From Mucilaginibacter rigui (lineage in GTDB: Bacteria; Bacteroidota; Bacteroidia; Sphingobacteriales; Sphingobacteriaceae): a stretch of 64,000 nucleotides of DNA. Under the pieces are notes generated by a model. It worked only from the letters and a program-made list of their open reading frames with translations. It was not told the DNA's origin and did not search any database. Location of the stretch: assembly GCF_014773275.1 (NCBI RefSeq), contig NZ_JACWMW010000001.1:248001-312000 (forward strand), given 5' to 3'. How positions within the stretch are numbered: position 1 is the stretch's first letter; every line of letters begins with the position of its first letter. Made by a program: the position numbers and the translations under genes. Positions 1-64,000 of this stretch are shown one piece after another.

Positions 1-1
1 A

Positions 2-364
2 GAGGCCAAGTATCTGGGCGGATCGAGGCTTACACTGGATACCATCCCTTCCGACTCTACACAGATATTTGCTTTTAATAAGGACATGACCTGCTCTTAT
101 ACCAATTTTGATGATAAAGCAGGCACCGTAAGTGGTACGTGGTCGCTATCGGATACAAAGCTTTTTTTGTATGCTAATATTACTTATCCGGAAGTTACCT
201 CTGCAGGTACCAAACAACCTTTTATAAATTGCCGCATTGTTAATATAGGTGAATATTCATTAGTGATGGAAACAGGCGATATACAAACATATTATAACCC
301 AACCGACAAAAGAACCATAAGAACTTACGGTTTTGTGAGGATTAAGCCAGTGGGTACGCAATAA
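2..364 (+). CDS. C-terminal part of a hypothetical protein (5' end outside the window)
   Basis: The reading frame is open from the left edge of the window to a TAA at 362-364, so only the last ~120 residues are visible. The first in-window Met, at 86, is probably internal because the frame continues upstream of it. The visible part alternates polar and hydrophobic residues (for example GTVSGTWSLSDTKLFLY and YSLVMETGDI), as expected for beta strands of a small secreted or lipocalin-like barrel. I do not recognise a family motif and assign no function. It lies 51 bp upstream of purN on the same strand, but nothing links it to purine synthesis. Confidence 0.6.
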   Translation, partial: EAKYLGGSRLTLDTIPSDSTQIFAFNKDMTCSYTNFDDKAGTVSGTWSLSDTKLFLYANITYPEVTSAGTKQPFINCRIVNIGEYSLVMETGDIQTYYNPTDKRTIRTYGFVRIKPVGTQ

Positions 365-415
365 TTTGATAAAAATTTATACTTTGCGGTAAAACAAAAA
401 ATCTACCAAGCTATT

Positions 416-994
416 TTGAAAAAGAGAATTGCCATTTTTGCTTCAGGGTCCGGGTCAAATGCTCAAAAAATAATGGAGCATTTTAAGCGTAATGCCGATG
501 CCGAAGTTGTGTTGATACTCACCAACAACCCGCAGGCCTACGTATTGCAGCGTGCCGATAACTTCGAGATCCCATCGCATATATTTACCCGCCACGAGTT
601 TTATGATACCGACGATGTTATCAGTCTGTTAAAAAACCTGCAGGTAGATATTATAGTGCTTGCCGGTTTTTTATGGCTGGTGCCGCCAAGTTTGCTAAAT
701 GCTTTCCCTAATAAGATCATTAACCTGCACCCTGCGCTATTGCCAAAATTTGGTGGTAAAGGTATGTATGGCGATAATGTGCACAAAGCCGTGCTGGAAG
801 CCGGGGAAGAAGAATCGGGCATTACCATCCACTTTGTAAACACCCAGTTTGATGAGGGCGAGATCATCCACCAGTCGCGTTTTAAGATAGAACCCGGCGA
901 CAACCTGGAAATGGTGAAATTTAAAGGCCAGCAGTTAGAGCACCAGCATTTCCCGAAAGTGATCGAGGGATTATTGAAGAAGATGAGGAGTTAG
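416..994 (+). CDS. purN: phosphoribosylglycinamide formyltransferase (GAR transformylase)
   Basis: PurN transfers a formyl group from 10-formyltetrahydrofolate to GAR, the third step of de novo purine synthesis in the cytoplasm. The 192-residue protein has the usual family length. Visible motifs are the N-terminal FASGSGSNAQ phosphate-binding loop, NLHPALLPKFGG carrying the catalytic Asn and His, and GITIHFVNTQFDEGEII with the catalytic Asp. The start is TTG at 416: it gives MKKRIAIFASG, exactly where this family begins, and no ATG fits. purH lies ~425 bp downstream on the same strand, separated by a decayed gene, so the two may be transcribed separately. Confidence 0.96.
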   Translation: MKKRIAIFASGSGSNAQKIMEHFKRNADAEVVLILTNNPQAYVLQRADNFEIPSHIFTRHEFYDTDDVISLLKNLQVDIIVLAGFLWLVPPSLLNAFPNKIINLHPALLPKFGGKGMYGDNVHKAVLEAGEEESGITIHFVNTQFDEGEIIHQSRFKIEPGDNLEMVKFKGQQLEHQHFPKVIEGLLKKMRS

Positions 995-1056
995 TGAGGG
1001 GGAGATTACGCATTAACGAACCATGAATTATCTCGTAAACAATTAATTCATTACTT

Positions 1057-1347
1057 CTAATCAGAATACTTCGCGAAAGTAATATCGATATCAATAGCTT
1101 CGGTATCAGCGCCATTTTCAAAATAATTAATTAACTCCTCATCAGTTGCTTTCTGCTGATGTCATCACATTTAATTCTTCGATGTTTTGTGCTTCAGCAT
1201 TTTCTAAGTTCCTCAGCTAATTGCATAAGTAGTGTTCTTTTATCATAATCCGATTGATGATAACCGTTGTCATGCTCTAATTAGCAAAATGTATTCTCTT
1301 GCATAAAGCTATTGAGCATTTTGTAATATTTATCATAACTAATTAAA
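1057..1347 (-). pseudogene. decayed small acidic protein gene, purN-purH gap
   Basis: Read on the minus strand, this gap gives protein-like text in two overlapping frames broken by one in-frame TAA and two frameshifts. The pieces in order are YDKYYKMLNSFMQENTFC (stop), LEHDNGYHQSDYDKRTLLMQ, ENAEAQNIEELNVMTSAES, and ATDEELINYFENGADTEAID ending at a TAG at 1057-1059. Joined, they make ~95 residues of an acidic soluble protein. The composition is unlike random AT-rich spacer. I do not recognise the family. A run of three lesions suggests an old inactivation rather than a sequencing error, but chance similarity to coding text cannot be excluded. Confidence 0.45.
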
Positions 1348-1388
1348 AATTACATTAATTAACCTGAAAAAAACTAATCACTAATACG

Positions 1389-1396
1389 TACCTTTG
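1389..1396 (+). promoter_or_regulatory. probable -7 promoter element for purH
   Basis: TACCTTTG is an exact match to the Bacteroidota -7 consensus TAnnTTTG and lies 23 bp before the purH ATG. No convincing -33 TTTG is seen at the expected spacing. Confidence 0.5.
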
Positions 1397-1419
1397 CGGC
1401 TCAAAAATTCCCTGTCGTA

Positions 1420-2946
1420 ATGAGTCATTCTGTTCAAATAAAAAACGCGCTGATTTCTGTTTATTACAAAGACAACCTCGAGCCAATAATTCATGAGTTG
1501 AACCGCCTTGGTGTAAAGATATATTCTACCGGTGGTACTGAAACATTTATACGCGACCTTGGTGTTGATGTGATTGCTGTTGAGGACCTTACCTCGTACC
1601 CGTCAATCCTTGGCGGCCGTGTAAAAACCCTGCACCCAAAGGTGTTTGGCGGTATCCTTGCCCGCAGAAGTTTTGATAGCGATGAGCAGCAACTGGCCCA
1701 GTACGAGATCCCGGAAATTGACCTGGTAATTGTTGATCTTTATCCGTTTGAAGAAACGGTAAACTCGGGTGCCGGCCAGGAGGATATTATCGAGAAAATT
1801 GATATTGGCGGCATCTCGCTTATCCGCGCGGCAGCCAAAAACTTTAAGGATGTGGTTATCCTTGCTTCCAAGAACGATTACAGCGAACTGGAAGAGATCC
1901 TGAAAACACAAAATGGTGCAACCACAATTGATCAGCGCCGCCGTTTTGCCCAAAAAGCATTTAATATCTCATCAAACTACGATACGCACATTTTCCAGTA
2001 CTTTGACCAAACCGAGCCGATGCCTGTTTTTAAACAAAGCATCCAAACCAGCCAGGTTTTACGTTACGGAGAAAACCCGCATCAAAAAGGGACCTTCTAT
2101 GGGAACCTTGATGCCATGTTCAACAAACTTAACGGTAAGGAACTATCATACAACAACCTGGTTGATGTTGATGCAGCTGTTGCCCTTATTGATGAGTTTA
2201 CCGAGCCTACTATTGCTATATTAAAACATACAAACGCCTGCGGCATAGCTTCGCGTTCGTTTATAAAGGAAGCCTGGATCGATGCTTTGGCTTGCGACCC
2301 GGTTTCGGCATTTGGTGGTGTTATCATCGCCAATGATGAGATTGACGCTGCTACCGCTACTGAGATTGACAAGATATTTTACGAAGTATTAATTGCTCCT
2401 GCCTTTACTGACGAAGCAGTACAAATCCTATCGGCTAAAAAGAACCGTATCGTATTGGTTCGCCAGCCGGTTGAGCTGCCGCTTAAGCAATTTAAAACTT
2501 TGCTGAACGGTGTTATAGAGCAGGATAAAGACCTTGTTGTTGAAGGCCCGGCACAAATGAATTCGGTTACCGATAAAAAAGCGACCGGGCACGAACTGCG
2601 CGACCTGTATTTTGCCAATAAAGTGGTTAAGCATACCAAATCAAATACCATTGTTTTTGTTAAAAACAACCAGTTAATGGCAAGCGGTGTTGGCCAAACC
2701 TCAAGGGTTGATTCTTTGAAACAGGCTATCATCAAGGCAGAAAGTTTTGGGTTTGACCTGAAAGGTGCCGTGATGGCATCTGATGCTTTCTTCCCCTTCC
2801 CTGATTGTGTGGAGATAGCTGCCGATGCAGGCATCACAGCGGTTTTACAGCCAGGTGGTTCTATAAAAGACCAGGACTCCATCAACATGTGTAACCAAAA
2901 AGGCATTGCCATGGTTACTACAGGGGTAAGGCATTTTAAACACTAA
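1420..2946 (+). CDS. purH: bifunctional AICAR transformylase / IMP cyclohydrolase
   Basis: PurH catalyses the last two steps of IMP synthesis: formylation of AICAR and closure of the ring. The 508-residue length is normal. The N-terminal ~200 residues form the MGS-like cyclohydrolase domain, with IYSTGGTETFIRDLG and GGRVKTLHPKVFGGIL visible. The C-terminal transformylase domain shows ILKHTNACGIA, carrying the catalytic Lys-His pair, then SAFGGVIIAND and ASDAFFPFPD. The ATG at 1420 follows a clear -7 element. It is monocistronic as far as can be seen; the next gene, mreB, starts 204 bp later. Confidence 0.97.
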   Translation: MSHSVQIKNALISVYYKDNLEPIIHELNRLGVKIYSTGGTETFIRDLGVDVIAVEDLTSYPSILGGRVKTLHPKVFGGILARRSFDSDEQQLAQYEIPEIDLVIVDLYPFEETVNSGAGQEDIIEKIDIGGISLIRAAAKNFKDVVILASKNDYSELEEILKTQNGATTIDQRRRFAQKAFNISSNYDTHIFQYFDQTEPMPVFKQSIQTSQVLRYGENPHQKGTFYGNLDAMFNKLNGKELSYNNLVDVDAAVALIDEFTEPTIAILKHTNACGIASRSFIKEAWIDALACDPVSAFGGVIIANDEIDAATATEIDKIFYEVLIAPAFTDEAVQILSAKKNRIVLVRQPVELPLKQFKTLLNGVIEQDKDLVVEGPAQMNSVTDKKATGHELRDLYFANKVVKHTKSNTIVFVKNNQLMASGVGQTSRVDSLKQAIIKAESFGFDLKGAVMASDAFFPFPDCVEIAADAGITAVLQPGGSIKDQDSINMCNQKGIAMVTTGVRHFKH

Positions 2947-3150
2947 ATTTTAGTTATTAGAGGTTAGTTAATTAGTGATTAGTTAATAAAGACTAATAAC
3001 AGGTAACTGATAACAAATCACTAACCCTTAATACGAATTATTAAAAAATAGAGTTATTAATTACTAATTTACACGATTACGGCGCCCGTGTTATTTGGCG
3101 CCAAAACTGTCCAGAATATTAACGTTGCCGCTAATTTGAAATAACGCCAC
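2947..3150. other. AT-rich purH-mreB spacer with imperfect inverted repeats
   Basis: The first half is built from reiterated TTAGT/ACTAA words: TTAGTGATT near 2972 is matched by AATCACTAA near 3016, so it can fold imperfectly. No protein-coding text is apparent. It presumably holds the purH 3' end and the mreB promoter; no exact TAnnTTTG element was found. Confidence 0.4.
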
Positions 3151-4173
3151 ATGGGTTTATTTAATTTTTTCACTCAAGAGATAGCCATTGATTTGGGTAC
3201 CGCAAATACCCTCATCATACATAATGATAAAGTTGTTGTTGATGAGCCATCTATTGTGGCCTTTGACCGTACAACAAACAAAGTAATTGCCATTGGCCGC
3301 CAGGCTATGCAGATGGAGGGTAAAACCCACGATAACATCCGCACCGTGCGCCCGCTAAAAGATGGTGTAATTGCCGACTTTAACGCTGCCGAGTTAATGA
3401 TACGCGGCATGATCAAGATGATTAACCAGGGTAAAGGATGGTTCTTCCCATCATTACGTATGGTTATCTGTATCCCATCGGGTATTACCGAGGTTGAGAA
3501 ACGTGCGGTACGCGATAGCGCCGAAATTGCAGGTGCCAAAGAAGTGTACCTGATATATGAACCAATGGCTGCTGCCGTAGGTATAGGTATTGATGTAGAA
3601 GAGCCTATGGGTAACATGATCATTGATATTGGTGGTGGTACTACCGAAATTGCGGTTATTGCCCTTTCGGGTATCGTTTGCGACCAGTCTATCCGTGTTG
3701 CTGGCGATAACTTCGACTCTGATATCGTTCAATACATCCGTCGCCAGCATAACATCATGATTGGTGACCGTACTGCCGAGAAAATAAAGATTGAAGTAGG
3801 CGCGGCATTGCCTGAGCTTTCTGAACCACCTGCAGATTTTGCGGTACAGGGCCGCGACCTGATGACAGGTGTTCCTAAACAGATCACCGTATCGTACACC
3901 GAGATTGCGCATTGCCTTGATAAATCGATCTCAAAAATTGAGGAAGCGATTTTGAAAGCGCTGGAGATAACCCCGCCCGAGCTTTCTGCGGATATTTACC
4001 AGACAGGTATTTACTTAACCGGTGGTGGTGCTTTGCTGCGCGGGCTTGATAAACGCGTGGCTGCCAAAACCAAACTGCCGGTACACGTTGCCGAAGATCC
4101 GCTTCGCGCTGTAGTACGCGGTACAGGCACAGCTCTTAAAAATATAGGTAACTTTAAGTTTTTAATGCAATAG
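3151..4173 (+). CDS. mreB: rod-shape-determining actin homologue MreB
   Basis: MreB forms actin-like filaments under the inner membrane and directs lateral wall synthesis by the Rod complex. The 340-residue protein has the actin-fold signatures in order: IAIDLGTANTLI (phosphate 1), IIDIGGGTTEIAVI (phosphate 2) and IYLTGGGALLRGLDK (adenosine). The amphipathic N-terminus MGLFNFFTQ suits membrane contact. It heads the cluster mreB-mreC-mreD-mrdA-rodA, the usual Rod-complex order, and is separated from mreC by a 91-bp region with strong inverted repeats. Confidence 0.97.
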   Translation: MGLFNFFTQEIAIDLGTANTLIIHNDKVVVDEPSIVAFDRTTNKVIAIGRQAMQMEGKTHDNIRTVRPLKDGVIADFNAAELMIRGMIKMINQGKGWFFPSLRMVICIPSGITEVEKRAVRDSAEIAGAKEVYLIYEPMAAAVGIGIDVEEPMGNMIIDIGGGTTEIAVIALSGIVCDQSIRVAGDNFDSDIVQYIRRQHNIMIGDRTAEKIKIEVGAALPELSEPPADFAVQGRDLMTGVPKQITVSYTEIAHCLDKSISKIEEAILKALEITPPELSADIYQTGIYLTGGGALLRGLDKRVAAKTKLPVHVAEDPLRAVVRGTGTALKNIGNFKFLMQ

Positions 4174-4182
4174 ATGATTAGT

Positions 4183-4259
4183 GAGTGGTGAATGGTTATT
4201 AGAGAGTGGTTATGGCCGCTTCAATAACTATTCACCATTCCCCCAATCAACCACTCTCT
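4183..4259 (+). promoter_or_regulatory. interlocked inverted repeats between mreB and mreC
   Basis: Arm A (4183-4200) pairs with A' (4223-4240) over 18 bp with G-U wobbles. Arm B (4201-4211, AGAGAGTGGTT) pairs perfectly with B' (4249-4259). Because B lies in the loop of A/A' and B' lies outside, the order A-B-A'-B' is that of a pseudoknot or of two competing folds. B' ends 5 bases before the mreC start codon, so the structure would sit over the mreC initiation region. A regulatory role is inferred. Confidence 0.45.
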
Positions 4260-4264
4260 GAAAC

Positions 4265-5101
4265 ATGCGTAACCTCCTGATATTTATCACCAAGTACAAC
4301 GCATTCTTCCTGTTCCTTATTTTTATGATAAGCTCGTTGCTTATCTATATCAAATACAACTCTTTTCAAAAGGCGTCTTTTATAAACAGCACTAACAAGG
4401 TTACGGGTAATTTATATGCTAAGGCAGATGAATTTAAGGGCTATTTGAGCTTAAAAGAGGTTAACGATAAATTGGCAAAAGAGAATGCCGAACTGCGTAA
4501 CCAGTTGCGTTCATCAAAATATGTAGATACGGTTGCAAAACATAGCGTAACCGATACTATTTATAAGCAGCAGTACAGCTACATTGAGGCGCAGGTTATT
4601 AGCAACTCTATCAACAAACGCAACAATTATTTAACCATAAGCCGGGGCAGCCATGATGGCATTGTAAAAGGCATGGGGGTAATAAATGGGCAGGGTGTTG
4701 TAGGTAAGGTTGTTTTTGTGGGTGAGCATTTATCAATAGTACAATCCCTGCTGCATAAAGATTCGCGCTTTAGCGCCATGCTGGCCGGTAGTAAAGAAAT
4801 TGGCTATTTGCAATGGGGAGATGACCTTAACCCGCACAGCGGTTTACTGGTTGATGTATCAAACAACGCCCAGCCAAAAATTGGCGAAATGGTGGTAACA
4901 TCAGACCTTTCACTTTTCCCGGCAGGCATCCCTTTGGGTAAGGTAAGTAAACTTACAACCAAGGGCGGTGGCTTTTTCCTGAATATGGAAGTTGCCCTGG
5001 CGGTTGATTTTAGTAAACTGGAGTATGTTTACGTGGTTATAAACAAGTTTGCTATTGAGCAAATTACCTTAGAAGCACAGGAGAAAAAAGCTGATGAGTA
5101 G
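4265..5101 (+). CDS. mreC: rod-shape-determining protein MreC
   Basis: MreC is the periplasmic scaffold of the elongation machinery and activates PBP2. The 278-residue protein has one N-terminal membrane span (about residues 10-27, FFLFLIFMISSLLIYIKY), a short coiled coil with LKEVNDKLAKENAELRNQ, and a beta-rich domain containing GIVKGMGVINGQGVVGKVV and SDLSLFPAGIPLGKVSK, typical for the family. Its 3' end overlaps mreD by 8 bases, indicating translational coupling. Confidence 0.94.
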   Translation: MRNLLIFITKYNAFFLFLIFMISSLLIYIKYNSFQKASFINSTNKVTGNLYAKADEFKGYLSLKEVNDKLAKENAELRNQLRSSKYVDTVAKHSVTDTIYKQQYSYIEAQVISNSINKRNNYLTISRGSHDGIVKGMGVINGQGVVGKVVFVGEHLSIVQSLLHKDSRFSAMLAGSKEIGYLQWGDDLNPHSGLLVDVSNNAQPKIGEMVVTSDLSLFPAGIPLGKVSKLTTKGGGFFLNMEVALAVDFSKLEYVYVVINKFAIEQITLEAQEKKADE

Positions 5102-5612
5102 GATAATCTTAATAAACCTGGTTCGCTTTATAGTGCTGGTGTTGCTGCAGGTTTTTCTGTTAAAGAACATCACGCTTTACAACCTGTCAACCCCGTACCT
5201 GTATATCCTGTTTATAGTGCTGTTGCCGTTCGAAACACCAAACCTGCTGCTTTTTGCACTGGCGTTTATATTAGGGTTAACCATTGATGCCTTTTATGAT
5301 ACACCGGGGCTGCATGCTGCGGCCTGTACGCTGCTGGCCCTTGTAAGGGTGCTGTTCATCAGCATTACCGTACAAAAGGATGGCTTTGATAACGAACCCG
5401 AGCCCACCCTGAGTATTATGGGTTTCAGGTGGTTTTTTACCTACGCGCTTGTACTTACGCTTTTTCACCATTTCTTTTTGTTTAACCTGGAAGTTTTTAG
5501 GTTCAGCGAGATAGGGTACACACTAAGCCGCTTTTTATTGAGTTCAGTATTTACTGTATTTTTGATGCTGGTTTCGGGCTTGTTGTTTTTCAGAAAAAAA
5601 GAGCGTAAATAA
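5094..5612 (+). CDS. mreD: rod-shape-determining membrane protein MreD
   Basis: This is a 172-residue, very hydrophobic protein with about five membrane spans. It matches MreD in size, topology and gene order rather than by strong motifs, as is usual for this poorly conserved family. Residues 13-80 contain several closely spaced spans, including TPYLYILFIVLLPFETPNLLLFALAFILGLTID, a segment typical of Bacteroidota MreD. It overlaps mreC, and its stop codon directly abuts the ATG of mrdA, so it sits in a tight operon. Confidence 0.88.
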   Translation: MSRIILINLVRFIVLVLLQVFLLKNITLYNLSTPYLYILFIVLLPFETPNLLLFALAFILGLTIDAFYDTPGLHAAACTLLALVRVLFISITVQKDGFDNEPEPTLSIMGFRWFFTYALVLTLFHHFFLFNLEVFRFSEIGYTLSRFLLSSVFTVFLMLVSGLLFFRKKERK

Positions 5613-7631
5613 ATGAATAATTTTTTTGAGCGGAGATATGTAATAGCGGGGATATTTATAGCCCTGATATTGGTATTATTAGGCCGGCTGTTTTACATAC
5701 AGGTGGTTGATGACCGCTACTTTTTATACGCGCAGAATAACGTAATGCGCCGAAACATCCAGTATCCTGCCCGCGGGCCTATACTTGACCGTTATGGCAA
5801 AATAATGGTAGAGAACGAACCCGTTTATGATATTACCGTGGTGCCAAAACAGGTAAAAGCTTTTGATACGGTTGAGTTTTGCAAACTGTTGGGTATTGAT
5901 CGCGAAGGTTTTGATAAGCGTATGGCCAAGGCCAGGGTTTACTCGCCCTATCGTACATCAATTTTCGAAAAACAAGTATCGGCACAACAATACGCATCAT
6001 TCCAGGAACGTTTGTCGGAGTTTCCCGGGTTTGATACCCAGAAAAGGTCACTGCGATCATATCCGGACTCCGCCGCATCTCAGTTTTTGGGTTATATAGG
6101 TGAGGTTACAGACGCTATCATCAAACGTTCGGGTGGCTATTACAGCCCGGGCGATTATGTGGGCATAAGCGGTGTTGAAAAATCATACGAAAGCATATTA
6201 CGCGGGCAGCGGGGGGTGCGCAACTTAATATACGATTCGCATAACACACCAAAAGGTAGTTATGCCAATGGTGCTTATGATACTGCTGCTGTTGCCGGCG
6301 AACGCCTGATATCGTCACTGGATATGAAGATCCAAAAACTGGGCGAAAAACTGATGCAGAATAAAGTGGGTGGTATAGTTGCAATTGAACCATCAACCGG
6401 CGAGATACTTTGTTATGTAAGCAGCCCTACTTACAACCCCAATTTGCTGGTTGGCCGCGAGCGTGGTAACAATGCTGCCAAATTGTATAAAGATCCATAC
6501 AAGCCATTTTTTACCCGCCCTGTACAAGCCTATTACCCCCCGGGCTCGTCTTTTAAACCGCTAAGCGCGCTTATAGCAATGCAGGAGGGTGTGATAACGC
6601 CGCAAACTATATATCATTGCTCCGGGTACTACCAGTCTGGTAACCGCCGCATTAAATGTTTTCATGGCGAGGTGCATGGCGATGTAAACCTGGCCAGCGC
6701 CGTAGCCCATTCATGCAACGGGTATTTCGACATGGTTTTTGAAAAACTGATTAACCGCCAGGGCGCCCGCAATACCGATACAGCATTTAACTACTGGCGT
6801 AATAATGTGGCTAAGTTTGGCCTTGGCTCAAAGTTAGGGCTTGATATGCCTAATGAAAACAGGGGCAACTTGCCCAAGGCTGCATACTACGATAAAGTTT
6901 ATGGTAAAGGCGGATGGCGCTCAAGCACGGTAATATCGTTAGGTATTGGCCAGGGAGAGTTACTGGCCACACCGTTGCAACTGGCTAATATTGAAGCTAC
7001 CATTGCCAATCATGGTTATTACTATAAACCGCATTTAATTAAGGCTATTGGCGATAAGCAGGTAATACGTAAAGAATATACCCTGCGCAATTATGTAGGA
7101 GTAGATTCGCAGTATTTTGAACCCGTTATAAACGGGATGCAAAACGTAGTGGAATATGGCACGGCCAGCAGCTCAAAAATACCGGGCATCATCATGTGCG
7201 GAAAAACAGGTACTGCCGAGGTGAAGAACAAGAATGATAACTCCGTTTTTGTTGCTTTTGCACCGCGCGATAACCCAAAGATAGCCATAGCGGTTGTGGT
7301 TGAAAACTCAGGCCAGGGGGCCACCTGGGCGGCACCAATTGCCAGCTTTATAGTGGAGCAGTATTTACGGGGCAGCATATCTAAACGACCGTCGGGTATT
7401 TTCCCTGAATATTATATTAATAAAAACCTGCTGCCCGAGATTGTTGTAAAACCTGCCGATAAGGCAAAAATAAAAGCCGACAGCCTTAAAAAGGTAACAG
7501 CCGATTCGCTTAGAAAACGCAAAGCCGATTCTGTAAAACAAATTGGCCTTAAATCGGCGCAAAATAAACCTGCTAAAAATGCGGGTAATGTATTAACCGC
7601 CATGCTGCCGAAACGAAAAGAAAATGAATAA
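5613..7631 (+). CDS. mrdA: penicillin-binding protein 2, elongation-specific transpeptidase
   Basis: PBP2 crosslinks peptidoglycan with RodA in lateral wall growth. The 672-residue protein has one N-terminal membrane span (~residues 9-28), a dimerisation/pedestal region beginning RNIQYPARGPILDRYGKIM, and a transpeptidase domain. The catalytic motifs are S312-S-F-K315 (within PPGSSFKPL), SCN in AVAHSCNGYF, and K531-T-G-T. A Lys/Ala/Asp-rich tail of ~60 residues (PADKAKIKADSLKKVTADS) follows the catalytic domain and is probably disordered. The ATG directly follows the mreD stop, and the 3' end overlaps rodA by 8 bases. Confidence 0.96.
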   Translation: MNNFFERRYVIAGIFIALILVLLGRLFYIQVVDDRYFLYAQNNVMRRNIQYPARGPILDRYGKIMVENEPVYDITVVPKQVKAFDTVEFCKLLGIDREGFDKRMAKARVYSPYRTSIFEKQVSAQQYASFQERLSEFPGFDTQKRSLRSYPDSAASQFLGYIGEVTDAIIKRSGGYYSPGDYVGISGVEKSYESILRGQRGVRNLIYDSHNTPKGSYANGAYDTAAVAGERLISSLDMKIQKLGEKLMQNKVGGIVAIEPSTGEILCYVSSPTYNPNLLVGRERGNNAAKLYKDPYKPFFTRPVQAYYPPGSSFKPLSALIAMQEGVITPQTIYHCSGYYQSGNRRIKCFHGEVHGDVNLASAVAHSCNGYFDMVFEKLINRQGARNTDTAFNYWRNNVAKFGLGSKLGLDMPNENRGNLPKAAYYDKVYGKGGWRSSTVISLGIGQGELLATPLQLANIEATIANHGYYYKPHLIKAIGDKQVIRKEYTLRNYVGVDSQYFEPVINGMQNVVEYGTASSSKIPGIIMCGKTGTAEVKNKNDNSVFVAFAPRDNPKIAIAVVVENSGQGATWAAPIASFIVEQYLRGSISKRPSGIFPEYYINKNLLPEIVVKPADKAKIKADSLKKVTADSLRKRKADSVKQIGLKSAQNKPAKNAGNVLTAMLPKRKENE

Positions 7632-8892
7632 TCAGCGTAGTTTCTTTTTAAATGTGGATTGGGTAACGGTGCTTATCTACCTGTCGTTATGTGTTATTGG
7701 CTGGTTCAATATCCACGCCGCGGTATTTGATGAGAACCACCCCAGCATATTGGATATGGACACCGAATACGGCAAACAGTTTATCTTCATTGTTTCGGCG
7801 CTGGTAATTGGTACCGTTATTCTCTTACTGGAGAGCCGGTTCCTTTCGGCACTGGCGCCTATATTTTATATTGTTACGGTACTTTTATTGATACTGGTGC
7901 TTGTAGCCGGGCACAATGTGGGCGGTAACCAGGCCTGGATAGATATGGGGGGCGGTTTTAGGCTCCAACCATCGGAGTTTGCCAAATTTGCTACCTGCCT
8001 TTTGCTGGCGCGATACCTTAGCGCTACTAATGTAAAGGTTACGGATCCAAAATCATTCCTGATAGCGGGCGGTATCATATTGCTGCCCATGATGCTGATC
8101 AAACTCCAACCTGATGATGGCTCTACACTGGTGTTCTGTTCACTCATATTTGTATTGTACCGCGAGGGTTTATCGGCTTATTTCCTTATTGTAATTGGGC
8201 TGCTGGCAACGCTGTTTATATCGTCATTACTGGTGAATGTATGGTTTATCATTATTGCGCTGGTTGCTGTTGCTGGGCTGCTGCTGTTTATGTTTGGCCG
8301 TAACCGTAAGTTTGCTACCGGGCTTACTATTGCGCTGGTATTATCTGTAGGGTTTATATTTTGCGTAAAGCCGCTGTATTACCATGTATTAAAACCGCAC
8401 CAGCGTGTACGTATAGATGAGGTGCTTGGGCTTACTAAAGATCTGCGTGGCGTAGGCTACAATCAAAATCAATCAAAAATTGCTATTGGCTCGGGCCGGG
8501 TATGGGGTAAAGGCTATTTACAGGGTACACAAACCAAGTACTCATTTGTACCGGCGCAAAGCACCGACTTTATATTTTGCACTATAGGCGAGGAGTGGGG
8601 CTTTGCGGGATCGGTAACAGTGCTGGGTTTATACCTGTTTTTACTGCTGCGGATTATACTGATAGCCGAGCGGCAGCGCGCGCCATTCTCGCGGATATAT
8701 GGGTATGGCGTGGCATCAATCATCTTTTGCCACGTTGTTATTAACATAGCTATGGCCATTGGTTATATGCCGGTAATAGGTATCCCGCTGCCATTCATCA
8801 GTTATGGCGGTTCGTCTTTATGGAGCTTTACCGTATTGCTGTTTATCCTGTTAAAACTGGATTCGAACCGGATGGGGATAAATCACGCGTAG
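7624..8892 (+). CDS. rodA: SEDS peptidoglycan glycosyltransferase RodA
   Basis: RodA polymerises lipid II into glycan strands and works with PBP2. The 422-residue protein has about ten membrane spans. Family markers include GGNQAWIDMGGGFRLQPSEFAKF, LIKLQPDDGSTLVF, GSGRVWGKGYLQGTQTKYSFVPAQSTDFIFCTIGEEWGF and the C-terminal GIPLPFISYGGSSL. The start overlaps mrdA by 8 bases. The last 10 bases overlap the end of the convergent gene on the other strand, so no terminator separates them. Confidence 0.96.
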   Translation: MNNQRSFFLNVDWVTVLIYLSLCVIGWFNIHAAVFDENHPSILDMDTEYGKQFIFIVSALVIGTVILLLESRFLSALAPIFYIVTVLLLILVLVAGHNVGGNQAWIDMGGGFRLQPSEFAKFATCLLLARYLSATNVKVTDPKSFLIAGGIILLPMMLIKLQPDDGSTLVFCSLIFVLYREGLSAYFLIVIGLLATLFISSLLVNVWFIIIALVAVAGLLLFMFGRNRKFATGLTIALVLSVGFIFCVKPLYYHVLKPHQRVRIDEVLGLTKDLRGVGYNQNQSKIAIGSGRVWGKGYLQGTQTKYSFVPAQSTDFIFCTIGEEWGFAGSVTVLGLYLFLLLRIILIAERQRAPFSRIYGYGVASIIFCHVVINIAMAIGYMPVIGIPLPFISYGGSSLWSFTVLLFILLKLDSNRMGINHA

Positions 8893-9977
8893 CGCCTTTT
8901 CAGCAGCGCGTAAAATTTATCGGCGGTAGCTTTTTTACCTTCCCAATTGTTTTTGGTAACATAATTAGTTTTCAGGAAACGATCGGCTTCTTCAAAACTG
9001 GTAAAGCGGTTCACAATCTCAATAGCTTCGCTGTAAGCAAGGCTGTAACCGTTAAACAGGTCTTTTACAAAAAGTAGTTTATCATTCAGGCTTATGGCCG
9101 CTTTAATATCCTGTATAGGCGCCTGTGCAGGTTCTGCCTGTGCGGTTTGCTGCCCCTTTAATTGTGCTGACATCCGCTCGTTAAATGAGAGCGGCTTGGT
9201 TTCCTTAACAGGCTCTTCTTCCTTAACCTTTGGGGTGTTATCAATAACCGGCTCGGGGTTGGTTGGTACAATATTAGGTTCCTGGGTTTCGTCGGCTTTT
9301 GGCTCATCGGTTATTTTAGGCTCATCGTCTAAAATGTTTTCCATAGTAACCTGCGGAAATTTCCTGGTTTTGTCTTCTGTTACAAGGGGTATAACTTGTT
9401 CTTCCTCGTCCCAATCGTCGGCTTCGTCAATTATCAGTTCGTGTTTTATCACTTCCGGTTCTTCACGTTCAAACGAGTAGCTGTCTTTATCACTCCCGGT
9501 ATGCAGGTCAATCTGTGGCGTAGGTTGTTCTTCTTCAGTCGGGGTTATTTCCAGTTGTATGGGCTCGGGCTGTGCCGGTTTTTCAGGTAACTTAAACGGT
9601 GTGCGTTCAATAACGGGTTTTACCTGCTGTACAAGTGGCTCAAAGTATTTTGGTTCACCTGCGGCGGTTTTTTTTGCTTCTGGCGTAATAATGGGTGCTT
9701 TTGGCTCCTCTGCAACTGGTGCCTTCGGTTCTTCAATTACCCGTTGTATTGCCTGTGGTTCTTCAATATGCGGTGGCAAAGTATGCTGCACCTGTAGCTT
9801 TTGAAGGTTAAGCTTTCTTAATATTTCGGCATGGTCTATTAAAAAGTGGGCGTTGGCAATAAACAGTTCAAGTTCCAGGTCGTTGAGGTTGTCGGGAGTG
9901 CTTTTCAGGTCCTCGTACTGGTCGCTAAGTTCTTTTAATATTTCGCCGGTCTTTCTAAATACTTCCTGCTGCTTCAT
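8883..9977 (-). CDS. hypothetical acidic Pro/Glu-rich protein
   Basis: This 364-residue protein has no recognised catalytic motif. Residues 1-70 are predicted helical (ILKELSDQYEDLKSTPDNLNDLELELFIANAHFLIDHAEILRKL). Residues ~70-270 are low complexity, rich in Pro, Glu, Lys and Asp (EEPKAPVAEEPKAPI), and probably disordered. The final ~85 residues form a second helical block (SLNDKLLFVKDLFNGYSLAY). No signal peptide or membrane span is visible, so it is probably cytoplasmic. Its position next to the Rod operon is a common arrangement for proteins of this build in the phylum, but its role is unknown. Its stop lies inside the end of rodA. Confidence 0.85.
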   Translation of the reverse strand: MKQQEVFRKTGEILKELSDQYEDLKSTPDNLNDLELELFIANAHFLIDHAEILRKLNLQKLQVQHTLPPHIEEPQAIQRVIEEPKAPVAEEPKAPIITPEAKKTAAGEPKYFEPLVQQVKPVIERTPFKLPEKPAQPEPIQLEITPTEEEQPTPQIDLHTGSDKDSYSFEREEPEVIKHELIIDEADDWDEEEQVIPLVTEDKTRKFPQVTMENILDDEPKITDEPKADETQEPNIVPTNPEPVIDNTPKVKEEEPVKETKPLSFNERMSAQLKGQQTAQAEPAQAPIQDIKAAISLNDKLLFVKDLFNGYSLAYSEAIEIVNRFTSFEEADRFLKTNYVTKNNWEGKKATADKFYALLKRRYA

Positions 9978-10054
9978 GGCTTTAATGTTAGGAAATTGCT
10001 TCCCAAAAATAGCATAAAATTCTGATATTAGCCCCTCACTAAAGTTCAGAGAGA

Positions 10055-10636
10055 TTGTATACCGAGGAAGTTTTTAAAAGAAGAAATGAGATTGGCGGGA
10101 GTATTGAAGTGGTCTGTGGGTCAATGTTTTCGGGTAAAACCGAAGAGCTGATCAGGCGGGTTAACCGCGCGCGTATCGCAAAAGTGAATGTTGAAATTTT
10201 TAGCCCGGTAGCCGATACACGCTACGATAAAAGCGCCCTGGTATCGCATAATCTCAATTCTATCCCCTCAAAAGCCGTTGGTAAAGCAGCCGAAATTTTG
10301 CCGCTCGCCGCCCATATCCAGGTGGTTGGGATTGACGAAGCCCAGTTTTTTGATGAAGAACTTCCAGAGGTTGTGCAGGCCCTGGCCAATAGCGGTGTGC
10401 GTGTTATTGTAGCCGGTTTGGATATGGATTTTAAAGGCCGCCCATTTGGCACTATGCCAAAGTTAATGGCCATGGCCGATTCGGTTACCAAGCTGCATGC
10501 CGTATGCGTAAAATGCGGCCAGCAGGCTATATATTCGTACCGTTTGGTACCTAATGAAAGCCAGATATTGCTTGGCGAAAAAGAAAGCTACGAAGCCCGT
10601 TGCCGCAACTGCTTTAATTTAGACGGGGATATATAA
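10055..10636 (+). CDS. tdk: thymidine kinase, type II (zinc-containing)
   Basis: Thymidine kinase phosphorylates thymidine to dTMP in pyrimidine salvage. The 193-residue protein shows the P-loop in VCGSMFSGKTEELIRR (~22-31), the Walker B-like VVGIDEAQFFDEEL with the catalytic Glu, and the zinc lasso made of CVKCGQQ and, later, CRNCF. The start is TTG at 10055: it leaves ~18 residues before the P-loop, as in Bacteroidota homologues, and no upstream ATG fits. It is divergent from the acidic protein gene. A palindromic repeat follows it. Confidence 0.95.
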   Translation: MYTEEVFKRRNEIGGSIEVVCGSMFSGKTEELIRRVNRARIAKVNVEIFSPVADTRYDKSALVSHNLNSIPSKAVGKAAEILPLAAHIQVVGIDEAQFFDEELPEVVQALANSGVRVIVAGLDMDFKGRPFGTMPKLMAMADSVTKLHAVCVKCGQQAIYSYRLVPNESQILLGEKESYEARCRNCFNLDGDI

Positions 10637-10655
10637 GCGATCAACGCTTTATTAA

Positions 10656-10790
10656 TTAACTTAACCGGTCATTGCACCGCTCGACCGCCCTCTCTTCGCT
10701 GCGCGGAAAGAGGGCTAATTATTTTTTATCCTCACCCTCTTTGCGTAGCAGAGAGGGTCGACCAGCGCAGCGCAGTAGGGCTGAGTAAAC
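10656..10790. repeat. long palindromic intergenic repeat, copy 1
   Basis: About 135 bp, largely self-complementary: the left arm CCCTCTCTTCGCTGCGCGGA matches the right arm CCCTCTTTGCGTAGCAGAGA in inverted orientation, with a short AT-rich centre. A second copy lies at 34585-34727, with the arms well conserved and the centre diverged. It has no coding potential. The build resembles a non-autonomous MITE-like or REP-like element. Confidence 0.75.
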
Positions 10791-10909
10791 CCGATAGCAC
10801 CCCCAAATGCCCCATTAGTATCAAAAAGCCCTTTTGTATAAACAAAATTACAATTGATAGATAAACAATAGCCCACGCTTTGCCGTTATATTTCATAAAT
10901 ACAGATACC

Positions 10910-11200
10910 ATGAGCATTGGCTTACTTGCCTCTATGCATTGCAAAAAAGATGCAGAAGGAGCGTTTGATACAGAACTGAAGAAACTGGTGGAAACGTCAA
11001 AGAAAGAAACGGGCTGCTTAGCCTGCGAATTATATCAGTATAAGGACGAGCCCACCAAATATGTGATTGAAGAGGAGTGGATAGATGAGGAAGCCCTAAG
11101 CCGCCACATGGAAACTGCGCACTATAAATATTTTGTCCATATTTCGCCGGCTTTGCTGGTAAACCCTGCCGACGTAAAAATACTTACACGGCTAATTTAA
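10910..11200 (+). CDS. antibiotic biosynthesis monooxygenase (ABM)-fold protein
   Basis: The 96-residue protein fits the dimeric alpha+beta barrel family, whose members act as small monooxygenases or as oxygen/aldehyde-processing enzymes. Markers are the N-terminal strand GLLASMHCKKDAEGAFDTEL, the central ETGCLACELYQYKDEPTKYVIEEEW and the HMETAHYKYF helix, which carries the His residues conserved in this family. The ATG at 10910 is preferred over an upstream in-frame TTG at 10880 because it gives the usual family N-terminus. The substrate is unknown. It stands alone. Confidence 0.85.
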   Translation: MSIGLLASMHCKKDAEGAFDTELKKLVETSKKETGCLACELYQYKDEPTKYVIEEEWIDEEALSRHMETAHYKYFVHISPALLVNPADVKILTRLI

Positions 11201-11304
11201 AACGAGGTTTGCTTTTATGTTGATAAACAATATTTATAGTTTATTGTTATAATTAAAAAGAAACATTTACCCTTTATTACTATTGGGGGTAAACTGATTA
11301 AATA

Positions 11305-11312
11305 TAATTTTG
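11305..11312 (+). promoter_or_regulatory. probable -7 promoter element for the lone receiver gene
   Basis: TAATTTTG matches TAnnTTTG exactly. It ends only 7 bases before the ATG at 11320, so the transcript would have almost no leader if this element is used. Confidence 0.35.
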
Positions 11313-11319
11313 TATAACT

Positions 11320-11685
11320 ATGGCTAAGAAGATTTTGGTTATTGAGGATGATAAGGATATAAGAGATACCATAACCTACGCACTCGAAAGCGAGGGGTAT
11401 GAAGTTATATCGTCCGATAATTCCAGGATCCTGAAGTTTATAGACAAGCACCAGCCAGACCTGATACTGCTGGATAACTGGCTTACCGATTGGAAAAGTG
11501 ATGCCAACGGGCAGCAGCTAAGCCGCGAACTAAAATCAGACCCTAAAACAAGCCATATCCCGGTTATAATCGTATCGGCAGTAAGCAATATAGCCGAACT
11601 GGCTAAAGAAGGATTATCTGACGGATACCTCAAAAAACCATTCGACCTGGAAGCATTGTTCGGGATAGTGAAGAAACATGTATAA
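11320..11685 (+). CDS. stand-alone response regulator receiver protein
   Basis: The 121-residue protein is a single REC domain with no output domain. The acidic pocket is IEDDKD (residues 8-13), the phosphoacceptor is D52 in LILLDNWLTD, the conserved Ser/Thr position is seen in IIVSAVS, and the Lys is in YLKKPFDLEAL. Such proteins usually relay phosphate or act by protein-protein contact (CheY-like). No histidine kinase is adjacent; the nearest on the same strand starts at 17442. A strong bidirectional hairpin follows. Confidence 0.92.
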   Translation: MAKKILVIEDDKDIRDTITYALESEGYEVISSDNSRILKFIDKHQPDLILLDNWLTDWKSDANGQQLSRELKSDPKTSHIPVIIVSAVSNIAELAKEGLSDGYLKKPFDLEALFGIVKKHV

Positions 11686-11800
11686 GCGCCCAGCCCCTGA
11701 AGGGGGAGCAAAATTATATTAATAAAGCCCAACCCCGAAACGGTTGGGCTTTATTAATATTTAAGCATTTCAAAAACTCCCCCTTTAGGGGGCTGGGGGC
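11686..11800. terminator. bidirectional terminator nested in an outer inverted repeat
   Basis: The core is a perfect 19-bp stem (11716-11734 with 11742-11760) with a 7-base loop, A/T-rich at both outer ends, between two convergent genes. A second inverted repeat surrounds it: 11686-11708 (CAGCCCCTGAAGGGGGAG) and 11777-11800 (CTCCCCCTTTAGGGGGCTG). The right outer arm ends at the stop codon of the receptor gene. Confidence 0.8.
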
Positions 11801-13980
11801 TAAAGTTTCACCCCTAAACCAACGTTAAACGAGATCCCATCGCCCGGCAAAATGCCGGGGCCGGGGTACATGTTTATGCGGCGCGTAAAATATTTCTGAT
11901 CGGTTAGGTTGTTGATGTTAAAATTAACGTGGTAGTTTTTCAGGAAACTATAGTTAAACGCCAGGTCCACAAGTTTATAGGCGGGTACTATACCTGTAGC
12001 ACCGGTTGGGTTAAACGTGGTGTTATTAGCATCACTAAACTGTTTGCTTACATAGCTGAACAATACGGTTGAAGTAATATGGCCGGTTAAATAAGTAAGG
12101 CCGGTACGGTTGGTCCAATCTGGTGTGCCTTCAATTTTATTGCCTTTAAGGCTAATGTTCACACCCGCATTGTTTATGCTGCCACTGGTGTACCTGCCAC
12201 GGGTATAGGCAAGGGTGTTAAACAAACGCAGGTCGCTGCCCGATTGCGGGTTGAAACCGCGGATCAGTGATAGCTCGGTGTAAGCTTCAACACCTTTTGT
12301 CTGGGCATTGCCAATAGTGGTTAAGTACAAATGGTTTGCACCGCCTGCATCCTGCACGGTTAAAGTACCTGCGCGGTTACCGTAGCGTACAAAAAAGCCG
12401 TTCACATCAAAGGTAAAAGCCTGGCCCAATTTGCCACGGTAACCCAGGTCGGCATTATAACCACGGCTGTCTTTCATGTTAGGGTCAACAAGGGTTAGCT
12501 GGTCGGCCGGGGTAACAGCGGCATAAATGTACGGGCGGTAAGCCTGCGAGAAGTTTCCGTAAAGCTGGGTGGTGTTGCTCACCTGGTATTGCAGGCCGGC
12601 GCCAAACAATGGGAAACTGCGGTCACGTTTATAATTTACATTGGTGCTGCGGTTGTTCACCACACCATCAATAGTTGTTTTAATACCCTCGTAACGCACG
12701 CCCGGCGTAAACGAAAATTTGTTGGTTATGCGGAAAATGTTCTCTACAAATGCCGCGTAGTTAATGGCGTTAAGGTCAAGATTGATGCCGTAATCTTTAA
12801 TTAGGCTCAAATCAAAATCAGTAGCGGTTGTACCTACGCCTTTTTGCTGGCGATGGGTTGAGCCATTAGCATATCTTAAACCGGTAGTAAGCGTGCTGCT
12901 TACACTTCCAAAGGTATAGTTGTGTAATAAACGAGCTTCGGTTGTAAAGCTTTTATAATGGTCGCGGTCTACCTGGCGCGGGTTGTAAGTGCCTAAGGCA
13001 GGGTTAACCACATCGGCCACGTTTGATGGCGCTATAAACTGCACGCTGCTGCGCTCACCAAAAAGTACATGCGATGTAACCTCTAACTTAGTACTATTGC
13101 TAAAGTTATAATTGAAAATTAATGCCGGGATATTAATAGCCGGTTTAAAGAAATTACGAAAACGGTTTGATTGCCTGGCTGTGGCATTGTACATATCATC
13201 AGTTAAACCACCCGCAATTTGCTGCACATAATCAGACCGGGAGAACTGGAACGACAAGCTGCCTTTTGTATTGAACTGGTACTTGATGCTGGCATAATAG
13301 GCACGGTAGTTAAATGCTGCATCGGGCCGCCAGCCATCACCGCTGCGGGCATCAAAATACGCATAGTAGCTCACCTTGCCTGCTTTACCGCCAATGGCAT
13401 TGTATGAGTTAAAGAAACGGTTGCTCCCAACGGTTTGCTCGCTCTCAAAACCAAACGTTTTGGTAGTATCCGGCTGTTTAATTTTAAAATTTACCATACC
13501 GCCAAACTGGCTGCCAAACTGCAGAGATGACGCACCACGAACATACTGCACCTCGCCAATGGCCTGGAACGGCATGTTGTAGTGATTTTCGGGGTACCCA
13601 ACCACATCCGAGTTGGTGTTGTAGCCGTTTTGCCTAACATTGGTTTCTATAGAACGGTGCATATCGGTACCACGTGTACCAATGTTTAGCTGCAGGCCTG
13701 CGCCATCCATTTCCCAAACATTAACGCCCGGTACCTGCGCAAATAAAGTACGCGCGTTGTTGCCTGCTAAGTTTGCCTTGCCCGGGTCGGCATAAATAAT
13801 ATTGGTTTTTTTACCGGCGAAGATATAATTGCCGGATACATCTGGCAGGTTTTTGCTGCGCGATTCTTTGATCAATACGCTATCCAGCCTGATGGTGTCT
13901 TTGGTGATTTTTTGTGCATGTACCTGGCATACATAAGCCGTTATAGCCGCTGTAAGCAGGGTTTTATATAAGTGTTTCAT
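11800..13980 (-). CDS. TonB-dependent outer-membrane receptor, FecA-like
   Basis: This 726-residue protein is an outer-membrane receptor energised by TonB, probably for a ferric-chelate complex. Residues 1-22 are a signal peptide ending at VHAQK. The plug domain (~35-170) contains LFAQVPGVNVWEMDG, LNIGTRGTDMHRSIETNVRQ and VQYVRGASSLQFGSQFGGMV, which closely follow the FecA plug pattern. The rest is a 22-strand barrel ending in the Phe/Val-rich strand DGISFNVGLGVKL. It lacks the N-terminal carboxypeptidase-like domain of SusC proteins. It is preceded on the same strand by a small membrane-anchored protein gene and may be co-transcribed with it. The FecA assignment is by plug resemblance only. 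Confidence 0.9.
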   Translation of the reverse strand: MKHLYKTLLTAAITAYVCQVHAQKITKDTIRLDSVLIKESRSKNLPDVSGNYIFAGKKTNIIYADPGKANLAGNNARTLFAQVPGVNVWEMDGAGLQLNIGTRGTDMHRSIETNVRQNGYNTNSDVVGYPENHYNMPFQAIGEVQYVRGASSLQFGSQFGGMVNFKIKQPDTTKTFGFESEQTVGSNRFFNSYNAIGGKAGKVSYYAYFDARSGDGWRPDAAFNYRAYYASIKYQFNTKGSLSFQFSRSDYVQQIAGGLTDDMYNATARQSNRFRNFFKPAINIPALIFNYNFSNSTKLEVTSHVLFGERSSVQFIAPSNVADVVNPALGTYNPRQVDRDHYKSFTTEARLLHNYTFGSVSSTLTTGLRYANGSTHRQQKGVGTTATDFDLSLIKDYGINLDLNAINYAAFVENIFRITNKFSFTPGVRYEGIKTTIDGVVNNRSTNVNYKRDRSFPLFGAGLQYQVSNTTQLYGNFSQAYRPYIYAAVTPADQLTLVDPNMKDSRGYNADLGYRGKLGQAFTFDVNGFFVRYGNRAGTLTVQDAGGANHLYLTTIGNAQTKGVEAYTELSLIRGFNPQSGSDLRLFNTLAYTRGRYTSGSINNAGVNISLKGNKIEGTPDWTNRTGLTYLTGHITSTVLFSYVSKQFSDANNTTFNPTGATGIVPAYKLVDLAFNYSFLKNYHVNFNINNLTDQKYFTRRINMYPGPGILPGDGISFNVGLGVKL

Positions 13981-14080
13981 TTTATGAATGTTGAAGTATT
14001 AAAATAAAATTTAATAAAATAGCACCCGCACATGGTATAAAACACCATGCGGAATAAATGAGGATACTAAGATTGTTGGA

Positions 14081-14626
14081 TTAACTTAATACTTCGGGAG
14101 GCTGTGCAGGCGTTGCGATGAATGGATCGGCAGATAACTGATATACTCTGTTAATACCTGCAGGAGGGGTATCTTTAAAGCGCATAAAATTCATCACCAG
14201 TTGCGGGTGGTCGTAAGTTTTATCGGCGCCGGCTTTTTTTGCGGCATCTTTAGTTTTATCCGTAGGGATATCGTTCACCTGCCTGGCGTAAATAACGTTG
14301 TTATCTATCAGCTTGGTTTTTTCGTAGTTGGGTACGCACATCACATAAAGCGTATCCTTGGTGAATTTAAGCTTTACGTAGTTATAGCATGCGTTTTTTA
14401 GCTGTATGGAGCCGCTTACATTTTTATAATCGGCCCATTCGTTTATACCGGGCAGGTTTTGCTTTACCTTAACCTCAACCAGTTTGTTAGGGTCATACAG
14501 GTCATGGCTGATGAGTTCGTTCATGCGCCTGTCTGTCTGTGCCACCATATAATTTTGCAACAGCATGTATCCTCCCCAGTTAAAGAAGTAAATAACAAGA
14601 AAAAATATGGCGAAAGTGCGTTTCAA
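14081..14626 (-). CDS. hypothetical membrane-anchored protein linked to the TonB receptor
   Basis: The 181-residue protein starts with an uncleaved-looking hydrophobic segment (TFAIFFLVIYFFNWGGYMLL), so it is probably anchored in the inner membrane with a periplasmic body. Conserved-looking features are SGSIQLKNACYNYVKLKF, MCVPNYEKTKLIDNNVI and a C-terminal PAQPPE. A clear paralogue is encoded at 58515-59066, sharing all three. The start is TTG at 14626. The gene lies 100 bp upstream of the FecA-like receptor on the same strand. The function is unknown; a role in outer-membrane transport or its regulation is inferred only from context. Confidence 0.8.
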   Translation of the reverse strand: MKRTFAIFFLVIYFFNWGGYMLLQNYMVAQTDRRMNELISHDLYDPNKLVEVKVKQNLPGINEWADYKNVSGSIQLKNACYNYVKLKFTKDTLYVMCVPNYEKTKLIDNNVIYARQVNDIPTDKTKDAAKKAGADKTYDHPQLVMNFMRFKDTPPAGINRVYQLSADPFIATPAQPPEVLS

Positions 14627-14702
14627 TTAACAGCGGGTTATTATGATTGCAATTTTAACTAAAACTTTTTTAAAGCCGCAATAAGTGCGCTTTTTTAATA
14701 GT

Positions 14703-14727
14703 TATGTAATAGTTACATACTGTAACT
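14703..14727. promoter_or_regulatory. two overlapping palindromes, candidate operator
   Basis: TATGTAA-TAG-TTACATA (14703-14719) and AGTTACA-TAC-TGTAACT (14711-14727) are perfect 7-bp dyads that share 9 bases. They sit in the 206-bp divergent region between the minus-strand membrane protein and the plus-strand phosphodiesterase. A related half-site, TTACAGTTAC, occurs near 14754. Repressor or activator binding is inferred from the symmetry. Confidence 0.45.
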
Positions 14728-14832
14728 CAAAAAACCATAATTATTTATTTATTTTACAGTTACGAGTATAATTTTCAAAACGCCCTTATTAATGCTTTAA
14801 AGGCTGTTTTTTTATCATATTAAATACTATTG

Positions 14833-16251
14833 ATGCAAAGTAATAAGCGAGTGCTGTTTTATTTAGTTGACGGCGCCCACAGTGAGGTTTTACCTGAACT
14901 GATAGCAAAAGGTGAACTCCCGAACATAAAACGAATAATTGACGAAGGTACTTACCGCAAGGCTACCACTTGTTTCCCATCAACCACCGGCCCCGCTTAC
15001 CTGCCATTTTTAACGGGGCATTTCCCGGGTACTATGGATATTACGGGTATCCGCTGGTTCGATAAAAAAGAATTTAAACGTACACGTTTTAATAAACTGG
15101 CCATGCGAAGTTATTGCGGGCCCGAAGCTGCCTGGTTCAATACCGATATGCCGGCCGATAAGCCTACGCTGTTTGAACTTATGGGCGAATCGTACAACCT
15201 GTACAACATGATAACCCGCAACGTGCCCGATGAGTATGACCTGGGTAAAAAAGGTAAGGGCTTACTATACATGCGTGCGCACTTTAAACTGCGCCATCAC
15301 CCGGTAGATATACAGGGCCACCAGCGTATTATGGATATGCTTAACACGGGTAAGGATTTTGATTTCCTGTTCGCTGTGTTCCCGAGTGTTGACTGGGATT
15401 CGCATTATCACCACATCCGCGATGCGCGCACGGTTGAGGCCTACAAAATTGCCGATAACAGCCTGGGCGAGGTTCGCGCCAAGTTAGAGGAACAGGGCAA
15501 ATGGGACGATACCCTGTTTGTAATGACATCTGACCACGGCCTTACCCCAACTACCAAACACCTCGACCTTGCCGACTGGATGACCGACCACGGACTTAAA
15601 TCTGTATATTACCCGGTTATCTGGAAAAGCAACCCGAAATGCGCGGTGATGATATCGGGCAACTCGTTCGGTAGCATCCATTTCCTTAACCACAAGGGCG
15701 ACCACGTATTGCGCGAGCAGGGTATCCTTGAAGCAATGGGGGCCGAACGTTTACAGTTATTGTTAAACGAAGATGCGGTTGATTTTGCTATTTACCGTGG
15801 CGATGAAGACCAAACCTTTATTGTACACAATAAAGCAGGCAAGGCAAAAATATCCGTTAAGGATGATGTATTTACCTACGAACCTGTTACTGCCGATGTG
15901 TTAAAATATGGCGGTAAAATTGAAGCTACCGGCCACCGTGCCATACTTGCTGCCACTTTTGAAACTGATTACCCGGATGCTGTGTTCCAGATCTATCAAT
16001 TGTTCAGGAGCCGCAGGGCAGGGGATATTGTGATAAGCGCCGCATTGGGTTATGACCTGCGCGATTTTTGGGAATATCCTGAACACAAAGGCTCGCACGG
16101 ATCGTTACATAAGTACCACATTCATGTACCTATGATATACAACCAAAAAGGCTGGGACGAAAAACCAATGCGCACAGCCGACTTGTTCGATAGTATTTTA
16201 AAATGGAAAGGCATCACGCCAAAAAGTTCGGAAGGCGAACCATTATTTTAA
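14833..16251 (+). CDS. type I phosphodiesterase / nucleotide pyrophosphatase family protein
   Basis: This 472-residue protein has the alkaline-phosphatase fold. The metal-binding and nucleophile regions are LVDGAHSEVLPEL near the N-terminus, TTCFPSTTGPAYLPFLTG with the nucleophile Thr/Ser, SVDWDSHYHH, and MTSDHGLTPTTKH. No signal peptide is visible, so it is probably cytoplasmic or peripherally bound. The ATG at 14833 is preferred to the TTG directly before it. The flippase-like gene begins 22 bp after its stop, so the two form an operon. Together they suggest processing and movement of a phosphorylated lipid or headgroup, but the substrate is not evident. Confidence 0.88.
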   Translation: MQSNKRVLFYLVDGAHSEVLPELIAKGELPNIKRIIDEGTYRKATTCFPSTTGPAYLPFLTGHFPGTMDITGIRWFDKKEFKRTRFNKLAMRSYCGPEAAWFNTDMPADKPTLFELMGESYNLYNMITRNVPDEYDLGKKGKGLLYMRAHFKLRHHPVDIQGHQRIMDMLNTGKDFDFLFAVFPSVDWDSHYHHIRDARTVEAYKIADNSLGEVRAKLEEQGKWDDTLFVMTSDHGLTPTTKHLDLADWMTDHGLKSVYYPVIWKSNPKCAVMISGNSFGSIHFLNHKGDHVLREQGILEAMGAERLQLLLNEDAVDFAIYRGDEDQTFIVHNKAGKAKISVKDDVFTYEPVTADVLKYGGKIEATGHRAILAATFETDYPDAVFQIYQLFRSRRAGDIVISAALGYDLRDFWEYPEHKGSHGSLHKYHIHVPMIYNQKGWDEKPMRTADLFDSILKWKGITPKSSEGEPLF

Positions 16252-16273
16252 CTTTACACCGTTAAAGCAAACA

Positions 16274-17353
16274 ATGACATCAAGCAGCAAGCCAACCGCC
16301 GAACCCGAAAAGCAGGACGCGAAAAGTGTATTTAATAAAAAAGTTATCATTAAGGGCGCCTTTTGGTTCGCGCTGATAACGGTAGCTACCATTGCGGCGG
16401 TTTTCTTCTATAATAACACCGGCGATACGGTAAAAGCCCTGTCGCACATTTCATACAAGTACATCGCTATTTGCTTTGTAATGCTATTTGTAGATCTGAT
16501 GCTGGGCAGCTGGCGTAACCATATTTACATCCGTAAACTGTCGCCCGGCGTATCACATTGGGTAAGTTTCAGAGCAAATGTGGCCAATATGTTTATGGGG
16601 GCAGTAACCCCGGCACACGGTGGTGCGGGCCCGGCGCAAATTTTTGTTTATACCAGCAACGGCGTAACGTTTATTGATTCTTTCGCCATAAGCCTCATCA
16701 ATATGGGAGCTACACTCATATTTATGCCGCTGGCAGGTTTTGTTGCCATTATGCTGATGGATACTACCGAGGTTGGCAGTATGGTGCCGGCCATGCTTAG
16801 GTATGGTTTCAGCTTTTTCCTGCTGTTTTTGCTGGCCTTTTTGCTGGCCTTCTGGAAACCGCTTTGGATAGGTTCTATCATCAAAAAAATAGCTAACGGC
16901 TTATCTTCTATTTTCCCCAAAAAGAAGGAAAAACTGGCTAAGTGGGCCGATAACTCATTCCAGAGTATCAGCAAATACCAGCAAACCTGCAGCGTTATTA
17001 TCCGGAAGAACCCGTTTTTGTTCCCGCTCAGCTTATTAATAACTACTTTATTGTATTTAAATAAGTATTGTTTACAATGGGTTATATTGCTTGGCTTGGG
17101 GGTTAGTGCAAATTTAGTGCAGGTTATCTCTATCCAGATCCTGATACAGTTTATGATATACTTTGCACCAACCCCCGGCGGCAGCGGTTTTGCCGAAGGG
17201 TTTATAGCAACCCTTTTTGGCAAGATTGTACCCGCCGCGTTGATTCCCATTTTTACGTTACTGCAACGTTCGTTCCTGTTGTTTTTCCCGGCATTGGTAG
17301 GTGCTTATGTAGTTATTAGTTTACTCCGTAAACAAACCGTAAAGCAGGGCTAA
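16274..17353 (+). CDS. lysylphosphatidylglycerol synthase TM-region / UPF0104 family flippase-like protein
   Basis: The 359-residue protein has about eight membrane spans and matches the integral membrane part of MprF/AglD-type proteins, which flip lipids or carry lipid-linked substrates. Recognisable segments are SWRNHIYIRKLSPGVSHWVSFRAN, FMGAVTPAHGGAGPAQIF (the PxGxG motif typical of the family) and the C-terminal PTPGGSGFAEG, a second family signature. A hydrophilic Lys-rich N-terminus of ~20 residues precedes the first span. It is translationally close to the upstream phosphodiesterase gene. Confidence 0.87.
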   Translation: MTSSSKPTAEPEKQDAKSVFNKKVIIKGAFWFALITVATIAAVFFYNNTGDTVKALSHISYKYIAICFVMLFVDLMLGSWRNHIYIRKLSPGVSHWVSFRANVANMFMGAVTPAHGGAGPAQIFVYTSNGVTFIDSFAISLINMGATLIFMPLAGFVAIMLMDTTEVGSMVPAMLRYGFSFFLLFLLAFLLAFWKPLWIGSIIKKIANGLSSIFPKKKEKLAKWADNSFQSISKYQQTCSVIIRKNPFLFPLSLLITTLLYLNKYCLQWVILLGLGVSANLVQVISIQILIQFMIYFAPTPGGSGFAEGFIATLFGKIVPAALIPIFTLLQRSFLLFFPALVGAYVVISLLRKQTVKQG

Positions 17354-17441
17354 TACTCAATTAATTTATTATTCTACAAGTAAAGTATTTTAATACTTCA
17401 ATAATTAATATATCTTTAATAACTAAATCTTATTCCCCTTG

Positions 17442-19379
17442 ATGAGAAAGTTATTGATGATAATGCTTTTGTGCACCCCCGCATTTGCACTTGCGCAGAA
17501 CAAAGCTGTTGATAGTTTAAAAAACATCCTTACGGCCACTAAGGCCGACACCCTGAAAGCAGACCTGTATTATCAAATAGCGTTGGAACTGCAACGAATG
17601 GATCCTGTGCAATCCCAGGAAATGATAGACCAGGCCATGGTTATAGCCCAAAAACTTAAGTATGCAAAAGGCCTGGCTAATGTTTACGCGTTTATGTCAG
17701 TACAATACTCTAACCGTGGGGAATTTGACTCTATGCGCATAGCCAGTGAAAAAAGCATACGGATAGCCGAAAAGAATAACTTACCTCTAATTGTAGCCAA
17801 AGGCCACAACGGGCTGGGTATTTATTACTGGCAAACGGGCAATTATAGCGAAGCTGTTAAAAACCATCTGGCGGCCCTGGCTATCCGCGAAAAGCTGAAA
17901 GATACGCTGGGCATCTGCGCATCGTTAGGTAACCTGTCGCTGGTTTACTTTGATAATCAAAACCCCAAAAAGTCTGAGCAATATGCGCTGCAAAGCCTGG
18001 CATTGGCCCGTAAGGTTAATAAAACCACCATGATAGTAAGCTGCCTGCAAATGCTGGCCAACGTTTATGGTCAGGGTGGGCAGTTTGATAAAGCCCTGAA
18101 AATGGATGCCGAAGCTTTGGCAATATGTAAAGAGCATAACGATACGCGCGGCTTATCGCAGGTTTATTCAAACATGGCTAACTGCTATACCGCTATGAAA
18201 CAGTATGATAAGGCGCTTCAATACCAGCAGGAAGTATTGAAAATAGACCGGTTTTTTAACGACAAAAAGCAGATAAGCGATACTTACATGAACATTAGTG
18301 GCATTTATAGCGAGAAAAAAGACTATAAAACCGCGCTCGACTGGATGAAGAAAGGTTTGGTTTTAAGCCAGGAAAGCAAGTATAAACAAGGCGAAAAACT
18401 GGGGTGGGGCTCGTTGAGTAATATTTATGAGCAGCTTGGCGACTATAAGAATGCACTGCAGGCCCACCAAAAGTTTCAAAGCATAAGTGTGGAGATGATA
18501 AACGAGAACAGCAACAAGCAGATCGCCCTTATGCAAACCAGGTTTGATACCGAGAAAAAAGAACAAAAAATTAACTTGTTAAATAAAGAGAATACCATCC
18601 AGCGGCTTTCCATCAGCAAGCAGCAAACTACTATAGCTATTATAATAGGCCTGTTGCTGGTTTCTGTACTGGTTGCCGGGTTGGTTTATAACCGTAATAA
18701 ACTGAAACAAAAAGCGCTGTTACAGGCAGAGATGCTGCGGCACCAGGATATGATGACCAAAGCTGTAATTGATGCAGAAGAGCATGAACGCAAACGCATA
18801 GGTGCCGACCTGCACGATGGGGTAGGCCAGCTGTTCTCGGCTGTAAAAATGAATCTGAACGGTTTATTTGAGCGGATTAGTTTAGAGCGTGAGGAAGATA
18901 AATTTTTAGCTGAGAACACCCTTGCCCTTGTTGATGAAAGCTGCAAGGAGGTTAGGGTGATATCGCACCAAATGATACCTAATATGTTGCTGCGGTCGGG
19001 CATAGCGTCTGATCTGAAAAGCTTTATAGAAAAGATAGACGCCGACAGCCTCAAGATCCGCCTGGAAACAACAGGGTTTAAAGACCGGCTGGAAAGCAAT
19101 GTAGAAACCATGCTTTACCGCATTATACAGGAAACCATTAACAACGTTATTAAACACGCGCAAGCTACGCAGCTGGATATCATCCTGAAACGTGATGCTC
19201 GGGAAATTACAGCGGTAATAAAAGATAACGGGGTTGGCTTTGATACCGAAAGGGCAGGCACATTTGAAGGCATCGGCCTAAAGAATATACTTACCCGTAT
19301 CGAATATTTGCGGGGGACTATTGAATACGACTCTGCACCGGGGAAAGGCACAACTGTTACCGTGAACGTGCCTGTATAA
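17442..19379 (+). CDS. TPR-containing sensor histidine kinase (HisKA_3 / DesK-NarX type)
   Basis: This 645-residue kinase has a signal peptide (1-19), about seven tetratricopeptide repeats in a periplasmic region (~30-350, for example AKGLANVYAFMSVQYSNRGEFD), a membrane span near 395-415 (IAIIIGLLLVSVLVAGLVY), and a cytoplasmic HisKA_3 domain with H458 in RKRIGADLHDGVGQLFSA. The HATPase domain is marked by VIKDNGVGFD and GIGLKNILTRIEYLRG. Such kinases normally phosphorylate a LuxR/NarL-type regulator. None is adjacent, so it is orphaned here. The ATG at 17442 is chosen over the TTG just before it. Confidence 0.93.
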   Translation: MRKLLMIMLLCTPAFALAQNKAVDSLKNILTATKADTLKADLYYQIALELQRMDPVQSQEMIDQAMVIAQKLKYAKGLANVYAFMSVQYSNRGEFDSMRIASEKSIRIAEKNNLPLIVAKGHNGLGIYYWQTGNYSEAVKNHLAALAIREKLKDTLGICASLGNLSLVYFDNQNPKKSEQYALQSLALARKVNKTTMIVSCLQMLANVYGQGGQFDKALKMDAEALAICKEHNDTRGLSQVYSNMANCYTAMKQYDKALQYQQEVLKIDRFFNDKKQISDTYMNISGIYSEKKDYKTALDWMKKGLVLSQESKYKQGEKLGWGSLSNIYEQLGDYKNALQAHQKFQSISVEMINENSNKQIALMQTRFDTEKKEQKINLLNKENTIQRLSISKQQTTIAIIIGLLLVSVLVAGLVYNRNKLKQKALLQAEMLRHQDMMTKAVIDAEEHERKRIGADLHDGVGQLFSAVKMNLNGLFERISLEREEDKFLAENTLALVDESCKEVRVISHQMIPNMLLRSGIASDLKSFIEKIDADSLKIRLETTGFKDRLESNVETMLYRIIQETINNVIKHAQATQLDIILKRDAREITAVIKDNGVGFDTERAGTFEGIGLKNILTRIEYLRGTIEYDSAPGKGTTVTVNVPV

Positions 19380-19420
19380 TTACACAAACTTTACTTCTGA
19401 ATGGTTGTTTTAAAAGTACC

Positions 19421-20092
19421 ATGATGAATATACCAATAAGGGTTATAATAACAGGTACTACCGGTATGGTTGGCGAGGGCGTAATGCATCAATGCCTGCA
19501 GCACCCGGATGTAGAAGCTGTGCTGATCATCAACCGTAAGCCATCGGGTTATAAGCACCCGAAATTGACGGAGATTGTTCACGCTGACTTCTTCGACCTG
19601 ATGCCTATTGAAGACCAGCTGGCAGGTTACAACGCCTGCTACTTTTGCCTTGGTATCTCATCAATAGGGGTAAGTAAGTTAGATTATTACAAAACCACGT
19701 ACATACTTACCCTAAATGTTGCCCAAACATTGGTGCAGTATAACCCCGATATGACGTTTTGTTACGTATCCGGCGCGGGTACAGACAGTAAAGAGAAAGG
19801 CACCGGCTGGGCAGCAGTAAAAGGCAAAACCGAGAACGATTTGATGAAGCTACCCTTTTTACAGGTGTATGCTTTTAGGCCGGGGTTTATAAAACCTATT
19901 AAAGGCCTCACCAAAACACATGGCTTTTACAAATATATTAATTGGCTGTTCCCGGTTGGGCGTGCATTGTACCCCAAAGGCTTTGTTACTTTGCCAGAGC
20001 TGGCCCAGGCCATGATAACCGTTACCGAACAAGGCTATCACACCAAAGTAATAGAGGGTAAGGATATAATTACCCTTGGTAAACAATCCTAA
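19421..20092 (+). CDS. NAD(P)-binding Rossmann-fold (epimerase/dehydratase-like) protein
   Basis: The 223-residue protein begins with the dinucleotide-binding loop VIITGTTGMVGEGVMHQ, followed by EAVLIINRKPSGYKHPK. TFCYVSGAGTDSKEKGTGW and AVKGKTENDLMKL match the SDR-like positions near the active-site Ser and Lys. It resembles small NmrA/HIM1-like or NAD-dependent epimerase family proteins of this phylum. The substrate is unknown. It is 41 bp after the TPR kinase on the same strand and 214 bp before the lanthipeptide precursor; a link with the latter is possible but unsupported. Confidence 0.82.
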   Translation: MMNIPIRVIITGTTGMVGEGVMHQCLQHPDVEAVLIINRKPSGYKHPKLTEIVHADFFDLMPIEDQLAGYNACYFCLGISSIGVSKLDYYKTTYILTLNVAQTLVQYNPDMTFCYVSGAGTDSKEKGTGWAAVKGKTENDLMKLPFLQVYAFRPGFIKPIKGLTKTHGFYKYINWLFPVGRALYPKGFVTLPELAQAMITVTEQGYHTKVIEGKDIITLGKQS

Positions 20093-20263
20093 GTAATCAT
20101 GTAAATAATTAAAAGCCTTTGCAAAGAAAATTTGCAGGGGGTATTTTGCTTTTTGAGCTAAAGCACCTCTTGTTTTACGCAATATTTTAACCTTTATATA
20201 ATAGGGTTTATCTCCCTGCATAAAAAGGGTTATTACAACCTATGAGAATTATTTAGGTGCCCA

Positions 20264-20271
20264 TACCTTAG
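20264..20271 (+). promoter_or_regulatory. possible -7 promoter element for the lanthipeptide precursor
   Basis: TACCTTAG departs from TAnnTTTG at one position and lies 35 bp before the precursor ATG. No good -33 element is seen. A weak call. Confidence 0.25.
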
Positions 20272-20306
20272 CATTGTTAATAAATACAAACCTAAACCTT
20301 ATTACA

Positions 20307-20513
20307 ATGTCACAAAAAAGTTTTTCTGAAGCTGTAAAGAGCGATGCTGCTTTACAAAGCGATCTTAACAAAGCGGTATCTGCAGCAATTGCAGAAGTAG
20401 CTAAAAAACATGGCGTATCTTTTTCTGATGCAGACCTTGGTAAAGGCCACAAAGCGGTTACAGGTAACGTAGGTTGCGTATCAACCGCCTGGACAGCCGT
20501 ATGTACTGTTTGA
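20307..20513 (+). CDS. lanA: putative class II lanthipeptide precursor with Nif11-like leader
   Basis: This 68-residue peptide precedes a LanM-type synthetase gene. Residues 1-46 look like a Nif11-type leader: helical, with SFSEAVKSDAALQSDLNKAV and then KKHGVSFSDADLG, the GxxFxxxDL pattern of that family. The tail from ~52, TGNVGCVSTAWTAVCTV, has Cys57 and Cys66 with Ser59, Thr60, Thr63, Thr67 and Thr52, so up to two (methyl)lanthionine rings are possible. There is no canonical double-Gly cleavage site; the nearest small residues are G53 and G56. The ATG at 20307 is preferred to an in-frame TTG at 20274 because it gives a normal leader. No second precursor is evident. Confidence 0.82.
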   Translation: MSQKSFSEAVKSDAALQSDLNKAVSAAIAEVAKKHGVSFSDADLGKGHKAVTGNVGCVSTAWTAVCTV

Positions 20514-20524
20514 TCGCCCGTTGC

Positions 20525-20561
20525 AATAACATGCAAAGCAGAGCCTGCTTTGCATGTTATT
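20525..20561 (+). terminator. hairpin between precursor and synthetase (attenuator-like)
   Basis: A perfect 17-bp stem (20525-20541 with 20545-20561) closes a 3-base loop 11 bp after the precursor stop. Only a weak TTGTTTAAAT tract follows, so it may act as a partial terminator or an mRNA-end stabiliser. Either would give more precursor than enzyme message. That effect is inferred. Confidence 0.7.
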
Positions 20562-20595
20562 TGTTTAAATACTATGAGATTTAACCCCCGGTAAA

Positions 20596-23397
20596 TTGAC
20601 AGATATAAATAATAGCAAAGCATCTGCCCGGCAAACATTGCCCTTTGGGCAACACATCAAAGCCATGCTGCAGGCCGGGTTGCAAAACCTGCCTGATGAT
20701 GAGATCGAAGCGCTTTTAAAAAACCTGTCATCGGTGAGCAAATTTTGCTTTGACGAACATTTTTGCGACTTCGCAACAAAAACACACCCCTTCTTTAATA
20801 TACTGCAATTAGTTGATCCGGCCTTTAAAAGTACCGATGATATAATGAATGATTATGATGATCATTTTTTTAATCATGGCGGGTTGGCCGGATTTTTAAA
20901 AAAATATCCATTGGTTAACACGTTGCAACAAGATATGCTGCAACAGCTAACCACATTTAAAACCGAATTACATAACCATATCCAAACGGATATGGATAAT
21001 CTTTCAAAAATATTCAATAATAGTAGGCCAATCGGCATCCCGGTTAAAATAGATACAAACCAGGGCGATGTACACAATGGCGGCAAAAGCGCAGCTATTG
21101 TAGCATTTACAAGTGGTTTAAAAATAGTTTATAAACCGCGTAGCGGGGGCATGGATGTTGCCTTTAATACATTTATTAGTGAGGTTGCCGCAGAAACCGG
21201 TATTGGCCTGAAAACTCCACGGGTGCTTGATTGCGGCGATTATTTTTGGATGGAGTTTATTGAGCATTTGCCGGTAACAAATACTAATGAACTAACCGGA
21301 TACTATACCGAATGTGGCGTGCTGCTGGCTATTGTGTTTTTGCTGGGCGGCACCGATTTTCATTTTGAGAATATTATAGCTCATGGTAAACACCCCGTGC
21401 TGATTGATCTGGAATGCCTGTTTGGTGCAACCGGCGAAATGCAGGAGGATATATTTAGCGTAAATAATACAGGCCTTGTACCCGCCAATATATATTTAGG
21501 CGGGCAGGATGCACCCATTGATAACAGTGGGTTTGGTGCCTGGGGTAAACAAATATCAGGCATCAACCGCTGGGTATGGGCAAATGCAGGTACCGATGCG
21601 CTTCGGCTTGAAAAACAAAAAGGGATATTTACAGCAGATAAAAATCAGCCTGTATATGATAGTAACGCGGTATCGCCCCAAAACTACCTTGCCGAAATTA
21701 CAGGCGGTTTTAAACGGGCATGCAATTGGTTCATTACCAATAAAGATGTGTTAGATAAGCCGGGGTTTGCCTTCGGTAATTTTAAAAACAAGCCTGTAAG
21801 GGTGATCATGCGCTACACCATGAACTACCTTTTTATTATAGAAAACTCATTAAACGCCGATGCTTTATTATCTGAAGATGCGCGTAAAAAAGAAATATAC
21901 CGGTCATTAAACGAATTCCCTACAGCAACCCTGCTGTTGCCTCAAACAAAAGCATTAGTTATTGATGCCGAGTTTGAAGCTATAAAGCGCATGAATGTGC
22001 CGCTTTTTACCGGGAATACATCAAAGCTCCACATCCGGGAATCGGGGGATTGCCCGGAGTGGGCTTTTTTTGAAATTACACCATACCAGTTCACCCTTAA
22101 CCGCATTAAAAATTTCGATGCCGGTAAAATGGAGCAGCAGGTAAGTCTTATTACATCGGCTTTTGCAGCCCGCTATGGTAAGGTTCAGATCAACAGAGCC
22201 ATGCAACCCGATAAAAACTTAATAAAGTACGGCAAGGCGTCAATACTTAACGAAACCCGGCTCATAGCATCCGGCATTGCAGCATCAGCCATAAAAAATA
22301 ATAATACTTTTAGCTGGAACGGCTATACTGCCGATGCAGGCAATAAACTGGTGTTGGGGCAACTGAGCCCCATGCTGTATGATGGCTCATTGGGGATAGC
22401 TTGTTTTTTAAGTAGTGTGGATAGCGGTGCCAATAAGCAGTTGATAGATACTATTATAGCTGCCGAAGTAAAACGCGCCTGTAAAACTAATATGGGTATC
22501 TCTTTCGCCTCAGGAGTGGCAGGTTTGCTGTATACGTTGGTTAAAACCCATTGTGCTGATAATGATAACCTGCAAACAGCTATTAACCTGGCCCAGCTTG
22601 TAGGGCCGGCTGATATTAAAAAGGATACAAAATATGATATTATGGCGGGCTCGGCCGGCTTACTGTTAAGTCTAGCCCCCCTTTATAAAGCTTCGCACTC
22701 GGCAGATGTTTTAGAACTGATGGTTACTATAGCCCATCATTTATTGCAAGGCCGCGTTATTGACTCGGCCTCGCGGTCGTTAACCTGGCGCAGCGAACAG
22801 TTCGACAGGCCGCTCACCGGGTTCTCACATGGCGCATCGGGTATTGCCTGTGCATTGCTTACCTTATTTGACATTACCGGCATAGAAAAGTATAAACAGG
22901 CGTTTTATCAAGCGCTGCAATTTGAAAATTATTACCGCAATGCCGAACGTACTAATTGGTGCGACCTGCGCAAAACCGGTTACGATTGTAAAACTGCCTG
23001 GTGCCACGGTGCGCCGGGTATAGGCCTTGCACGCCTGCACGCCTACCATATTTTAAAGGATGAAGCGCTATTGCAAGATGTGGAGACTGCCCTTATTGCC
23101 ACAAAAAAGCACTTGTTAAGTGATACCGATTTTTATTGCTGTGGCAACACAGGCCGGATAGATTTTTTGATAGAAGCAGCGATGGTACTGGGTAGGCCCG
23201 CCCTATTACAGGATGCCCGTAAAGCGCTGGTGGCGCTGCTTAATCGTAAGAATAACCGCGGGTGGTACCAAACGTATGATGTGGAGAACGTTGGGATGGA
23301 AAACCCATCATTGTTTAGGGGCACAGCAGGCATCGGATATACTTTGCTTAGGAGTATAAATCCGGATGAAGTGCCTTGTATTGGCTTATTAGCGTAA
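20596..23397 (+). CDS. lanM: class II lanthionine synthetase LanM (ProcM-like CCG type)
   Basis: LanM enzymes phosphorylate and dehydrate Ser/Thr in a precursor, then form thioether rings with Cys. This 933-residue protein has the full two-domain build. The dehydratase half carries K180-P-R-S and GGTDFHFENIIAHGKHPVLI, with D254, H256, E258 and N259 as expected catalytic residues. The LanC-like cyclase half starts near 575 (MLYDGSLGIACFL) and shows GFSHGASGIA, WCHGAPGIG (C803) and CCGNTGR (C848, C849), giving a three-Cys zinc site as in ProcM instead of Cys-Cys-His. The start is TTG at 20596; the next in-frame ATG is at residue 24. It lies 82 bp after the precursor. Confidence 0.93.
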   Translation: MTDINNSKASARQTLPFGQHIKAMLQAGLQNLPDDEIEALLKNLSSVSKFCFDEHFCDFATKTHPFFNILQLVDPAFKSTDDIMNDYDDHFFNHGGLAGFLKKYPLVNTLQQDMLQQLTTFKTELHNHIQTDMDNLSKIFNNSRPIGIPVKIDTNQGDVHNGGKSAAIVAFTSGLKIVYKPRSGGMDVAFNTFISEVAAETGIGLKTPRVLDCGDYFWMEFIEHLPVTNTNELTGYYTECGVLLAIVFLLGGTDFHFENIIAHGKHPVLIDLECLFGATGEMQEDIFSVNNTGLVPANIYLGGQDAPIDNSGFGAWGKQISGINRWVWANAGTDALRLEKQKGIFTADKNQPVYDSNAVSPQNYLAEITGGFKRACNWFITNKDVLDKPGFAFGNFKNKPVRVIMRYTMNYLFIIENSLNADALLSEDARKKEIYRSLNEFPTATLLLPQTKALVIDAEFEAIKRMNVPLFTGNTSKLHIRESGDCPEWAFFEITPYQFTLNRIKNFDAGKMEQQVSLITSAFAARYGKVQINRAMQPDKNLIKYGKASILNETRLIASGIAASAIKNNNTFSWNGYTADAGNKLVLGQLSPMLYDGSLGIACFLSSVDSGANKQLIDTIIAAEVKRACKTNMGISFASGVAGLLYTLVKTHCADNDNLQTAINLAQLVGPADIKKDTKYDIMAGSAGLLLSLAPLYKASHSADVLELMVTIAHHLLQGRVIDSASRSLTWRSEQFDRPLTGFSHGASGIACALLTLFDITGIEKYKQAFYQALQFENYYRNAERTNWCDLRKTGYDCKTAWCHGAPGIGLARLHAYHILKDEALLQDVETALIATKKHLLSDTDFYCCGNTGRIDFLIEAAMVLGRPALLQDARKALVALLNRKNNRGWYQTYDVENVGMENPSLFRGTAGIGYTLLRSINPDEVPCIGLLA

Positions 23398-23477
23398 TAA
23401 TTTAAGCAATATTAAAGTTTTAAGGCTTAAAACATTTATTTTGGGCAAATGGTTATAGTTCCCATAGATCCAGCTAA

Positions 23478-24176
23478 ATGAAAGTACTGCTTGTTGAAGA
23501 CGAACCGGGCCTGGTATCGATAGTTGTACGCGGCTTAACAGAAGCCGGTATGGAAGTAAGTGTTGCCGCCGATGGGAATATGGCGCTGGAGATGGCACAA
23601 ACCCACAGCTTTGATATTATTATACTGGATATTATGCTGCCCGGTATGAACGGGATACAGGTTTGTAAGGAGATTCGCAAACAGGACGATAGCGTTGCCA
23701 TACTGATGCTTACTGCGTTAAGTAGTACCGAAAATATTGTTACCGGCCTAAACAGCGGTGCCGACGATTATCTGCCAAAACCCTTTAAATTTCCCGAACT
23801 TGAAGCACGCATCCGTACGCTGGTGCGCCGTAGTAAGGCGGGAAGTGCGCCAAAAAATGTGATCAGCATTGCGGGGCTGGAAATTGATACTGTATCAAAA
23901 ACTGCTAAACGCAATAACAAAAACATAGCGCTTACAGCAACTGAATATCATCTGCTGGAATATTTTGCCAAAAACCAAAATATGGTGCTCTCCCGCATCC
24001 AGATACTGGAGAATGTTTGGGACATTGATTTTAACATGGGCACCAACGTGGTTGATGTTTATGTAAACTATTTGCGCAAGAAAATTGATAGCGGTTATGA
24101 TGTTAAATTGATACATACCGTTTTTGGCATGGGCTATATTTTTAAGGAAGAAGCGTTAGATGAAACTTCAAACTAA
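23478..24176 (+). CDS. OmpR/PhoB-family response regulator
   Basis: The 232-residue protein has an N-terminal receiver domain with VEDEPG, phosphoacceptor D51 in IIILDIMLPGMNG, and the YLPKPFKFPEL Lys. A winged-helix DNA-binding domain occupies ~125-225 (LTATEYHLLEYFAKNQNMVLSR, GTNVVDVYVNYLRKKI, IHTVFGMGYIF). It is a transcription factor controlled by the kinase encoded next; their genes overlap by 17 bp. It starts 80 bp after lanM, so it may be co-transcribed with the lanthipeptide genes, or have its own promoter in the AT-rich gap. Similarity is to CusR/ArlR-like regulators; the target is unknown. Confidence 0.95.
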   Translation: MKVLLVEDEPGLVSIVVRGLTEAGMEVSVAADGNMALEMAQTHSFDIIILDIMLPGMNGIQVCKEIRKQDDSVAILMLTALSSTENIVTGLNSGADDYLPKPFKFPELEARIRTLVRRSKAGSAPKNVISIAGLEIDTVSKTAKRNNKNIALTATEYHLLEYFAKNQNMVLSRIQILENVWDIDFNMGTNVVDVYVNYLRKKIDSGYDVKLIHTVFGMGYIFKEEALDETSN

Positions 24177-25518
24177 AATAACATTACTGTTTGTTGCTAT
24201 CTCAACAATAGGGTTGGTGTTGCTCAATGCTTCCATATTTTACTTTGTATCTGATTTTAGCTTCGAGGATTTTTTTAAACGCCTGGAAGCCCGGGTTAAC
24301 CTTACTGCCGAAACAAATATTCATCCAGATAAAGAATCGGCTGCGTACAACCAGGTACGTACCCGATACCTGGAGAAACTGGCAAACGAGCAGGAATACA
24401 TCATTAAACTGGATACTGCAAAGTTGCCCGCATACAAAAAGGTTGTAAACCTGCCTGATGAGTTTTATAACAGCATCATGGCTAATAAAAAAGCCCGTTA
24501 TACCAAAGCCAACCACTTTTATGCCGGCAGCTTATTTAACAGCCGCAACGAAAAATATATTGTAATAGTTACCGCTACCGACCCATATGGCTTTAAAGAG
24601 CTTGAACTGTTAAAGCGGGTACTGCTTATCATCTTTATAGTATCTATAATCCTTACTTATGTAGCGGGTAAAATATTCTCGTACTACACCATTCAACCGG
24701 TGCGGGGTATCATCAAAAGCGTAAAAAACATAACAGCCAATAACCTGCATATGCGGCTGGATGATGTTACCGGCAAAGATGAGATTGCCGAACTGGTACT
24801 TACCTTTAACAACATGCTTACCCGGTTAGAGACGGCTTTTGAAACGCAGAACAATTTTGTAAGTAACGCCTCGCACGAGCTGCGCACACCGCTTACCATC
24901 ATTAGCGGCGAAACGCAGTTGCTGTTAAAAGGTAACAAGGTTACCGACGAAGGCCGGGCAGCGGCTAAAAATATTTTGGCCGAAGCCGAAAAACTGGGAC
25001 ATATCCTGGCTGCCTTACTTGGCCTGGCGCAAACAGGTTTCGACGGAAAAAAACAAAACTGGCAAAGAATAAGGATAGACGAACTTGTAATAGACGTTGC
25101 AGATTCGGTGAAAAAGATAGACCGGGAAAGTGTGATAGATATCGATTTCTCGGCCCTGCCCGATGATGAACGCTTGCTTTACACCGAAGGCAATATTAAC
25201 CTGCTGCAGTTGGCGATAAGTAACATTGTGTTAAATGCCTGCAAATATTCCAATAACCGCCCGGTAAATGTGCAGGTAACGGCAAGCAACGGGCGCATCC
25301 TTATCAAAGTTACTGACAAAGGCATCGGTATACCCGAGCATGAACAGCAACATATTTTCGAGCCATTCTTCAGGGCATCAAATACAAGCGATTTTCAGGG
25401 GCATGGCATCGGCTTACCACTTACCCTTAACATCATTCGGCTGCACAAAGGTACTATCGGTATCCGGTCGGAAGAGCAGGTAGGTACCGAGATCCAGATC
25501 AGCCTGCCCGTGGTGTAA
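24160..25518 (+). CDS. membrane sensor histidine kinase (EnvZ/CusS type)
   Basis: This 452-residue kinase has two membrane spans (~7-28 and ~150-170) around a periplasmic sensor of ~120 residues, then a HAMP linker (TIQPVRGIIKSVKNITANNL), a HisKA domain with H239 in VSNASHELRTPLTIISGE, and a HATPase domain (NACKYSNNRPV, VTDKGIGIPEHEQ, GHGIGLPL). It overlaps the regulator gene by 17 bp, marking them as a cognate pair. The ligand of the sensor is unknown. Given the neighbouring lanthipeptide genes, envelope stress or the peptide itself is a reasonable but unproven signal. Confidence 0.95.
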   Translation: MKLQTKITLLFVAISTIGLVLLNASIFYFVSDFSFEDFFKRLEARVNLTAETNIHPDKESAAYNQVRTRYLEKLANEQEYIIKLDTAKLPAYKKVVNLPDEFYNSIMANKKARYTKANHFYAGSLFNSRNEKYIVIVTATDPYGFKELELLKRVLLIIFIVSIILTYVAGKIFSYYTIQPVRGIIKSVKNITANNLHMRLDDVTGKDEIAELVLTFNNMLTRLETAFETQNNFVSNASHELRTPLTIISGETQLLLKGNKVTDEGRAAAKNILAEAEKLGHILAALLGLAQTGFDGKKQNWQRIRIDELVIDVADSVKKIDRESVIDIDFSALPDDERLLYTEGNINLLQLAISNIVLNACKYSNNRPVNVQVTASNGRILIKVTDKGIGIPEHEQQHIFEPFFRASNTSDFQGHGIGLPLTLNIIRLHKGTIGIRSEEQVGTEIQISLPVV

Positions 25519-25758
25519 CTGCTGCTGCAGGCTTTCTGAAAAGGCCTTGCGGCGAGTGTTGGAACCTTTAATATTCAACTTTACCATTAATTCATCAAAG
25601 GCTTTCTTATAACTTTCTAATAAGTTGACTGTAATTATTAAAAATCACCATTCCTTTTAGTTTTATTGATTGATATACAGATGGTTAATTACCGTAAAAT
25701 ATTTTTTACTCTAACTAAATTCTAATAAGTCTCTTAATTCCTTTTAATGGGCGCGGGG

Positions 25759-25766
25759 TAGTATTG
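25759..25766 (+). promoter_or_regulatory. possible -7 element for the universal stress protein gene
   Basis: TAGTATTG differs from TAnnTTTG at one position and lies 40 bp before the ATG at 25807. The rest of the 288-bp gap after the kinase gene shows no coding text. Confidence 0.3.
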
Positions 25767-25806
25767 CATAAGTAAACAATTAAAGTTTAACCATTAACAA
25801 ATACTT

Positions 25807-26298
25807 ATGAAAACCATACTCATCCCAACCGACTACCAGGCATCATCGTTAGATTGTATCCACGCCGTTTGCAGGCAATTCAGGGAAGAAGACCTGAACT
25901 TGGTATTTGTACACGTTTTTAAATTAACAGATTCATTCAGCGATATCATAACGCTAAGCCGCCGCAGCCGCGAATATGAAAAGGTAAGCGACGAGTTTTA
26001 CCGTTACTGCAATGTACTGCGCGCTCAGTATCCGCAGATCCGGAATATTAAGATCGACTTTTTATATGGCAGCAAGCTAAGCATGTTTAAGCAGTTTATT
26101 GAACACAACGAGGTAGATATGGTACTAAATACCGAAGACTGTGAATTTACGCAGATCCACCAGTCAAGTGTAGACCCGGCCTTGCTCATCAAACGCTCGG
26201 GCCTGCCGGTTATTAATGTGCCAAAAGGTGATTATGCCCGCATGATGCAACAGCAAGTTGCGGTTGCTGGTACCGAAGAAGAATTGTTAGAAGTATAA
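25807..26298 (+). CDS. universal stress protein (UspA-like)
   Basis: A single UspA domain of 163 residues. MKTILIPTDYQASSLDCI is the typical first strand and loop, and NLVFVHVF the second strand. The C-terminal region of ATP-binding members usually has GxxGxxxxxxxxGS; here VDPALLIKRSGLPVINVPKG lacks a clear version of it, so nucleotide binding is doubtful. It is a cytoplasmic stress-associated protein of unspecified role. The bestrophin-like gene follows 22 bp downstream, which suggests an operon. Confidence 0.85.
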   Translation: MKTILIPTDYQASSLDCIHAVCRQFREEDLNLVFVHVFKLTDSFSDIITLSRRSREYEKVSDEFYRYCNVLRAQYPQIRNIKIDFLYGSKLSMFKQFIEHNEVDMVLNTEDCEFTQIHQSSVDPALLIKRSGLPVINVPKGDYARMMQQQVAVAGTEEELLEV

Positions 26299-26320
26299 TT
26301 AAATTAAACACACATTTGCC

Positions 26321-27250
26321 ATGTTATTAAAAGAAAACATACCCGTAAAATACATCTTCGGGAAGATAAAAAAAGAGGTTATTATGGTTACGATTTATGC
26401 CGTACTAATAGCCATTATGTATAACAGCTTTCATTTTACGCGCATATCTATCCCTATTGCGGTACCAACTATTTTGGGTACGGTAATATCACTGTTGCTG
26501 GCGTTTAAATCAAACCAGGCGTACGACAGGTGGTGGGAGGCCCGCACGCTTTGGGGAGCCATAGTGAATGATACGCGCAGCCTTACCCGCCAGCTGTTAA
26601 CTTTTGTTGATACACCTTATGCTGAGGACGAACAAAAAGCCTTTTGCGAGCGTGTAGCCAAACGCCAGGTAGCCTGGTGCCATAGCCTGAGCCGCCATCT
26701 GCGTAAAGAAGACCCGTTACAAGGGCTGGAGCGCCTAATCTCTGCGGAAGATATTGAGCATGTAAAACGTTATGCTAATATCCCGCTTGGATTGTTGGAA
26801 TTGCAGGGCGCCGACCTGCGCGCTGCCTTTAAACTGGGCTGGATTACCGAATACCAGCAGGTTGCTATGGACGAAACCCTTACCCGTTTCAGTAACGAGA
26901 TGGGCGGCTGCGAACGTATCAAGAACACGGTGTTCCCGGCTACCTACAGCGTTTATATCCACCTGTCGGTATTATTGTTTGTATTGCTGTTGCCTTTTGG
27001 GTTGATAGAGTTTTTTGGTGTAGTAGAAGTGCCGCTTGTTATCGCGATAGCCTCATCATTCTTTTTGATTGAGAATATGGCCATTCATCTGCAAGACCCA
27101 TTTGAGAACAAACCAACCGATACGCCAACTACCACCATATCCCGCAATATTGAGCGCGATATTAAACAGATGCTAAAAGAGAATTACAAGCAGGAAGAGC
27201 CCGCTATTGGCGCATCATACAATAAAAATAAAGTGTTCTATATCCTCTAA
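26321..27250 (+). CDS. bestrophin-family (UPF0187) membrane channel protein
   Basis: Bacterial bestrophins are pentameric ion channels of the inner membrane. The 309-residue protein has N-terminal hydrophobic segments (VIMVTIYAVLIAIMYNSFHF and SIPIAVPTILGTVISLLLAF), followed by the family hallmark FKSNQAYDRWWEARTLWGAIVNDTRSLTRQ. Two more spans lie at ~205-245. The C-terminus has IHLQDPFENKPTDTPTT, also characteristic. The ion selectivity is unknown. It is co-directional with the stress-protein gene 22 bp upstream and convergent with the CotH gene. Confidence 0.93.
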   Translation: MLLKENIPVKYIFGKIKKEVIMVTIYAVLIAIMYNSFHFTRISIPIAVPTILGTVISLLLAFKSNQAYDRWWEARTLWGAIVNDTRSLTRQLLTFVDTPYAEDEQKAFCERVAKRQVAWCHSLSRHLRKEDPLQGLERLISAEDIEHVKRYANIPLGLLELQGADLRAAFKLGWITEYQQVAMDETLTRFSNEMGGCERIKNTVFPATYSVYIHLSVLLFVLLLPFGLIEFFGVVEVPLVIAIASSFFLIENMAIHLQDPFENKPTDTPTTTISRNIERDIKQMLKENYKQEEPAIGASYNKNKVFYIL

Positions 27251-27274
27251 TTAGTTTCGTTGAGTGTTTTAATG

Positions 27275-27308
27275 AAAAGGCCGGTAACATTTGTTATCCG
27301 GCCTTTGT
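27275..27308. terminator. bidirectional terminator between bestrophin and CotH genes
   Basis: AAGGCCGGTAACA and TGTTATCCGGCCTT form a stem of about 13 bp with one bulged base, in the short gap between two convergent genes, with A- and T-rich flanks. Confidence 0.75.
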
Positions 27309-27338
27309 TATTTAGAAGCTCCGCTGTAGGATAGTTGT

Positions 27339-28895
27339 TTAATATTGTGCTATCTCTGCATCTATCCATGCAATGCGAGTTTTCAGGAAGCTTTTGGCAT
27401 ACGCTACTTCCATATCGTAATTGCCTAATACAACCGCGTTTGGCCAAACGTACTTATCCAGTATAGGCCAGGTAGTAAAGTTTTGCTTTTGCGATAGCTT
27501 AAGATATTCGGCATTCTCGTCAATATCTTTAAAGATAGCCTCTACCGCGGTATTGCGGATCTGGTTCCAACGCACTTTTATCTTACTCCTGAATTTAACA
27601 TCTTTAAACAGGTTTATCATCCAGGTGGCATCGCGTATATACCAGTTGTTTGGATCTTTTGATACCGAATAGTCAACGTTACCGCTGCTCAGGTCAAAAT
27701 CCCAAACGGGGCCCATACCCAGTTTGCCATTGCGGTCTTTATAATAAAATATGCTGCTAAAATCGCGGGCATCCTGGTTCTTAACCACTTCTTCGGCGAA
27801 AAACCAATTCATGAACGATTCTACGTTAATGTACTTGGCGTATCCGTTTACCGGGTCGTTAGCGTTTGGTGCAAACAGGGCGTCTTCGGTATCCTGCATA
27901 TATTTTGATATGTATTCCAGCTGCTTCGGTGTAATGTCTTCCGGAGATTTAATGGTAAAAGGCAGGTTCTTTTTGGTAGTGAACCAATACTTTTCATCCT
28001 TTCGCTGGTCAAGCTCTAACAGGTAGCCGCCGGTAAGGGCATCACCAGCGTTATCACTGGCTGTCATTTCGGTAATGTTTACACGGTTCTCGTTTACCTC
28101 AACCTGGCTGGTAAGTAAGTAATTGCCCAGGATAACGCCATTCATCACTACCTCTACAAAGCGGCTCTCGGGTGCAAAATCAGAACCTATCCTGCGGGCA
28201 AACTCTAAAGCTATGCGGTTGCGCAACAAAGTTTTGTCGTCATAGTTGGCAAGCAGTACCCAGTTTTTGGCAGCAGGCATGCCCAGCATAGCGGCCTTAT
28301 TATCAAACTTTAAGCGGTAGGGCTTTTTAGGGAAGTTTGACCAGGTAGAATTACCCCTGCCTTTAATTTTTAGCGTGATGTTTGTTTTTTCCTGCTCAAA
28401 GCGGTTATTGGCATCAACCACAAGAGAGCCGGTTACATAATTATCTTTAGATACTACCGGGCTGCTTGTTGTTAAGTACAAGATAGGGATGCCGGTAAAT
28501 ACACTAACCGAAAACTTATAATCGCGCTTAGTGCCTTTGGCCGATGTAAGCGTATAGGTTATAGGCTTACGCAGATCAACAGCGGTTTTGCCGCTAATCT
28601 GTATGGTATCGTTTTTGGTGACAGTTGAATTTATTGTGGTAAAGGTTACAATCAGCTTTTTGGTAAGCTTCGTAGATTGCGGTATTGTTGCAGAGATTTG
28701 GTCGTCTTTTATCGAACAAATAATATCAGTGGTAACAACACCCGGGTTGTTTTTAGCCTCAAGCTTTACCGAAACAAACGATACGCTATCAGGTGCAACA
28801 ACTGGCGGTATGGGCTGCGGTTTTAGTGTTATTTCTTTTTTGCACGCCGCAACAACAATTATCAGGAACAGGAATAGTATATATTTTTTAACCAT
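27339..28895 (-). CDS. CotH kinase-family lipoprotein
   Basis: The 518-residue protein has a lipoprotein signal (lipobox VVAAC, Cys18) and is expected on the cell envelope. Residues ~35-130 form a beta-rich N-terminal domain. The CotH domain spans ~150-500, with IKGRGNSTWSNFPKKPYRLK, NWVLLANYDDKTLLRNRIAL, RFVEVVMNGVILGNYLLTSQ and MGPVWDFDLSSGN. CotH proteins are atypical protein kinases, first known from Bacillus spores; the DFDLS segment corresponds to the metal-binding part. Secreted lipoprotein forms are frequent in Bacteroidota, with unknown substrates. It appears monocistronic. Confidence 0.9.
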   Translation of the reverse strand: MVKKYILFLFLIIVVAACKKEITLKPQPIPPVVAPDSVSFVSVKLEAKNNPGVVTTDIICSIKDDQISATIPQSTKLTKKLIVTFTTINSTVTKNDTIQISGKTAVDLRKPITYTLTSAKGTKRDYKFSVSVFTGIPILYLTTSSPVVSKDNYVTGSLVVDANNRFEQEKTNITLKIKGRGNSTWSNFPKKPYRLKFDNKAAMLGMPAAKNWVLLANYDDKTLLRNRIALEFARRIGSDFAPESRFVEVVMNGVILGNYLLTSQVEVNENRVNITEMTASDNAGDALTGGYLLELDQRKDEKYWFTTKKNLPFTIKSPEDITPKQLEYISKYMQDTEDALFAPNANDPVNGYAKYINVESFMNWFFAEEVVKNQDARDFSSIFYYKDRNGKLGMGPVWDFDLSSGNVDYSVSKDPNNWYIRDATWMINLFKDVKFRSKIKVRWNQIRNTAVEAIFKDIDENAEYLKLSQKQNFTTWPILDKYVWPNAVVLGNYDMEVAYAKSFLKTRIAWIDAEIAQY

Positions 28896-28954
28896 AGTAA
28901 ACTAAAAAGGACGCGAAGATACTAATTAGCAGTTACTTATAGTTAATAAAATTT

Positions 28955-28985
28955 CAAAAAAACGAGGTGTGTTTACACCTCGTTT
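28955..28985 (-). terminator. terminator overlapping the end of the receiver-reductase gene
   Basis: On the minus strand, an 11-bp perfect stem AAACGAGGTGT / ACACCTCGTTT with a 4-base loop is followed by a run of T. The stop codon of the gene falls at the loop. Confidence 0.8.
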
Positions 28986-30631
28986 AAATATTTATGTACA
29001 AAACTAATAGCCATTGAGCCTTCGCCTACGGCAGATGCAACGCGGTTCATGGCGCCGGCGCGTACATCGCCCGCGGCAAAAATACCGGGGCAGCTGGTTT
29101 CCAGCAGGTAAGGGTCGCGGTTGGCTTTCCACACCTTTTCAAAATCGCTGCAAAGGTTAAGGTCGCGGCCGGTTTCAATAAACCCCTTGTTGTTGGTGAT
29201 GATATCCTTGCAAAGCCAGTCGGTATAAGGTTTGGCACCGATAAAAATGTACAGCGCGTCGGCCTCAACGGTTTTGCTTTCTTTGGTGTTCAGATCTTGT
29301 ATCACCAATTGCTGCAGGTTAGTATCGCCAATGGCTTCGGTTATCTCGCTGCAGGGCATCAGTTTAATGTTGCTTTGCGTTCCCAATTGATCGATAAGGT
29401 ATGACGACATGGTTTCGGCCAGGCTTTCCTTCCGGATAAGAATAAACACCTCTTTGGCAAATTTAGACAGGTACATAGCCGCCTGCCCGGCAGAGTTACC
29501 GCCACCTACCACGTAAACGTGCTTATCCTTGCATGATGCAGCCTCCGTCATGGCGGCGCCGTAGTAAATGCCTGCGCCCGTAAATTTATCAATCCCCGTG
29601 GTATTAAGTTGCCGGTAATCAACCCCGGTGGTTATCACAACTGCTTTAGTAATTACCTCGTTGCCATCATCCAATAGTAGTGTTTTATAATTGTCTTTTA
29701 GTTTGATCTCTGTTACAGCCTGCGGCGACAAAAAATCGGTACCAAAACGTGCCGACTGGGTGATAGCCCTGCGCGTAAGATCGGCCCCGCTCAATCCCGC
29801 CGGGAAACCCAGGTAATTCTCTATGCGCGAACTGGTGCCTGCCTGCCCGCCGGGGGCCTTTTTTTCTATCAATAAAGTTTTTAACCCTTCTGATGAGCCA
29901 TATACAGAGGCTGCCAAACCAGCAGGCCCGGCACCAATAATCACCACATCATAAAGCTCGTTCTTGGCTTCCTGGTTAAGGCCAATTTTGGCGGCAATAT
30001 CTTTTACAGCAGGGGTTTTTAGCAGGGTGCCATCGGCAAAAATAATAGCGGGCAGGTCCCTGGCATCCAAATTGTTTAGTTTGATAGCTTTTTTGGCTTC
30101 TTCGGTATTGGCATCCAGCCACAGGTAGGGCACAAGGTATCCCGACAGGAACTCCTTAATATCGTGCGATTTTGGCGAGTACTGGTAACCTATTACTTTT
30201 ATCCCCCTAAAATCGGGGCGGTAATGGCCCTGCCAGTCTTCCAGCAGGTCGGTAAGTATAGGGTATAGTTTTTCCTCGGGTGGGTCCCAGGGCTTTGTTA
30301 AATAGTAATCAAGCTTTACATCATTGATGGCTTTGATGGCAGCATCGGTATCGGCATAAGCGGTTAATAAAACGCGCTTGGCATTAGGGAAAAATTCGGT
30401 GGTGCGGCACAAAAAGTCAACACCCTCCATTTCGGGCATGCGCTGGTCGCTCAGGAAAAGCGCTACCACTTCGCCTTTATTTTTTAGCTCCAGCAGGCTA
30501 TCCAACGCCTCTTTTACCGACGCCGTGCTCAGGATGCGGTAATCCTGCCGGTAATGGTTTTTAAGGTCGCGGCTAATGGCACGCAGTACTTGCTGGTCGT
30601 CGTCAATTACAAATATGATAGGTTGGTCCAT
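28973..30631 (-). CDS. fused response regulator / thioredoxin-reductase-like flavoprotein
   Basis: The 552-residue protein joins three parts. Residues 1-135 are a receiver domain (D62 in LFLSDQRMPEMEG, KPWDPPEEKL). Residues ~140-220 are a thioredoxin/glutaredoxin-like linker (YLWLDANTEEAKKAIKLN, LPAIIFADGTLLKTP) without a CxxC. Residues ~226-552 are an FAD/NAD(P)H domain, with IIGAGPAGLAA (FAD), PGGQAGTSSRIENYLGFP, VVGGGNSAGQAA (NADPH) and GIFAAGDVRAGAMNRVASA. Where thioredoxin reductases carry CATC, this protein reads GAAM (358-361), so no redox disulfide is present and true TrxR activity is unlikely. The partner kinase gene ends 9 bp upstream. Confidence 0.94.
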   Translation of the reverse strand: MDQPIIFVIDDDQQVLRAISRDLKNHYRQDYRILSTASVKEALDSLLELKNKGEVVALFLSDQRMPEMEGVDFLCRTTEFFPNAKRVLLTAYADTDAAIKAINDVKLDYYLTKPWDPPEEKLYPILTDLLEDWQGHYRPDFRGIKVIGYQYSPKSHDIKEFLSGYLVPYLWLDANTEEAKKAIKLNNLDARDLPAIIFADGTLLKTPAVKDIAAKIGLNQEAKNELYDVVIIGAGPAGLAASVYGSSEGLKTLLIEKKAPGGQAGTSSRIENYLGFPAGLSGADLTRRAITQSARFGTDFLSPQAVTEIKLKDNYKTLLLDDGNEVITKAVVITTGVDYRQLNTTGIDKFTGAGIYYGAAMTEAASCKDKHVYVVGGGNSAGQAAMYLSKFAKEVFILIRKESLAETMSSYLIDQLGTQSNIKLMPCSEITEAIGDTNLQQLVIQDLNTKESKTVEADALYIFIGAKPYTDWLCKDIITNNKGFIETGRDLNLCSDFEKVWKANRDPYLLETSCPGIFAAGDVRAGAMNRVASAVGEGSMAISFVHKYLNEV

Positions 30632-30640
30632 GTTGTTGTC

Positions 30641-32041
30641 TTAATTATCTGTTAGGGGGAAACAAACGGTAAATTCGGTATTGCCGGGTACCGATGTTAC
30701 TTTTACGGTGCCATTATGCTGGCGGATGATGCGGGTAACCACATCCAAACCAAGGCCGGTGCCTTTGCCCATATCCTTAGTGGTGAAAAAGGGATCAAAC
30801 ACCCGCGACTGGATCTCCTCAGGGATGCCGGTGCCGTTATCTTTGATATAAACGCATACAAAATGCCTGTCCAACTGGGTGCGGATCTCCAGCGTACCGC
30901 TACCGTTTGGCTCCATGGCATCAATGGCATTGTCGATAATGTTTGTCCATACCTGGTTAAGTTCGCCGGCAAGGGCTTTTACCTGGGGCAGGTTAAGGTC
31001 GAAATCTTCGACCACCTGAATGTTACCTTTGCGCATCTTATAGTTGAGCATGGTAAGCGTGTTGCGAAGGCCTGCATGGATATCAAGCAGCTGCTTATCG
31101 GTGTCCCTGTCCATATGGGTGAAGGTTTTTACCGAGCTCACCAGTTCCGAGATACGGGTCGATGATTCGCGGATATCCGACACCATTTTTTCCTGCAGTA
31201 GGTAATTGTTCATCCAGGCCAACACTACATCCAATTGCGGCGATGGCGTACAGCTGTGCAGGTGTTCCAGGTCGGCAGGGCCGAAGCTGAACTCGGCGAA
31301 GTTTTCGGCAATATCATAATCCTTGATACCGTGCTCAGTCAGCCAGTCGGCAAGGTCGTCTTCCGCGTCGGCACGCTGCATCATGTTGAGCATGGGGCGG
31401 TCGGTTTGCTGTGTTTTGCTGATCAGTATCTGGTTTATCTTATCCAGTTTTTCGGGGGCGATGTTTAGCGCAGCCACCTCTTTAAAAAGAGCGGGAAGGC
31501 GCTTTACCTGGTCGTGCAGAAGGGAAGCGCCCCTGCTGATAGCCGATGCCGGGTTATTTAGCTCATGCGCCAAACCTGCCGACAACTTACCGAGGGCAAA
31601 CATTTTTTCGTTTTGCTGCTGCTGCGAGGTAAAATCGCGCACACGGCTGGTCATGGTGTGTACCATGGCGGCAGTAAGTTCGTAATGTAGTTTTATAGCC
31701 TCGTGGATCTTGGCTTTAGCAACCCTGAACATGCGGCATTTCTCGATAGCTTCGCCGTAGCCAAAGGTGTTTGTGGCACGGCTAAAAGGCAGGTAGCCGG
31801 TAATAGCTTCGGGTTTTATTACTACAATTTCGCGTAGTTTGCCGTTTTGTTCGGCGCAGATGCGCATGCGGCCCTCTATCATAAACAAGGTCCTGTCTAA
31901 AGGCTCGCCTTTTTCAAAAACGCGGGTACCTTCCTCCACCTCAATGGTTTCGCCGTTGGCCAGCAGCCATTCCAACTGCTCATCGGGTACGGTTTGCAGG
32001 GCGGGGATGGCCTTTAATTCGTCTAAAGTTACGTTCTTCAT
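30641..32041 (-). CDS. histidine kinase with N-terminal cyclic-nucleotide-binding-type domain
   Basis: The 466-residue soluble kinase has a cNMP-binding-like beta-roll at ~20-125 (GETIEVEEGTRVFEKGEPLDRTLFMIEGRM), a HisKA-type dimerisation helix with H159 in SAGLAHELNNPASAISRGASL, and a HATPase domain (WTNIIDNAIDAMEPNGSGTL, GTGIPEEIQSRVFDPFFTTK, GTGLGLDVVTRII). No membrane span is present, so it acts in the cytoplasm. The ATG at 32041 is chosen over an upstream in-frame start at 32065. It is the first gene of an operon with the receiver-reductase fusion, which is probably its phosphorylation partner. Confidence 0.94.
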   Translation of the reverse strand: MKNVTLDELKAIPALQTVPDEQLEWLLANGETIEVEEGTRVFEKGEPLDRTLFMIEGRMRICAEQNGKLREIVVIKPEAITGYLPFSRATNTFGYGEAIEKCRMFRVAKAKIHEAIKLHYELTAAMVHTMTSRVRDFTSQQQQNEKMFALGKLSAGLAHELNNPASAISRGASLLHDQVKRLPALFKEVAALNIAPEKLDKINQILISKTQQTDRPMLNMMQRADAEDDLADWLTEHGIKDYDIAENFAEFSFGPADLEHLHSCTPSPQLDVVLAWMNNYLLQEKMVSDIRESSTRISELVSSVKTFTHMDRDTDKQLLDIHAGLRNTLTMLNYKMRKGNIQVVEDFDLNLPQVKALAGELNQVWTNIIDNAIDAMEPNGSGTLEIRTQLDRHFVCVYIKDNGTGIPEEIQSRVFDPFFTTKDMGKGTGLGLDVVTRIIRQHNGTVKVTSVPGNTEFTVCFPLTDN

Positions 32042-32512
32042 GGCGCAGGGTGAAATGTTATACAAGTATAAAGGTTATTGCGGATTGCGGCAAACAAGAA
32101 AAGGGGAGAACCCTAAAGTTAAAACCTAATAAATGTCAGTGATACGGTTTTGTTCACGTTCACACCACATGAACAAGGTGAACGCCCGTTAATTGCTGAT
32201 AGTGAGCTGGTTGTATTTTTTGGTGACCGGTTAATGTCAGCAGGGTTTTTGAAGCTTAAGTAAACGCTTTTCAATCGCCTTTTTTCGCCCTTCATTCGCC
32301 CCAAAGGGGATGAAAAAAATAAATTATTTCCTGTAAAAACAACGGTTTACTGCATCAGCGCCCGTTGTATGAGTAATAATGAATAAACTGAACAGCTGTA
32401 AACCGGTTTAAGCATTAGGAAAAATATTACCTAATGCTTAATATAGGGTGCTGAATTATAAGACCAAATTAAACCTTAATTTACTGAAAGGCCGTGCAAA
32501 TCAAAATCGCAA
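32042..32512. other. intergenic region between two divergent histidine kinase genes
   Basis: About 470 bp with no convincing gene. Around 32153-32185 there is a dyad in which TTGTTCA and TGAACAA, and nearby GTTCAC and GTGAAC, are inverted copies; this may be an operator. A 61-codon minus-strand frame is basic and low in complexity and is not believed. Confidence 0.4.
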
Positions 32513-34039
32513 ATGAAAAGTGTTGATGAGAAGCTATTTCACCTGCTGGTAAGTAGCGTGAAAGATTATTCGATTGTACTGATAGACCCCAATGGCCATG
32601 TGCTGAGCTGGAACGAGGGTGCCGAGCATATAAAGGGTTATAAGGCCCATGAAGTGATAGGCCGCCATATCTCTATATTTTATAAGCAGGACGATAACGA
32701 GCGCCTGCAACTGCGCCACAACCTTAACCAGGCATTAAAAAACGGTATGTACGAGTCGGAAGGGTGGCGGGTACGTAAGGATGGCAGCGTTTTTTGGGCT
32801 AACGTGGTTTTTACCACGTTGTATAATGATGCCGGCCACCTCATTGGTTTTGCCAAGGTTACCCGCGATATAACCGGGCAAAAACTTAACGAACAAAAGG
32901 CGGCTGATGAAAACGCCCGGCTGGAACGGCAACTAAAGGCAAATACCGACAAGATCATTGCCAATGAAGTGCGTTTCCGTGAACTGATTGAACATAGCTA
33001 TGACGGTTACTCACTTTTTAACCGTGATATGAAGACCATATACCGCAGCCGTTCATCTGAAAGAATAAACGGGTGGACCTATACCGACCGCGAGGCCGAG
33101 AACATTATGGCTATATTACACCCCGACGATGTACCCCTGATGCAAAAGGGCCTGCCCGAATTACTGGAACACCCCGAAAAAACTATCCTGTTCACCGTTC
33201 GTATCAGGCATAAACTGGGGCATTATATATGGGTGCAGGGCATTTTTACCAACATGCTTGCCGATAAGCACATCGGCGCCATTATTTGCAATTTCCGCGA
33301 TATTACCGAACAGAAGAAGGCGGAAGAGGAGCGCGAGAAAATGACTGCCGACCTGCTGCGCCGTAACCAGGACCTGGAGCAATTTGCCTATATGGTATCG
33401 CATAACCTGCGTGCGCCGGTGGCTAATATTGCCGGTTTAAATACGCTATTGCAGGATAACGAACCCGATGCTGCCGAACACGAACATACCCTGCAGGCGC
33501 TTGCCCGGTCGGTAAACCACCTGGACCAGGTGATCATCGATATGAATAATATACTGCAGGTGGGCAGCGCTGCAAACCAGCAGTATGAGGTGGTATCTAT
33601 CCCGGTGCTGATTGAAGACATCATGGAAGGCATCCGCTGCATGGCTAACGAAAGTAACCTAACCATCCACCAAAATCTGCACCCGGGCGGCGAGGTGCGT
33701 ACCATAAAAAGCTACCTGTACAGTATATTGCAAAACCTTATTGTTAACAGTATAAAATACCGCCGCACCGGTACCAACCCTGTAATTAACATCAGCAGTC
33801 ACCTGACCGGTAAACAGCTTACCCTGCGCTTTGAAGACAACGGTAAGGGGATTGACCTGTACAAATACGGCAGCCAGGTTTTTGGGCCCTACAAACGGTT
33901 CGACCAAAGTGTTGACGGCAAAGGCCTCGGCCTGTTTATGGTAAAAACCCAAACCGAACGCATGGGTGGGACTATCAAAATAGAAAGTGAAGTAGGCGTA
34001 GGGACAACGTTTGTGATTACGTTACCTGTGGAGGAATAA
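32513..34039 (+). CDS. PAS-domain sensor histidine kinase
   Basis: The 508-residue soluble kinase has two PAS domains: the first at ~10-125 (SSVKDYSIVLIDPNGHVLSWN, PAC segment RKDGSVFWANVVFTTLYNDA), the second at ~155-270 (SYDGYSLFNRDMKTIYRSRS, HPDDVPLM, GAIICNFRDITEQKK). A HisKA domain follows, with H297 in AYMVSHNLRAPVANIAGL, and then a HATPase domain (NLIVNSIKYRRTG, FEDNGKGIDLYKYG, KGLGLFMVKTQTERMGG). The absence of membrane spans suggests cytoplasmic sensing of a small molecule or redox state. No response regulator is adjacent. Confidence 0.95.
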   Translation: MKSVDEKLFHLLVSSVKDYSIVLIDPNGHVLSWNEGAEHIKGYKAHEVIGRHISIFYKQDDNERLQLRHNLNQALKNGMYESEGWRVRKDGSVFWANVVFTTLYNDAGHLIGFAKVTRDITGQKLNEQKAADENARLERQLKANTDKIIANEVRFRELIEHSYDGYSLFNRDMKTIYRSRSSERINGWTYTDREAENIMAILHPDDVPLMQKGLPELLEHPEKTILFTVRIRHKLGHYIWVQGIFTNMLADKHIGAIICNFRDITEQKKAEEEREKMTADLLRRNQDLEQFAYMVSHNLRAPVANIAGLNTLLQDNEPDAAEHEHTLQALARSVNHLDQVIIDMNNILQVGSAANQQYEVVSIPVLIEDIMEGIRCMANESNLTIHQNLHPGGEVRTIKSYLYSILQNLIVNSIKYRRTGTNPVINISSHLTGKQLTLRFEDNGKGIDLYKYGSQVFGPYKRFDQSVDGKGLGLFMVKTQTERMGGTIKIESEVGVGTTFVITLPVEE

Positions 34040-34222
34040 TAGGTGATGTAAGCTGAAAGCTTACTATGTTTTGGGACGAAGTTGAAAACTTCGACCAGTG
34101 GGGGCTTAACCACCTTGTCATTTCGATGAGCAGTGCGTGGAATTGCGGAGTGGGGTGAAGAGAAATCTTGTTCAGTATGCAAAGTTCGTCACTTACCTCT
34201 CGAACAAGATTCCTCCTAGCTG

Positions 34223-34286
34223 TGTCAGTCTGAGCCTGTCGAAGACCTGTACGCTTTGCAAATGGTTCGACAAGCTCACCATGACA
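34223..34286. repeat. 64-bp REP-like palindrome, copy A
   Basis: Begins TGTCAGTCTGAGCCTGTCGA and ends in the near-complement GTTCGACAAGCTCACCATGA plus CA. Arms of ~23 bp, with a loop of ~16 bp. Three copies of identical length occur within 600 bp. Confidence 0.8.
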
Positions 34287-34369
34287 GGTATGCAAAGTTC
34301 GCCACTTACCTCTCGAACAAGATTCCTCCTCGCTACGCTTGTTCGGAATGACAGAGGGTAAAAGAAGTG

Positions 34370-34433
34370 TGTCAGTCTGAGCCTGTCGAAGACCTGTACG
34401 TTTTGCAAATGGTTCGACAGGCTCACCATGACA
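34370..34433. repeat. 64-bp REP-like palindrome, copy B
   Basis: Same orientation as copy A, with a few substitutions in the loop and right arm (GTTCGACAGGCTCACCATGA). Confidence 0.8.
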
Positions 34434-34584
34434 GCGGGCAACAGGGCGCGGATTTATGTTACCTAAACCGGATAACAGCGGATACAGGCTTTGCGCATAA
34501 GGCCCGGGCAGTATGAGCGGATAGCGGGGCTATCTTGACACAAGTACTACTGCAAGTGCTTTTCAAAAAAATGTCGCTTGGCTA

Positions 34585-34727
34585 TTAACTCACCCGGTCA
34601 TTGCTTCGCCCGACCACCCTCTCTTCGCTGCGCGGAAAGAGGGGTTTGATTTGCAAATTGCTTTTCTCTTCACCCTCTTTGCGGAGCAGAGAGGGCGACC
34701 AGCGTAGCGTAGTCGGGGTGAGTAAAC
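34585..34727. repeat. long palindromic intergenic repeat, copy 2
   Basis: About 143 bp. It matches the copy at 10656-10790 in both arms (CTCTTCGCTGCGCGGAAAGA on the left, CAGAGAGGG then GACCAGCG on the right). The central ~20 bp differs. The two arms are near-complements. Confidence 0.75.
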
Positions 34728-34749
34728 TGTGCGCTTACAAGGCTGATGT

Positions 34750-34813
34750 TGTCATGGTGAGCCTGTCGAACCATTAACGAAGCGCATGCGTCTTCGACAA
34801 GTTCAGACTGACA
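34750..34813. repeat. 64-bp REP-like palindrome, copy C (inverted)
   Basis: Starts TGTCATGGTGAGCCTGTCGA and ends CGACAAGTTCAGACTGACA, so it lies in the opposite orientation to copies A and B. Its loop sequence is diverged. Confidence 0.75.
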
Positions 34814-34818
34814 GAACC

Positions 34819-35109
34819 TTATCCTCTCGCCCTGCCTCTGCCGTTCTCAATAGCTGCTTTAATTTCTTTGGCGTCGCTTTTTGAGAAACCGTGGGCTTCA
34901 ACTTTGTTACCGTTATGGTAAAAGCGAATGGTAGAGTAACCGATAAGCGGGGTATCTATCTCAACCGCCGAAATGCTATCGTAAGCCACAGAAGTTTCGT
35001 CGCCGCTGAACAGGCCGGGAATTTTGATAGTGATGCCGGTAGGTTCAACAATGATCTGCGTGGGAAAAAGTTTATTACCTTCTGACAGGCGTGATGCGGT
35101 GTATTTCAT
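34819..35109 (-). CDS. small PH-like domain hypothetical protein
   Basis: The 96-residue protein alternates short beta strands and ends in a helix (GFSKSDAKEIKAAIENGRGR), a pattern like bacterial PH-like domains. The segment ITIKIPGLFSGDETSVAYDSISAVEID is typical of those proteins, in which a hydrophobic strand precedes an 'I..V....' strand. There is no signal peptide, so it is probably cytoplasmic. The function is unknown. The repeat array begins a few bases beyond its 3' end. Confidence 0.75.
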   Translation of the reverse strand: MKYTASRLSEGNKLFPTQIIVEPTGITIKIPGLFSGDETSVAYDSISAVEIDTPLIGYSTIRFYHNGNKVEAHGFSKSDAKEIKAAIENGRGRARG

Positions 35110-35212
35110 GATGGGGTATGGATTAAAAAACTATATAACGTTATTGGGTGCAAGGTATTATTTTTAAAGATAGCGTGTAACATCGAATACCAAATATTCA
35201 ATGCCTATTCAT

Positions 35213-35250
35213 AAAAAACAAGCGAAAGAGGATATCTCCCCTTCCGCTTG
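35213..35250 (-). terminator. terminator after the YXWXXGXW-repeat gene
   Basis: On the minus strand the stem CAAGCGGAAGGGG / CTCTTTCGCTTG is followed by TTTTTT. A similar terminator occurs at 36556-36593, with the same outer stem. Confidence 0.75.
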
Positions 35251-35323
35251 CCTGTATTATTAAACTGAACAATGGTGGCATTGTAAGGGCCTCTTTAAAG
35301 AGACACAGCAATGCTATCATCTG

Positions 35324-36454
35324 TTATTTTTCTCGCGGTTGTTTTTCACGGGCTCTTTCGGCGTGTTGCGCGGGCTGCCTTATCTGCCTTGCCGGTTGGG
35401 CCTTAATCATTTTTACGGGTTGGGGCTTGTTCACGGCATACTTTGGTTGTTTTGGCCTTGCCGCAACAGGGCTCATTACATCAGGTCTTTTAGCCATATT
35501 GTCGCCTGGCTGGTTTGCGCGGTTTTTAACTGCGGCTATTTTTGCAGGCCTTGCTGTAGCCGGGTTTACCGCATCGGTTTTTTTAGCAGCATTATCAATT
35601 TGCTGGTTAGCGTCGTTTTTATCCGCGGCTATTTTTGCAGGCCTTGTTGTAGCCGGGTTTACCGCATCAGTTTTTTTAGCAGCATTATCAATTTGCTGGT
35701 TAGCGTCGTTTTTAACTGCGGCTATTTTTGCAGGCCTGCCTTTTTGGCCAAAGCCATCGCCATTAACTTTATTATAGGCTGTTACAGCAGGTTTGCCCTG
35801 GTTTGCCGAAACGTGCTGACTGCGGTTGGCCATTGCTGCCTGCTGGTGCGAAAGCTGGTCGGGAGTGGGTTGCACATGTTTTTCTTTCATGGCGGCCAGT
35901 TCTTCGGGCCGTGGTTTTGCGGTAATGCCGCCTTTGCCATTAAAGCTTGAACGGTTATTAATTGTAGTGCTATTGTTAACAATAACGGTATTATCAATAT
36001 AAGTATTTTTAACTATCGTTTTATTAACGTTAACCACAGCGGTGTTGTAGTTAAATGAGTTACCTACCCAGCGGCCACCACCGTAGCCCGAGCCGCTGTA
36101 ACCATAACCATAATTAACCCCACCATAAAAACCAACACGGGTGCCCCAATACCCGGGATGAAAGCTGTAGATGTTGCCATTGTACGCCCAGTAACCGGGT
36201 GTCCATAAATAATGAGGGCGCGGCGGGCTTACCCAAACGCCCGGTACCCAGTAATAATCGCCCATATTATTATCATACGCCCAATAGCCGGGTACCCACA
36301 AATAGCCATCAACGGGGCAAACCGGTTGTGTATAAACCGGTAGCGCGGGCGGGGCTATATTAATAGATAAGCTTACGTTAACCTGTGCAAATAACTTTGA
36401 TGATGACACTAAAACTAATGCCAGCATAAAAAAACCTTTGATTACCTTTTTCAT
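35324..36454 (-). CDS. secreted YXWXXGXW-repeat protein with 31-residue tandem repeats
   Basis: The 376-residue protein has a signal peptide (residues 1-23, ending LFAQ). Residues ~45-110 contain at least four copies of the YxWxxGxW motif (YLWVPGYW, YYWVPGVW, YLWTPGYW, FHPGYW). A Gly/Tyr-rich and Asn-rich section follows. Residues 240-332 are three tandem 31-residue repeats beginning RPAKIAA, the first two almost identical, and the tail is very basic (HAERAREKQPREK). It is probably exported to the cell envelope or outside. The function of this motif family is not established. Confidence 0.85.
   Translation of the reverse strand: MKKVIKGFFMLALVLVSSSKLFAQVNVSLSINIAPPALPVYTQPVCPVDGYLWVPGYWAYDNNMGDYYWVPGVWVSPPRPHYLWTPGYWAYNGNIYSFHPGYWGTRVGFYGGVNYGYGYSGSGYGGGRWVGNSFNYNTAVVNVNKTIVKNTYIDNTVIVNNSTTINNRSSFNGKGGITAKPRPEELAAMKEKHVQPTPDQLSHQQAAMANRSQHVSANQGKPAVTAYNKVNGDGFGQKGRPAKIAAVKNDANQQIDNAAKKTDAVNPATTRPAKIAADKNDANQQIDNAAKKTDAVNPATARPAKIAAVKNRANQPGDNMAKRPDVMSPVAARPKQPKYAVNKPQPVKMIKAQPARQIRQPAQHAERAREKQPREK
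35459..35737 (-). repeat. three 93-bp tandem repeats within the YXWXXGXW-repeat gene
   Basis: Each unit encodes 31 residues starting RPAKIAA and containing KKTDAVNPA or a variant. The first two units are nearly identical at the DNA level and the third has diverged, which indicates recent duplication. The array also keeps a long spurious frame open on the opposite strand. Confidence 0.8.
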
Positions 36455-36555
36455 AATATGATTGTTTACAGGTATGACAAAGTGAACACGGATAAGTTAG
36501 GCCAAAGGCATTAGAATTAGATTAGAGTTTTGTAACTGGTTATGATGATGTTTGG

Positions 36556-36593
36556 ATAAAAAAGCAAGCGAAAGAGCCCCCCCTTCCGCTTGC
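36556..36593 (-). terminator. terminator after the ricin-like lipoprotein gene
   Basis: On the minus strand, GCAAGCGGAAGGG pairs with the CTCTTTCGCTTGC segment, followed by TTTTTTAT. It closely resembles the hairpin at 35213-35250. Confidence 0.7.
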
Positions 36594-36651
36594 ATTACTA
36601 AAAACTGATCAATGATGGATCTGCTAATTTTAAATAACTAAACGCCACTCA

Positions 36652-37200
36652 TTAATCATTACCTGTAGGGATTAATTTCCACATAAATTTATCGGTAGGC
36701 TCGGGTGCCTCAAAACGGATCTCGGTTGGCAGGTTGGGGCTGAACACAAAGCTGCGCAGGGCGTCGCCATTGTAAAAAGTGCTTTTAATATACCATTGTT
36801 TGGCACCGGGCGCTGCAACTATCCTGAAGCTTGTACCCGGGCCGGCAGGGCCTATCATTGGTGTATGGTCTTTAACTGCGTGTGGCTGAAAGTACATGTT
36901 ATCGGTACCGGCCAGGCGCATGGTATAACTGATCCCCTTTTTACTTTTGTACTGTTTTACTTCCCATTTTTGGGTGCCGCTGCCACTGTAGGGCTGTAAA
37001 AATACATTTTGGGCAAGGGTGGGCTGCCATGGGGTAAGTGCTTTTGAGTTATTTACAATAAAGTAGGTTCCGCTGGGCAGGGGCAGGGTATTATTAATAG
37101 CGGCGGGCATTTGCATGCTTTGGCCTATAGTTTTCATTTGGCTACAGGCCGATATAGCCAGGGTAAGCAGCACAGCGATGGATAACTTTAACGTTTTCAT
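36652..37200 (-). CDS. lipoprotein with ricin B-like (beta-trefoil) domain
   Basis: The 182-residue protein starts at the ATG at 37200, which gives a good lipoprotein signal (lipobox LAISAC, Cys19). An upstream in-frame start would add 20 unrelated residues. The mature part reads PSGTYFIVNNSKALTPWQPT, VFLQPYSGSGTQKWEVKQY and GTSFRIVAAPGAKQWYIKST, with the repeated QxW-like positions (QKW, KQW) of ricin-type beta-trefoils. A carbohydrate-binding role is possible but not shown. It has its own terminator. Confidence 0.7.
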   Translation of the reverse strand: MKTLKLSIAVLLTLAISACSQMKTIGQSMQMPAAINNTLPLPSGTYFIVNNSKALTPWQPTLAQNVFLQPYSGSGTQKWEVKQYKSKKGISYTMRLAGTDNMYFQPHAVKDHTPMIGPAGPGTSFRIVAAPGAKQWYIKSTFYNGDALRSFVFSPNLPTEIRFEAPEPTDKFMWKLIPTGND

Positions 37201-37700
37201 GGCAGGTGTTTGTTTTGTTTGATACAAGTTTAACAACCTGATGAATACGAGGTTATGCAAATGAGCGGAGCAGGGTTTGCAGATTAGTGAAGGCCGTGTT
37301 TTAAAGAGGGAATGTTATCTCCGGGGCGGGCGGATGGGGCGGGTTCGTTCTAATAATATCCTGGGAAAGAGTGGTTATCTTTGGTTCCTCGTCATCCTGT
37401 TTTTCATCTCACTAAACCAGTTTGTAAAATTTATAGTCGCAGTGGTAGCATTTATATCTTTTAAACGGCAGCCAAAATAACAACGTTTTAAGAATGGGGT
37501 TACGATGGATGCGCTGCCCATGTGTTTACTGCAGGCAGGGGATGTCCCTTTCAAAATGTTCTGTTTGGTGTTTCGCGGTATTTATTGATACAACCAACAT
37601 GGCAGGTTTTATTGGCAATAGCCGCACTACCTAATATTGTATTAAGCTTTTAATGGGTTACACGGTATTTTTGCTAAGTGTGAAAATAGTACACGCTAAA
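37201..37700. other. 500-bp region without a recognisable gene
   Basis: It presumably holds the promoter of the lipoprotein gene at its left end. I see no inverted repeats of note and no believable coding frame; the longest plus-strand frame (67 codons) has no family features. Confidence 0.4.
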
Positions 37701-37940
37701 TTAAAACGACAGTCTGTTACGCCTCTGCAGGATGGCATCTATGCGTTTGCCAATAGCGTTGAGCACATGTTGGTCTAAAAAGTCTTCGTTGCGCTGCATC
37801 CATTCGCTGCCCATTTTAAAAAGCATGGCGGCTTTGCCATCGGCGAATTTTACGTTCCAAACATGCCAGGTTTTAAAATAGGCACTTGTAATTTCAATAA
37901 GGTGTGCTGTTCCATCGGGCAGTTTAATTTTGTGTTTCAT
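37701..37940 (-). CDS. small hypothetical protein
   Basis: The 79-residue protein begins with beta-like text, MKHKIKLPDGTAHLIEITSA, followed by FKTWHVWNVKFADGKAAMLFK and a helical, basic end (NAIGKRIDAILQRRN). It has no signal peptide or membrane span. The codon usage and the ATG look genuine. I do not recognise the family. It is flanked by long gaps on both sides and stands alone. Confidence 0.6.
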   Translation of the reverse strand: MKHKIKLPDGTAHLIEITSAYFKTWHVWNVKFADGKAAMLFKMGSEWMQRNEDFLDQHVLNAIGKRIDAILQRRNRLSF

Positions 37941-38162
37941 AGCTTGTAGTTGTGAGTCGATGTCATATAGAGACGTTAGAAAACACGCTATTATTGTTTA
38001 AAGTTTGTCGTTAAATTGTCTGTAAATGCGTTTTAAAGCTAAAGGATTAATTATCAAGCCATAAAAAAATTGGTAACATTTATATGCTGATTATCCTGTG
38101 ATAGGTTGCCTTTAAGTTGCTATCAACAGGCAATTACAATAATAGGTGCCGGGGCGGCTTAT

Positions 38163-38720
38163 TTAGTTTAACCGATACTGCAAATGCTCATGAACGCCAC
38201 CCAGTAAAGCCTTATCGCCCTTAACCTCGAAACCCAGATCGGTATACAGCTTTTTGGCCTTGTCGTTACCTTTGCTAACCAGCAGGCCAACTGTTTGGTG
38301 GTTAAGTTCGGCAGCACGTTTAAACAAGGCGTTGATAAGTCTTTTAGCTATGCCTTTACCCTGATGGCCCGGGTTTACCGCCAGGCAATCAATATAATAT
38401 TCGCCGGGTTGGGTCTCGTCTTCGGGCTGGCCGGTAAAACCAAGTTGGGTAGTGGTATACTGAAGGAACGGGCTGCGCAACTCATCCAGCTTTGCGCCGT
38501 CATAAGCCATGATCATTCCGCAAACTTCATCTGCTTCATCACAAACCAAAATATTGGTGTAGCTGTATTGATTGCCGGTTAGGGCAACAAAGCGCTCAAA
38601 CAGATCCAGTTGTATTTGCTCGTTGCTGTTATTGGCAAATTTGGCTGCCAGCTTGCCCATAGCCAGTATAATAAGGCGTGCTATAGCGGGTGCGTCGGTG
38701 GGTTGGGCGGGGCGTATCAT
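38163..38720 (-). CDS. GNAT-family N-acetyltransferase
   Basis: The 185-residue protein has the GNAT fold: RPAQPTDAPAIARLI at the N-terminus, a central IDCLAVNPGHQGKGIAKRLI with the acetyl-CoA pyrophosphate loop (QGKGIA), and the C-terminal VGLLVSKGNDKAKKLYTDLGF. The substrate is unknown. A cupin gene starts just upstream on the same strand and ends 4 bp before this ATG, so the two are probably co-transcribed. Confidence 0.92.
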   Translation of the reverse strand: MIRPAQPTDAPAIARLIILAMGKLAAKFANNSNEQIQLDLFERFVALTGNQYSYTNILVCDEADEVCGMIMAYDGAKLDELRSPFLQYTTTQLGFTGQPEDETQPGEYYIDCLAVNPGHQGKGIAKRLINALFKRAAELNHQTVGLLVSKGNDKAKKLYTDLGFEVKGDKALLGGVHEHLQYRLN

Positions 38721-38724
38721 CGTT

Positions 38725-39099
38725 TTATTTTTCTATTTGGCCCTCGTCGGGGATGAAATTTATCTGGTGCGATGGGTCGAACGGGACGTACACCCGTTTC
38801 CAGGGTTCGTCGTCAATCAGTTTCCATTTGTGGGCGGTGCCGGTTGTATCTAACGCTATCAGGATCTCGCCGGGTTTTACAATAAAAGTTTCGCCGGGTA
38901 GGGTTTCAAATTCAAGCGTGCCCGATAGGGTGATCACATATTGCTCGGCAGGGGCGTTGTGCCAATCATAAAACGAGTGCGGCGGCGATTCCTGAAACCT
39001 GATGGAAGATGCCTGGTTAAAAACACCTTCGTTTACTGTTCCCGTTTGTACGTGCGAGTGGCCATCATGGCCGGTATATAGTTTATAAGCTTTTATCAT
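38725..39099 (-). CDS. cupin-domain protein
   Basis: The 124-residue single-domain cupin has SFYDWHNAPAEQYVITLSGT, with the metal-binding His region, and GETFIVKPGEILIALDTTGTAHKW as the second cupin motif. Such proteins may be isomerases or dioxygenases, or may only bind a ligand. The second His lies in AHKW. It is 4 bp upstream of the GNAT gene, in the same operon. No substrate can be inferred. Confidence 0.85.
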   Translation of the reverse strand: MIKAYKLYTGHDGHSHVQTGTVNEGVFNQASSIRFQESPPHSFYDWHNAPAEQYVITLSGTLEFETLPGETFIVKPGEILIALDTTGTAHKWKLIDDEPWKRVYVPFDPSHQINFIPDEGQIEK

Positions 39100-39173
39100 T
39101 AGGGATATTATAATGCCGCTAAACTAATATATACCGCTTACATAACTGTTATGGCGGTGTAATATCTACGCCA

Positions 39174-39761
39174 TTAAAGCTTATCCAGCCTAAAGTACCC
39201 CAAATGGACCTCGTCTTCGGGCAGTCCATCTGCGGGGGTTATCGCTATGTGGTATTGAGCTTTCATCGCCGGGCTTAGCATCTCATCTATCCGATAAATA
39301 TCATCCACATCAATACCGTATTTATCATCAATATGCGAGTTGGCACCCTTTACCCCTGCAATGGTATTCTCGCGGAAAAACACCGTTTTTTTGGCTGCCT
39401 GGATGGCCAGCGCGCGGTCGTTTTTTACGGTTAGCACCACGTAATGCTGCTCTTCAAGTTTGCCGCTTTGGTAGCCACCCAGGTTAATGAAAAATAATTT
39501 GTTTGGCGAAGTAGTGTCAGCTTCTGCTTTAGGTATCACTTTTATGCTGTAACCTTCAACGGCGTTCACCTCGCGCCAGCCATCAATATGCAGGTTTGCA
39601 CTGGTGCCGCGCCAAAAGGCTTTTATATCGGGTATGAGGTCTTTTAAAGTGGCGGCTATCCCAAAGAAATAGTCGTGCTGCTCTACATGCCTGCCGGGGG
39701 CTTTAGAGCCTAAAAGTAACATGTAAAGCTTTAGGCTTTGTGCCGGTGTATCCTGGTTCAT
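39174..39761 (-). CDS. DUF1543-domain protein
   Basis: The 195-residue protein shows the characteristic DUF1543 opening KLYMLLLGSKAPGRHVEQHD, followed by FFGIAATLKDLIPDIKAFW and LHIDGWREVNAVEGY. A similar, weaker second half (KNDRALAIQAAKKTVFF, NSHIDDKYGIDVDDIYRIDE) suggests an internal duplication, as in other members. The function of the family is unknown. It lies 9 bp downstream of the flavoprotein gene, so the pair is probably one operon. Confidence 0.85.
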   Translation of the reverse strand: MNQDTPAQSLKLYMLLLGSKAPGRHVEQHDYFFGIAATLKDLIPDIKAFWRGTSANLHIDGWREVNAVEGYSIKVIPKAEADTTSPNKLFFINLGGYQSGKLEEQHYVVLTVKNDRALAIQAAKKTVFFRENTIAGVKGANSHIDDKYGIDVDDIYRIDEMLSPAMKAQYHIAITPADGLPEDEVHLGYFRLDKL

Positions 39762-39770
39762 GCTATGTTA

Positions 39771-41480
39771 TCAAGTTTTAAAAATGCTTTCCGCGATGGT
39801 ATCCGAAGCCCTCTCGCAAAAATCAAGCCCCGAGTAATCGGGGTTGTAGCCGCCAATATACGGCACAGCCATTACATAAAGGCGGTTGGTAACCTCGCCA
39901 AGCCCGGCTACAGGTTGAAAATCATCATTGATGGTAATACCCGGCACTTTTAAATAGTATTTGCCTTCATCTTCTGTCACGGTGTGTTTATTGTGCTGCA
40001 TGGCTTTTTTGCCACTGGCGGCATCCCTGAATTTTAGTTTAGCAGGAGAAATGACATGCGCAACCCTAAGGCTTTCATACGGAAAATCATCATAAGAGAG
40101 GTGCGGCTGGCCCGAACAATCAACATAGGTTTTATAGTGCGTTGATTGTTTTTTACCGTTTCCGTCTATATAATAATAATTGGCTCCACCTTTTCTGTCG
40201 GGCTCTGCGTCGCTATCGTTACCTACGTCAACCAGTTCAAGCAGGCCGGCATCATGCAGTGCAAAAAACTCTTCGCACGAGCTTTGGGGGATGTAGGCAA
40301 TTACAATAGAGATAAGCGGTAGCAGCGTTTTCTGTAACCGCTGCATATCCTCGGCCGAAAAGTGTTTGGCAGGGTAGTTCATGGCAAAACTTAAAACGCC
40401 CAGCATTTCCTTCCAATAAATAGATTCGTGCTTTTTAATGGAACGGGCAGCTTCTTCGTATTCAACCTTCATCAGCTCAAACGGGTCGGCTTGTTCACGC
40501 AGCGCCATCATGGCACCCACAAACTCCTCCATACCCATGTTTTTTATATAATCGTAAAACACGGGTTGTTTTTGGCGGATGGGGTCTTTGAAATCCTTTT
40601 CAAAAATAAAATCGAGAGAAAGGAAGCCATTATTACCTTTAATATGTGCTTCTATTTCATCATCTGTTAATAACGAGTCATTCTGCAGGTGCGAATCCTC
40701 CAGGTGAAACCTAACGGCGGGCAGCATACCGTGGCGCGAATGCATTACTATTTTAAACCCTTCGCTGTTGGGCGATAGCTGATAAATAAGTTTGCCGGCT
40801 TTATTTTTAAAATATACCCCATTATGGCGGGCAAGGGTGCGTACGGCATCAACCGCTGTAAGCGATGCTCCTTTTATGGCAACTGCATGGTTTAACTGTA
40901 AACCCAGCTTTGTTGGTGGGTAAGGCGAATCGAACCAACCGGGTACCTTGCCCTCGTGTTTTACAGGCCAGTTGTGCCCGGTGCAAATAACGGCTTGCTC
41001 AAATTCGAACGATGAGCCACCCGCAATTTTAACGCGTACCAGGTTTTGTTCGGGCAGGTCTATAATGTCGGTTACGGGGCTGTTGTAATGGATAGTATAT
41101 TCAATGCCTGCCTCATCTGCTTTTTGTTGTAACAGGGCAAATTGGGCTGCAAGGTATTGGCCAAACAGCAGGCGTGGCAGTACTTTATAATCGTTAAATA
41201 GTTCGGGGGTGATACTAAACTTGTCAAGTAGTGCTTTCGGTGCTGTTTTTATCCATTCGGCAATAGAGGTAACCAACTCAGGGATCTCGTTACCGGATAC
41301 ATTGGTGATATGCTCAGTACCCGCACCTTCGGTGCTGTAGGGCATGCCGGCGCCTAATTCCTGTTTTTTTTCAAAAACAGCTATGGCGATATCCGTGCGG
41401 CCGGCATCAACCAGGCGTTTAAACATGAACAATCCGCTTGGGCCTCCGCCCAGTATGGCAATACGTTTTTTATTTTTCAA
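39771..41480 (-). CDS. FAD/NAD(P)-binding oxidoreductase-like protein
   Basis: The 569-residue protein begins with the dinucleotide loop IAILGGGPSGLFMFKRLVDAG, followed by ELGAGMPYSTEGAG, and has VICTGHNWP and, later, AIKGASLTAVDAVRTLARH as a second nucleotide-binding region. It fits the large FAD-NAD(P)-binding family (pyr_redox_9-like) related to bacterial hydroxyacylglutathione and lysine/ornithine monooxygenase-type flavoproteins, though the exact reaction is unknown. The start is TTG at 41480. DUF1543 follows in the same operon. Confidence 0.85.
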   Translation of the reverse strand: MKNKKRIAILGGGPSGLFMFKRLVDAGRTDIAIAVFEKKQELGAGMPYSTEGAGTEHITNVSGNEIPELVTSIAEWIKTAPKALLDKFSITPELFNDYKVLPRLLFGQYLAAQFALLQQKADEAGIEYTIHYNSPVTDIIDLPEQNLVRVKIAGGSSFEFEQAVICTGHNWPVKHEGKVPGWFDSPYPPTKLGLQLNHAVAIKGASLTAVDAVRTLARHNGVYFKNKAGKLIYQLSPNSEGFKIVMHSRHGMLPAVRFHLEDSHLQNDSLLTDDEIEAHIKGNNGFLSLDFIFEKDFKDPIRQKQPVFYDYIKNMGMEEFVGAMMALREQADPFELMKVEYEEAARSIKKHESIYWKEMLGVLSFAMNYPAKHFSAEDMQRLQKTLLPLISIVIAYIPQSSCEEFFALHDAGLLELVDVGNDSDAEPDRKGGANYYYIDGNGKKQSTHYKTYVDCSGQPHLSYDDFPYESLRVAHVISPAKLKFRDAASGKKAMQHNKHTVTEDEGKYYLKVPGITINDDFQPVAGLGEVTNRLYVMAVPYIGGYNPDYSGLDFCERASDTIAESIFKT

Positions 41481-41579
41481 TTTATTGGATCACGTTTAGC
41501 GTGATATATGTAAATTGAAATAGCATCAAATTGTTTTACCAGTATTGCTTTATAGGATATTTTATATATTAAAGGTGTA

Positions 41580-42302
41580 TTAAAGTGTTGTTTCCTTTTT
41601 TTGCGGAAGGCTGTAATAAAATGTGGTGCCCTGGCCGGGGGATGACTCAGCCCAAATGCGGCCGTTCATCTGCGCTATCATATCCTTGCAAATGCTCATG
41701 GCCATTCCTGCGCTTTGCAAATAACCTTGTACCTGTGGCTCATTTTCCTGCAAATTAAAAAGGCTTTCAAGCTGATCGGCAGTCATTCCGTTGCCGCGGT
41801 CGGTAAAGGCAACGGTTACCCAGTCTTCGTCTGCGCTGCAGGTTATACCTATAATACCACCATGCTGCGAATATTTGGTAGCATTACTTAAAATATTACG
41901 GTTAATAAATTGCAGCATTTCCTTGTGCGCGTAAATAAGCTGGCGTTCGGGTATAACGTTATATAAGGTAATGTTTTTGCTTATCTGGTCGTAAAGGTAT
42001 AAACCGTTAGCCTCGTGTATCAGGTCGCATAAAAGCAATGGTTGTGTTTTGCCGGCCGAGTTTTCTTTTCTTGATTTTACCCAGCAAAGCAAGCCATCTA
42101 ATAGTTTTATGCTTTTAGCGGCGGTATTGCTCAGCTCTTCAAAAAGCAAATGCGTTTCATCAACAGTCAAAGGGCGCTGGGTGTGTTTAATTACATCGGC
42201 AGTCATCACTATAGACGCAAATGGCTGCCGCAGATCATGCGCCATTATAGCTATCAATGTTTGGCAAAAAGTATCTTGTGTTTCCAGGTTGTCTGATTTC
42301 AT
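41580..42302 (-). CDS. short histidine kinase lacking a sensor domain
   Basis: The 240-residue protein consists of a HisKA domain at the very start (H22 in LIAIMAHDLRQPFASIVMTA) and a HATPase domain (FINRNILSNATKYSQHGG, FTDRGNGMTADQLES, GMAMSICKDMIAQMNGRIW). It has no transmembrane or PAS segment, so it must be regulated by partner proteins. The ATG at 42302 is preferred over an upstream TTG at 42317. It is probably functionally tied to the LytTR regulator and hybrid kinase genes upstream on the same strand. Confidence 0.88.
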   Translation of the reverse strand: MKSDNLETQDTFCQTLIAIMAHDLRQPFASIVMTADVIKHTQRPLTVDETHLLFEELSNTAAKSIKLLDGLLCWVKSRKENSAGKTQPLLLCDLIHEANGLYLYDQISKNITLYNVIPERQLIYAHKEMLQFINRNILSNATKYSQHGGIIGITCSADEDWVTVAFTDRGNGMTADQLESLFNLQENEPQVQGYLQSAGMAMSICKDMIAQMNGRIWAESSPGQGTTFYYSLPQKKETTL

Positions 42303-42666
42303 GGCCGTGACGTGCAACTGAGTTTAACGGGTTGGCGCAGGTACTGATGGTGCTTTTTGTGCCTGCGATGATAATCGGCGGCTATGCATTACAAAAAAAT
42401 AATACAGCCGTTCCACATCAGCACTACAAACATTGGCAACATGCGTTGTAAATAATATGCATTACGTTTCCCTCCTTTGTTATGAAAAATATGCTATCAT
42501 TAACGATAAACAAGGCTTCACCTGCAAAGAAAAAAAGAGTTGCCAAAGCTAAAGACCACGTTCGACAGATACCCCGTTATGACAGACAGAAAGGTTGATA
42601 GGTTAGACCACGGCTACTCTTAAAAGTTTTGAAAAAGCATTATTTACAGGGATAGAAAAAGTGTTG
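42303..42666. other. 364-bp spacer between the short kinase and the LytTR gene
   Basis: Apart from a small basic plus-strand frame at 42482-42598, I see no gene or strong structure. It probably carries the promoter for the short kinase. Confidence 0.35.
42482..42598 (+). CDS. possible small basic peptide
   Basis: A 38-codon frame from ATG to TGA, encoding a peptide rich in Lys and Arg (KASPAKKKRVAKAKDHVRQI). It lies on the strand opposite to both neighbours. There is no ribosome-binding or promoter evidence, so it may be chance, but the composition resembles small nucleic-acid-binding tails. Confidence 0.25.
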   Translation: MKNMLSLTINKASPAKKKRVAKAKDHVRQIPRYDRQKG

Positions 42667-43401
42667 TTAGAACCACTGATGCGCAAACTTCCTGAAATCG
42701 TCTTTAAACTGTTCGGTTACAGGTATGATGGTTTTACCAATTTTGATAGTGCTTTTGGTAATAGCGTCTATCTTATCTACAGAAACTATGAACGACCGGT
42801 GCACCCTTATAAAGCCATTTACAGGCAACTTTTCTTCAAGCCCCTTCATGGTGGTTAAAGCTTTTAAAAAGCCGTTATTGCCCGTTAAATAAACCTTAAC
42901 GTAATCTTTAAATCCTTCCAGGTATAAAATATCCTTTAAATAAACGCGTACCATTTCATATTCTACCTTTAAAAATATAAAATCGTTTATCACATAGCTA
43001 TCGCTATGTATGGCGGGTTTATCTTTTTCGGCGAAATAGGTTTTGGCTTTATAGCAAGCTGCTAAAAAATCTTCATACAACACGGGTTTCAGCAGGTAAT
43101 CGAGCGCGTTTACTTTGTAACCCTCCAGCGCAAACTTTTCATGCCCGCTTATAAAAATAATACGGGGTGCATTAACGCCATGCATAGCCTGCAGCATTTT
43201 AGCAAGTTCCATACCTGTAATACCGGGCATGTTAATATCCATAAATATGAGTTGGATATCCTGTGTTTCTATAGCGGCAAGTGCCTCAGAGGGCGACTGA
43301 TAGCATGTTATTAAGTTTAAAAACGGTACCTGACTTATAAATACCTGCAGATGAGATATGGCTAATTCGTCATCATCCACAATGATACAATTGATTGACA
43401 T
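42667..43401 (-). CDS. LytTR-family response regulator
   Basis: The 244-residue protein has a receiver domain (IIVDDDELA, D55 in LIFMDINMPGITG, YLLKPVLYEDF) and a C-terminal LytTR DNA-binding domain (DIYLEGFKDYVKVYL-like segment, KALTTMKGLEEKLPVNGFIR, RVHRSFIVSVDKID). It regulates transcription by binding short direct repeats. The ATG at 43401 gives the proper N-terminus; an upstream in-frame start would add 15 residues. It is located between the short kinase gene and the hybrid kinase gene, all on the minus strand. Confidence 0.95.
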   Translation of the reverse strand: MSINCIIVDDDELAISHLQVFISQVPFLNLITCYQSPSEALAAIETQDIQLIFMDINMPGITGMELAKMLQAMHGVNAPRIIFISGHEKFALEGYKVNALDYLLKPVLYEDFLAACYKAKTYFAEKDKPAIHSDSYVINDFIFLKVEYEMVRVYLKDILYLEGFKDYVKVYLTGNNGFLKALTTMKGLEEKLPVNGFIRVHRSFIVSVDKIDAITKSTIKIGKTIIPVTEQFKDDFRKFAHQWF

Positions 43402-43623
43402 AGGCAAAGATGTAAGCAATAATTGGTCAACAAACACTAAAGCCAATGTTTAATTGGCTTTTTTACCTGCCTGTATGCGGCAAGTGGCTGTATCTGTATA
43501 TACCGTGCATTAAAATTAGGGTATTGCTTTTATATATTATTGGTGTGATAAAAGTTTTTTATTGGTGCTGTAAAATCTAAAATGTGTGTTTATTTTCTCA
43601 ATTGTAGCACGCCATTCCACAAT

Positions 43624-45765
43624 TTATAAACCCAGTGCCAGTATAATTTGCTTTATTAATTCGGCCTCAATAAATGGTTTAACCAAAACACCCGCAAAGC
43701 CCTGCACTGTATATTTTTCCCTGTCGGCAGGTAAGCCATCGTTACTTATTACAATAACAGGCAATGTGTTAAGCGGCGCTTTTAAACCTTTTATGTTTGC
43801 AACAAGTTCTGTCGCGTTCATGCCGGGCAGGTTTAAGTCGGTCAATACAATTTGTATGGTTTCTTTAGCAATTATTTGCAGGGCTTCATCGCCGCTTGAT
43901 GCCTGGTGAAATTTGATGTTCCACTTATCAGTCATCATTTTAAGGAATGTTAAGCTAAGCTCATTGCTGTCAACCGCTAAAATGCTTATGCCGTTTAGTT
44001 TCCATACCGGGTTATTTGTTGCCTGCTCATTATGGGCAGGCTGGTGGGTTTTGTATGGGATGATAAAGCTAAAGGTGCTCCCTGTTTTCTCATCGCTCTC
44101 TACTTTTATTTCGCCTTTTTGCAGCTGAATAAGCTGCTTGCAGATATATAAGCCCAAACCGGTGCCAATTTGCCCCTTAGCAGAGTTTGACTGGTAATAT
44201 TTAGAGAAAAGCTTAGTTTGCTGCTCCACACTGATGCCCTCGCCTGTATCAATAATTTTTATTTGCAGCTTGTTTACGCCGTTGGCGGGTACAAGCTGTG
44301 CTTTTACGGTAATGCCCCCTTGTTTGGTGTATTTTACTGCATTGCTTAATAAATTAACCATTACCTGTTTAAGCCTGAAACTATCGCCCAGTACTACCGT
44401 TTCCTTATCCCCCTCAAAACTATAGGCAAGGCTTAGCTGTTTTTTGGCGGCGCTAAACTCCATGCTTTCTACAACTTCTTTTAAAACAGTATTTGGGTTA
44501 AAGGGGTCGCTGTTTATTTTAAAGGTGTTGGTTTCCATCTTGGCGGCATCAAGCGTATCATTTAAAGTATGCAGCAACATGTCTGTCGAGAGCCTGATAG
44601 AGCCCAGCATATCTATTTGCCTGGCCGATAGGTTTGAACGGCTAAAAATGTACAGGAAGCCGTTAATAGCGGTAAGCGGGTTGCGTACCTCGTGGCTCAT
44701 GTGCAGCAGCAGGTCCATTTTTTGCTGCGCAATGGTTACTGATCGTTGGTTCTCGCGCAGTAAGTATTCTTCGGCCCGGTTAAGGTTTATGATAAATATA
44801 ATAAGCAGGGTGGCAAAGATAAGTACCATTAAAAGCGAAGCCAGGTAAAATTTATTTAATAAAGCGGTGGTGTCGCGATAGCTTTTCAGCGCGTTTTCCT
44901 TTAGCTCGTTGATAATGTTGAGGTTGATATTATTTACATCGCTTACAATCCTTTCCAGCTCATTATTAATGCGCGTGTTGAGCATTATCATTTGCTTTTG
45001 GGTGGTAAACAGCTTTAAATTATGTTGTTGCAGTTGCTTTAGCTGTTTGTTGTAAAAGTTTTTGCTGCGTTTAGCATTTATTTTGTTTACCGAGTCAATT
45101 AACCGTTTGCTGCGGTTGTAGTTAATAACCGTAACATTTGGCGCTCCTGTGTTGCCGTTTTTATTAATAATAGCATCTTTTATACGCGCAAATAAACCCT
45201 TTTTGGTAACCTTAGCGGTGCTTTTTACAGTATCAACACTGTTGGTTATTTTCTCTGTACGTATATATGGGGCGGCTGCAGTTAAACCATTGTTTACAGT
45301 ATCGGCAGCCGAGGGCTTTTTTAAGAGAGAATCGAAACTATGTTTTAAAATATACAGGTTATCAGAAAGTTTGAGTTTCTTTAAAAACAAGCTCCTTACC
45401 TTGATACGTTGTTCGGCAGATAATTTTGTTGTATCTATATCATCTTTAAGCAGCCCGTCTATCAGGTTAAACGATAACGATAGTTTTGTTCGGTATGAGT
45501 TGCTTTTTGCAGTGTCGCCGGTTAAAAGCGATTCCTGGAAATCATCCTCGGCTTCGTGAAGCAGTAATAAGGCTTTTTGTGATTTTGCTTCATCATACTC
45601 AATGCCCGATGTTTGTTTTGAAAGATTGGCCAGCTGGTTAGAAATGGAGCTGTGTACAAACAATGCGGCAATTGCCAATGCAATTACAAATAGTATAAAT
45701 GCAATAAGTATCCTTCTTGATAACCCTTTTATATTGGTGGCGGCTAAGTTATTTTGGTTGGGCAT
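43624..45765 (-). CDS. hybrid sensor histidine kinase / response regulator
   Basis: The 713-residue protein has two membrane spans (~18-41 and ~305-327) around a helical periplasmic region with long coiled coils (~40-300). A HisKA domain carries H358 in LLHMSHEVRNPLTAINGF. The HATPase domain shows NLLSNAVKYTKQGGITV, IDTGEGISVEQQTKLF and GTGLGLYICKQLI. A C-terminal receiver has the acceptor Asp in VLTDLNLPGMNA, then KPFIEAELIKQ. It is the first of three signalling genes on the minus strand and may pass phosphate to the LytTR regulator, though a phosphotransfer protein is not evident. Confidence 0.95.
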   Translation of the reverse strand: MPNQNNLAATNIKGLSRRILIAFILFVIALAIAALFVHSSISNQLANLSKQTSGIEYDEAKSQKALLLLHEAEDDFQESLLTGDTAKSNSYRTKLSLSFNLIDGLLKDDIDTTKLSAEQRIKVRSLFLKKLKLSDNLYILKHSFDSLLKKPSAADTVNNGLTAAAPYIRTEKITNSVDTVKSTAKVTKKGLFARIKDAIINKNGNTGAPNVTVINYNRSKRLIDSVNKINAKRSKNFYNKQLKQLQQHNLKLFTTQKQMIMLNTRINNELERIVSDVNNINLNIINELKENALKSYRDTTALLNKFYLASLLMVLIFATLLIIFIINLNRAEEYLLRENQRSVTIAQQKMDLLLHMSHEVRNPLTAINGFLYIFSRSNLSARQIDMLGSIRLSTDMLLHTLNDTLDAAKMETNTFKINSDPFNPNTVLKEVVESMEFSAAKKQLSLAYSFEGDKETVVLGDSFRLKQVMVNLLSNAVKYTKQGGITVKAQLVPANGVNKLQIKIIDTGEGISVEQQTKLFSKYYQSNSAKGQIGTGLGLYICKQLIQLQKGEIKVESDEKTGSTFSFIIPYKTHQPAHNEQATNNPVWKLNGISILAVDSNELSLTFLKMMTDKWNIKFHQASSGDEALQIIAKETIQIVLTDLNLPGMNATELVANIKGLKAPLNTLPVIVISNDGLPADREKYTVQGFAGVLVKPFIEAELIKQIILALGL

Positions 45766-45896
45766 AGGGTTGGTAATTGTGAGTTACAGGCAGCGATAAT
45801 ATAGCGCGGCAGGCCTCTCAAAAATCGTTAAAAAAATGAAATTTTATACCAATTTAAAATTTTGTGCCTATAAGGATGCTGCAGGGTAGTGCCGGC

Positions 45897-46088
45897 TTAT
45901 ATTTTATATGATCTTTCTTTTTTTGCCGACATGATACGGTACCTGGATTTAAGGCATTTAGCGCAAAAATATCGTTTTATAGGTATAAAAAATAAAAGGT
46001 TTTGCCCAAACCAGTTCCTGGGCAATTTATAGTGAAAAGGCTGCGAGCACTTGCCGCACCTTAAAAATTCTCTTTGATCGTGGTTCAT
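45897..46088 (-). CDS. small zinc-ribbon-like protein
   Basis: The 63-residue protein has two CxxC knuckles, CGKCSQPFHYK and CAKCLKSRYRI, separated by ~27 residues with aromatic and basic content. This is consistent with a zinc ribbon. The ATG at 46088 is taken; an adjacent upstream GTG would add one residue. No signal or membrane segment is present. A role in nucleic-acid or protein binding is possible, but no function is assigned. Confidence 0.5.
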   Translation of the reverse strand: MNHDQREFLRCGKCSQPFHYKLPRNWFGQNLLFFIPIKRYFCAKCLKSRYRIMSAKKERSYKI

Positions 46089-46489
46089 CACATCGTTCCT
46101 AACAACAAGCTAAATAGCTTTATGCCCGTGCGCGTATAGCCACAGGTTTTACTGAACAAAGGAATAAATACTTCCGCAATATTTAAAAAAAGTCGACATA
46201 CAGCGGGAAGCGATCGACCGAATACGTGAAAATAACAGACAGGACGGTTTCTGCCGATGAATATCTTCCCAGCTACCGGCTGTTTACGGAGATGGATATA
46301 CACGGCCTATATCCCGGCGTAATTTATATTGTAATATACCCCTCAATAAAAATATTAATTATAACGATAAATTTAGCGAACAATTATACAACTATTGTGT
46401 TTATAATTTGCCTGTCTGCTCTATTTATTTAGCCGCTTCCAATCTTTTTTCCCGGCGGGCAAACTATTAATTTATTAAAAAAATTTGTC
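46089..46489. other. 401-bp divergent region without a convincing gene
   Basis: Overlapping frames on both strands have no family features. The right end is AT-rich and likely holds the promoter for the YciF-like gene. Confidence 0.35.
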
Positions 46490-47038
46490 ATGAGCAAAGA
46501 AACAGGGGAACCTAAATTCAGCACCAAAACATCACCAAAGGCCGAGCCTGCCTTAATGGAATTGTTTACCGATGGTATTAAAGACATTTACTGGGCAGAG
46601 AACCACCTGGTAAAAACGCTGCCTAAAATGCAAAAAGCAGCTACTTCCAAAACACTGGTGAGCGCAATTGAAGGCCATTTGGAAGAAACCAAAACACATG
46701 TAACACGCCTTGAACAGGTATTTAAACTGCTGGGCGAGGAAGTACAGGCGCAAAAATGTGATGCTATGGAAGGCCTTACCAAAGAGGGTGAAGGCATTAT
46801 AGAAAGCACCGAACCCGGTACCGCAACGCGCGATGTAGGGATCATCCTTGCTTCACAAAAGGTTGAGCATTATGAAATAGCTACGTATGGCGGTTTAACC
46901 CAATTGGCTAAAACGCTTGGCTTAAACGAGGTGGCCGAATTACTTTATCAAACCCTTACAGAGGAAAAAGCTGCGGATGAGAAATTAACCGCGGCGGCCG
47001 AGAACGATATTAATTACCAGGCTGCAAACGAAGCTTAA
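46490..47038 (+). CDS. DUF892 / YciF-like ferritin-fold stress protein
   Basis: The 182-residue protein has the four-helix bundle of the YciE/YciF family. DGIKDIYWAENHLVKTLPKM, EGHLEETKTHVTRLEQVF and SQKVEHYEIATYGGLTQLAK carry the Glu, His and Asp residues expected for a di-iron site. It is thought to act in stress protection. Its stop is 9 bp before the catalase start, so it is in one operon with katE, a logical pairing for oxidative stress. Confidence 0.92.
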   Translation: MSKETGEPKFSTKTSPKAEPALMELFTDGIKDIYWAENHLVKTLPKMQKAATSKTLVSAIEGHLEETKTHVTRLEQVFKLLGEEVQAQKCDAMEGLTKEGEGIIESTEPGTATRDVGIILASQKVEHYEIATYGGLTQLAKTLGLNEVAELLYQTLTEEKAADEKLTAAAENDINYQAANEA

Positions 47039-47047
47039 CACAACACC

Positions 47048-49267
47048 ATGAGCAAGAAAAACACCCCACCAAAGCTGGGTACAGAAACGGCAATAGATAA
47101 AAAATTAGCCGCACAGCCCGAAAATAGTAAAACAGCGCAACTGGCCGAACATACGGCAGATGCAACCGGCGAACGGATGAACACCAATACCGGTTTAAAT
47201 ATAAATGACGACCAAAACTCGCTTAAAGCAGGCGACCGCGGCCCTACCTTACTGGAAGATTTTATCCTGAGGGAAAAGATCACACATTTTGATCACGAAC
47301 GTATCCCCGAACGTGTGGTGCATGCAAGGGGTTCAGGTGCGCATGGGGTATTCAAAGTTTATGAGTCGTTATCAAGTGTAACAAAAGCGAAATTTTTAAA
47401 CGATATTGAAAGGGAAACGCCGGTATTTGTACGCTTCTCTACAGTAGCCGGCTCACGCGGATCAACCGACCTGGCGCGTGATGTACGCGGTTTTGCCGTA
47501 CGTTTTTATACGCAAGAGGGTAATTTTGACCTGGTAGGCAATAATATGCCCGTATTTTTTATACAGGACGCCCTTAAATTCCCAGACCTGATACATGCGG
47601 TAAAACCCGAGCCGGATAATGAGATTCCCCAGGCGGCTTCTGCACATGATACCTTTTGGGATTTTATTTCCCTTATGCCGGAATCGGCACATATGGTTAT
47701 GTGGGCCATGAGCGACAGGGCTTTGCCACGCAGCCTGCGTATGATGGAAGGCTTTGGTGTGCATACTTTCCGTTTGATAGATGAGGCGGGTAAAGCCAGT
47801 TTTGTTAAGTTTCACTGGAAACCGTTGCTGGGCGTACACTCCGTAGCCTGGGACGAAGCGCAGAATATATCCGGGAAAGACCCCGATTTTCACAGAAGAG
47901 ACTTGTGGGATGCTATTGAGAGTGGTGCTTTCCCCGAATGGGAACTTGGCCTGCAGATCATTCCGGAGGAAGATGAGTTTAAATTTGATTTTGACCTGCT
48001 TGACCCAACAAAGCTGGTGCCCGAAGAATTGGTGCCGGTGCAGCGCGTTGGTAAAATGACGCTGAACCGTAATCCTGATAATTTTTTCGCAGAAACAGAA
48101 CAGATCGCTTTTCACCTTGGCCATATAGTGCCGGGGATCGATTTTTCAAATGATCCGCTTTTACAGGGGCGTTTATTCTCTTACACGGATACACAGTTAA
48201 CCCGTTTAGGCGGGCCAAATTTCCAGGAGATTCCCATAAACCGCCCTATTGTACCGGTGCACAACAACCAGCGCGATGGTTTTATGCGCCAAACCATTAA
48301 TAAAGGTAAAACCAGCTATAGCCCAAACTCTTTGGGGAATAATGACCCGCAGCAGGTAAAAGAAGCAGATGGCGGTTTTGTAAGCTATCAGGAACGGATA
48401 GAGGCGCGTAAACTACGCCGGAGGAATAAAAGTTTCTTTGACCACTTTAGCCAGGCACGCCTTTTCTTCAACAGCCAGTCTGACCCGGAGAAGAACCACA
48501 TTGTTGATGCCCTTACATTTGAGCTGGGTAAAGTAAAAACGGTTGCCATCAGGCAACGCATGCTGGGCATACTGGAGCAAATAGATAAAGGGCTGGCAAC
48601 ACAAGTGGCTTTTGGTTTAGGCCTGCACCTGCCGGCAAAAGCCGATTTGCCTGCCAACCAAAGTATCCCTGCTGATGGCGACCCTGCCGAATACCAATCA
48701 ATGCAGGTTGATGGATCAATTGCCCGGTCTGCAGCATTAAGTATGGCCAATACTATTAAAAATACCATCAAAAGCCGCAAAATTGCTATACTGACTGCAG
48801 ATGGCGCTAATGCAGAATCCATCATAAATATTAAAAATAAACTGACTGCAGAAGGGGCTGTAGTAGAAATAATTGCGCCAAGGCAAGGATACATAACAGC
48901 CGAAAATGATGCGCAGATAGAAGTTGACCAAAGCTTTTTGGTTGCAGCATCAGTATTATTTGACGCTGTTTATGTTGCCGGCGGTACCAACGCTGTGGCA
49001 ACCCTTGAGGCAGAAGCCAATGCGGTACATTTCCTGAACGAGGCGTTTAAACATTGCAAGGCTATTGCGGCGCATGATGATGCCAAGCAGGTTTTAGATG
49101 CAACCTATTTTAGTAAGAAACTTCCGCCCGATTACAGCGAGGACACTGTGCTGAATGAAGGTGTGCTGCTGGGTGATGCCGGTAATAAATTTGCAAACCT
49201 TTTTGTGAAGATGATTGCGCAGCACCGTTTTTGGGAACGCGAGAAACCAAGATTAATACCTGCATAA
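47048..49267 (+). CDS. katE: large-subunit monofunctional catalase (HPII/KatE type)
   Basis: KatE degrades hydrogen peroxide. The 739-residue length marks the large-subunit clade, with a C-terminal flavodoxin/DJ-1-like domain (KIAILTADGANAESIINIKN, IAPRQGYITAEND). The catalase core has H92 in VVHARGSGAHGVF, N165 in LVGNNMPVFFIQD, and the heme-ligating Tyr in RLFSYTDTQLTRLGGPNF. It is 9 bp downstream of the YciF-like gene, and an intrinsic-type terminator lies between it and the ankyrin gene. Confidence 0.97.
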   Translation: MSKKNTPPKLGTETAIDKKLAAQPENSKTAQLAEHTADATGERMNTNTGLNINDDQNSLKAGDRGPTLLEDFILREKITHFDHERIPERVVHARGSGAHGVFKVYESLSSVTKAKFLNDIERETPVFVRFSTVAGSRGSTDLARDVRGFAVRFYTQEGNFDLVGNNMPVFFIQDALKFPDLIHAVKPEPDNEIPQAASAHDTFWDFISLMPESAHMVMWAMSDRALPRSLRMMEGFGVHTFRLIDEAGKASFVKFHWKPLLGVHSVAWDEAQNISGKDPDFHRRDLWDAIESGAFPEWELGLQIIPEEDEFKFDFDLLDPTKLVPEELVPVQRVGKMTLNRNPDNFFAETEQIAFHLGHIVPGIDFSNDPLLQGRLFSYTDTQLTRLGGPNFQEIPINRPIVPVHNNQRDGFMRQTINKGKTSYSPNSLGNNDPQQVKEADGGFVSYQERIEARKLRRRNKSFFDHFSQARLFFNSQSDPEKNHIVDALTFELGKVKTVAIRQRMLGILEQIDKGLATQVAFGLGLHLPAKADLPANQSIPADGDPAEYQSMQVDGSIARSAALSMANTIKNTIKSRKIAILTADGANAESIINIKNKLTAEGAVVEIIAPRQGYITAENDAQIEVDQSFLVAASVLFDAVYVAGGTNAVATLEAEANAVHFLNEAFKHCKAIAAHDDAKQVLDATYFSKKLPPDYSEDTVLNEGVLLGDAGNKFANLFVKMIAQHRFWEREKPRLIPA

Positions 49268-49276
49268 ATTAATTCT

Positions 49277-49306
49277 ATAGCCTGTGCGTTCGCACAGGCT
49301 ATTTTT
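49277..49306 (+). terminator. intrinsic terminator between katE and the ankyrin gene
   Basis: A perfect 11-bp stem, ATAGCCTGTGC / GCACAGGCTAT, with a GTTC loop is followed by TTTTT. It is only 10 bp before the ankyrin ATG, so ankyrin expression depends on readthrough or on a promoter within this spacer. Confidence 0.85.
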
Positions 49307-49315
49307 ACAAAATAT

Positions 49316-49792
49316 ATGGACCCAATTATTACAAAATTAAACGACGCAGCCCGTTCAGGAAATATCGAATTGCTTACAGACCTGATAGCCTCGGGGGCAA
49401 ACCTTAATGCAAAGGACGAGAAAGGGTTTACCCCGCTCATTATTGCATGCTATAATAACAAAGCCGAAGCCGCAAAACTTTTACTTATGGCAGGTGCCGA
49501 GGTAGACGCCTCAGACTTTGGCGGCAACACCGCACTTATGGGTGTTTGTTTTAAAGGTTACCCCGCTATTGCGGAACTATTGCTTGACTATTGTGCGAAC
49601 CCAAATTTGCAGCATGGCAATGGCGGCACAGCGCTAATGTTTGCTGCCATGTTTGGCCGTAACGATATTATAAAGATCCTTTTGGCGCATGGTGCCGATA
49701 AATCTATTGTAGACAACCGTGGGATGTCGGTTTTTGACCTGGCCGCGCAACAGGGTAATGAAGAGGGGATAGCTATACTGGAACAGAATTGA
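49316..49792 (+). CDS. ankyrin-repeat protein, catalase-linked
   Basis: The 158-residue protein has about four ankyrin repeats (for example NAKDEKGFTPLIIACYNNKA, DFGGNTALMGVCFKGYPAIA, HGNGGTALMFAAMFGRNDII, DNRGMSVFDLAAQQGN). It has no signal peptide, unlike the periplasmic AnkB next to a catalase in Pseudomonas. The catalase-ankyrin neighbourhood is nevertheless similar and suggests a role in supporting catalase activity. This is inference from context. Confidence 0.88.
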   Translation: MDPIITKLNDAARSGNIELLTDLIASGANLNAKDEKGFTPLIIACYNNKAEAAKLLLMAGAEVDASDFGGNTALMGVCFKGYPAIAELLLDYCANPNLQHGNGGTALMFAAMFGRNDIIKILLAHGADKSIVDNRGMSVFDLAAQQGNEEGIAILEQN

Positions 49793-49820
49793 GCTGCTAC
49801 AGCTATTTTTTATGATAGTA

Positions 49821-49862
49821 AAAAGCAAGCCTCTTAGCGAAATCTAAGAGGCTTGCTTTTTT
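49821..49862. terminator. bidirectional terminator after the ankyrin gene
   Basis: A perfect 17-bp stem (49821-49837 with 49844-49860) with a 6-base loop and A-/T-rich ends, between two convergent genes. Confidence 0.85.
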
Positions 49863-49902
49863 GTGTATGGGGTATTGGAGATACCCGATTTGCCGTGGCT
49901 GT

Positions 49903-51141
49903 TTATTTTACAGGTTTAACAACATGCCAAACATTTACAGTATTGTGCTTGCCTTCTATTACAACTTTATAAAAAGGCTGGCCAACTAAACCGGCAGCAG
50001 TATAACTAAATTTTTGTGCGCCGGAGGTTGGCGTGCCTATCAGCTTGTAGGTATCGGGTTTACCCTCCTTTACATTATTTGTATAAGTAATATACACTTT
50101 TAGTTTTTCTGCAGGCGCAAATGTTTTCCATTTTACCGTGAATCCCTGTGTGGTTGTATCCAGCGTAGCGTTGCTTAATGATACCGGCCCGGTGATAGGT
50201 ACGCCGTCAAGTTCCCTTTTTATTGGAGCAGGCAGGTTGATGTTTAAATAATTGGCAACTGATGGCAGGATATCTACTATGCCGGGTTGGGCATACTTCA
50301 TGTAAGCATTGGTAACAGGCTTGTTCAATATCATCCAGGTGGTTCTTTCGCGTTCGCTTTGGCCACCGTGCCCGTGCCCGCTTACCGGGTCGCGGCCATG
50401 GTCGGTAGTGATCACCAGCAACCACTTTTCTTTAAATTTCGCTTCCCTGTAATGGATAGCGGCAGCAATTTTTTTCATCCGCTCATCTAAAAGACCAATA
50501 GCTTTATCAAACTCTTTCCCTGTGCCCTTGCTATGGCCAACATCATCGGTGTATTCCAGGTATATCCATGACAGGTCTGGCGCTTTTTCCCTGATAACCG
50601 AATCAGCACAATTCACAACATGGTCATCAATTTGATTCATGTAAAGGCCGGCTTTATCATGCGGAAAGTGGGTGGTGTCTTTTTCAAAGCCATCATACAC
50701 ATAGTCTACAGACAGGTTTTGTGTTTGCGGCAGGCCCGTTCCCAACAACATCTTCCGGTTTTGTACCCAGGTAGAGAATATAGCAGTAGTGCCGGCCGGC
50801 TTTGCTGTTTTAAACAGCCGGAAAATAGTGGGGTAATTATAGTTAGGGTGCTGGTTATCATTATCCCAAACATTATGTTTATAGCCCCATGTGCCGGTTA
50901 GCATATCGTTATAGCCGGGGGCCGATATGGTAGGTGTTTCGGTATAGGTGCCTTTTGCGCCACCAACATGCGCACGGGTGTAGGCCCCTTCGTTAATAAT
51001 TTGCTGCATGGCAGGTGGGCGCAGGCGCTCTATTACATCGGCCGGTATACCGTCTGCAATAACCAATACAACCTTGGGTTTGGTCTGCGCGCATGCAGCC
51101 AGGCTTAGCGTTGCTAAAATTAAAGTGTTTATGATACGCAT
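49903..51141 (-). CDS. secreted phosphodiesterase / nucleotide pyrophosphatase-like lipoprotein
   Basis: The 412-residue protein starts at the ATG at 51141, giving a lipoprotein signal (SLAAC, Cys17). The alkaline-phosphatase-fold markers are VLVIADGIPADVIERL, TPTISAPGYNDMLTGTWGY with the nucleophile Thr/Ser, YLEYTDDVGHSKG, and ITTDHGRDPVSGHGHGGQSE, whose Asp/His residues bind metal. A fibronectin-like C-terminal ~90 residues (TLDTTTQGFTVKWKTF) may bind a ligand. It acts on the outside of the cell. An upstream in-frame extension of 32 residues is judged spurious. Confidence 0.88.
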   Translation of the reverse strand: MRIINTLILATLSLAACAQTKPKVVLVIADGIPADVIERLRPPAMQQIINEGAYTRAHVGGAKGTYTETPTISAPGYNDMLTGTWGYKHNVWDNDNQHPNYNYPTIFRLFKTAKPAGTTAIFSTWVQNRKMLLGTGLPQTQNLSVDYVYDGFEKDTTHFPHDKAGLYMNQIDDHVVNCADSVIREKAPDLSWIYLEYTDDVGHSKGTGKEFDKAIGLLDERMKKIAAAIHYREAKFKEKWLLVITTDHGRDPVSGHGHGGQSERERTTWMILNKPVTNAYMKYAQPGIVDILPSVANYLNINLPAPIKRELDGVPITGPVSLSNATLDTTTQGFTVKWKTFAPAEKLKVYITYTNNVKEGKPDTYKLIGTPTSGAQKFSYTAAGLVGQPFYKVVIEGKHNTVNVWHVVKPVK

Positions 51142-51320
51142 ATATATTATTTTTTGTTTTAGGGAGGTGGTAAGCAGGGTGCGGGGTATTGCCATGACCC
51201 TTATCAGGGGCCAAAAGTAGAATCCTGACATTAGCAAATTGTTAAGGTTAACATTAATATTTTGGTTATCTCCATTTTTAATTAATCTTGCTGTGTTGAT
51301 AAGAAACTTAATCCAATAGC

Positions 51321-51584
51321 ATGAAGCAAATTATATTATCAGGTATTGGCTGGCTGGGTGTTGCGCTTTGCACATTAGGGTACCTGCTGCTAAGTATGAA
51401 AGTGCTTACTGCCGAATCGCGCATTTTTCAGTTATTAAATATTTTGGGCGGGCTATGTTTGGTAGCCACAGCTGTTGATAGTGATGATATGCCAAATGCA
51501 GTAGCCAACTTGTTATGGATGTTTATAGGGGTTTATGCTTTAGGCCGCCGCTTATTAACTCAAAGCCTCGTCCGTAAGGATTGA
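51321..51584 (+). CDS. small membrane protein (CBU_0592-like)
   Basis: The 87-residue protein has three hydrophobic segments (GIGWLGVALCTLGYLLLSMK, IFQLLNILGGLCLVATAV and ANLLWMFIGVYALGRRLL), matching a small three-span membrane family found in many bacteria. The role is unknown. Its 3' end overlaps the 3' end of the convergent TetR gene by 30 bp. Confidence 0.75.
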   Translation: MKQIILSGIGWLGVALCTLGYLLLSMKVLTAESRIFQLLNILGGLCLVATAVDSDDMPNAVANLLWMFIGVYALGRRLLTQSLVRKD

Positions 51585-52178
51585 ATGTTCCATCCCTAAA
51601 ATTTGGTAGGCCCTGTTCTTATAATACTCCAGCCTTGCCGCGTAGGCTTTTTTATCATTTTCAAGCGAAAGGTAAAAATACGCGCCATCCACCAGCACAA
51701 ATATCAGGTCGGCAGCAGTTTTAGGTTCTGCAACATGTATTAACTGTTTTGTATTGCATTGCTCTATCATTGATGAAAGGGCAAGGCGAAGGGAATCCAG
51801 TATAGCTTTATATTTCATTTTAATTTTTTTCTCTCTAAAGGCAAGTGCATAAAATGTATAGAACAGCCCGTCATCAAATAAAAGGTTCCATTTTTTTGAG
51901 AAAAGCATTTCAATTGTTTTTTGCAGGTCTGTAAGTGTAACCTCTTGCTTGTTTTTGATAGTATAGATAAGCAGATACCTCTCCAGTATATGATCTATCA
52001 ATGCATAGGTTAAGTCCTCCTTGGTTTCAAAGTAATGGCTAACCAGGCTTGGGTTAATATCCATCACCTTAGCTATTTTGGCAATAGAGGTATTCTCGTA
52101 CCCTTCCTTTTTAGCAACCTTGTAAAAGGTCTTTATAATTTCTAATTGTCTTTCCTCTTTAAGGCTTTTTCTACCCAT
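51555..52178 (-). CDS. TetR/AcrR-family transcriptional regulator
   Basis: The 207-residue protein has an N-terminal helix-turn-helix (IIKTFYKVAKKEGYENTSIA, KVMDINPSLVSHYFETKEDL) typical of TetR regulators. The all-helical C-terminal ligand domain shows no recognised signature. It is divergent from the SusC/SusD operon, 453 bp away, and is likely its local or self regulator. A palindrome at 52237-52258 in the spacer is a candidate operator. Its last 30 bp overlap the end of the convergent membrane-protein gene. Confidence 0.92.
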   Translation of the reverse strand: MGRKSLKEERQLEIIKTFYKVAKKEGYENTSIAKIAKVMDINPSLVSHYFETKEDLTYALIDHILERYLLIYTIKNKQEVTLTDLQKTIEMLFSKKWNLLFDDGLFYTFYALAFREKKIKMKYKAILDSLRLALSSMIEQCNTKQLIHVAEPKTAADLIFVLVDGAYFYLSLENDKKAYAARLEYYKNRAYQILGMEHSILTDEALS

Positions 52179-52236
52179 GTTAATTATTGTGAACGGTTAA
52201 ACTAAACAAAAGTAATGTTATTCTAAAATAAAATAG

Positions 52237-52258
52237 ATTGATTGACCATTCAATTAAT
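52237..52258. promoter_or_regulatory. candidate TetR operator
   Basis: ATTGATTGAcc at the left is mirrored by the right half, giving the half-site ATTnATTGA on both strands across 22 bp. It lies 59 bp upstream of the TetR start codon and in the shared region with susC. Confidence 0.4.
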
Positions 52259-52631
52259 TTATTAATTTAATGCTAACTTTCACATAACATGATAAGCGGA
52301 ACTTAGGCCTCGATTTAAACAGCACAACATTACGAAAAGCAGATTTGCTAAATCTTAATTAATTATGAAAAAATGTGCTTGATATGCTTTATAAGTTTAA
52401 AAAGGGGGATGTCCGGTCTATTATTATGAGTTGTGTGACTTTGAACGCCGAAGGCGCGGCCATCAACAGATGACAATAATTATAACCCTTAAACTATAAA
52501 AAACGATAGCGAAAAAAACATAATGATTTAAACACGGGCCAGGTTTGTGTTTAAAAAAACCGGCATGTACGAGGTGCTGGTTGAATGTTACCCTCTACAC
52601 AGTTTACATTAAATAACAAATCAGTTAGTTT
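52259..52631. other. leader region upstream of the SusC-like gene
   Basis: About 370 bp. It contains a GC-rich patch, GCCGAAGGCGCGGCC, near 52447 that can fold, and otherwise AT-rich sequence. No gene is apparent. The susC promoter is expected here, but no exact TAnnTTTG was found. Confidence 0.35.
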
Positions 52632-55600
52632 ATGAAAAAAAAGAATTTTACCCATTTTCTGCTTCCTTCATTTTTACGGTGCCTGGGCCTGCTTATGGGC
52701 TTTACCGTGCTTTTAAATACGTTTGCCTTTGGTGAAAAAGCAAATGTTTCTGCTAATACTTTTGGAAGCGTTCCACGGATTATAAAAGGTTATGTTACCG
52801 ATAGTAAAAAGGTAACCTTACCAGGAGTTTCTATATTAATAAAAGGCACTAATACAGGTACCGTTACCGGCCAGGATGGGGGGTTCTCTATTAAAGCCGA
52901 TAATGGAGATATACTTGTTTTAACCTATTTGGGTTTCAAGACAAAAGAGCTGCCCGTTACTGAAAGCAACTTATACAATATAACCCTGGAAGAAGATGCC
53001 AAAGGGTTATCTGAGGTTGTAGTAACCGCATTGGGCGTAAAAAAGGAAAAAGCCAAGCTGGGTTATGCTGTACAGGAAGTAAAAGGAGAGGCCCTGGTTA
53101 AGGCGCGCGAACCCAATGTAGTTAGTTCATTAACCGGCCGGGTAGCAGGGCTTAACATTAGCAACTCGACAGACCTGTTTCAGGACCCGGGTATTACTTT
53201 GCGTGGTAAAAAACCCCTTATTGTAATTGATGGTATACCTGACCAAACAGCAGATTTGTGGAAAATTAATGCAGATGATATTGAAAGTATGAGTGTGCTG
53301 AAAGGCGGCAACGCTGCTGCCTTATATGGTAATATTGGTAGAGACGGCGCCATTATGATCACTACCAAACGCGGTAAAGGGAAAGAGTTAAGTATTGAGT
53401 TAAATTCCTCAACCGAGTTTCAGCCAAGCTTTATACGTATCCCAAAGGTACAAACCAAATACGGCAACGGTAATTACGGTCAATATGCTTATGTAGATGG
53501 TTCTGGCGGTGGAACGGAGGGCGGAGGCTGGATATGGGGCCCGGAACTGGATAAAAAAGATCCTTCCACAAAAAGTGGTTTTTTTGAAACCCCACAGTTC
53601 GATAGCCCGATTGACCCGGTAACCGGAAAACGGATACCTACGCCTTTTATTTCAAGAGGTAAAAACAACGTAACAGACTTTTTCAGAACCGGGCTTATTT
53701 CCAGTAATAACATTACGATTATGCAAAGCTCGGATAAAGGTAGTTTCAGGGCATCGGCCTCACATATCTATCAGCAGGGCATTGTACCAAATACCGATTT
53801 GAAAAATACCTCTTTTAACATCTCGGGAAACTATAAATTAACCGACAAGCTTACCCTTGATAGCCGGTTAAGTTATAATAAACAGTATACCAAAAATTTC
53901 CCGGAAACTGGTTATGGCCCTACTAACTATTTATATAACCTGGTTTTATGGACCGGGGCCGATGTAAGTGTTAAAGACTTGCGCAATTACTGGGTACCCG
54001 GACAAGAAGGTGTACAACAGCGTAATTATAATACATCGTATTATAACAACCCTTATTTTCAAGCTTATGAATACCTGCGGAGTTATGATAAAAACAGCAC
54101 TTTTGGGTCAGTTGACCTTGATTATAAAATCAATTCAGATTTTAATGTTAAACTAAGAAATGGCATTAATCAGTACGGCCTGTTTCGCGATTATAGTGAG
54201 CCTAAAAGCTACATTGGCTATGGAGATAAATCGCGCGGGCAGTACACCGCTGCTACCGATAATTATTTTGACATAGCGACAGATCTGATTGGCGATTATA
54301 ACCATACTTTTTCTGACAAGTTTAAGATCCACGCATTGGTTGGGGGCGCAAATTATTATCGTAACCAAAGGTATGGCTCAATTGCTACAGACGGCCTAAC
54401 CGTACCGGGGCTTTATAATCTTGGTAACTCAGCCAACCCTATTAAAGGTAACTACTTTTTAGAGCAACGCAGAACAAGCAGTGTATATGGATCATTAGAT
54501 CTGGAATTTTTAAATGCTATTTATGTATCTGCAACAGGCAGAAATGATATTATATCAAGGTTACCCGTAAAGAATAACAGCTTCTTTTACCCCTCAATAA
54601 ACACATCGGTGGTAATATCATCATTAACACAACTACCAACCTGGTTTACGTACTTAAAAGCACGTGGTGGATTCTCAAAAGTTTCGGCAGGTAATTTAAA
54701 CCCAAACGACCCCTATACTTATCGTTACCTGTTAACGTATGATACCGGTACCACATGGAATAATTTGCCATCGTTAACCTATAGCAGCACACAGAAAAAC
54801 CCCAATTTAATTCCGGCAACCACAACAAGTTGGGAAATAGGTATTGATAGCAAGTTTTTTAATAATCGTATTGGTTTAGAGGCTACTTATTATAAAAACC
54901 GCGACTACAATAATCTTTTAGACCTGGAAAGATCAATAGCAAGCGGATATAGCAGTCAGCAGCTCAACGCCATAGAATATAGCCGCAGAGGTTTTGAATT
55001 TGTATTATCAGCCTCGCCAGTACGAAATAAAGACTTTAGATGGGATGTTGCCGCTAACTTTAGCACCTATAAAAGGATACTTACCAAAACTTATGATGGT
55101 CAGGAATATTTTGGTAACCTAAAAGTAGGCGACCGTGCTGATAAATTATTTACAGGTGTTTATCAAAAAGATCCGCAGGGAAATGTTATTTACGGAAGCA
55201 ATGGTTTCCCGGTTGATGATCCCTACCCAAGAGCTATAGGTAACAGCGACCCTAACTGGACCTACGGTTTAGAAAACACGTTTACCTATCACGCCTTTTC
55301 TTTAAAGTTTTTAGTTGATGGCCGTATTGGTGGTATGTTATACTCTACCACAAACCAAAAAATGTGGTGGGGCGGTACCAATCCGGGTACGTTAAACCAA
55401 TACCGTATAGATGCCAATAACGGCCAGGAAACATTTGTAGGTAAAGGTGTTGTGGTTGTTTCTGGTAGCGCTACTTATGATGTAAATGGTAATATCACAT
55501 CAGATACCCGTGTATTTGCGCCCAATACCAAAGCGGTAAACTATATTGATTATATGACCACTACAAGTAACGGTGCTTATAATAACTACAATTATTTTTC

Positions 55601-55817
55601 GCAAACCTTTTTAAAACTCCGCGAGGTAACGTTAACGTGGCAGATGCCTTCCAAAATGTTTAATAAAACATTTATAAAGGGTATAACGCTATCGGCAGTT
55701 GGGCGTAACCTGTTGTTGTTTTCAAAGATACCTAACATAGATCCAGACCCTGGGGTTGATAACCTTCAAACTCCATCAACACGTACTATTGGTTTTAACG
55801 CAAACTTTAAATTCTAA
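52632..55817 (+). CDS. SusC-like TonB-linked outer-membrane transporter
   Basis: The 1061-residue protein has a long signal peptide (1-~33), a carboxypeptidase-regulatory-like domain at ~50-135 (IKGYVTDSKKVTLPGVSILI, GQDGGFSIKADNGDILVLTY), a plug domain (~140-255, EKAKLGYAVQEVKGEALVKA, GRVAGLNISNS, DIESMSVLKGGNAAALYGNI) and a C-terminal barrel ending DPDPGVDNLQTPSTRTIGF then NANFKF. It imports oligomeric nutrients with its SusD partner, which is encoded 16 bp downstream. The substrate is unknown; no glycoside hydrolase is adjacent. Confidence 0.96.
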   Translation: MKKKNFTHFLLPSFLRCLGLLMGFTVLLNTFAFGEKANVSANTFGSVPRIIKGYVTDSKKVTLPGVSILIKGTNTGTVTGQDGGFSIKADNGDILVLTYLGFKTKELPVTESNLYNITLEEDAKGLSEVVVTALGVKKEKAKLGYAVQEVKGEALVKAREPNVVSSLTGRVAGLNISNSTDLFQDPGITLRGKKPLIVIDGIPDQTADLWKINADDIESMSVLKGGNAAALYGNIGRDGAIMITTKRGKGKELSIELNSSTEFQPSFIRIPKVQTKYGNGNYGQYAYVDGSGGGTEGGGWIWGPELDKKDPSTKSGFFETPQFDSPIDPVTGKRIPTPFISRGKNNVTDFFRTGLISSNNITIMQSSDKGSFRASASHIYQQGIVPNTDLKNTSFNISGNYKLTDKLTLDSRLSYNKQYTKNFPETGYGPTNYLYNLVLWTGADVSVKDLRNYWVPGQEGVQQRNYNTSYYNNPYFQAYEYLRSYDKNSTFGSVDLDYKINSDFNVKLRNGINQYGLFRDYSEPKSYIGYGDKSRGQYTAATDNYFDIATDLIGDYNHTFSDKFKIHALVGGANYYRNQRYGSIATDGLTVPGLYNLGNSANPIKGNYFLEQRRTSSVYGSLDLEFLNAIYVSATGRNDIISRLPVKNNSFFYPSINTSVVISSLTQLPTWFTYLKARGGFSKVSAGNLNPNDPYTYRYLLTYDTGTTWNNLPSLTYSSTQKNPNLIPATTTSWEIGIDSKFFNNRIGLEATYYKNRDYNNLLDLERSIASGYSSQQLNAIEYSRRGFEFVLSASPVRNKDFRWDVAANFSTYKRILTKTYDGQEYFGNLKVGDRADKLFTGVYQKDPQGNVIYGSNGFPVDDPYPRAIGNSDPNWTYGLENTFTYHAFSLKFLVDGRIGGMLYSTTNQKMWWGGTNPGTLNQYRIDANNGQETFVGKGVVVVSGSATYDVNGNITSDTRVFAPNTKAVNYIDYMTTTSNGAYNNYNYFSQTFLKLREVTLTWQMPSKMFNKTFIKGITLSAVGRNLLLFSKIPNIDPDPGVDNLQTPSTRTIGFNANFKF

Positions 55818-55833
55818 TCAGTAAAATATTTAT

Positions 55834-57297
55834 ATGAAAAAAGTAATCTTAATATTGCTTGTAGGAATAGCTTTACTGCAAGCAGGATGTAAAAAATTTA
55901 GCGAATTTCAAACAGACCCTAATAAAGCCACTAAGGCCACGCCCGATTTGCTTTTGAATTCAATTGAGCAAAGCGCGTTTCAGTCTACCGATATCAATAA
56001 TGCGCTTATATGCCGCCAAATGATAAATACCGATGGCGTATCCCTATCTCAATACTATGGTTGGTCAAGGAATAGTTATAATGATTATGACAATTTGCTG
56101 CAAGTATTAAAAATGGAACAAGCCGCCACGGCATTAAACAAACCGGAATACGTGCCTATTGGTAAATTTTTTAGGGCATGGTATTTTTTAAGGCTGACCC
56201 AGTTATTTGGCGACGTCCCATATTCGGAGGCCTTAAAAGGTGACGAGGGGAATTATACACCGGTTTATGATAAACAGCAGGATATTTATTTAAATATACT
56301 GAATGATCTGAAAGCGGCTAACGACCTGATAACGGCGGGTACAACACCCATACAAGGCGATATTGTGTTTAACGGTAATATGCAGCAATGGAAAAAGGCC
56401 ATTAATTCATTATCATTAAGGGTTTTAATGAGCCTGTCTATAAAAGAGCCTAATACCCCCGCCCTTGATATTAAAAAACGCTTTGCCGATATTGTGAGCA
56501 ACCCCACCCAGTATCCTATTTTAACCGGCAATGTTGATAATGTTAAGCTAACCTTTTATAATTTAGATGCTAACCGGTATCCATATTTTAACAGTAATGA
56601 TATACAAACGGCTGAGTATATGGACGAAACCTTTATTGATTTATTGAAATCTTTAAATGATACCCGCTTGTTTAGCTTTGCAGATAAAGCATCGAAATTT
56701 GCAGACTTGCCGGTTACAGATTTTAATGCCTATGGTGGCGCAAATGGTAGTGCTCCTATTGCAACTAATAGGGGGCGGGCACTTGCGGGCACGGTTTCGA
56801 GAATTAACCCTCGTTTTTATAAAGAGCCTATTAATGAACCCAGCATCGCGCTAGGGTATGCCGAGGTGCAATTTATTTTGGCAGAAGGTGTAGTTAGAGG
56901 GTGGATATCTGGTACTGCCAGTGATTATTATAATAAAGGGATACAGGCTTCAATGCTGTTTTATGGTATTGACCAGCCAACTATTGATACGTATCAGGCA
57001 CAAACCAGTGTAAAATTACAGGGTGCAGCAAATCCCATTAAAAACATTATTACTCAAAAGTATATAGCTTCATTTATGAACAGTGGTTACCAACCGTTTT
57101 ATGAACAGCGCCGTACCGGCTACCCTGTTTTTGATGTATCTGGTGGTGGTATTTTAAATGGAGGCGTGATCCCAAAACGCTGGATGTACCCGGATAGCGA
57201 ATCGAGGCTTAACCAAAAAAACCTTGTAGATGCTATAAACAGGCAATATCCCGGCGGTGATAACATTAATGGTGTAATGTGGTTACTTAAACCCTGA
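55834..57297 (+). CDS. SusD-like (SusD/RagB family) substrate-binding lipoprotein
   Basis: The 487-residue protein has a lipoprotein signal with Cys19 (LLQAGC) and the SusD body: DPNKATKATPDLLLNSIEQS, KFFRAWYFLRLTQLFGDVPY and YAEVQFILAEGVVRGW. The C-terminus INGVMWLLKP is also typical of the family. It forms the lid of the SusC channel on the cell surface. A 38-bp hairpin separates it from the phosphoesterase gene. Confidence 0.95.
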   Translation: MKKVILILLVGIALLQAGCKKFSEFQTDPNKATKATPDLLLNSIEQSAFQSTDINNALICRQMINTDGVSLSQYYGWSRNSYNDYDNLLQVLKMEQAATALNKPEYVPIGKFFRAWYFLRLTQLFGDVPYSEALKGDEGNYTPVYDKQQDIYLNILNDLKAANDLITAGTTPIQGDIVFNGNMQQWKKAINSLSLRVLMSLSIKEPNTPALDIKKRFADIVSNPTQYPILTGNVDNVKLTFYNLDANRYPYFNSNDIQTAEYMDETFIDLLKSLNDTRLFSFADKASKFADLPVTDFNAYGGANGSAPIATNRGRALAGTVSRINPRFYKEPINEPSIALGYAEVQFILAEGVVRGWISGTASDYYNKGIQASMLFYGIDQPTIDTYQAQTSVKLQGAANPIKNIITQKYIASFMNSGYQPFYEQRRTGYPVFDVSGGGILNGGVIPKRWMYPDSESRLNQKNLVDAINRQYPGGDNINGVMWLLKP

Positions 57298-57305
57298 TGT
57301 AACTT

Positions 57306-57343
57306 TATTTACCCGGCAGGTAAAAGTACCGGCCGGGTAAATA
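57306..57343 (+). terminator. hairpin between susD and the phosphoesterase gene
   Basis: A perfect 11-bp outer stem (ATTTACCCGGC / GCCGGGTAAAT) encloses an inner GGTA/TACC stem. It has no T-run after it, so it may be a partial terminator or an mRNA processing element rather than a full stop. Confidence 0.6.
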
Positions 57344-57367
57344 TTGTATAATGCAGAACAAAACGTG

Positions 57368-58276
57368 ATGAAATTAAACAGACGATCTTTATTAAAAGCA
57401 GCAGGCGTAGCAACCGGTATAATAGCCACCGGTGGGCTGCATGCCTTAGCTTCCGAAAATAAAAAAGATAAAAAGTTGGCGTTTAATGTGGCCCATATTA
57501 CCGATGTGCACATCAGGGAGGGCGACAACGCACCGGCGAGGTTTAAAAACTGTTTGAAGCATATAATAGCCAAACATAAGCCCGATTTTTTCTTAAACGG
57601 GGGCGATTCTATCAACGACGCATCGTATGATAATGTAACGTACGACCAGGTTATCCGGCAATGGGGTATCTGGGATGAATGCATAGCCTTGCTTGATAAT
57701 TACGAAGTGCATAGCTGCATTGGCAACCATGACTCGTGGTGGAAAGCACCATCAAAAGAGGATGCCATGTACGGCAAGGAATACGCAGTTAAGCGGTTAA
57801 AGATACCTCACAGGTATTATAGCTTCGCTAAAAAGAATTGGCATTTTATTGTACTTGATGGTAATAACAGCAATATATCGTTGGATGAGGAGCAGTTTAA
57901 CTGGTTGGAGGCCGAGCTGGAAAAAATCCCTCAAAATGAGTTTGTACTGCTCATGTCGCATTATCCTATTTTGGGTACCACCCAGGTGTTGGTAGGCGGT
58001 GGCCATTCTGATCATAAAAAACTAAAAGACCTGTTTTACAAAAACCGTGATAAAGTAAGGGTATGCTTAAGCGGGCATAATCACTTGTCTGACCATACCC
58101 TATACAATGGCGTTTTATATTGCTGCAACGGTGCCATGAGCGGTTTTTGGTGGGGTAAAGGCGATAAAGAATCGGCCGGCCCCGGTTATTATTTTGAAAC
58201 ACCGCCGGGCTATGCCATGCTGCGCTTATACGAAGATGGAACCGTTGAGAATGAATATTTTCCGCACTCCTATTAA
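57368..58276 (+). CDS. secreted calcineurin-like metallophosphoesterase
   Basis: The 302-residue protein starts at the ATG at 57368, giving a Tat-type signal (NRRSLLKAAG, then ATGIIATGGLHALA). The metal ligands are in order VAHITDVHIREG, NGGDSINDASYD, CIGNHDSWW, LLMSHYPILGT and CLSGHNHLSDHT. It acts outside the inner membrane. Its location after susC-susD suggests that it removes phosphate from, or cleaves, the imported ligand. An upstream in-frame extension of 8 residues is rejected. Confidence 0.92.
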   Translation: MKLNRRSLLKAAGVATGIIATGGLHALASENKKDKKLAFNVAHITDVHIREGDNAPARFKNCLKHIIAKHKPDFFLNGGDSINDASYDNVTYDQVIRQWGIWDECIALLDNYEVHSCIGNHDSWWKAPSKEDAMYGKEYAVKRLKIPHRYYSFAKKNWHFIVLDGNNSNISLDEEQFNWLEAELEKIPQNEFVLLMSHYPILGTTQVLVGGGHSDHKKLKDLFYKNRDKVRVCLSGHNHLSDHTLYNGVLYCCNGAMSGFWWGKGDKESAGPGYYFETPPGYAMLRLYEDGTVENEYFPHSY

Positions 58277-58298
58277 GTTTAACCATCTAAATAAACAC

Positions 58299-58332
58299 AA
58301 AGCCTCTTAAGTTAAATACTAAGAGGCTTTTT
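58299..58332 (+). terminator. terminator after the SusCD/phosphoesterase operon
   Basis: An 11-bp stem AAAGCCTCTTA / TAAGAGGCTTT with a 10-base loop is followed by TT. Confidence 0.8.
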
Positions 58333-58514
58333 GGTATTAGCTGCAACCAAATTAACGAGAGTTGAGTTTTTTGTTTTATTGTTTTACAACCCAGGCTATG
58401 AAAATGGCCCGTTTAACATCCTTATATGATAAAAGGGCCTTAATAACAGTTTCATTTTGGAAGTTAAACTATTATTACTTAGGTTTATATAACCAAAGTA
58501 TACAACCGTAATAG

Positions 58515-59066
58515 TTGAAAAAGATTTTTGCAATATTCATGCTTGCCATGCTTGTGTTTAACATGGGCGGGTATATGTTATTGTTTCAATATTTTATAAA
58601 AGCATCAGACCGATTTGCCAACGAGCAAATAAGCAAAGGTTATTACAGGCCCGATGAATTGGTAGAAATAAAGATCCCGGTGCGGATGCCTTACGTTCAG
58701 GAACAACGCCAATACGAAAATATCTCAGGCCAGATCCAGCTAAAAGGCAGCTGCTACAACTACGTAGCCCTTAAAATGACAAGAGATACCATGTATGTGA
58801 AGTGTATACCCAATTACACAAAAACCAAACTGGTAAATAATAATGTTATCACTGCTAAAGAAATAAGCGATACACCGCTTGCCAAAAAAAACCATCTGCC
58901 ACTTGTTAAAAAAACAGGGTTGGATAATGACTATAATTACACCATGGTGTTATTTGATCTTGCGGTGCCTGCAATATCAATACGCATGCAGCTTATTTAT
59001 GTAGCACCAAAAGCATTCAATACCTATTTTTCTGCACCGGCACAGCCACCAGACGCCCGGGCATAA
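58515..59066 (+). CDS. hypothetical membrane-anchored protein, paralogue of the 14081-14626 product
   Basis: The 183-residue protein matches the product of 14081-14626 along its length: an N-terminal membrane segment (FAIFMLAMLVFNMGGYMLL), ISGQIQLKGSCYNYVALKM, CIPNYTKTKLVNNNVI and the C-terminal APAQPPD. The start is TTG at 58515, as in the paralogue. It follows the SusC/SusD operon by 238 bp, while the paralogue sits next to a FecA-like receptor. A role connected with outer-membrane transport is inferred. No known domain is recognised. Confidence 0.8.
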   Translation: MKKIFAIFMLAMLVFNMGGYMLLFQYFIKASDRFANEQISKGYYRPDELVEIKIPVRMPYVQEQRQYENISGQIQLKGSCYNYVALKMTRDTMYVKCIPNYTKTKLVNNNVITAKEISDTPLAKKNHLPLVKKTGLDNDYNYTMVLFDLAVPAISIRMQLIYVAPKAFNTYFSAPAQPPDARA

Positions 59067-59437
59067 TCCAATCATTTAATTCACGGGAACGAATAACGGG
59101 TGCAGCTATAAGCCGCCGCCCTAACCTACATGCATTTACTGCTTATTATAAGCAGCAAATCGCCGTATGCCTCCCTATTTTATTATTTTTTTATTGATTG
59201 TTTATACTTTATAGCACTTGAAGATCATTTGCCATTTATTGCCGGTTTGTTAGAATATCCTACAAGCAGGTATATCAAATATTACTACGATGCGTCAGGA
59301 AAACTGCTCTGCAAGCGGCATACGATAACAGCGCGCCAGTAAAAAACACGAAATAGATAGGCATCTACACCGCATCGTACAGAATGGTATCAATCAAGTA
59401 TATATAAATAAAAAATCATCTGCTTACCTGAAAAAAT
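59067..59437. other. 371-bp gap before the FG-GAP gene
   Basis: Its middle can be read as a 70-codon plus-strand frame with no known family, poorly supported. No repeat or terminator is seen. The promoter of the downstream operon is expected here. Confidence 0.35.
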
Positions 59438-61681
59438 ATGACCATGAAACTAAAAATCATTATCCTTGCGCTTGCAGTATTTGCGGCGCTGGGATTTACG
59501 CTGATTGTAAAAAAACGATCAAATTCTCATAACCAAATGATCGCTATACTACAGGGGATCAATCGGAAAAATACCAATATCGAAAATCCGTTTAACGCGG
59601 AACCTAAAATAGCATATCTGGACTCGTTTATTAAAGCAACCCCCGCTGCAGAGGATAGGGAGCTGCTCTCAACAAAAGGTGCGTTGTTATTAGAGGCCGG
59701 TAAAGAACAGGAAGCCGTAAAGCAATACGAAAAGGTCATGAACCAAATGGATTTTATGACCACAGACGAAGTATTGGATAATGCCGGTATAGCTTACATG
59801 CGCTTAGGCGAACGCAGCAACTGTATGTTAAACCACACTGGTTCGTCATGTATTTTCCCTATTAAAGATGATGGAGTGCATATTATCAAAACCGGCTCAA
59901 CCAAGGCTATTGAAACATACAAAACCTTACTGAAAATAAATCCGAATGATCTGGAGTCGCGGTGGCTGATTAATATTGCTTACATGACATTAGGGCAATA
60001 CCCGCAAAATGTACCGGCAGATTTACTGATTCCCGGGCTTAATGAAACAAATGTGACTGATGTAAAACCATTTAAAGATATAGCCAAAAGTTTGGGGCTT
60101 AACACCAACGGCAGGGCCGGTGGTGTAATTGTTGATGACTTTAACAATGATGGGTACCTGGATATAGTAACTTCTGCATGGGACCTGAGCGACCCTATGC
60201 ATTATTTTGAGAATAACCGAAACGGCACATTTAGCGATGTTACCGAACGGGCTAATTTAACAGGTATTACAGGCGGGCTAAACATTCAGCAAACTGATTA
60301 CAACAATGATGGGAATATAGACATATTTGTGTTGCGTGGTGCATGGCTTGATAAAGGCTTTGGTGACCAGCCGAGCTCATTGCTGCGCAACAATGGCGAC
60401 GGAACCTTTACAGATGTTACTAACGAAAGCGGCCTGATGTTTTTTCACCCTACACAGGCAGCTACATGGGCCGATTTTAACAATGATGGATGGCTTGATG
60501 TTTTTATAGGTACTGAAAGCCATAACTATGATATTAACAGCAGGCCGTCTGATTGCATGTTGTATATCAATAACCACGATGGTACATTTACCAATGTTGC
60601 AAAGGCAGCACACGCTGATATAAGCGCATTTGTAAAAGGTGTTACCTCTGCCGATTATAATAACGACGGATGGATGGATGTATTTATTTCAACCATGGAT
60701 GGAAAAAAGCACCTGCTTAAAAATAAGGGTAAAAAAGGCAGTAGTGTTGATTTTGAAGATGTAACAGAACGGGCCGGTATAGCCGGAAATACAGAGCGTA
60801 CTTTTACTACCTGGTTTTACGACTATAATAATGATGGCTGGCAGGATATCATTGTATGCGATTATAAGTTTGAGCATGCGCTGTCATACTATGCAGCAGC
60901 AGAAGCCTTAGGGAAACCTATACCTGATGCAGGCAATGTATTTTTATACAGAAATGACCATAACGGAAAGTTTACTAATGTAACCAAAGAGGCTGGGCTT
61001 GATAAAGTGGTGTACAGTATGGGTGCCAACTTTGGTGATATTGATAACGATGGCTACCTGGATATGTATTTTGGAACAGGCAACCCCGATTTCAGATCAT
61101 TAGTGCCTAATAAGTTTTTCAGAAACATTGGTGGTAAGAAGTTTGAAGATATTACCACAGCATCCCGTATGGGTAACCTGCAAAAAGGGCATGGTATTGC
61201 TTTTGCCGACTTGAGGAACGTAGGCAAGCAGGATATTTTTGCTGAAATGGGCGGTGCCTACATCGGCGACTCATACACCAGTTCGTTATATTTAAATCCC
61301 AACAATAATAATAACAACTGGATAAGCCTTAAGCTTGAAGGTGTAAAGGCAAATAAAGCGGCAATTGGCAGCCATATAAAACTAACATTCACTGACAACG
61401 GCGTGCAAAGATCTGTTTATAAAGATGTAAATTCGGGTGGGAGCTTTGGCGCATCGCCATTAAAGCAGGAAATAGGTATCGGAAAAGCAACCGTTATTGA
61501 CGAAATTGAAATAAAATGGGCCGGAAGCAATGTTATACAGCGTTTTAAAAATGTATTGCCAAATCAGTTTCTGCAAATAACGGAGGGCGATAACAAATAT
61601 AAAATTAACAAACTGGCTAAGCTAACTTTTATTGATAAGCAAGACCCGCTTTGTATGCCAATGGCTGCAAAACTTAAATAA
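59438..61681 (+). CDS. FG-GAP/VCBS-repeat protein with ASPIC/UnbV C-terminal domain
   Basis: The 747-residue protein has an N-terminal membrane anchor or signal (IIILALAVFAALGFTLIV), a tetratricopeptide-like helical region (~40-180, LLLEAGKEQEAVKQYEKVM), at least five FG-GAP/VCBS repeats with D-x-D/N-x-DG calcium loops (DFNNDGYLDIV, DYNNDGNIDIF, DFNNDGWLDVF, DYNNDGWMDVF, DIDNDGYLDMY), and a C-terminal ASPIC/UnbV domain (VNSGGSFGASPLKQEIGIG, IDEIEIKWAG). It is likely an extracytoplasmic beta-propeller. The start may be the ATG at 59438 or the one two codons later. A Spy-like gene follows after 41 bp. Confidence 0.9.
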   Translation: MTMKLKIIILALAVFAALGFTLIVKKRSNSHNQMIAILQGINRKNTNIENPFNAEPKIAYLDSFIKATPAAEDRELLSTKGALLLEAGKEQEAVKQYEKVMNQMDFMTTDEVLDNAGIAYMRLGERSNCMLNHTGSSCIFPIKDDGVHIIKTGSTKAIETYKTLLKINPNDLESRWLINIAYMTLGQYPQNVPADLLIPGLNETNVTDVKPFKDIAKSLGLNTNGRAGGVIVDDFNNDGYLDIVTSAWDLSDPMHYFENNRNGTFSDVTERANLTGITGGLNIQQTDYNNDGNIDIFVLRGAWLDKGFGDQPSSLLRNNGDGTFTDVTNESGLMFFHPTQAATWADFNNDGWLDVFIGTESHNYDINSRPSDCMLYINNHDGTFTNVAKAAHADISAFVKGVTSADYNNDGWMDVFISTMDGKKHLLKNKGKKGSSVDFEDVTERAGIAGNTERTFTTWFYDYNNDGWQDIIVCDYKFEHALSYYAAAEALGKPIPDAGNVFLYRNDHNGKFTNVTKEAGLDKVVYSMGANFGDIDNDGYLDMYFGTGNPDFRSLVPNKFFRNIGGKKFEDITTASRMGNLQKGHGIAFADLRNVGKQDIFAEMGGAYIGDSYTSSLYLNPNNNNNNWISLKLEGVKANKAAIGSHIKLTFTDNGVQRSVYKDVNSGGSFGASPLKQEIGIGKATVIDEIEIKWAGSNVIQRFKNVLPNQFLQITEGDNKYKINKLAKLTFIDKQDPLCMPMAAKLK

Positions 61682-61722
61682 AATAAGTATATTTAAATAT
61701 CTAATAACCAAATAACTAAAGC

Positions 61723-62091
61723 ATGAAAAAATTAATAATGTTATGTGGCCTTATCATAGGCTTTGCAACAGCTGTAAGCGCGCAGACAGCTTCTTCAGAA
61801 AAAGCTAAAGAGCTGCAAAAGCAATTAAAGCTTACCGATAAACAAACAGATAAAATATCGGCTATCTACAATGAATCATCACAAAAATTTGAAAAAATAA
61901 AGAAAGATGAGCATGGCGATAACGCAAAAATGATGGTCGCAATAAAACCCTTACGGGCCGAAACCATAAAAAAAATTAAAGCAGAATTAACCCCTGTTCA
62001 AAAAGCTAAGTACGATAAGCTTTTAACAAATAAAGTTAAACCGGGTGGCCTTGCATGGGGCGAGGGCTGGAGTTCGCCCGCATCAGAATAA
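61723..62091 (+). CDS. small secreted helical protein (Spy-like)
   Basis: The 122-residue protein has a signal peptide (1-20, ending VSAQ). The mature part is helical and charged (ELQKQLKLTDKQTDKISAIY, KAELTPVQKAKYDKLL), with the L-T-x-x-Q-x-x-K pattern seen in Spy/CpxP-like periplasmic proteins and in Bacteroidota equivalents. The LTPVQKAKYDKL motif is the clearest link. It lies 41 bp after the FG-GAP gene and is probably co-transcribed with it. Chaperone function is not shown. Confidence 0.75.
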   Translation: MKKLIMLCGLIIGFATAVSAQTASSEKAKELQKQLKLTDKQTDKISAIYNESSQKFEKIKKDEHGDNAKMMVAIKPLRAETIKKIKAELTPVQKAKYDKLLTNKVKPGGLAWGEGWSSPASE

Positions 62092-62099
62092 GTAAAAAT

Positions 62100-62152
62100 T
62101 AAAGCAGTAAATATGCCGGTGACAGGTGTAGATTACTGCTTTATTATTTCCC
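62100..62152 (+). terminator. probable terminator after the Spy-like gene
   Basis: A perfect stem TAAAGCAGTAA / TTACTGCTTTA with a 22-base loop, followed by TTATTTC. Confidence 0.55.
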
Positions 62153-62208
62153 ATTTAATTTACAGTGGTGCCAATTTGCTGTAAGTTTTAATTATTGTAA
62201 CCTTTATT

Positions 62209-63474
62209 ATGATCTCAATGCATAATGAATCTGTGCCTGAGGTGCAAAATATGTATGTGAAAAATACCGTGAGTAAAAGCCTTGCTAAACCTTACCTTTT
62301 TTGGTGGGGATTTGCATTCTTATTATTACCCGGTTTGGTTCATGCTTATTTACTCATGCCTTTCCCGGGAAGCCAAAACTTAAATGCTATTACCGTTTCC
62401 TATTATCTTGAAAAGATAGTAACACCCCTGCGTGTTTTTGGTGGATTTTTAATTGTATGGTATGTTATTGCCGGTTTTACTAATGATTCTCGCCGTGGTA
62501 AAATCATTAAAACATCCATTTTGGTGCTCGGTTTGGGTAGCTTTTATTTTACCGATTTTAAATTTCAGGCAGAGCGGATGTTTGAGGAACCGCAAACTAT
62601 TAAATTCGCTAATTTTATTCATAACAGTGTGCCTGAGAGTACGGTTATCATCGGGATAGTTAACAACGGGGTGGCCAAAGCTTACCCATTAAATTATTTG
62701 GGTTATCATCATAAAATACAGGATAATGTAGGCAACCAGGCTGTATTGGTTACATATTGCACCATGTGCCGAAGCGGCAGGGCGTACAACCCTATAATTA
62801 ATGGCATTAGGCAAAACTTCAGATTGGTAGGCGCAAGGCATTATAATGCCATTATTGAAGATGAAGCAACAAAAACGTGGTGGTACCAGGCCAACGGTAA
62901 GGCGGCAGTGGGGCAATTAAAAGGCAGCCAGTTGCAAGAGATCCCTTATGAGCAATCAACCCTGGCCGCATGGATAGATAAGCACCCCGGCTCGCTTATA
63001 TTACAGCCCGATGATCATTACTTAAGTGATTATAATGACCTTAAAAACTACGACAGAGTACAAGCTGTGGATAAAGATAGCACGCTAAAAAATAAGGACT
63101 CGCTTATGCGTAAAAGCTGGGTTTTAGGCTTGGTTATAAATGGGCAGGCAAAAGCTTACGATTGGCGTAAATTATTAAAAAAACGTTTTTTAAACGATAG
63201 TTTTAACCAAACCAACCTATTGCTTACTTTAGAGAAAGATAGCCTTACGTATCATAGCTTTACTACATCAGTAAACGGAAAAGTATTACATTTTAATCTG
63301 GATAAATCCGGGCAGTTAACTGATCTGGAAACCGCTTCATTATGGAATTGGGATGGCCTTTCAACATCAGGGGCGCTCAAAGGTAACCGGTTAAGCAAGG
63401 TGCAGTCGTATCAGGAGTACTGGCATTCGTGGAAATATTTCCATCCAAATACCTTATTTTGGAAAGATCTTTAG
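62209..63474 (+). CDS. DUF3179-domain membrane protein
   Basis: The 421-residue protein has three N-terminal membrane spans (~33-120). After them comes the DUF3179 domain, with KAYPLNYLGYHHKIQDNVGN, VTYCTMCRSGRAYNP (the CxxC signature), FRLVGARHYNAIIEDEATKT and WWYQ. A later copy-like section (VLGLVINGQAKAYDWRKLLK) repeats part of the first. The molecular function of DUF3179 is unknown; the two Cys suggest metal or disulfide chemistry. It is co-directional with the FG-GAP gene, after a probable terminator. Confidence 0.88.
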   Translation: MISMHNESVPEVQNMYVKNTVSKSLAKPYLFWWGFAFLLLPGLVHAYLLMPFPGSQNLNAITVSYYLEKIVTPLRVFGGFLIVWYVIAGFTNDSRRGKIIKTSILVLGLGSFYFTDFKFQAERMFEEPQTIKFANFIHNSVPESTVIIGIVNNGVAKAYPLNYLGYHHKIQDNVGNQAVLVTYCTMCRSGRAYNPIINGIRQNFRLVGARHYNAIIEDEATKTWWYQANGKAAVGQLKGSQLQEIPYEQSTLAAWIDKHPGSLILQPDDHYLSDYNDLKNYDRVQAVDKDSTLKNKDSLMRKSWVLGLVINGQAKAYDWRKLLKKRFLNDSFNQTNLLLTLEKDSLTYHSFTTSVNGKVLHFNLDKSGQLTDLETASLWNWDGLSTSGALKGNRLSKVQSYQEYWHSWKYFHPNTLFWKDL

Positions 63475-63540
63475 GGAAACACCCGGATCTTTTTTCCGGT
63501 TGGTCCAACATCTTCAGTATTGGTCATCTGCATACTGTAA

Positions 63541-63572
63541 CAAAAAAGCCCCTTAGTGATTACTAAGAGGCT
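63541..63572 (-). terminator. terminator of the tRNA-Phe transcript
   Basis: On the minus strand, an 11-bp stem with one mismatch (AGCCTCTTAGT / ACTAAGGGGCT) is followed by TTTTTTG. It lies just beyond the 3' end of the tRNA. Confidence 0.75.
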
Positions 63573-63582
63573 AACTTAAGTG

Positions 63583-63655
63583 TGGTATCAGCTGGGATCG
63601 AACCAGCGACACAAGGATTTTCAGTCCTTTGCTCTACCGACTGAGCTATGATACC
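63583..63655 (-). tRNA. tRNA-Phe (anticodon GAA)
   Basis: On the minus strand the 73-base sequence folds as a cloverleaf: acceptor GGTATCA/TGATACC with discriminator A, D-arm GCTC/GAGC, anticodon stem AAGGA/TCCTT with loop CTGAAAA (GAA), variable GTGTC, and T-arm GCTGG/CCAGC with TTCGATC. CCA is not encoded. An exact TACATTTG -7 element lies upstream. Confidence 0.97.
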
Positions 63656-63672
63656 GCTCCGTTTAAGGTCTG

Positions 63673-63680
63673 CAAATGTA
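63673..63680 (-). promoter_or_regulatory. -7 promoter element of the tRNA-Phe gene
   Basis: On the minus strand TACATTTG matches TAnnTTTG exactly and ends 17 bases before the mature 5' end of the tRNA. Confidence 0.6.
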
Positions 63681-63920
63681 GCGTTTTTTTTATTTCTGGA
63701 AACATTTTTTTCAACTTTAGTTGAGCAGGGGGCATATTGCTACGTTGTTTGGTTGAATTTCAGTGAATTACAGTGCTAAATTATTTTTAGTTTTTTTCTG
63801 CAGGGCTTTTAACAACGGTTATTTAAACAAATTCTAAGTTCAAAACATTTCGGTAATATCTACCTTTACTTTAAATCAAATTCCTACTTTAGCTTTAAAT
63901 TACTATGCACGCATAATATA

Positions 63921-64000
63921 ATGGTCGCACAAATCGTATTTATCATCATTTTACTTGGCGCTGTTTACCTTTTTGGTAAAAACGTTGCCAAAGTACGCCG
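63921..64000 (+). CDS. N-terminus of a probable (Fe-S)-binding oxidoreductase (3' end outside the window)
   Basis: Only the first 26 codons are present: MVAQIVFIILLGAVYLFGKN then VAKVRR. This hydrophobic start, followed by Lys/Arg, resembles the membrane-anchored start of Bacteroidota HdrD/GlcF-like (Fe-S)-binding proteins. The identification is from the N-terminus only and is tentative. Confidence 0.5.
   Translation, partial: MVAQIVFIIILLGAVYLFGKNVAKVR

Follow-up and report, generated by a model that had tools for sequence, protein, structure and literature searches.

The analysed stretch of DNA, from here on the window (64,000 nucleotides of a Mucilaginibacter rigui genome), carries on its forward strand two adjacent genes, lanA and lanM, which very probably constitute a minimal class II lanthipeptide locus. 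The features of this locus are:

20225..20304, + strand: promoter-like block that immediately precedes lanA; conserved in the four lanAM loci
20307..20513, + strand: lanA, encoding the 68-aa precursor MSQKSFSEAVKSDAALQSDLNKAVSAAIAEVAKKHGVSFSDADLGKGHKAVTGNVGCVSTAWTAVCTV, with a leader of the Nif11 type
20475..20510, + strand: invariant core CVSTAWTAVCTV, residues 57-68 of LanA, identical in 4/4 orthologs
20526..20560, + strand: 16-bp hairpin between lanA and lanM, detected by fold z and covariation
20596..23397, + strand: lanM, encoding a 933-aa class II lanthipeptide synthetase with a three-Cys zinc site (C803/C848/C849)

Precursor, synthetase and intergenic elements

The lanA reading frame runs from the ATG at 20307 to a stop codon at 20511-20513 and encodes 68 residues. 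The peptide scored 28.4 bits against Pfam Nif11 (E 2.1e-6), above the curated cut-off of 23.8, and 23.0 bits against NCBIfam TIGR03798, below the cut-off of 32.3, with a TIGR03798 score of 26.1 bits for the ortholog in genome G363. The frame and the Pfam score bear out the 68-residue peptide with a Nif11-like leader that had been proposed in an earlier note on this DNA. The leader is around 47-56 residues long and has no Gly-Gly site, and no conserved GG/GA motif was detected across the four orthologs. In a profile search of the window genome (4.7 Mb, 99.98% complete) LanA was the only Nif11 leader above the cut-off, and each ortholog genome gave one precursor match, in such a way that the single precursor claimed before was also recovered, as was the Bacteroidota host, here Mucilaginibacter.

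The lanM gene starts 82 bp after lanA, probably at TTG 20596: the sequence around this codon, GGTAAATTGACAGA, is shared without change by the four genomes, and conservation does not extend to the next ATG in the window. Its product scored 664.8 bits against TIGR03897 (cut-off 304), with DUF4135 (303 bits) and LANC_like (211 bits) both fully covered in one chain, in agreement with the full-length LanM described earlier. The protein is homologous to LicM2 and CylM, and its gene is the only LanM gene of the genome. The phosphorylation residues of CylM (Lys274, Asp347, His349, Asn352 and Asp364; PMC4550811) map to K180, D254, H256, N259 and D271 of LanM, and the elimination residues (Asp252, His254, Arg506 and Thr512; PMC4550811) to D158, H160, R402 and T408, all of them present and invariant in the four orthologs. 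The same holds for the zinc ligands C803 and C848, for C849, which occupies the position of the usual His ligand, and for the cyclase residue H745; the WCHG and CCG motifs previously assigned to C803 and C848-C849 lie at those residues and are invariant in all the orthologs. Kinase, elimination and zinc residues are, then, all retained on alignment. An AlphaFold2 model of LanM from a two-row alignment had a mean pLDDT of 35.3 and was set aside.

The RNA fold z of the hairpin located between both genes ranged from -3.9 to -5.9 in the four genomes, in all of which the 16 pairs are formed, 6 of them with a compensatory change. No Rfam family matched positions 20526-20560. The hairpin is probably an attenuator or a transcript-stabilising element: it may terminate transcription in part, so that the precursor is held above the enzyme, or stabilise the lanA transcript. 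Upstream of lanA, the promoter-like block is also recognisable in a relative without lanAM (G174, 74% over 80 bp), and therefore the pair sits behind a region able to exist alone, as would follow from either the insertion of the pair there or its loss elsewhere. In several other relatives the CTAAACCTTAT element of this block is followed by a short hairpin unit. In these Mucilaginibacter without lanAM the unit closes with a hairpin, whose loop is CGGGGGA, and a T run, and lies upstream of a response-regulator gene (L053 1249-1400, L054 1-140, L056 around 1104, L058 1235-1400, L059/L060 around 1388). It is possibly a small RNA, and gave no Rfam match above the gathering score.

Conservation, selection and phylogeny

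Among 149 Mucilaginibacter genomes, lanA was found in four, that of the window and G183, G363 and G815, whose LanA proteins are 96, 82 and 81% identical to that of the window; the identities of the LanM orthologs are 82, 69 and around 70%. A scan of genome contigs, for which the query was one protein instead of an alignment, gave the nearest ortholog, that of Mucilaginibacter sp. L294, as sole match. The other LanMs found in a sample of 399 genomes of the family are 25-34% identical, and 395 genomes of the phylum yielded no close relative of LanM. Viral contigs yielded no relatives in scans with the LanM alignment and with a Nostoc LanM, and plasmids yielded no LanA homolog, the annotated matches being acetyl-CoA acyltransferases. 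Two weak precursor matches (E 0.03-0.05) were judged to be due to chance, one in a stretch of G348 that on inspection looks like a short, unrelated peptide of secreted type and the other inside a 535-aa frame of G174.

All four loci are at the same genomic place, flanked on the left by genes for a phosphodiesterase, a UPF0104-like protein and an epimerase, and on the right by those for a response regulator, a kinase, a UspA-like protein and a bestrophin-like protein (names given by inspection). The dN/dS of both lanA and lanM is around 0.09-0.14, indicative of purifying selection. The occurrence of the pair at the same locus in three further genomes, with a dN/dS around 0.1, confirms that it is more than a chance association. 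The downstream response regulator and histidine kinase were considered as members of the cluster and rejected, as no LanM was found beside the regulator in 13 genomes that have it; because relatives carry the regulator pair without lanAM, we place it outside the cluster.

In a phylogeny of 26 LanMs, from which ProcM itself was left out, a supported group (98/97) unites the CCG enzymes with two cyanobacterial relatives whose zinc site is degenerate, these two being labelled CHG by default in the tree and neither CCG nor CHG in the aligned columns. Once four long branches were removed, the support of the CCG/CHG split was 100/100. The four Mucilaginibacter LanMs constitute a deep branch of their own, with a stem of 2.28 changes per column and no supported sister, and do not group closely with the LanMs that loci L020 and L021 of the same genus encode. 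The enzyme falls within LanM, on the CCG side of the tree. Its description as ProcM-like in the earlier note is supported by the zinc ligands and by this position, but does not extend to the lineage, which is deep and separate, or to the substrate, which is one and conserved.

Core peptide, predicted rings and maturation

None of the last 12 positions of LanA varies among the four orthologs, the codons of CVSTAWTAVCTV showing only synonymous changes, whereas 9 of the 12 positions of the preceding linker are variable (Fisher p = 0.0003). We took these last residues as the core, and they would form the product, or most of it; the conserved core is shorter than the 17-residue Cys/Ser/Thr tail initially delimited. 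The candidate modification sites are S59, T60, T63 and T67, together with the Cys residues C57 and C66. In the G183 ortholog the linker reads APAGNLGC, with no Ser or Thr between the leader proper and C57. Without a conserved Ser or Thr upstream, any conserved ring of C57 must therefore close onto a later residue, that is, in the reverse direction. The two rings proposed as a maximum in the earlier note are possible, but only if one of them is formed in this direction.

According to our proposal, LanM would bind LanA through its helical Nif11-type leader, phosphorylate the Ser and Thr residues of the core (S59, T60, T63 and T67), carry out the subsequent eliminations and close thioether rings to C57 and C66 at the three-Cys zinc site. 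C66 would react with a dehydrated residue that precedes it, T63 in the simplest case, although T60 or S59 could also serve, and C57, if cyclised, would have its partner downstream, in the simplest case T60. The simplest pattern for such a dehydrated peptide, C57-T60 plus T63-C66, would consist of two small four-residue rings, opposed in direction and flanking Ala-Trp. Cyclisation in both directions is carried out by NpuM (PMC13060382) and SyncM (PMC9872173), and ring A of ProcA3.3, made by ProcM, is Cys14-Thr18 (PMC11667668).

Neither a transporter nor a protease nor an immunity gene was found at any of the four lanAM loci. The window genome encodes a C39-ABC exporter and an HlyD-like partner away from lanAM. 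The same exporter is also present in relatives without lanAM (G174, G036 and G062), and no C39-ABC exporter was found in the carrier G363 (99% complete), whose single C39 domain belongs to a protein of 471 aa and whose ABC matches to the exporter of the window genome (G000) start no earlier than residue 149. Since it occurs in relatives without lanAM and is missing from a carrier, this exporter is not a conserved partner of the pair. Leader removal and export would depend on unlinked proteins or on no dedicated proteins, and proteases not linked to the cluster have been described for other lanthipeptides (PMC8960859). Elsewhere in the window genome (L026 4840-11072, G000:C9), a C39-VKOR-thioredoxin protein lies among several short peptides whose leader resembles MSKFNKLSRAEMKNVLGG; they belong to an unrelated Gly-Gly peptide system.

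The last step could also take another course, compatible with the main reading, in which the product is not secreted but works within the cell, its leader either retained or trimmed off by general proteases. The lack of exporter and protease genes at 4/4 loci, the leader without a Gly-Gly site and the carrier without a C39-ABC exporter all favour this course. However, lanthipeptide proteases can be unlinked (PMC8960859), ordinary ABC or efflux pumps could do the export, and an unlinked C39-ABC exporter is present in the window genome, so that we regard it as unlikely. Somewhat less likely still would be a lanthipeptide with neither a dedicated exporter nor a leader protease that acts inside the producer and whose core is fixed by an intracellular target.

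Three other explanations concern the pair itself. A promiscuous, diversity-oriented enzyme like ProcM or SyncM, for which LanA would be one of many scattered substrates, would agree with the combination of a CCG site and a Nif11 leader, traits tied to promiscuous LanMs (PMC10027976). Nevertheless, a single Nif11 leader above the cut-off and a single LanM in an almost complete genome (99.98%), one precursor match per ortholog genome and a core that is invariant instead of hypervariable make this strongly disfavoured and very improbable, and the enzyme apparently has one fixed substrate, unlike those of the prochlorosins. It could also be that LanA is dehydrated but its Cys residues remain free or paired as a disulfide, giving a dehydrated peptide and no lanthipeptide, given that C57 has no upstream Ser or Thr in one ortholog and that C57 and C66, both conserved, could pair with each other; the intact zinc ligands C803/C848/C849 and H745, unlike the degenerate sites of the cyanobacterial loci L081 and L082, argue that such an outcome is most unlikely. 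Finally, the patchy distribution (4/149 genomes) and the absence of accessory genes could point to a decaying remnant without product, an extremely improbable situation in view of the catalytic residues, all intact in the four genomes, the dN/dS around 0.1, the invariance of the core and the covarying hairpin between the genes.

Comparison with known systems and other LanM loci

LanMs with a CCG site are valued, because of their tolerance, for building libraries of cyclic peptides, and have been encountered mostly in cyanobacteria. The lanAM locus represents a compact two-gene Bacteroidota system with one very short and strictly conserved core, which tests whether the three-Cys site tracks substrate promiscuity or rather ring direction, the latter because a ring at its conserved N-terminal Cys should have to run in reverse. 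The locus also provides a simple two-gene case for how a lanthipeptide without linked protease or exporter is finished. A literature search, with most subscription papers outside its scope, found neither this core nor Nif11 lanthipeptides of Mucilaginibacter described; one paper on a species of the genus does mention lanthipeptides. According to a survey from 2020, Bacteroidetes have many lanthipeptide clusters, mainly of class I, and only the pinensins had then been isolated from the phylum (PMC7268733).

An association of Nif11 leaders has been reported with CCG LanMs alone (PMC10027976). A close parallel is NpuA/NpuM of Nostoc punctiforme, which makes the nostolysamides and is a characterised pair of a Nif11-type leader and a three-Cys zinc LanM with a single substrate peptide (PMC13060382); because of this precedent, the surprise value given to the locus in the earlier note was overstated. 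NpuA differs in its 78-residue leader ending in Gly-Gly, against around 47-56 residues and no Gly-Gly in LanA, and in its core of 25 residues with four Cys, against 12 conserved residues with two; moreover, its locus adds the C39-ABC exporter NpuT and the acyltransferase NpuN, while that of lanAM adds nothing else. ProcM with the prochlorosins and SyncM with the synechococsins, from picocyanobacteria, share with lanAM the Nif11-type leader, the CCG site and the expected possibility of both ring directions. They act on 29 and 79 precursors, respectively, with highly varied cores (PMC10027976, PMC10783134), whereas lanAM has one precursor and an invariant core (0/12 variable positions), without the hypervariable cores on a constant leader of the prochlorosins or the large number of natural substrates that characterises ProcM and SyncM, though not NpuM.

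The top-ranked plasmid match, pNsp_b of Nostoc sp. ATCC 53789 (L030), also has a Nif11 precursor directly before a CCG LanM; unlike lanAM, this Nif11-LanM-PCAT cluster, with an enzyme around 30% identical, is followed by C39-ABC and HlyD export genes. Within Mucilaginibacter, the loci L020 (G165) and L021 (G243) similarly combine a CCG LanM with a weakly Nif11-like precursor, but their enzymes have 1100 aa and 30-34% identity to LanM, the precursor has around 105 aa with a longer and more Cys-rich tail than that of LanA, and there are two extra genes without Pfam match.

Other LanM loci were met in these searches. Those of Nostoc sp. UHCC 0926 (L081 1483-4734) and Pseudanabaena galeata (L082 1366-4581), the latter adjoining Nif11 precursors, encode LanMs that retain the dehydratase residues and have lost the zinc ligands (WANG, CWG/MWG), because of which their cyclase should be dead. 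The Sphingobacteriaceae LanM loci L020 5903-8591, L021 5734-8476, L022 8530-14523 and L023 8013-14007 carry extra proteins of 350-450 aa with no Pfam or NCBIfam match; no such match supported an identity as HopA1-like proteins, which had been suspected. A JmjC/cupin protein is encoded in L022 and in its near copy L023. In Bacteroidota, LanM-like proteins of around 515 aa without the LanC cyclase (L073 7511-12041 in G093, L074 7096-14667 in G418 and L038 3962-5497 in a Spirosoma plasmid) adjoin runs of NHLP-type precursors, whose ending in L073 and L074 is VAGG or IAGG; the tails there are Cys-poor, and a partner protein of 392-399 aa lies alongside.
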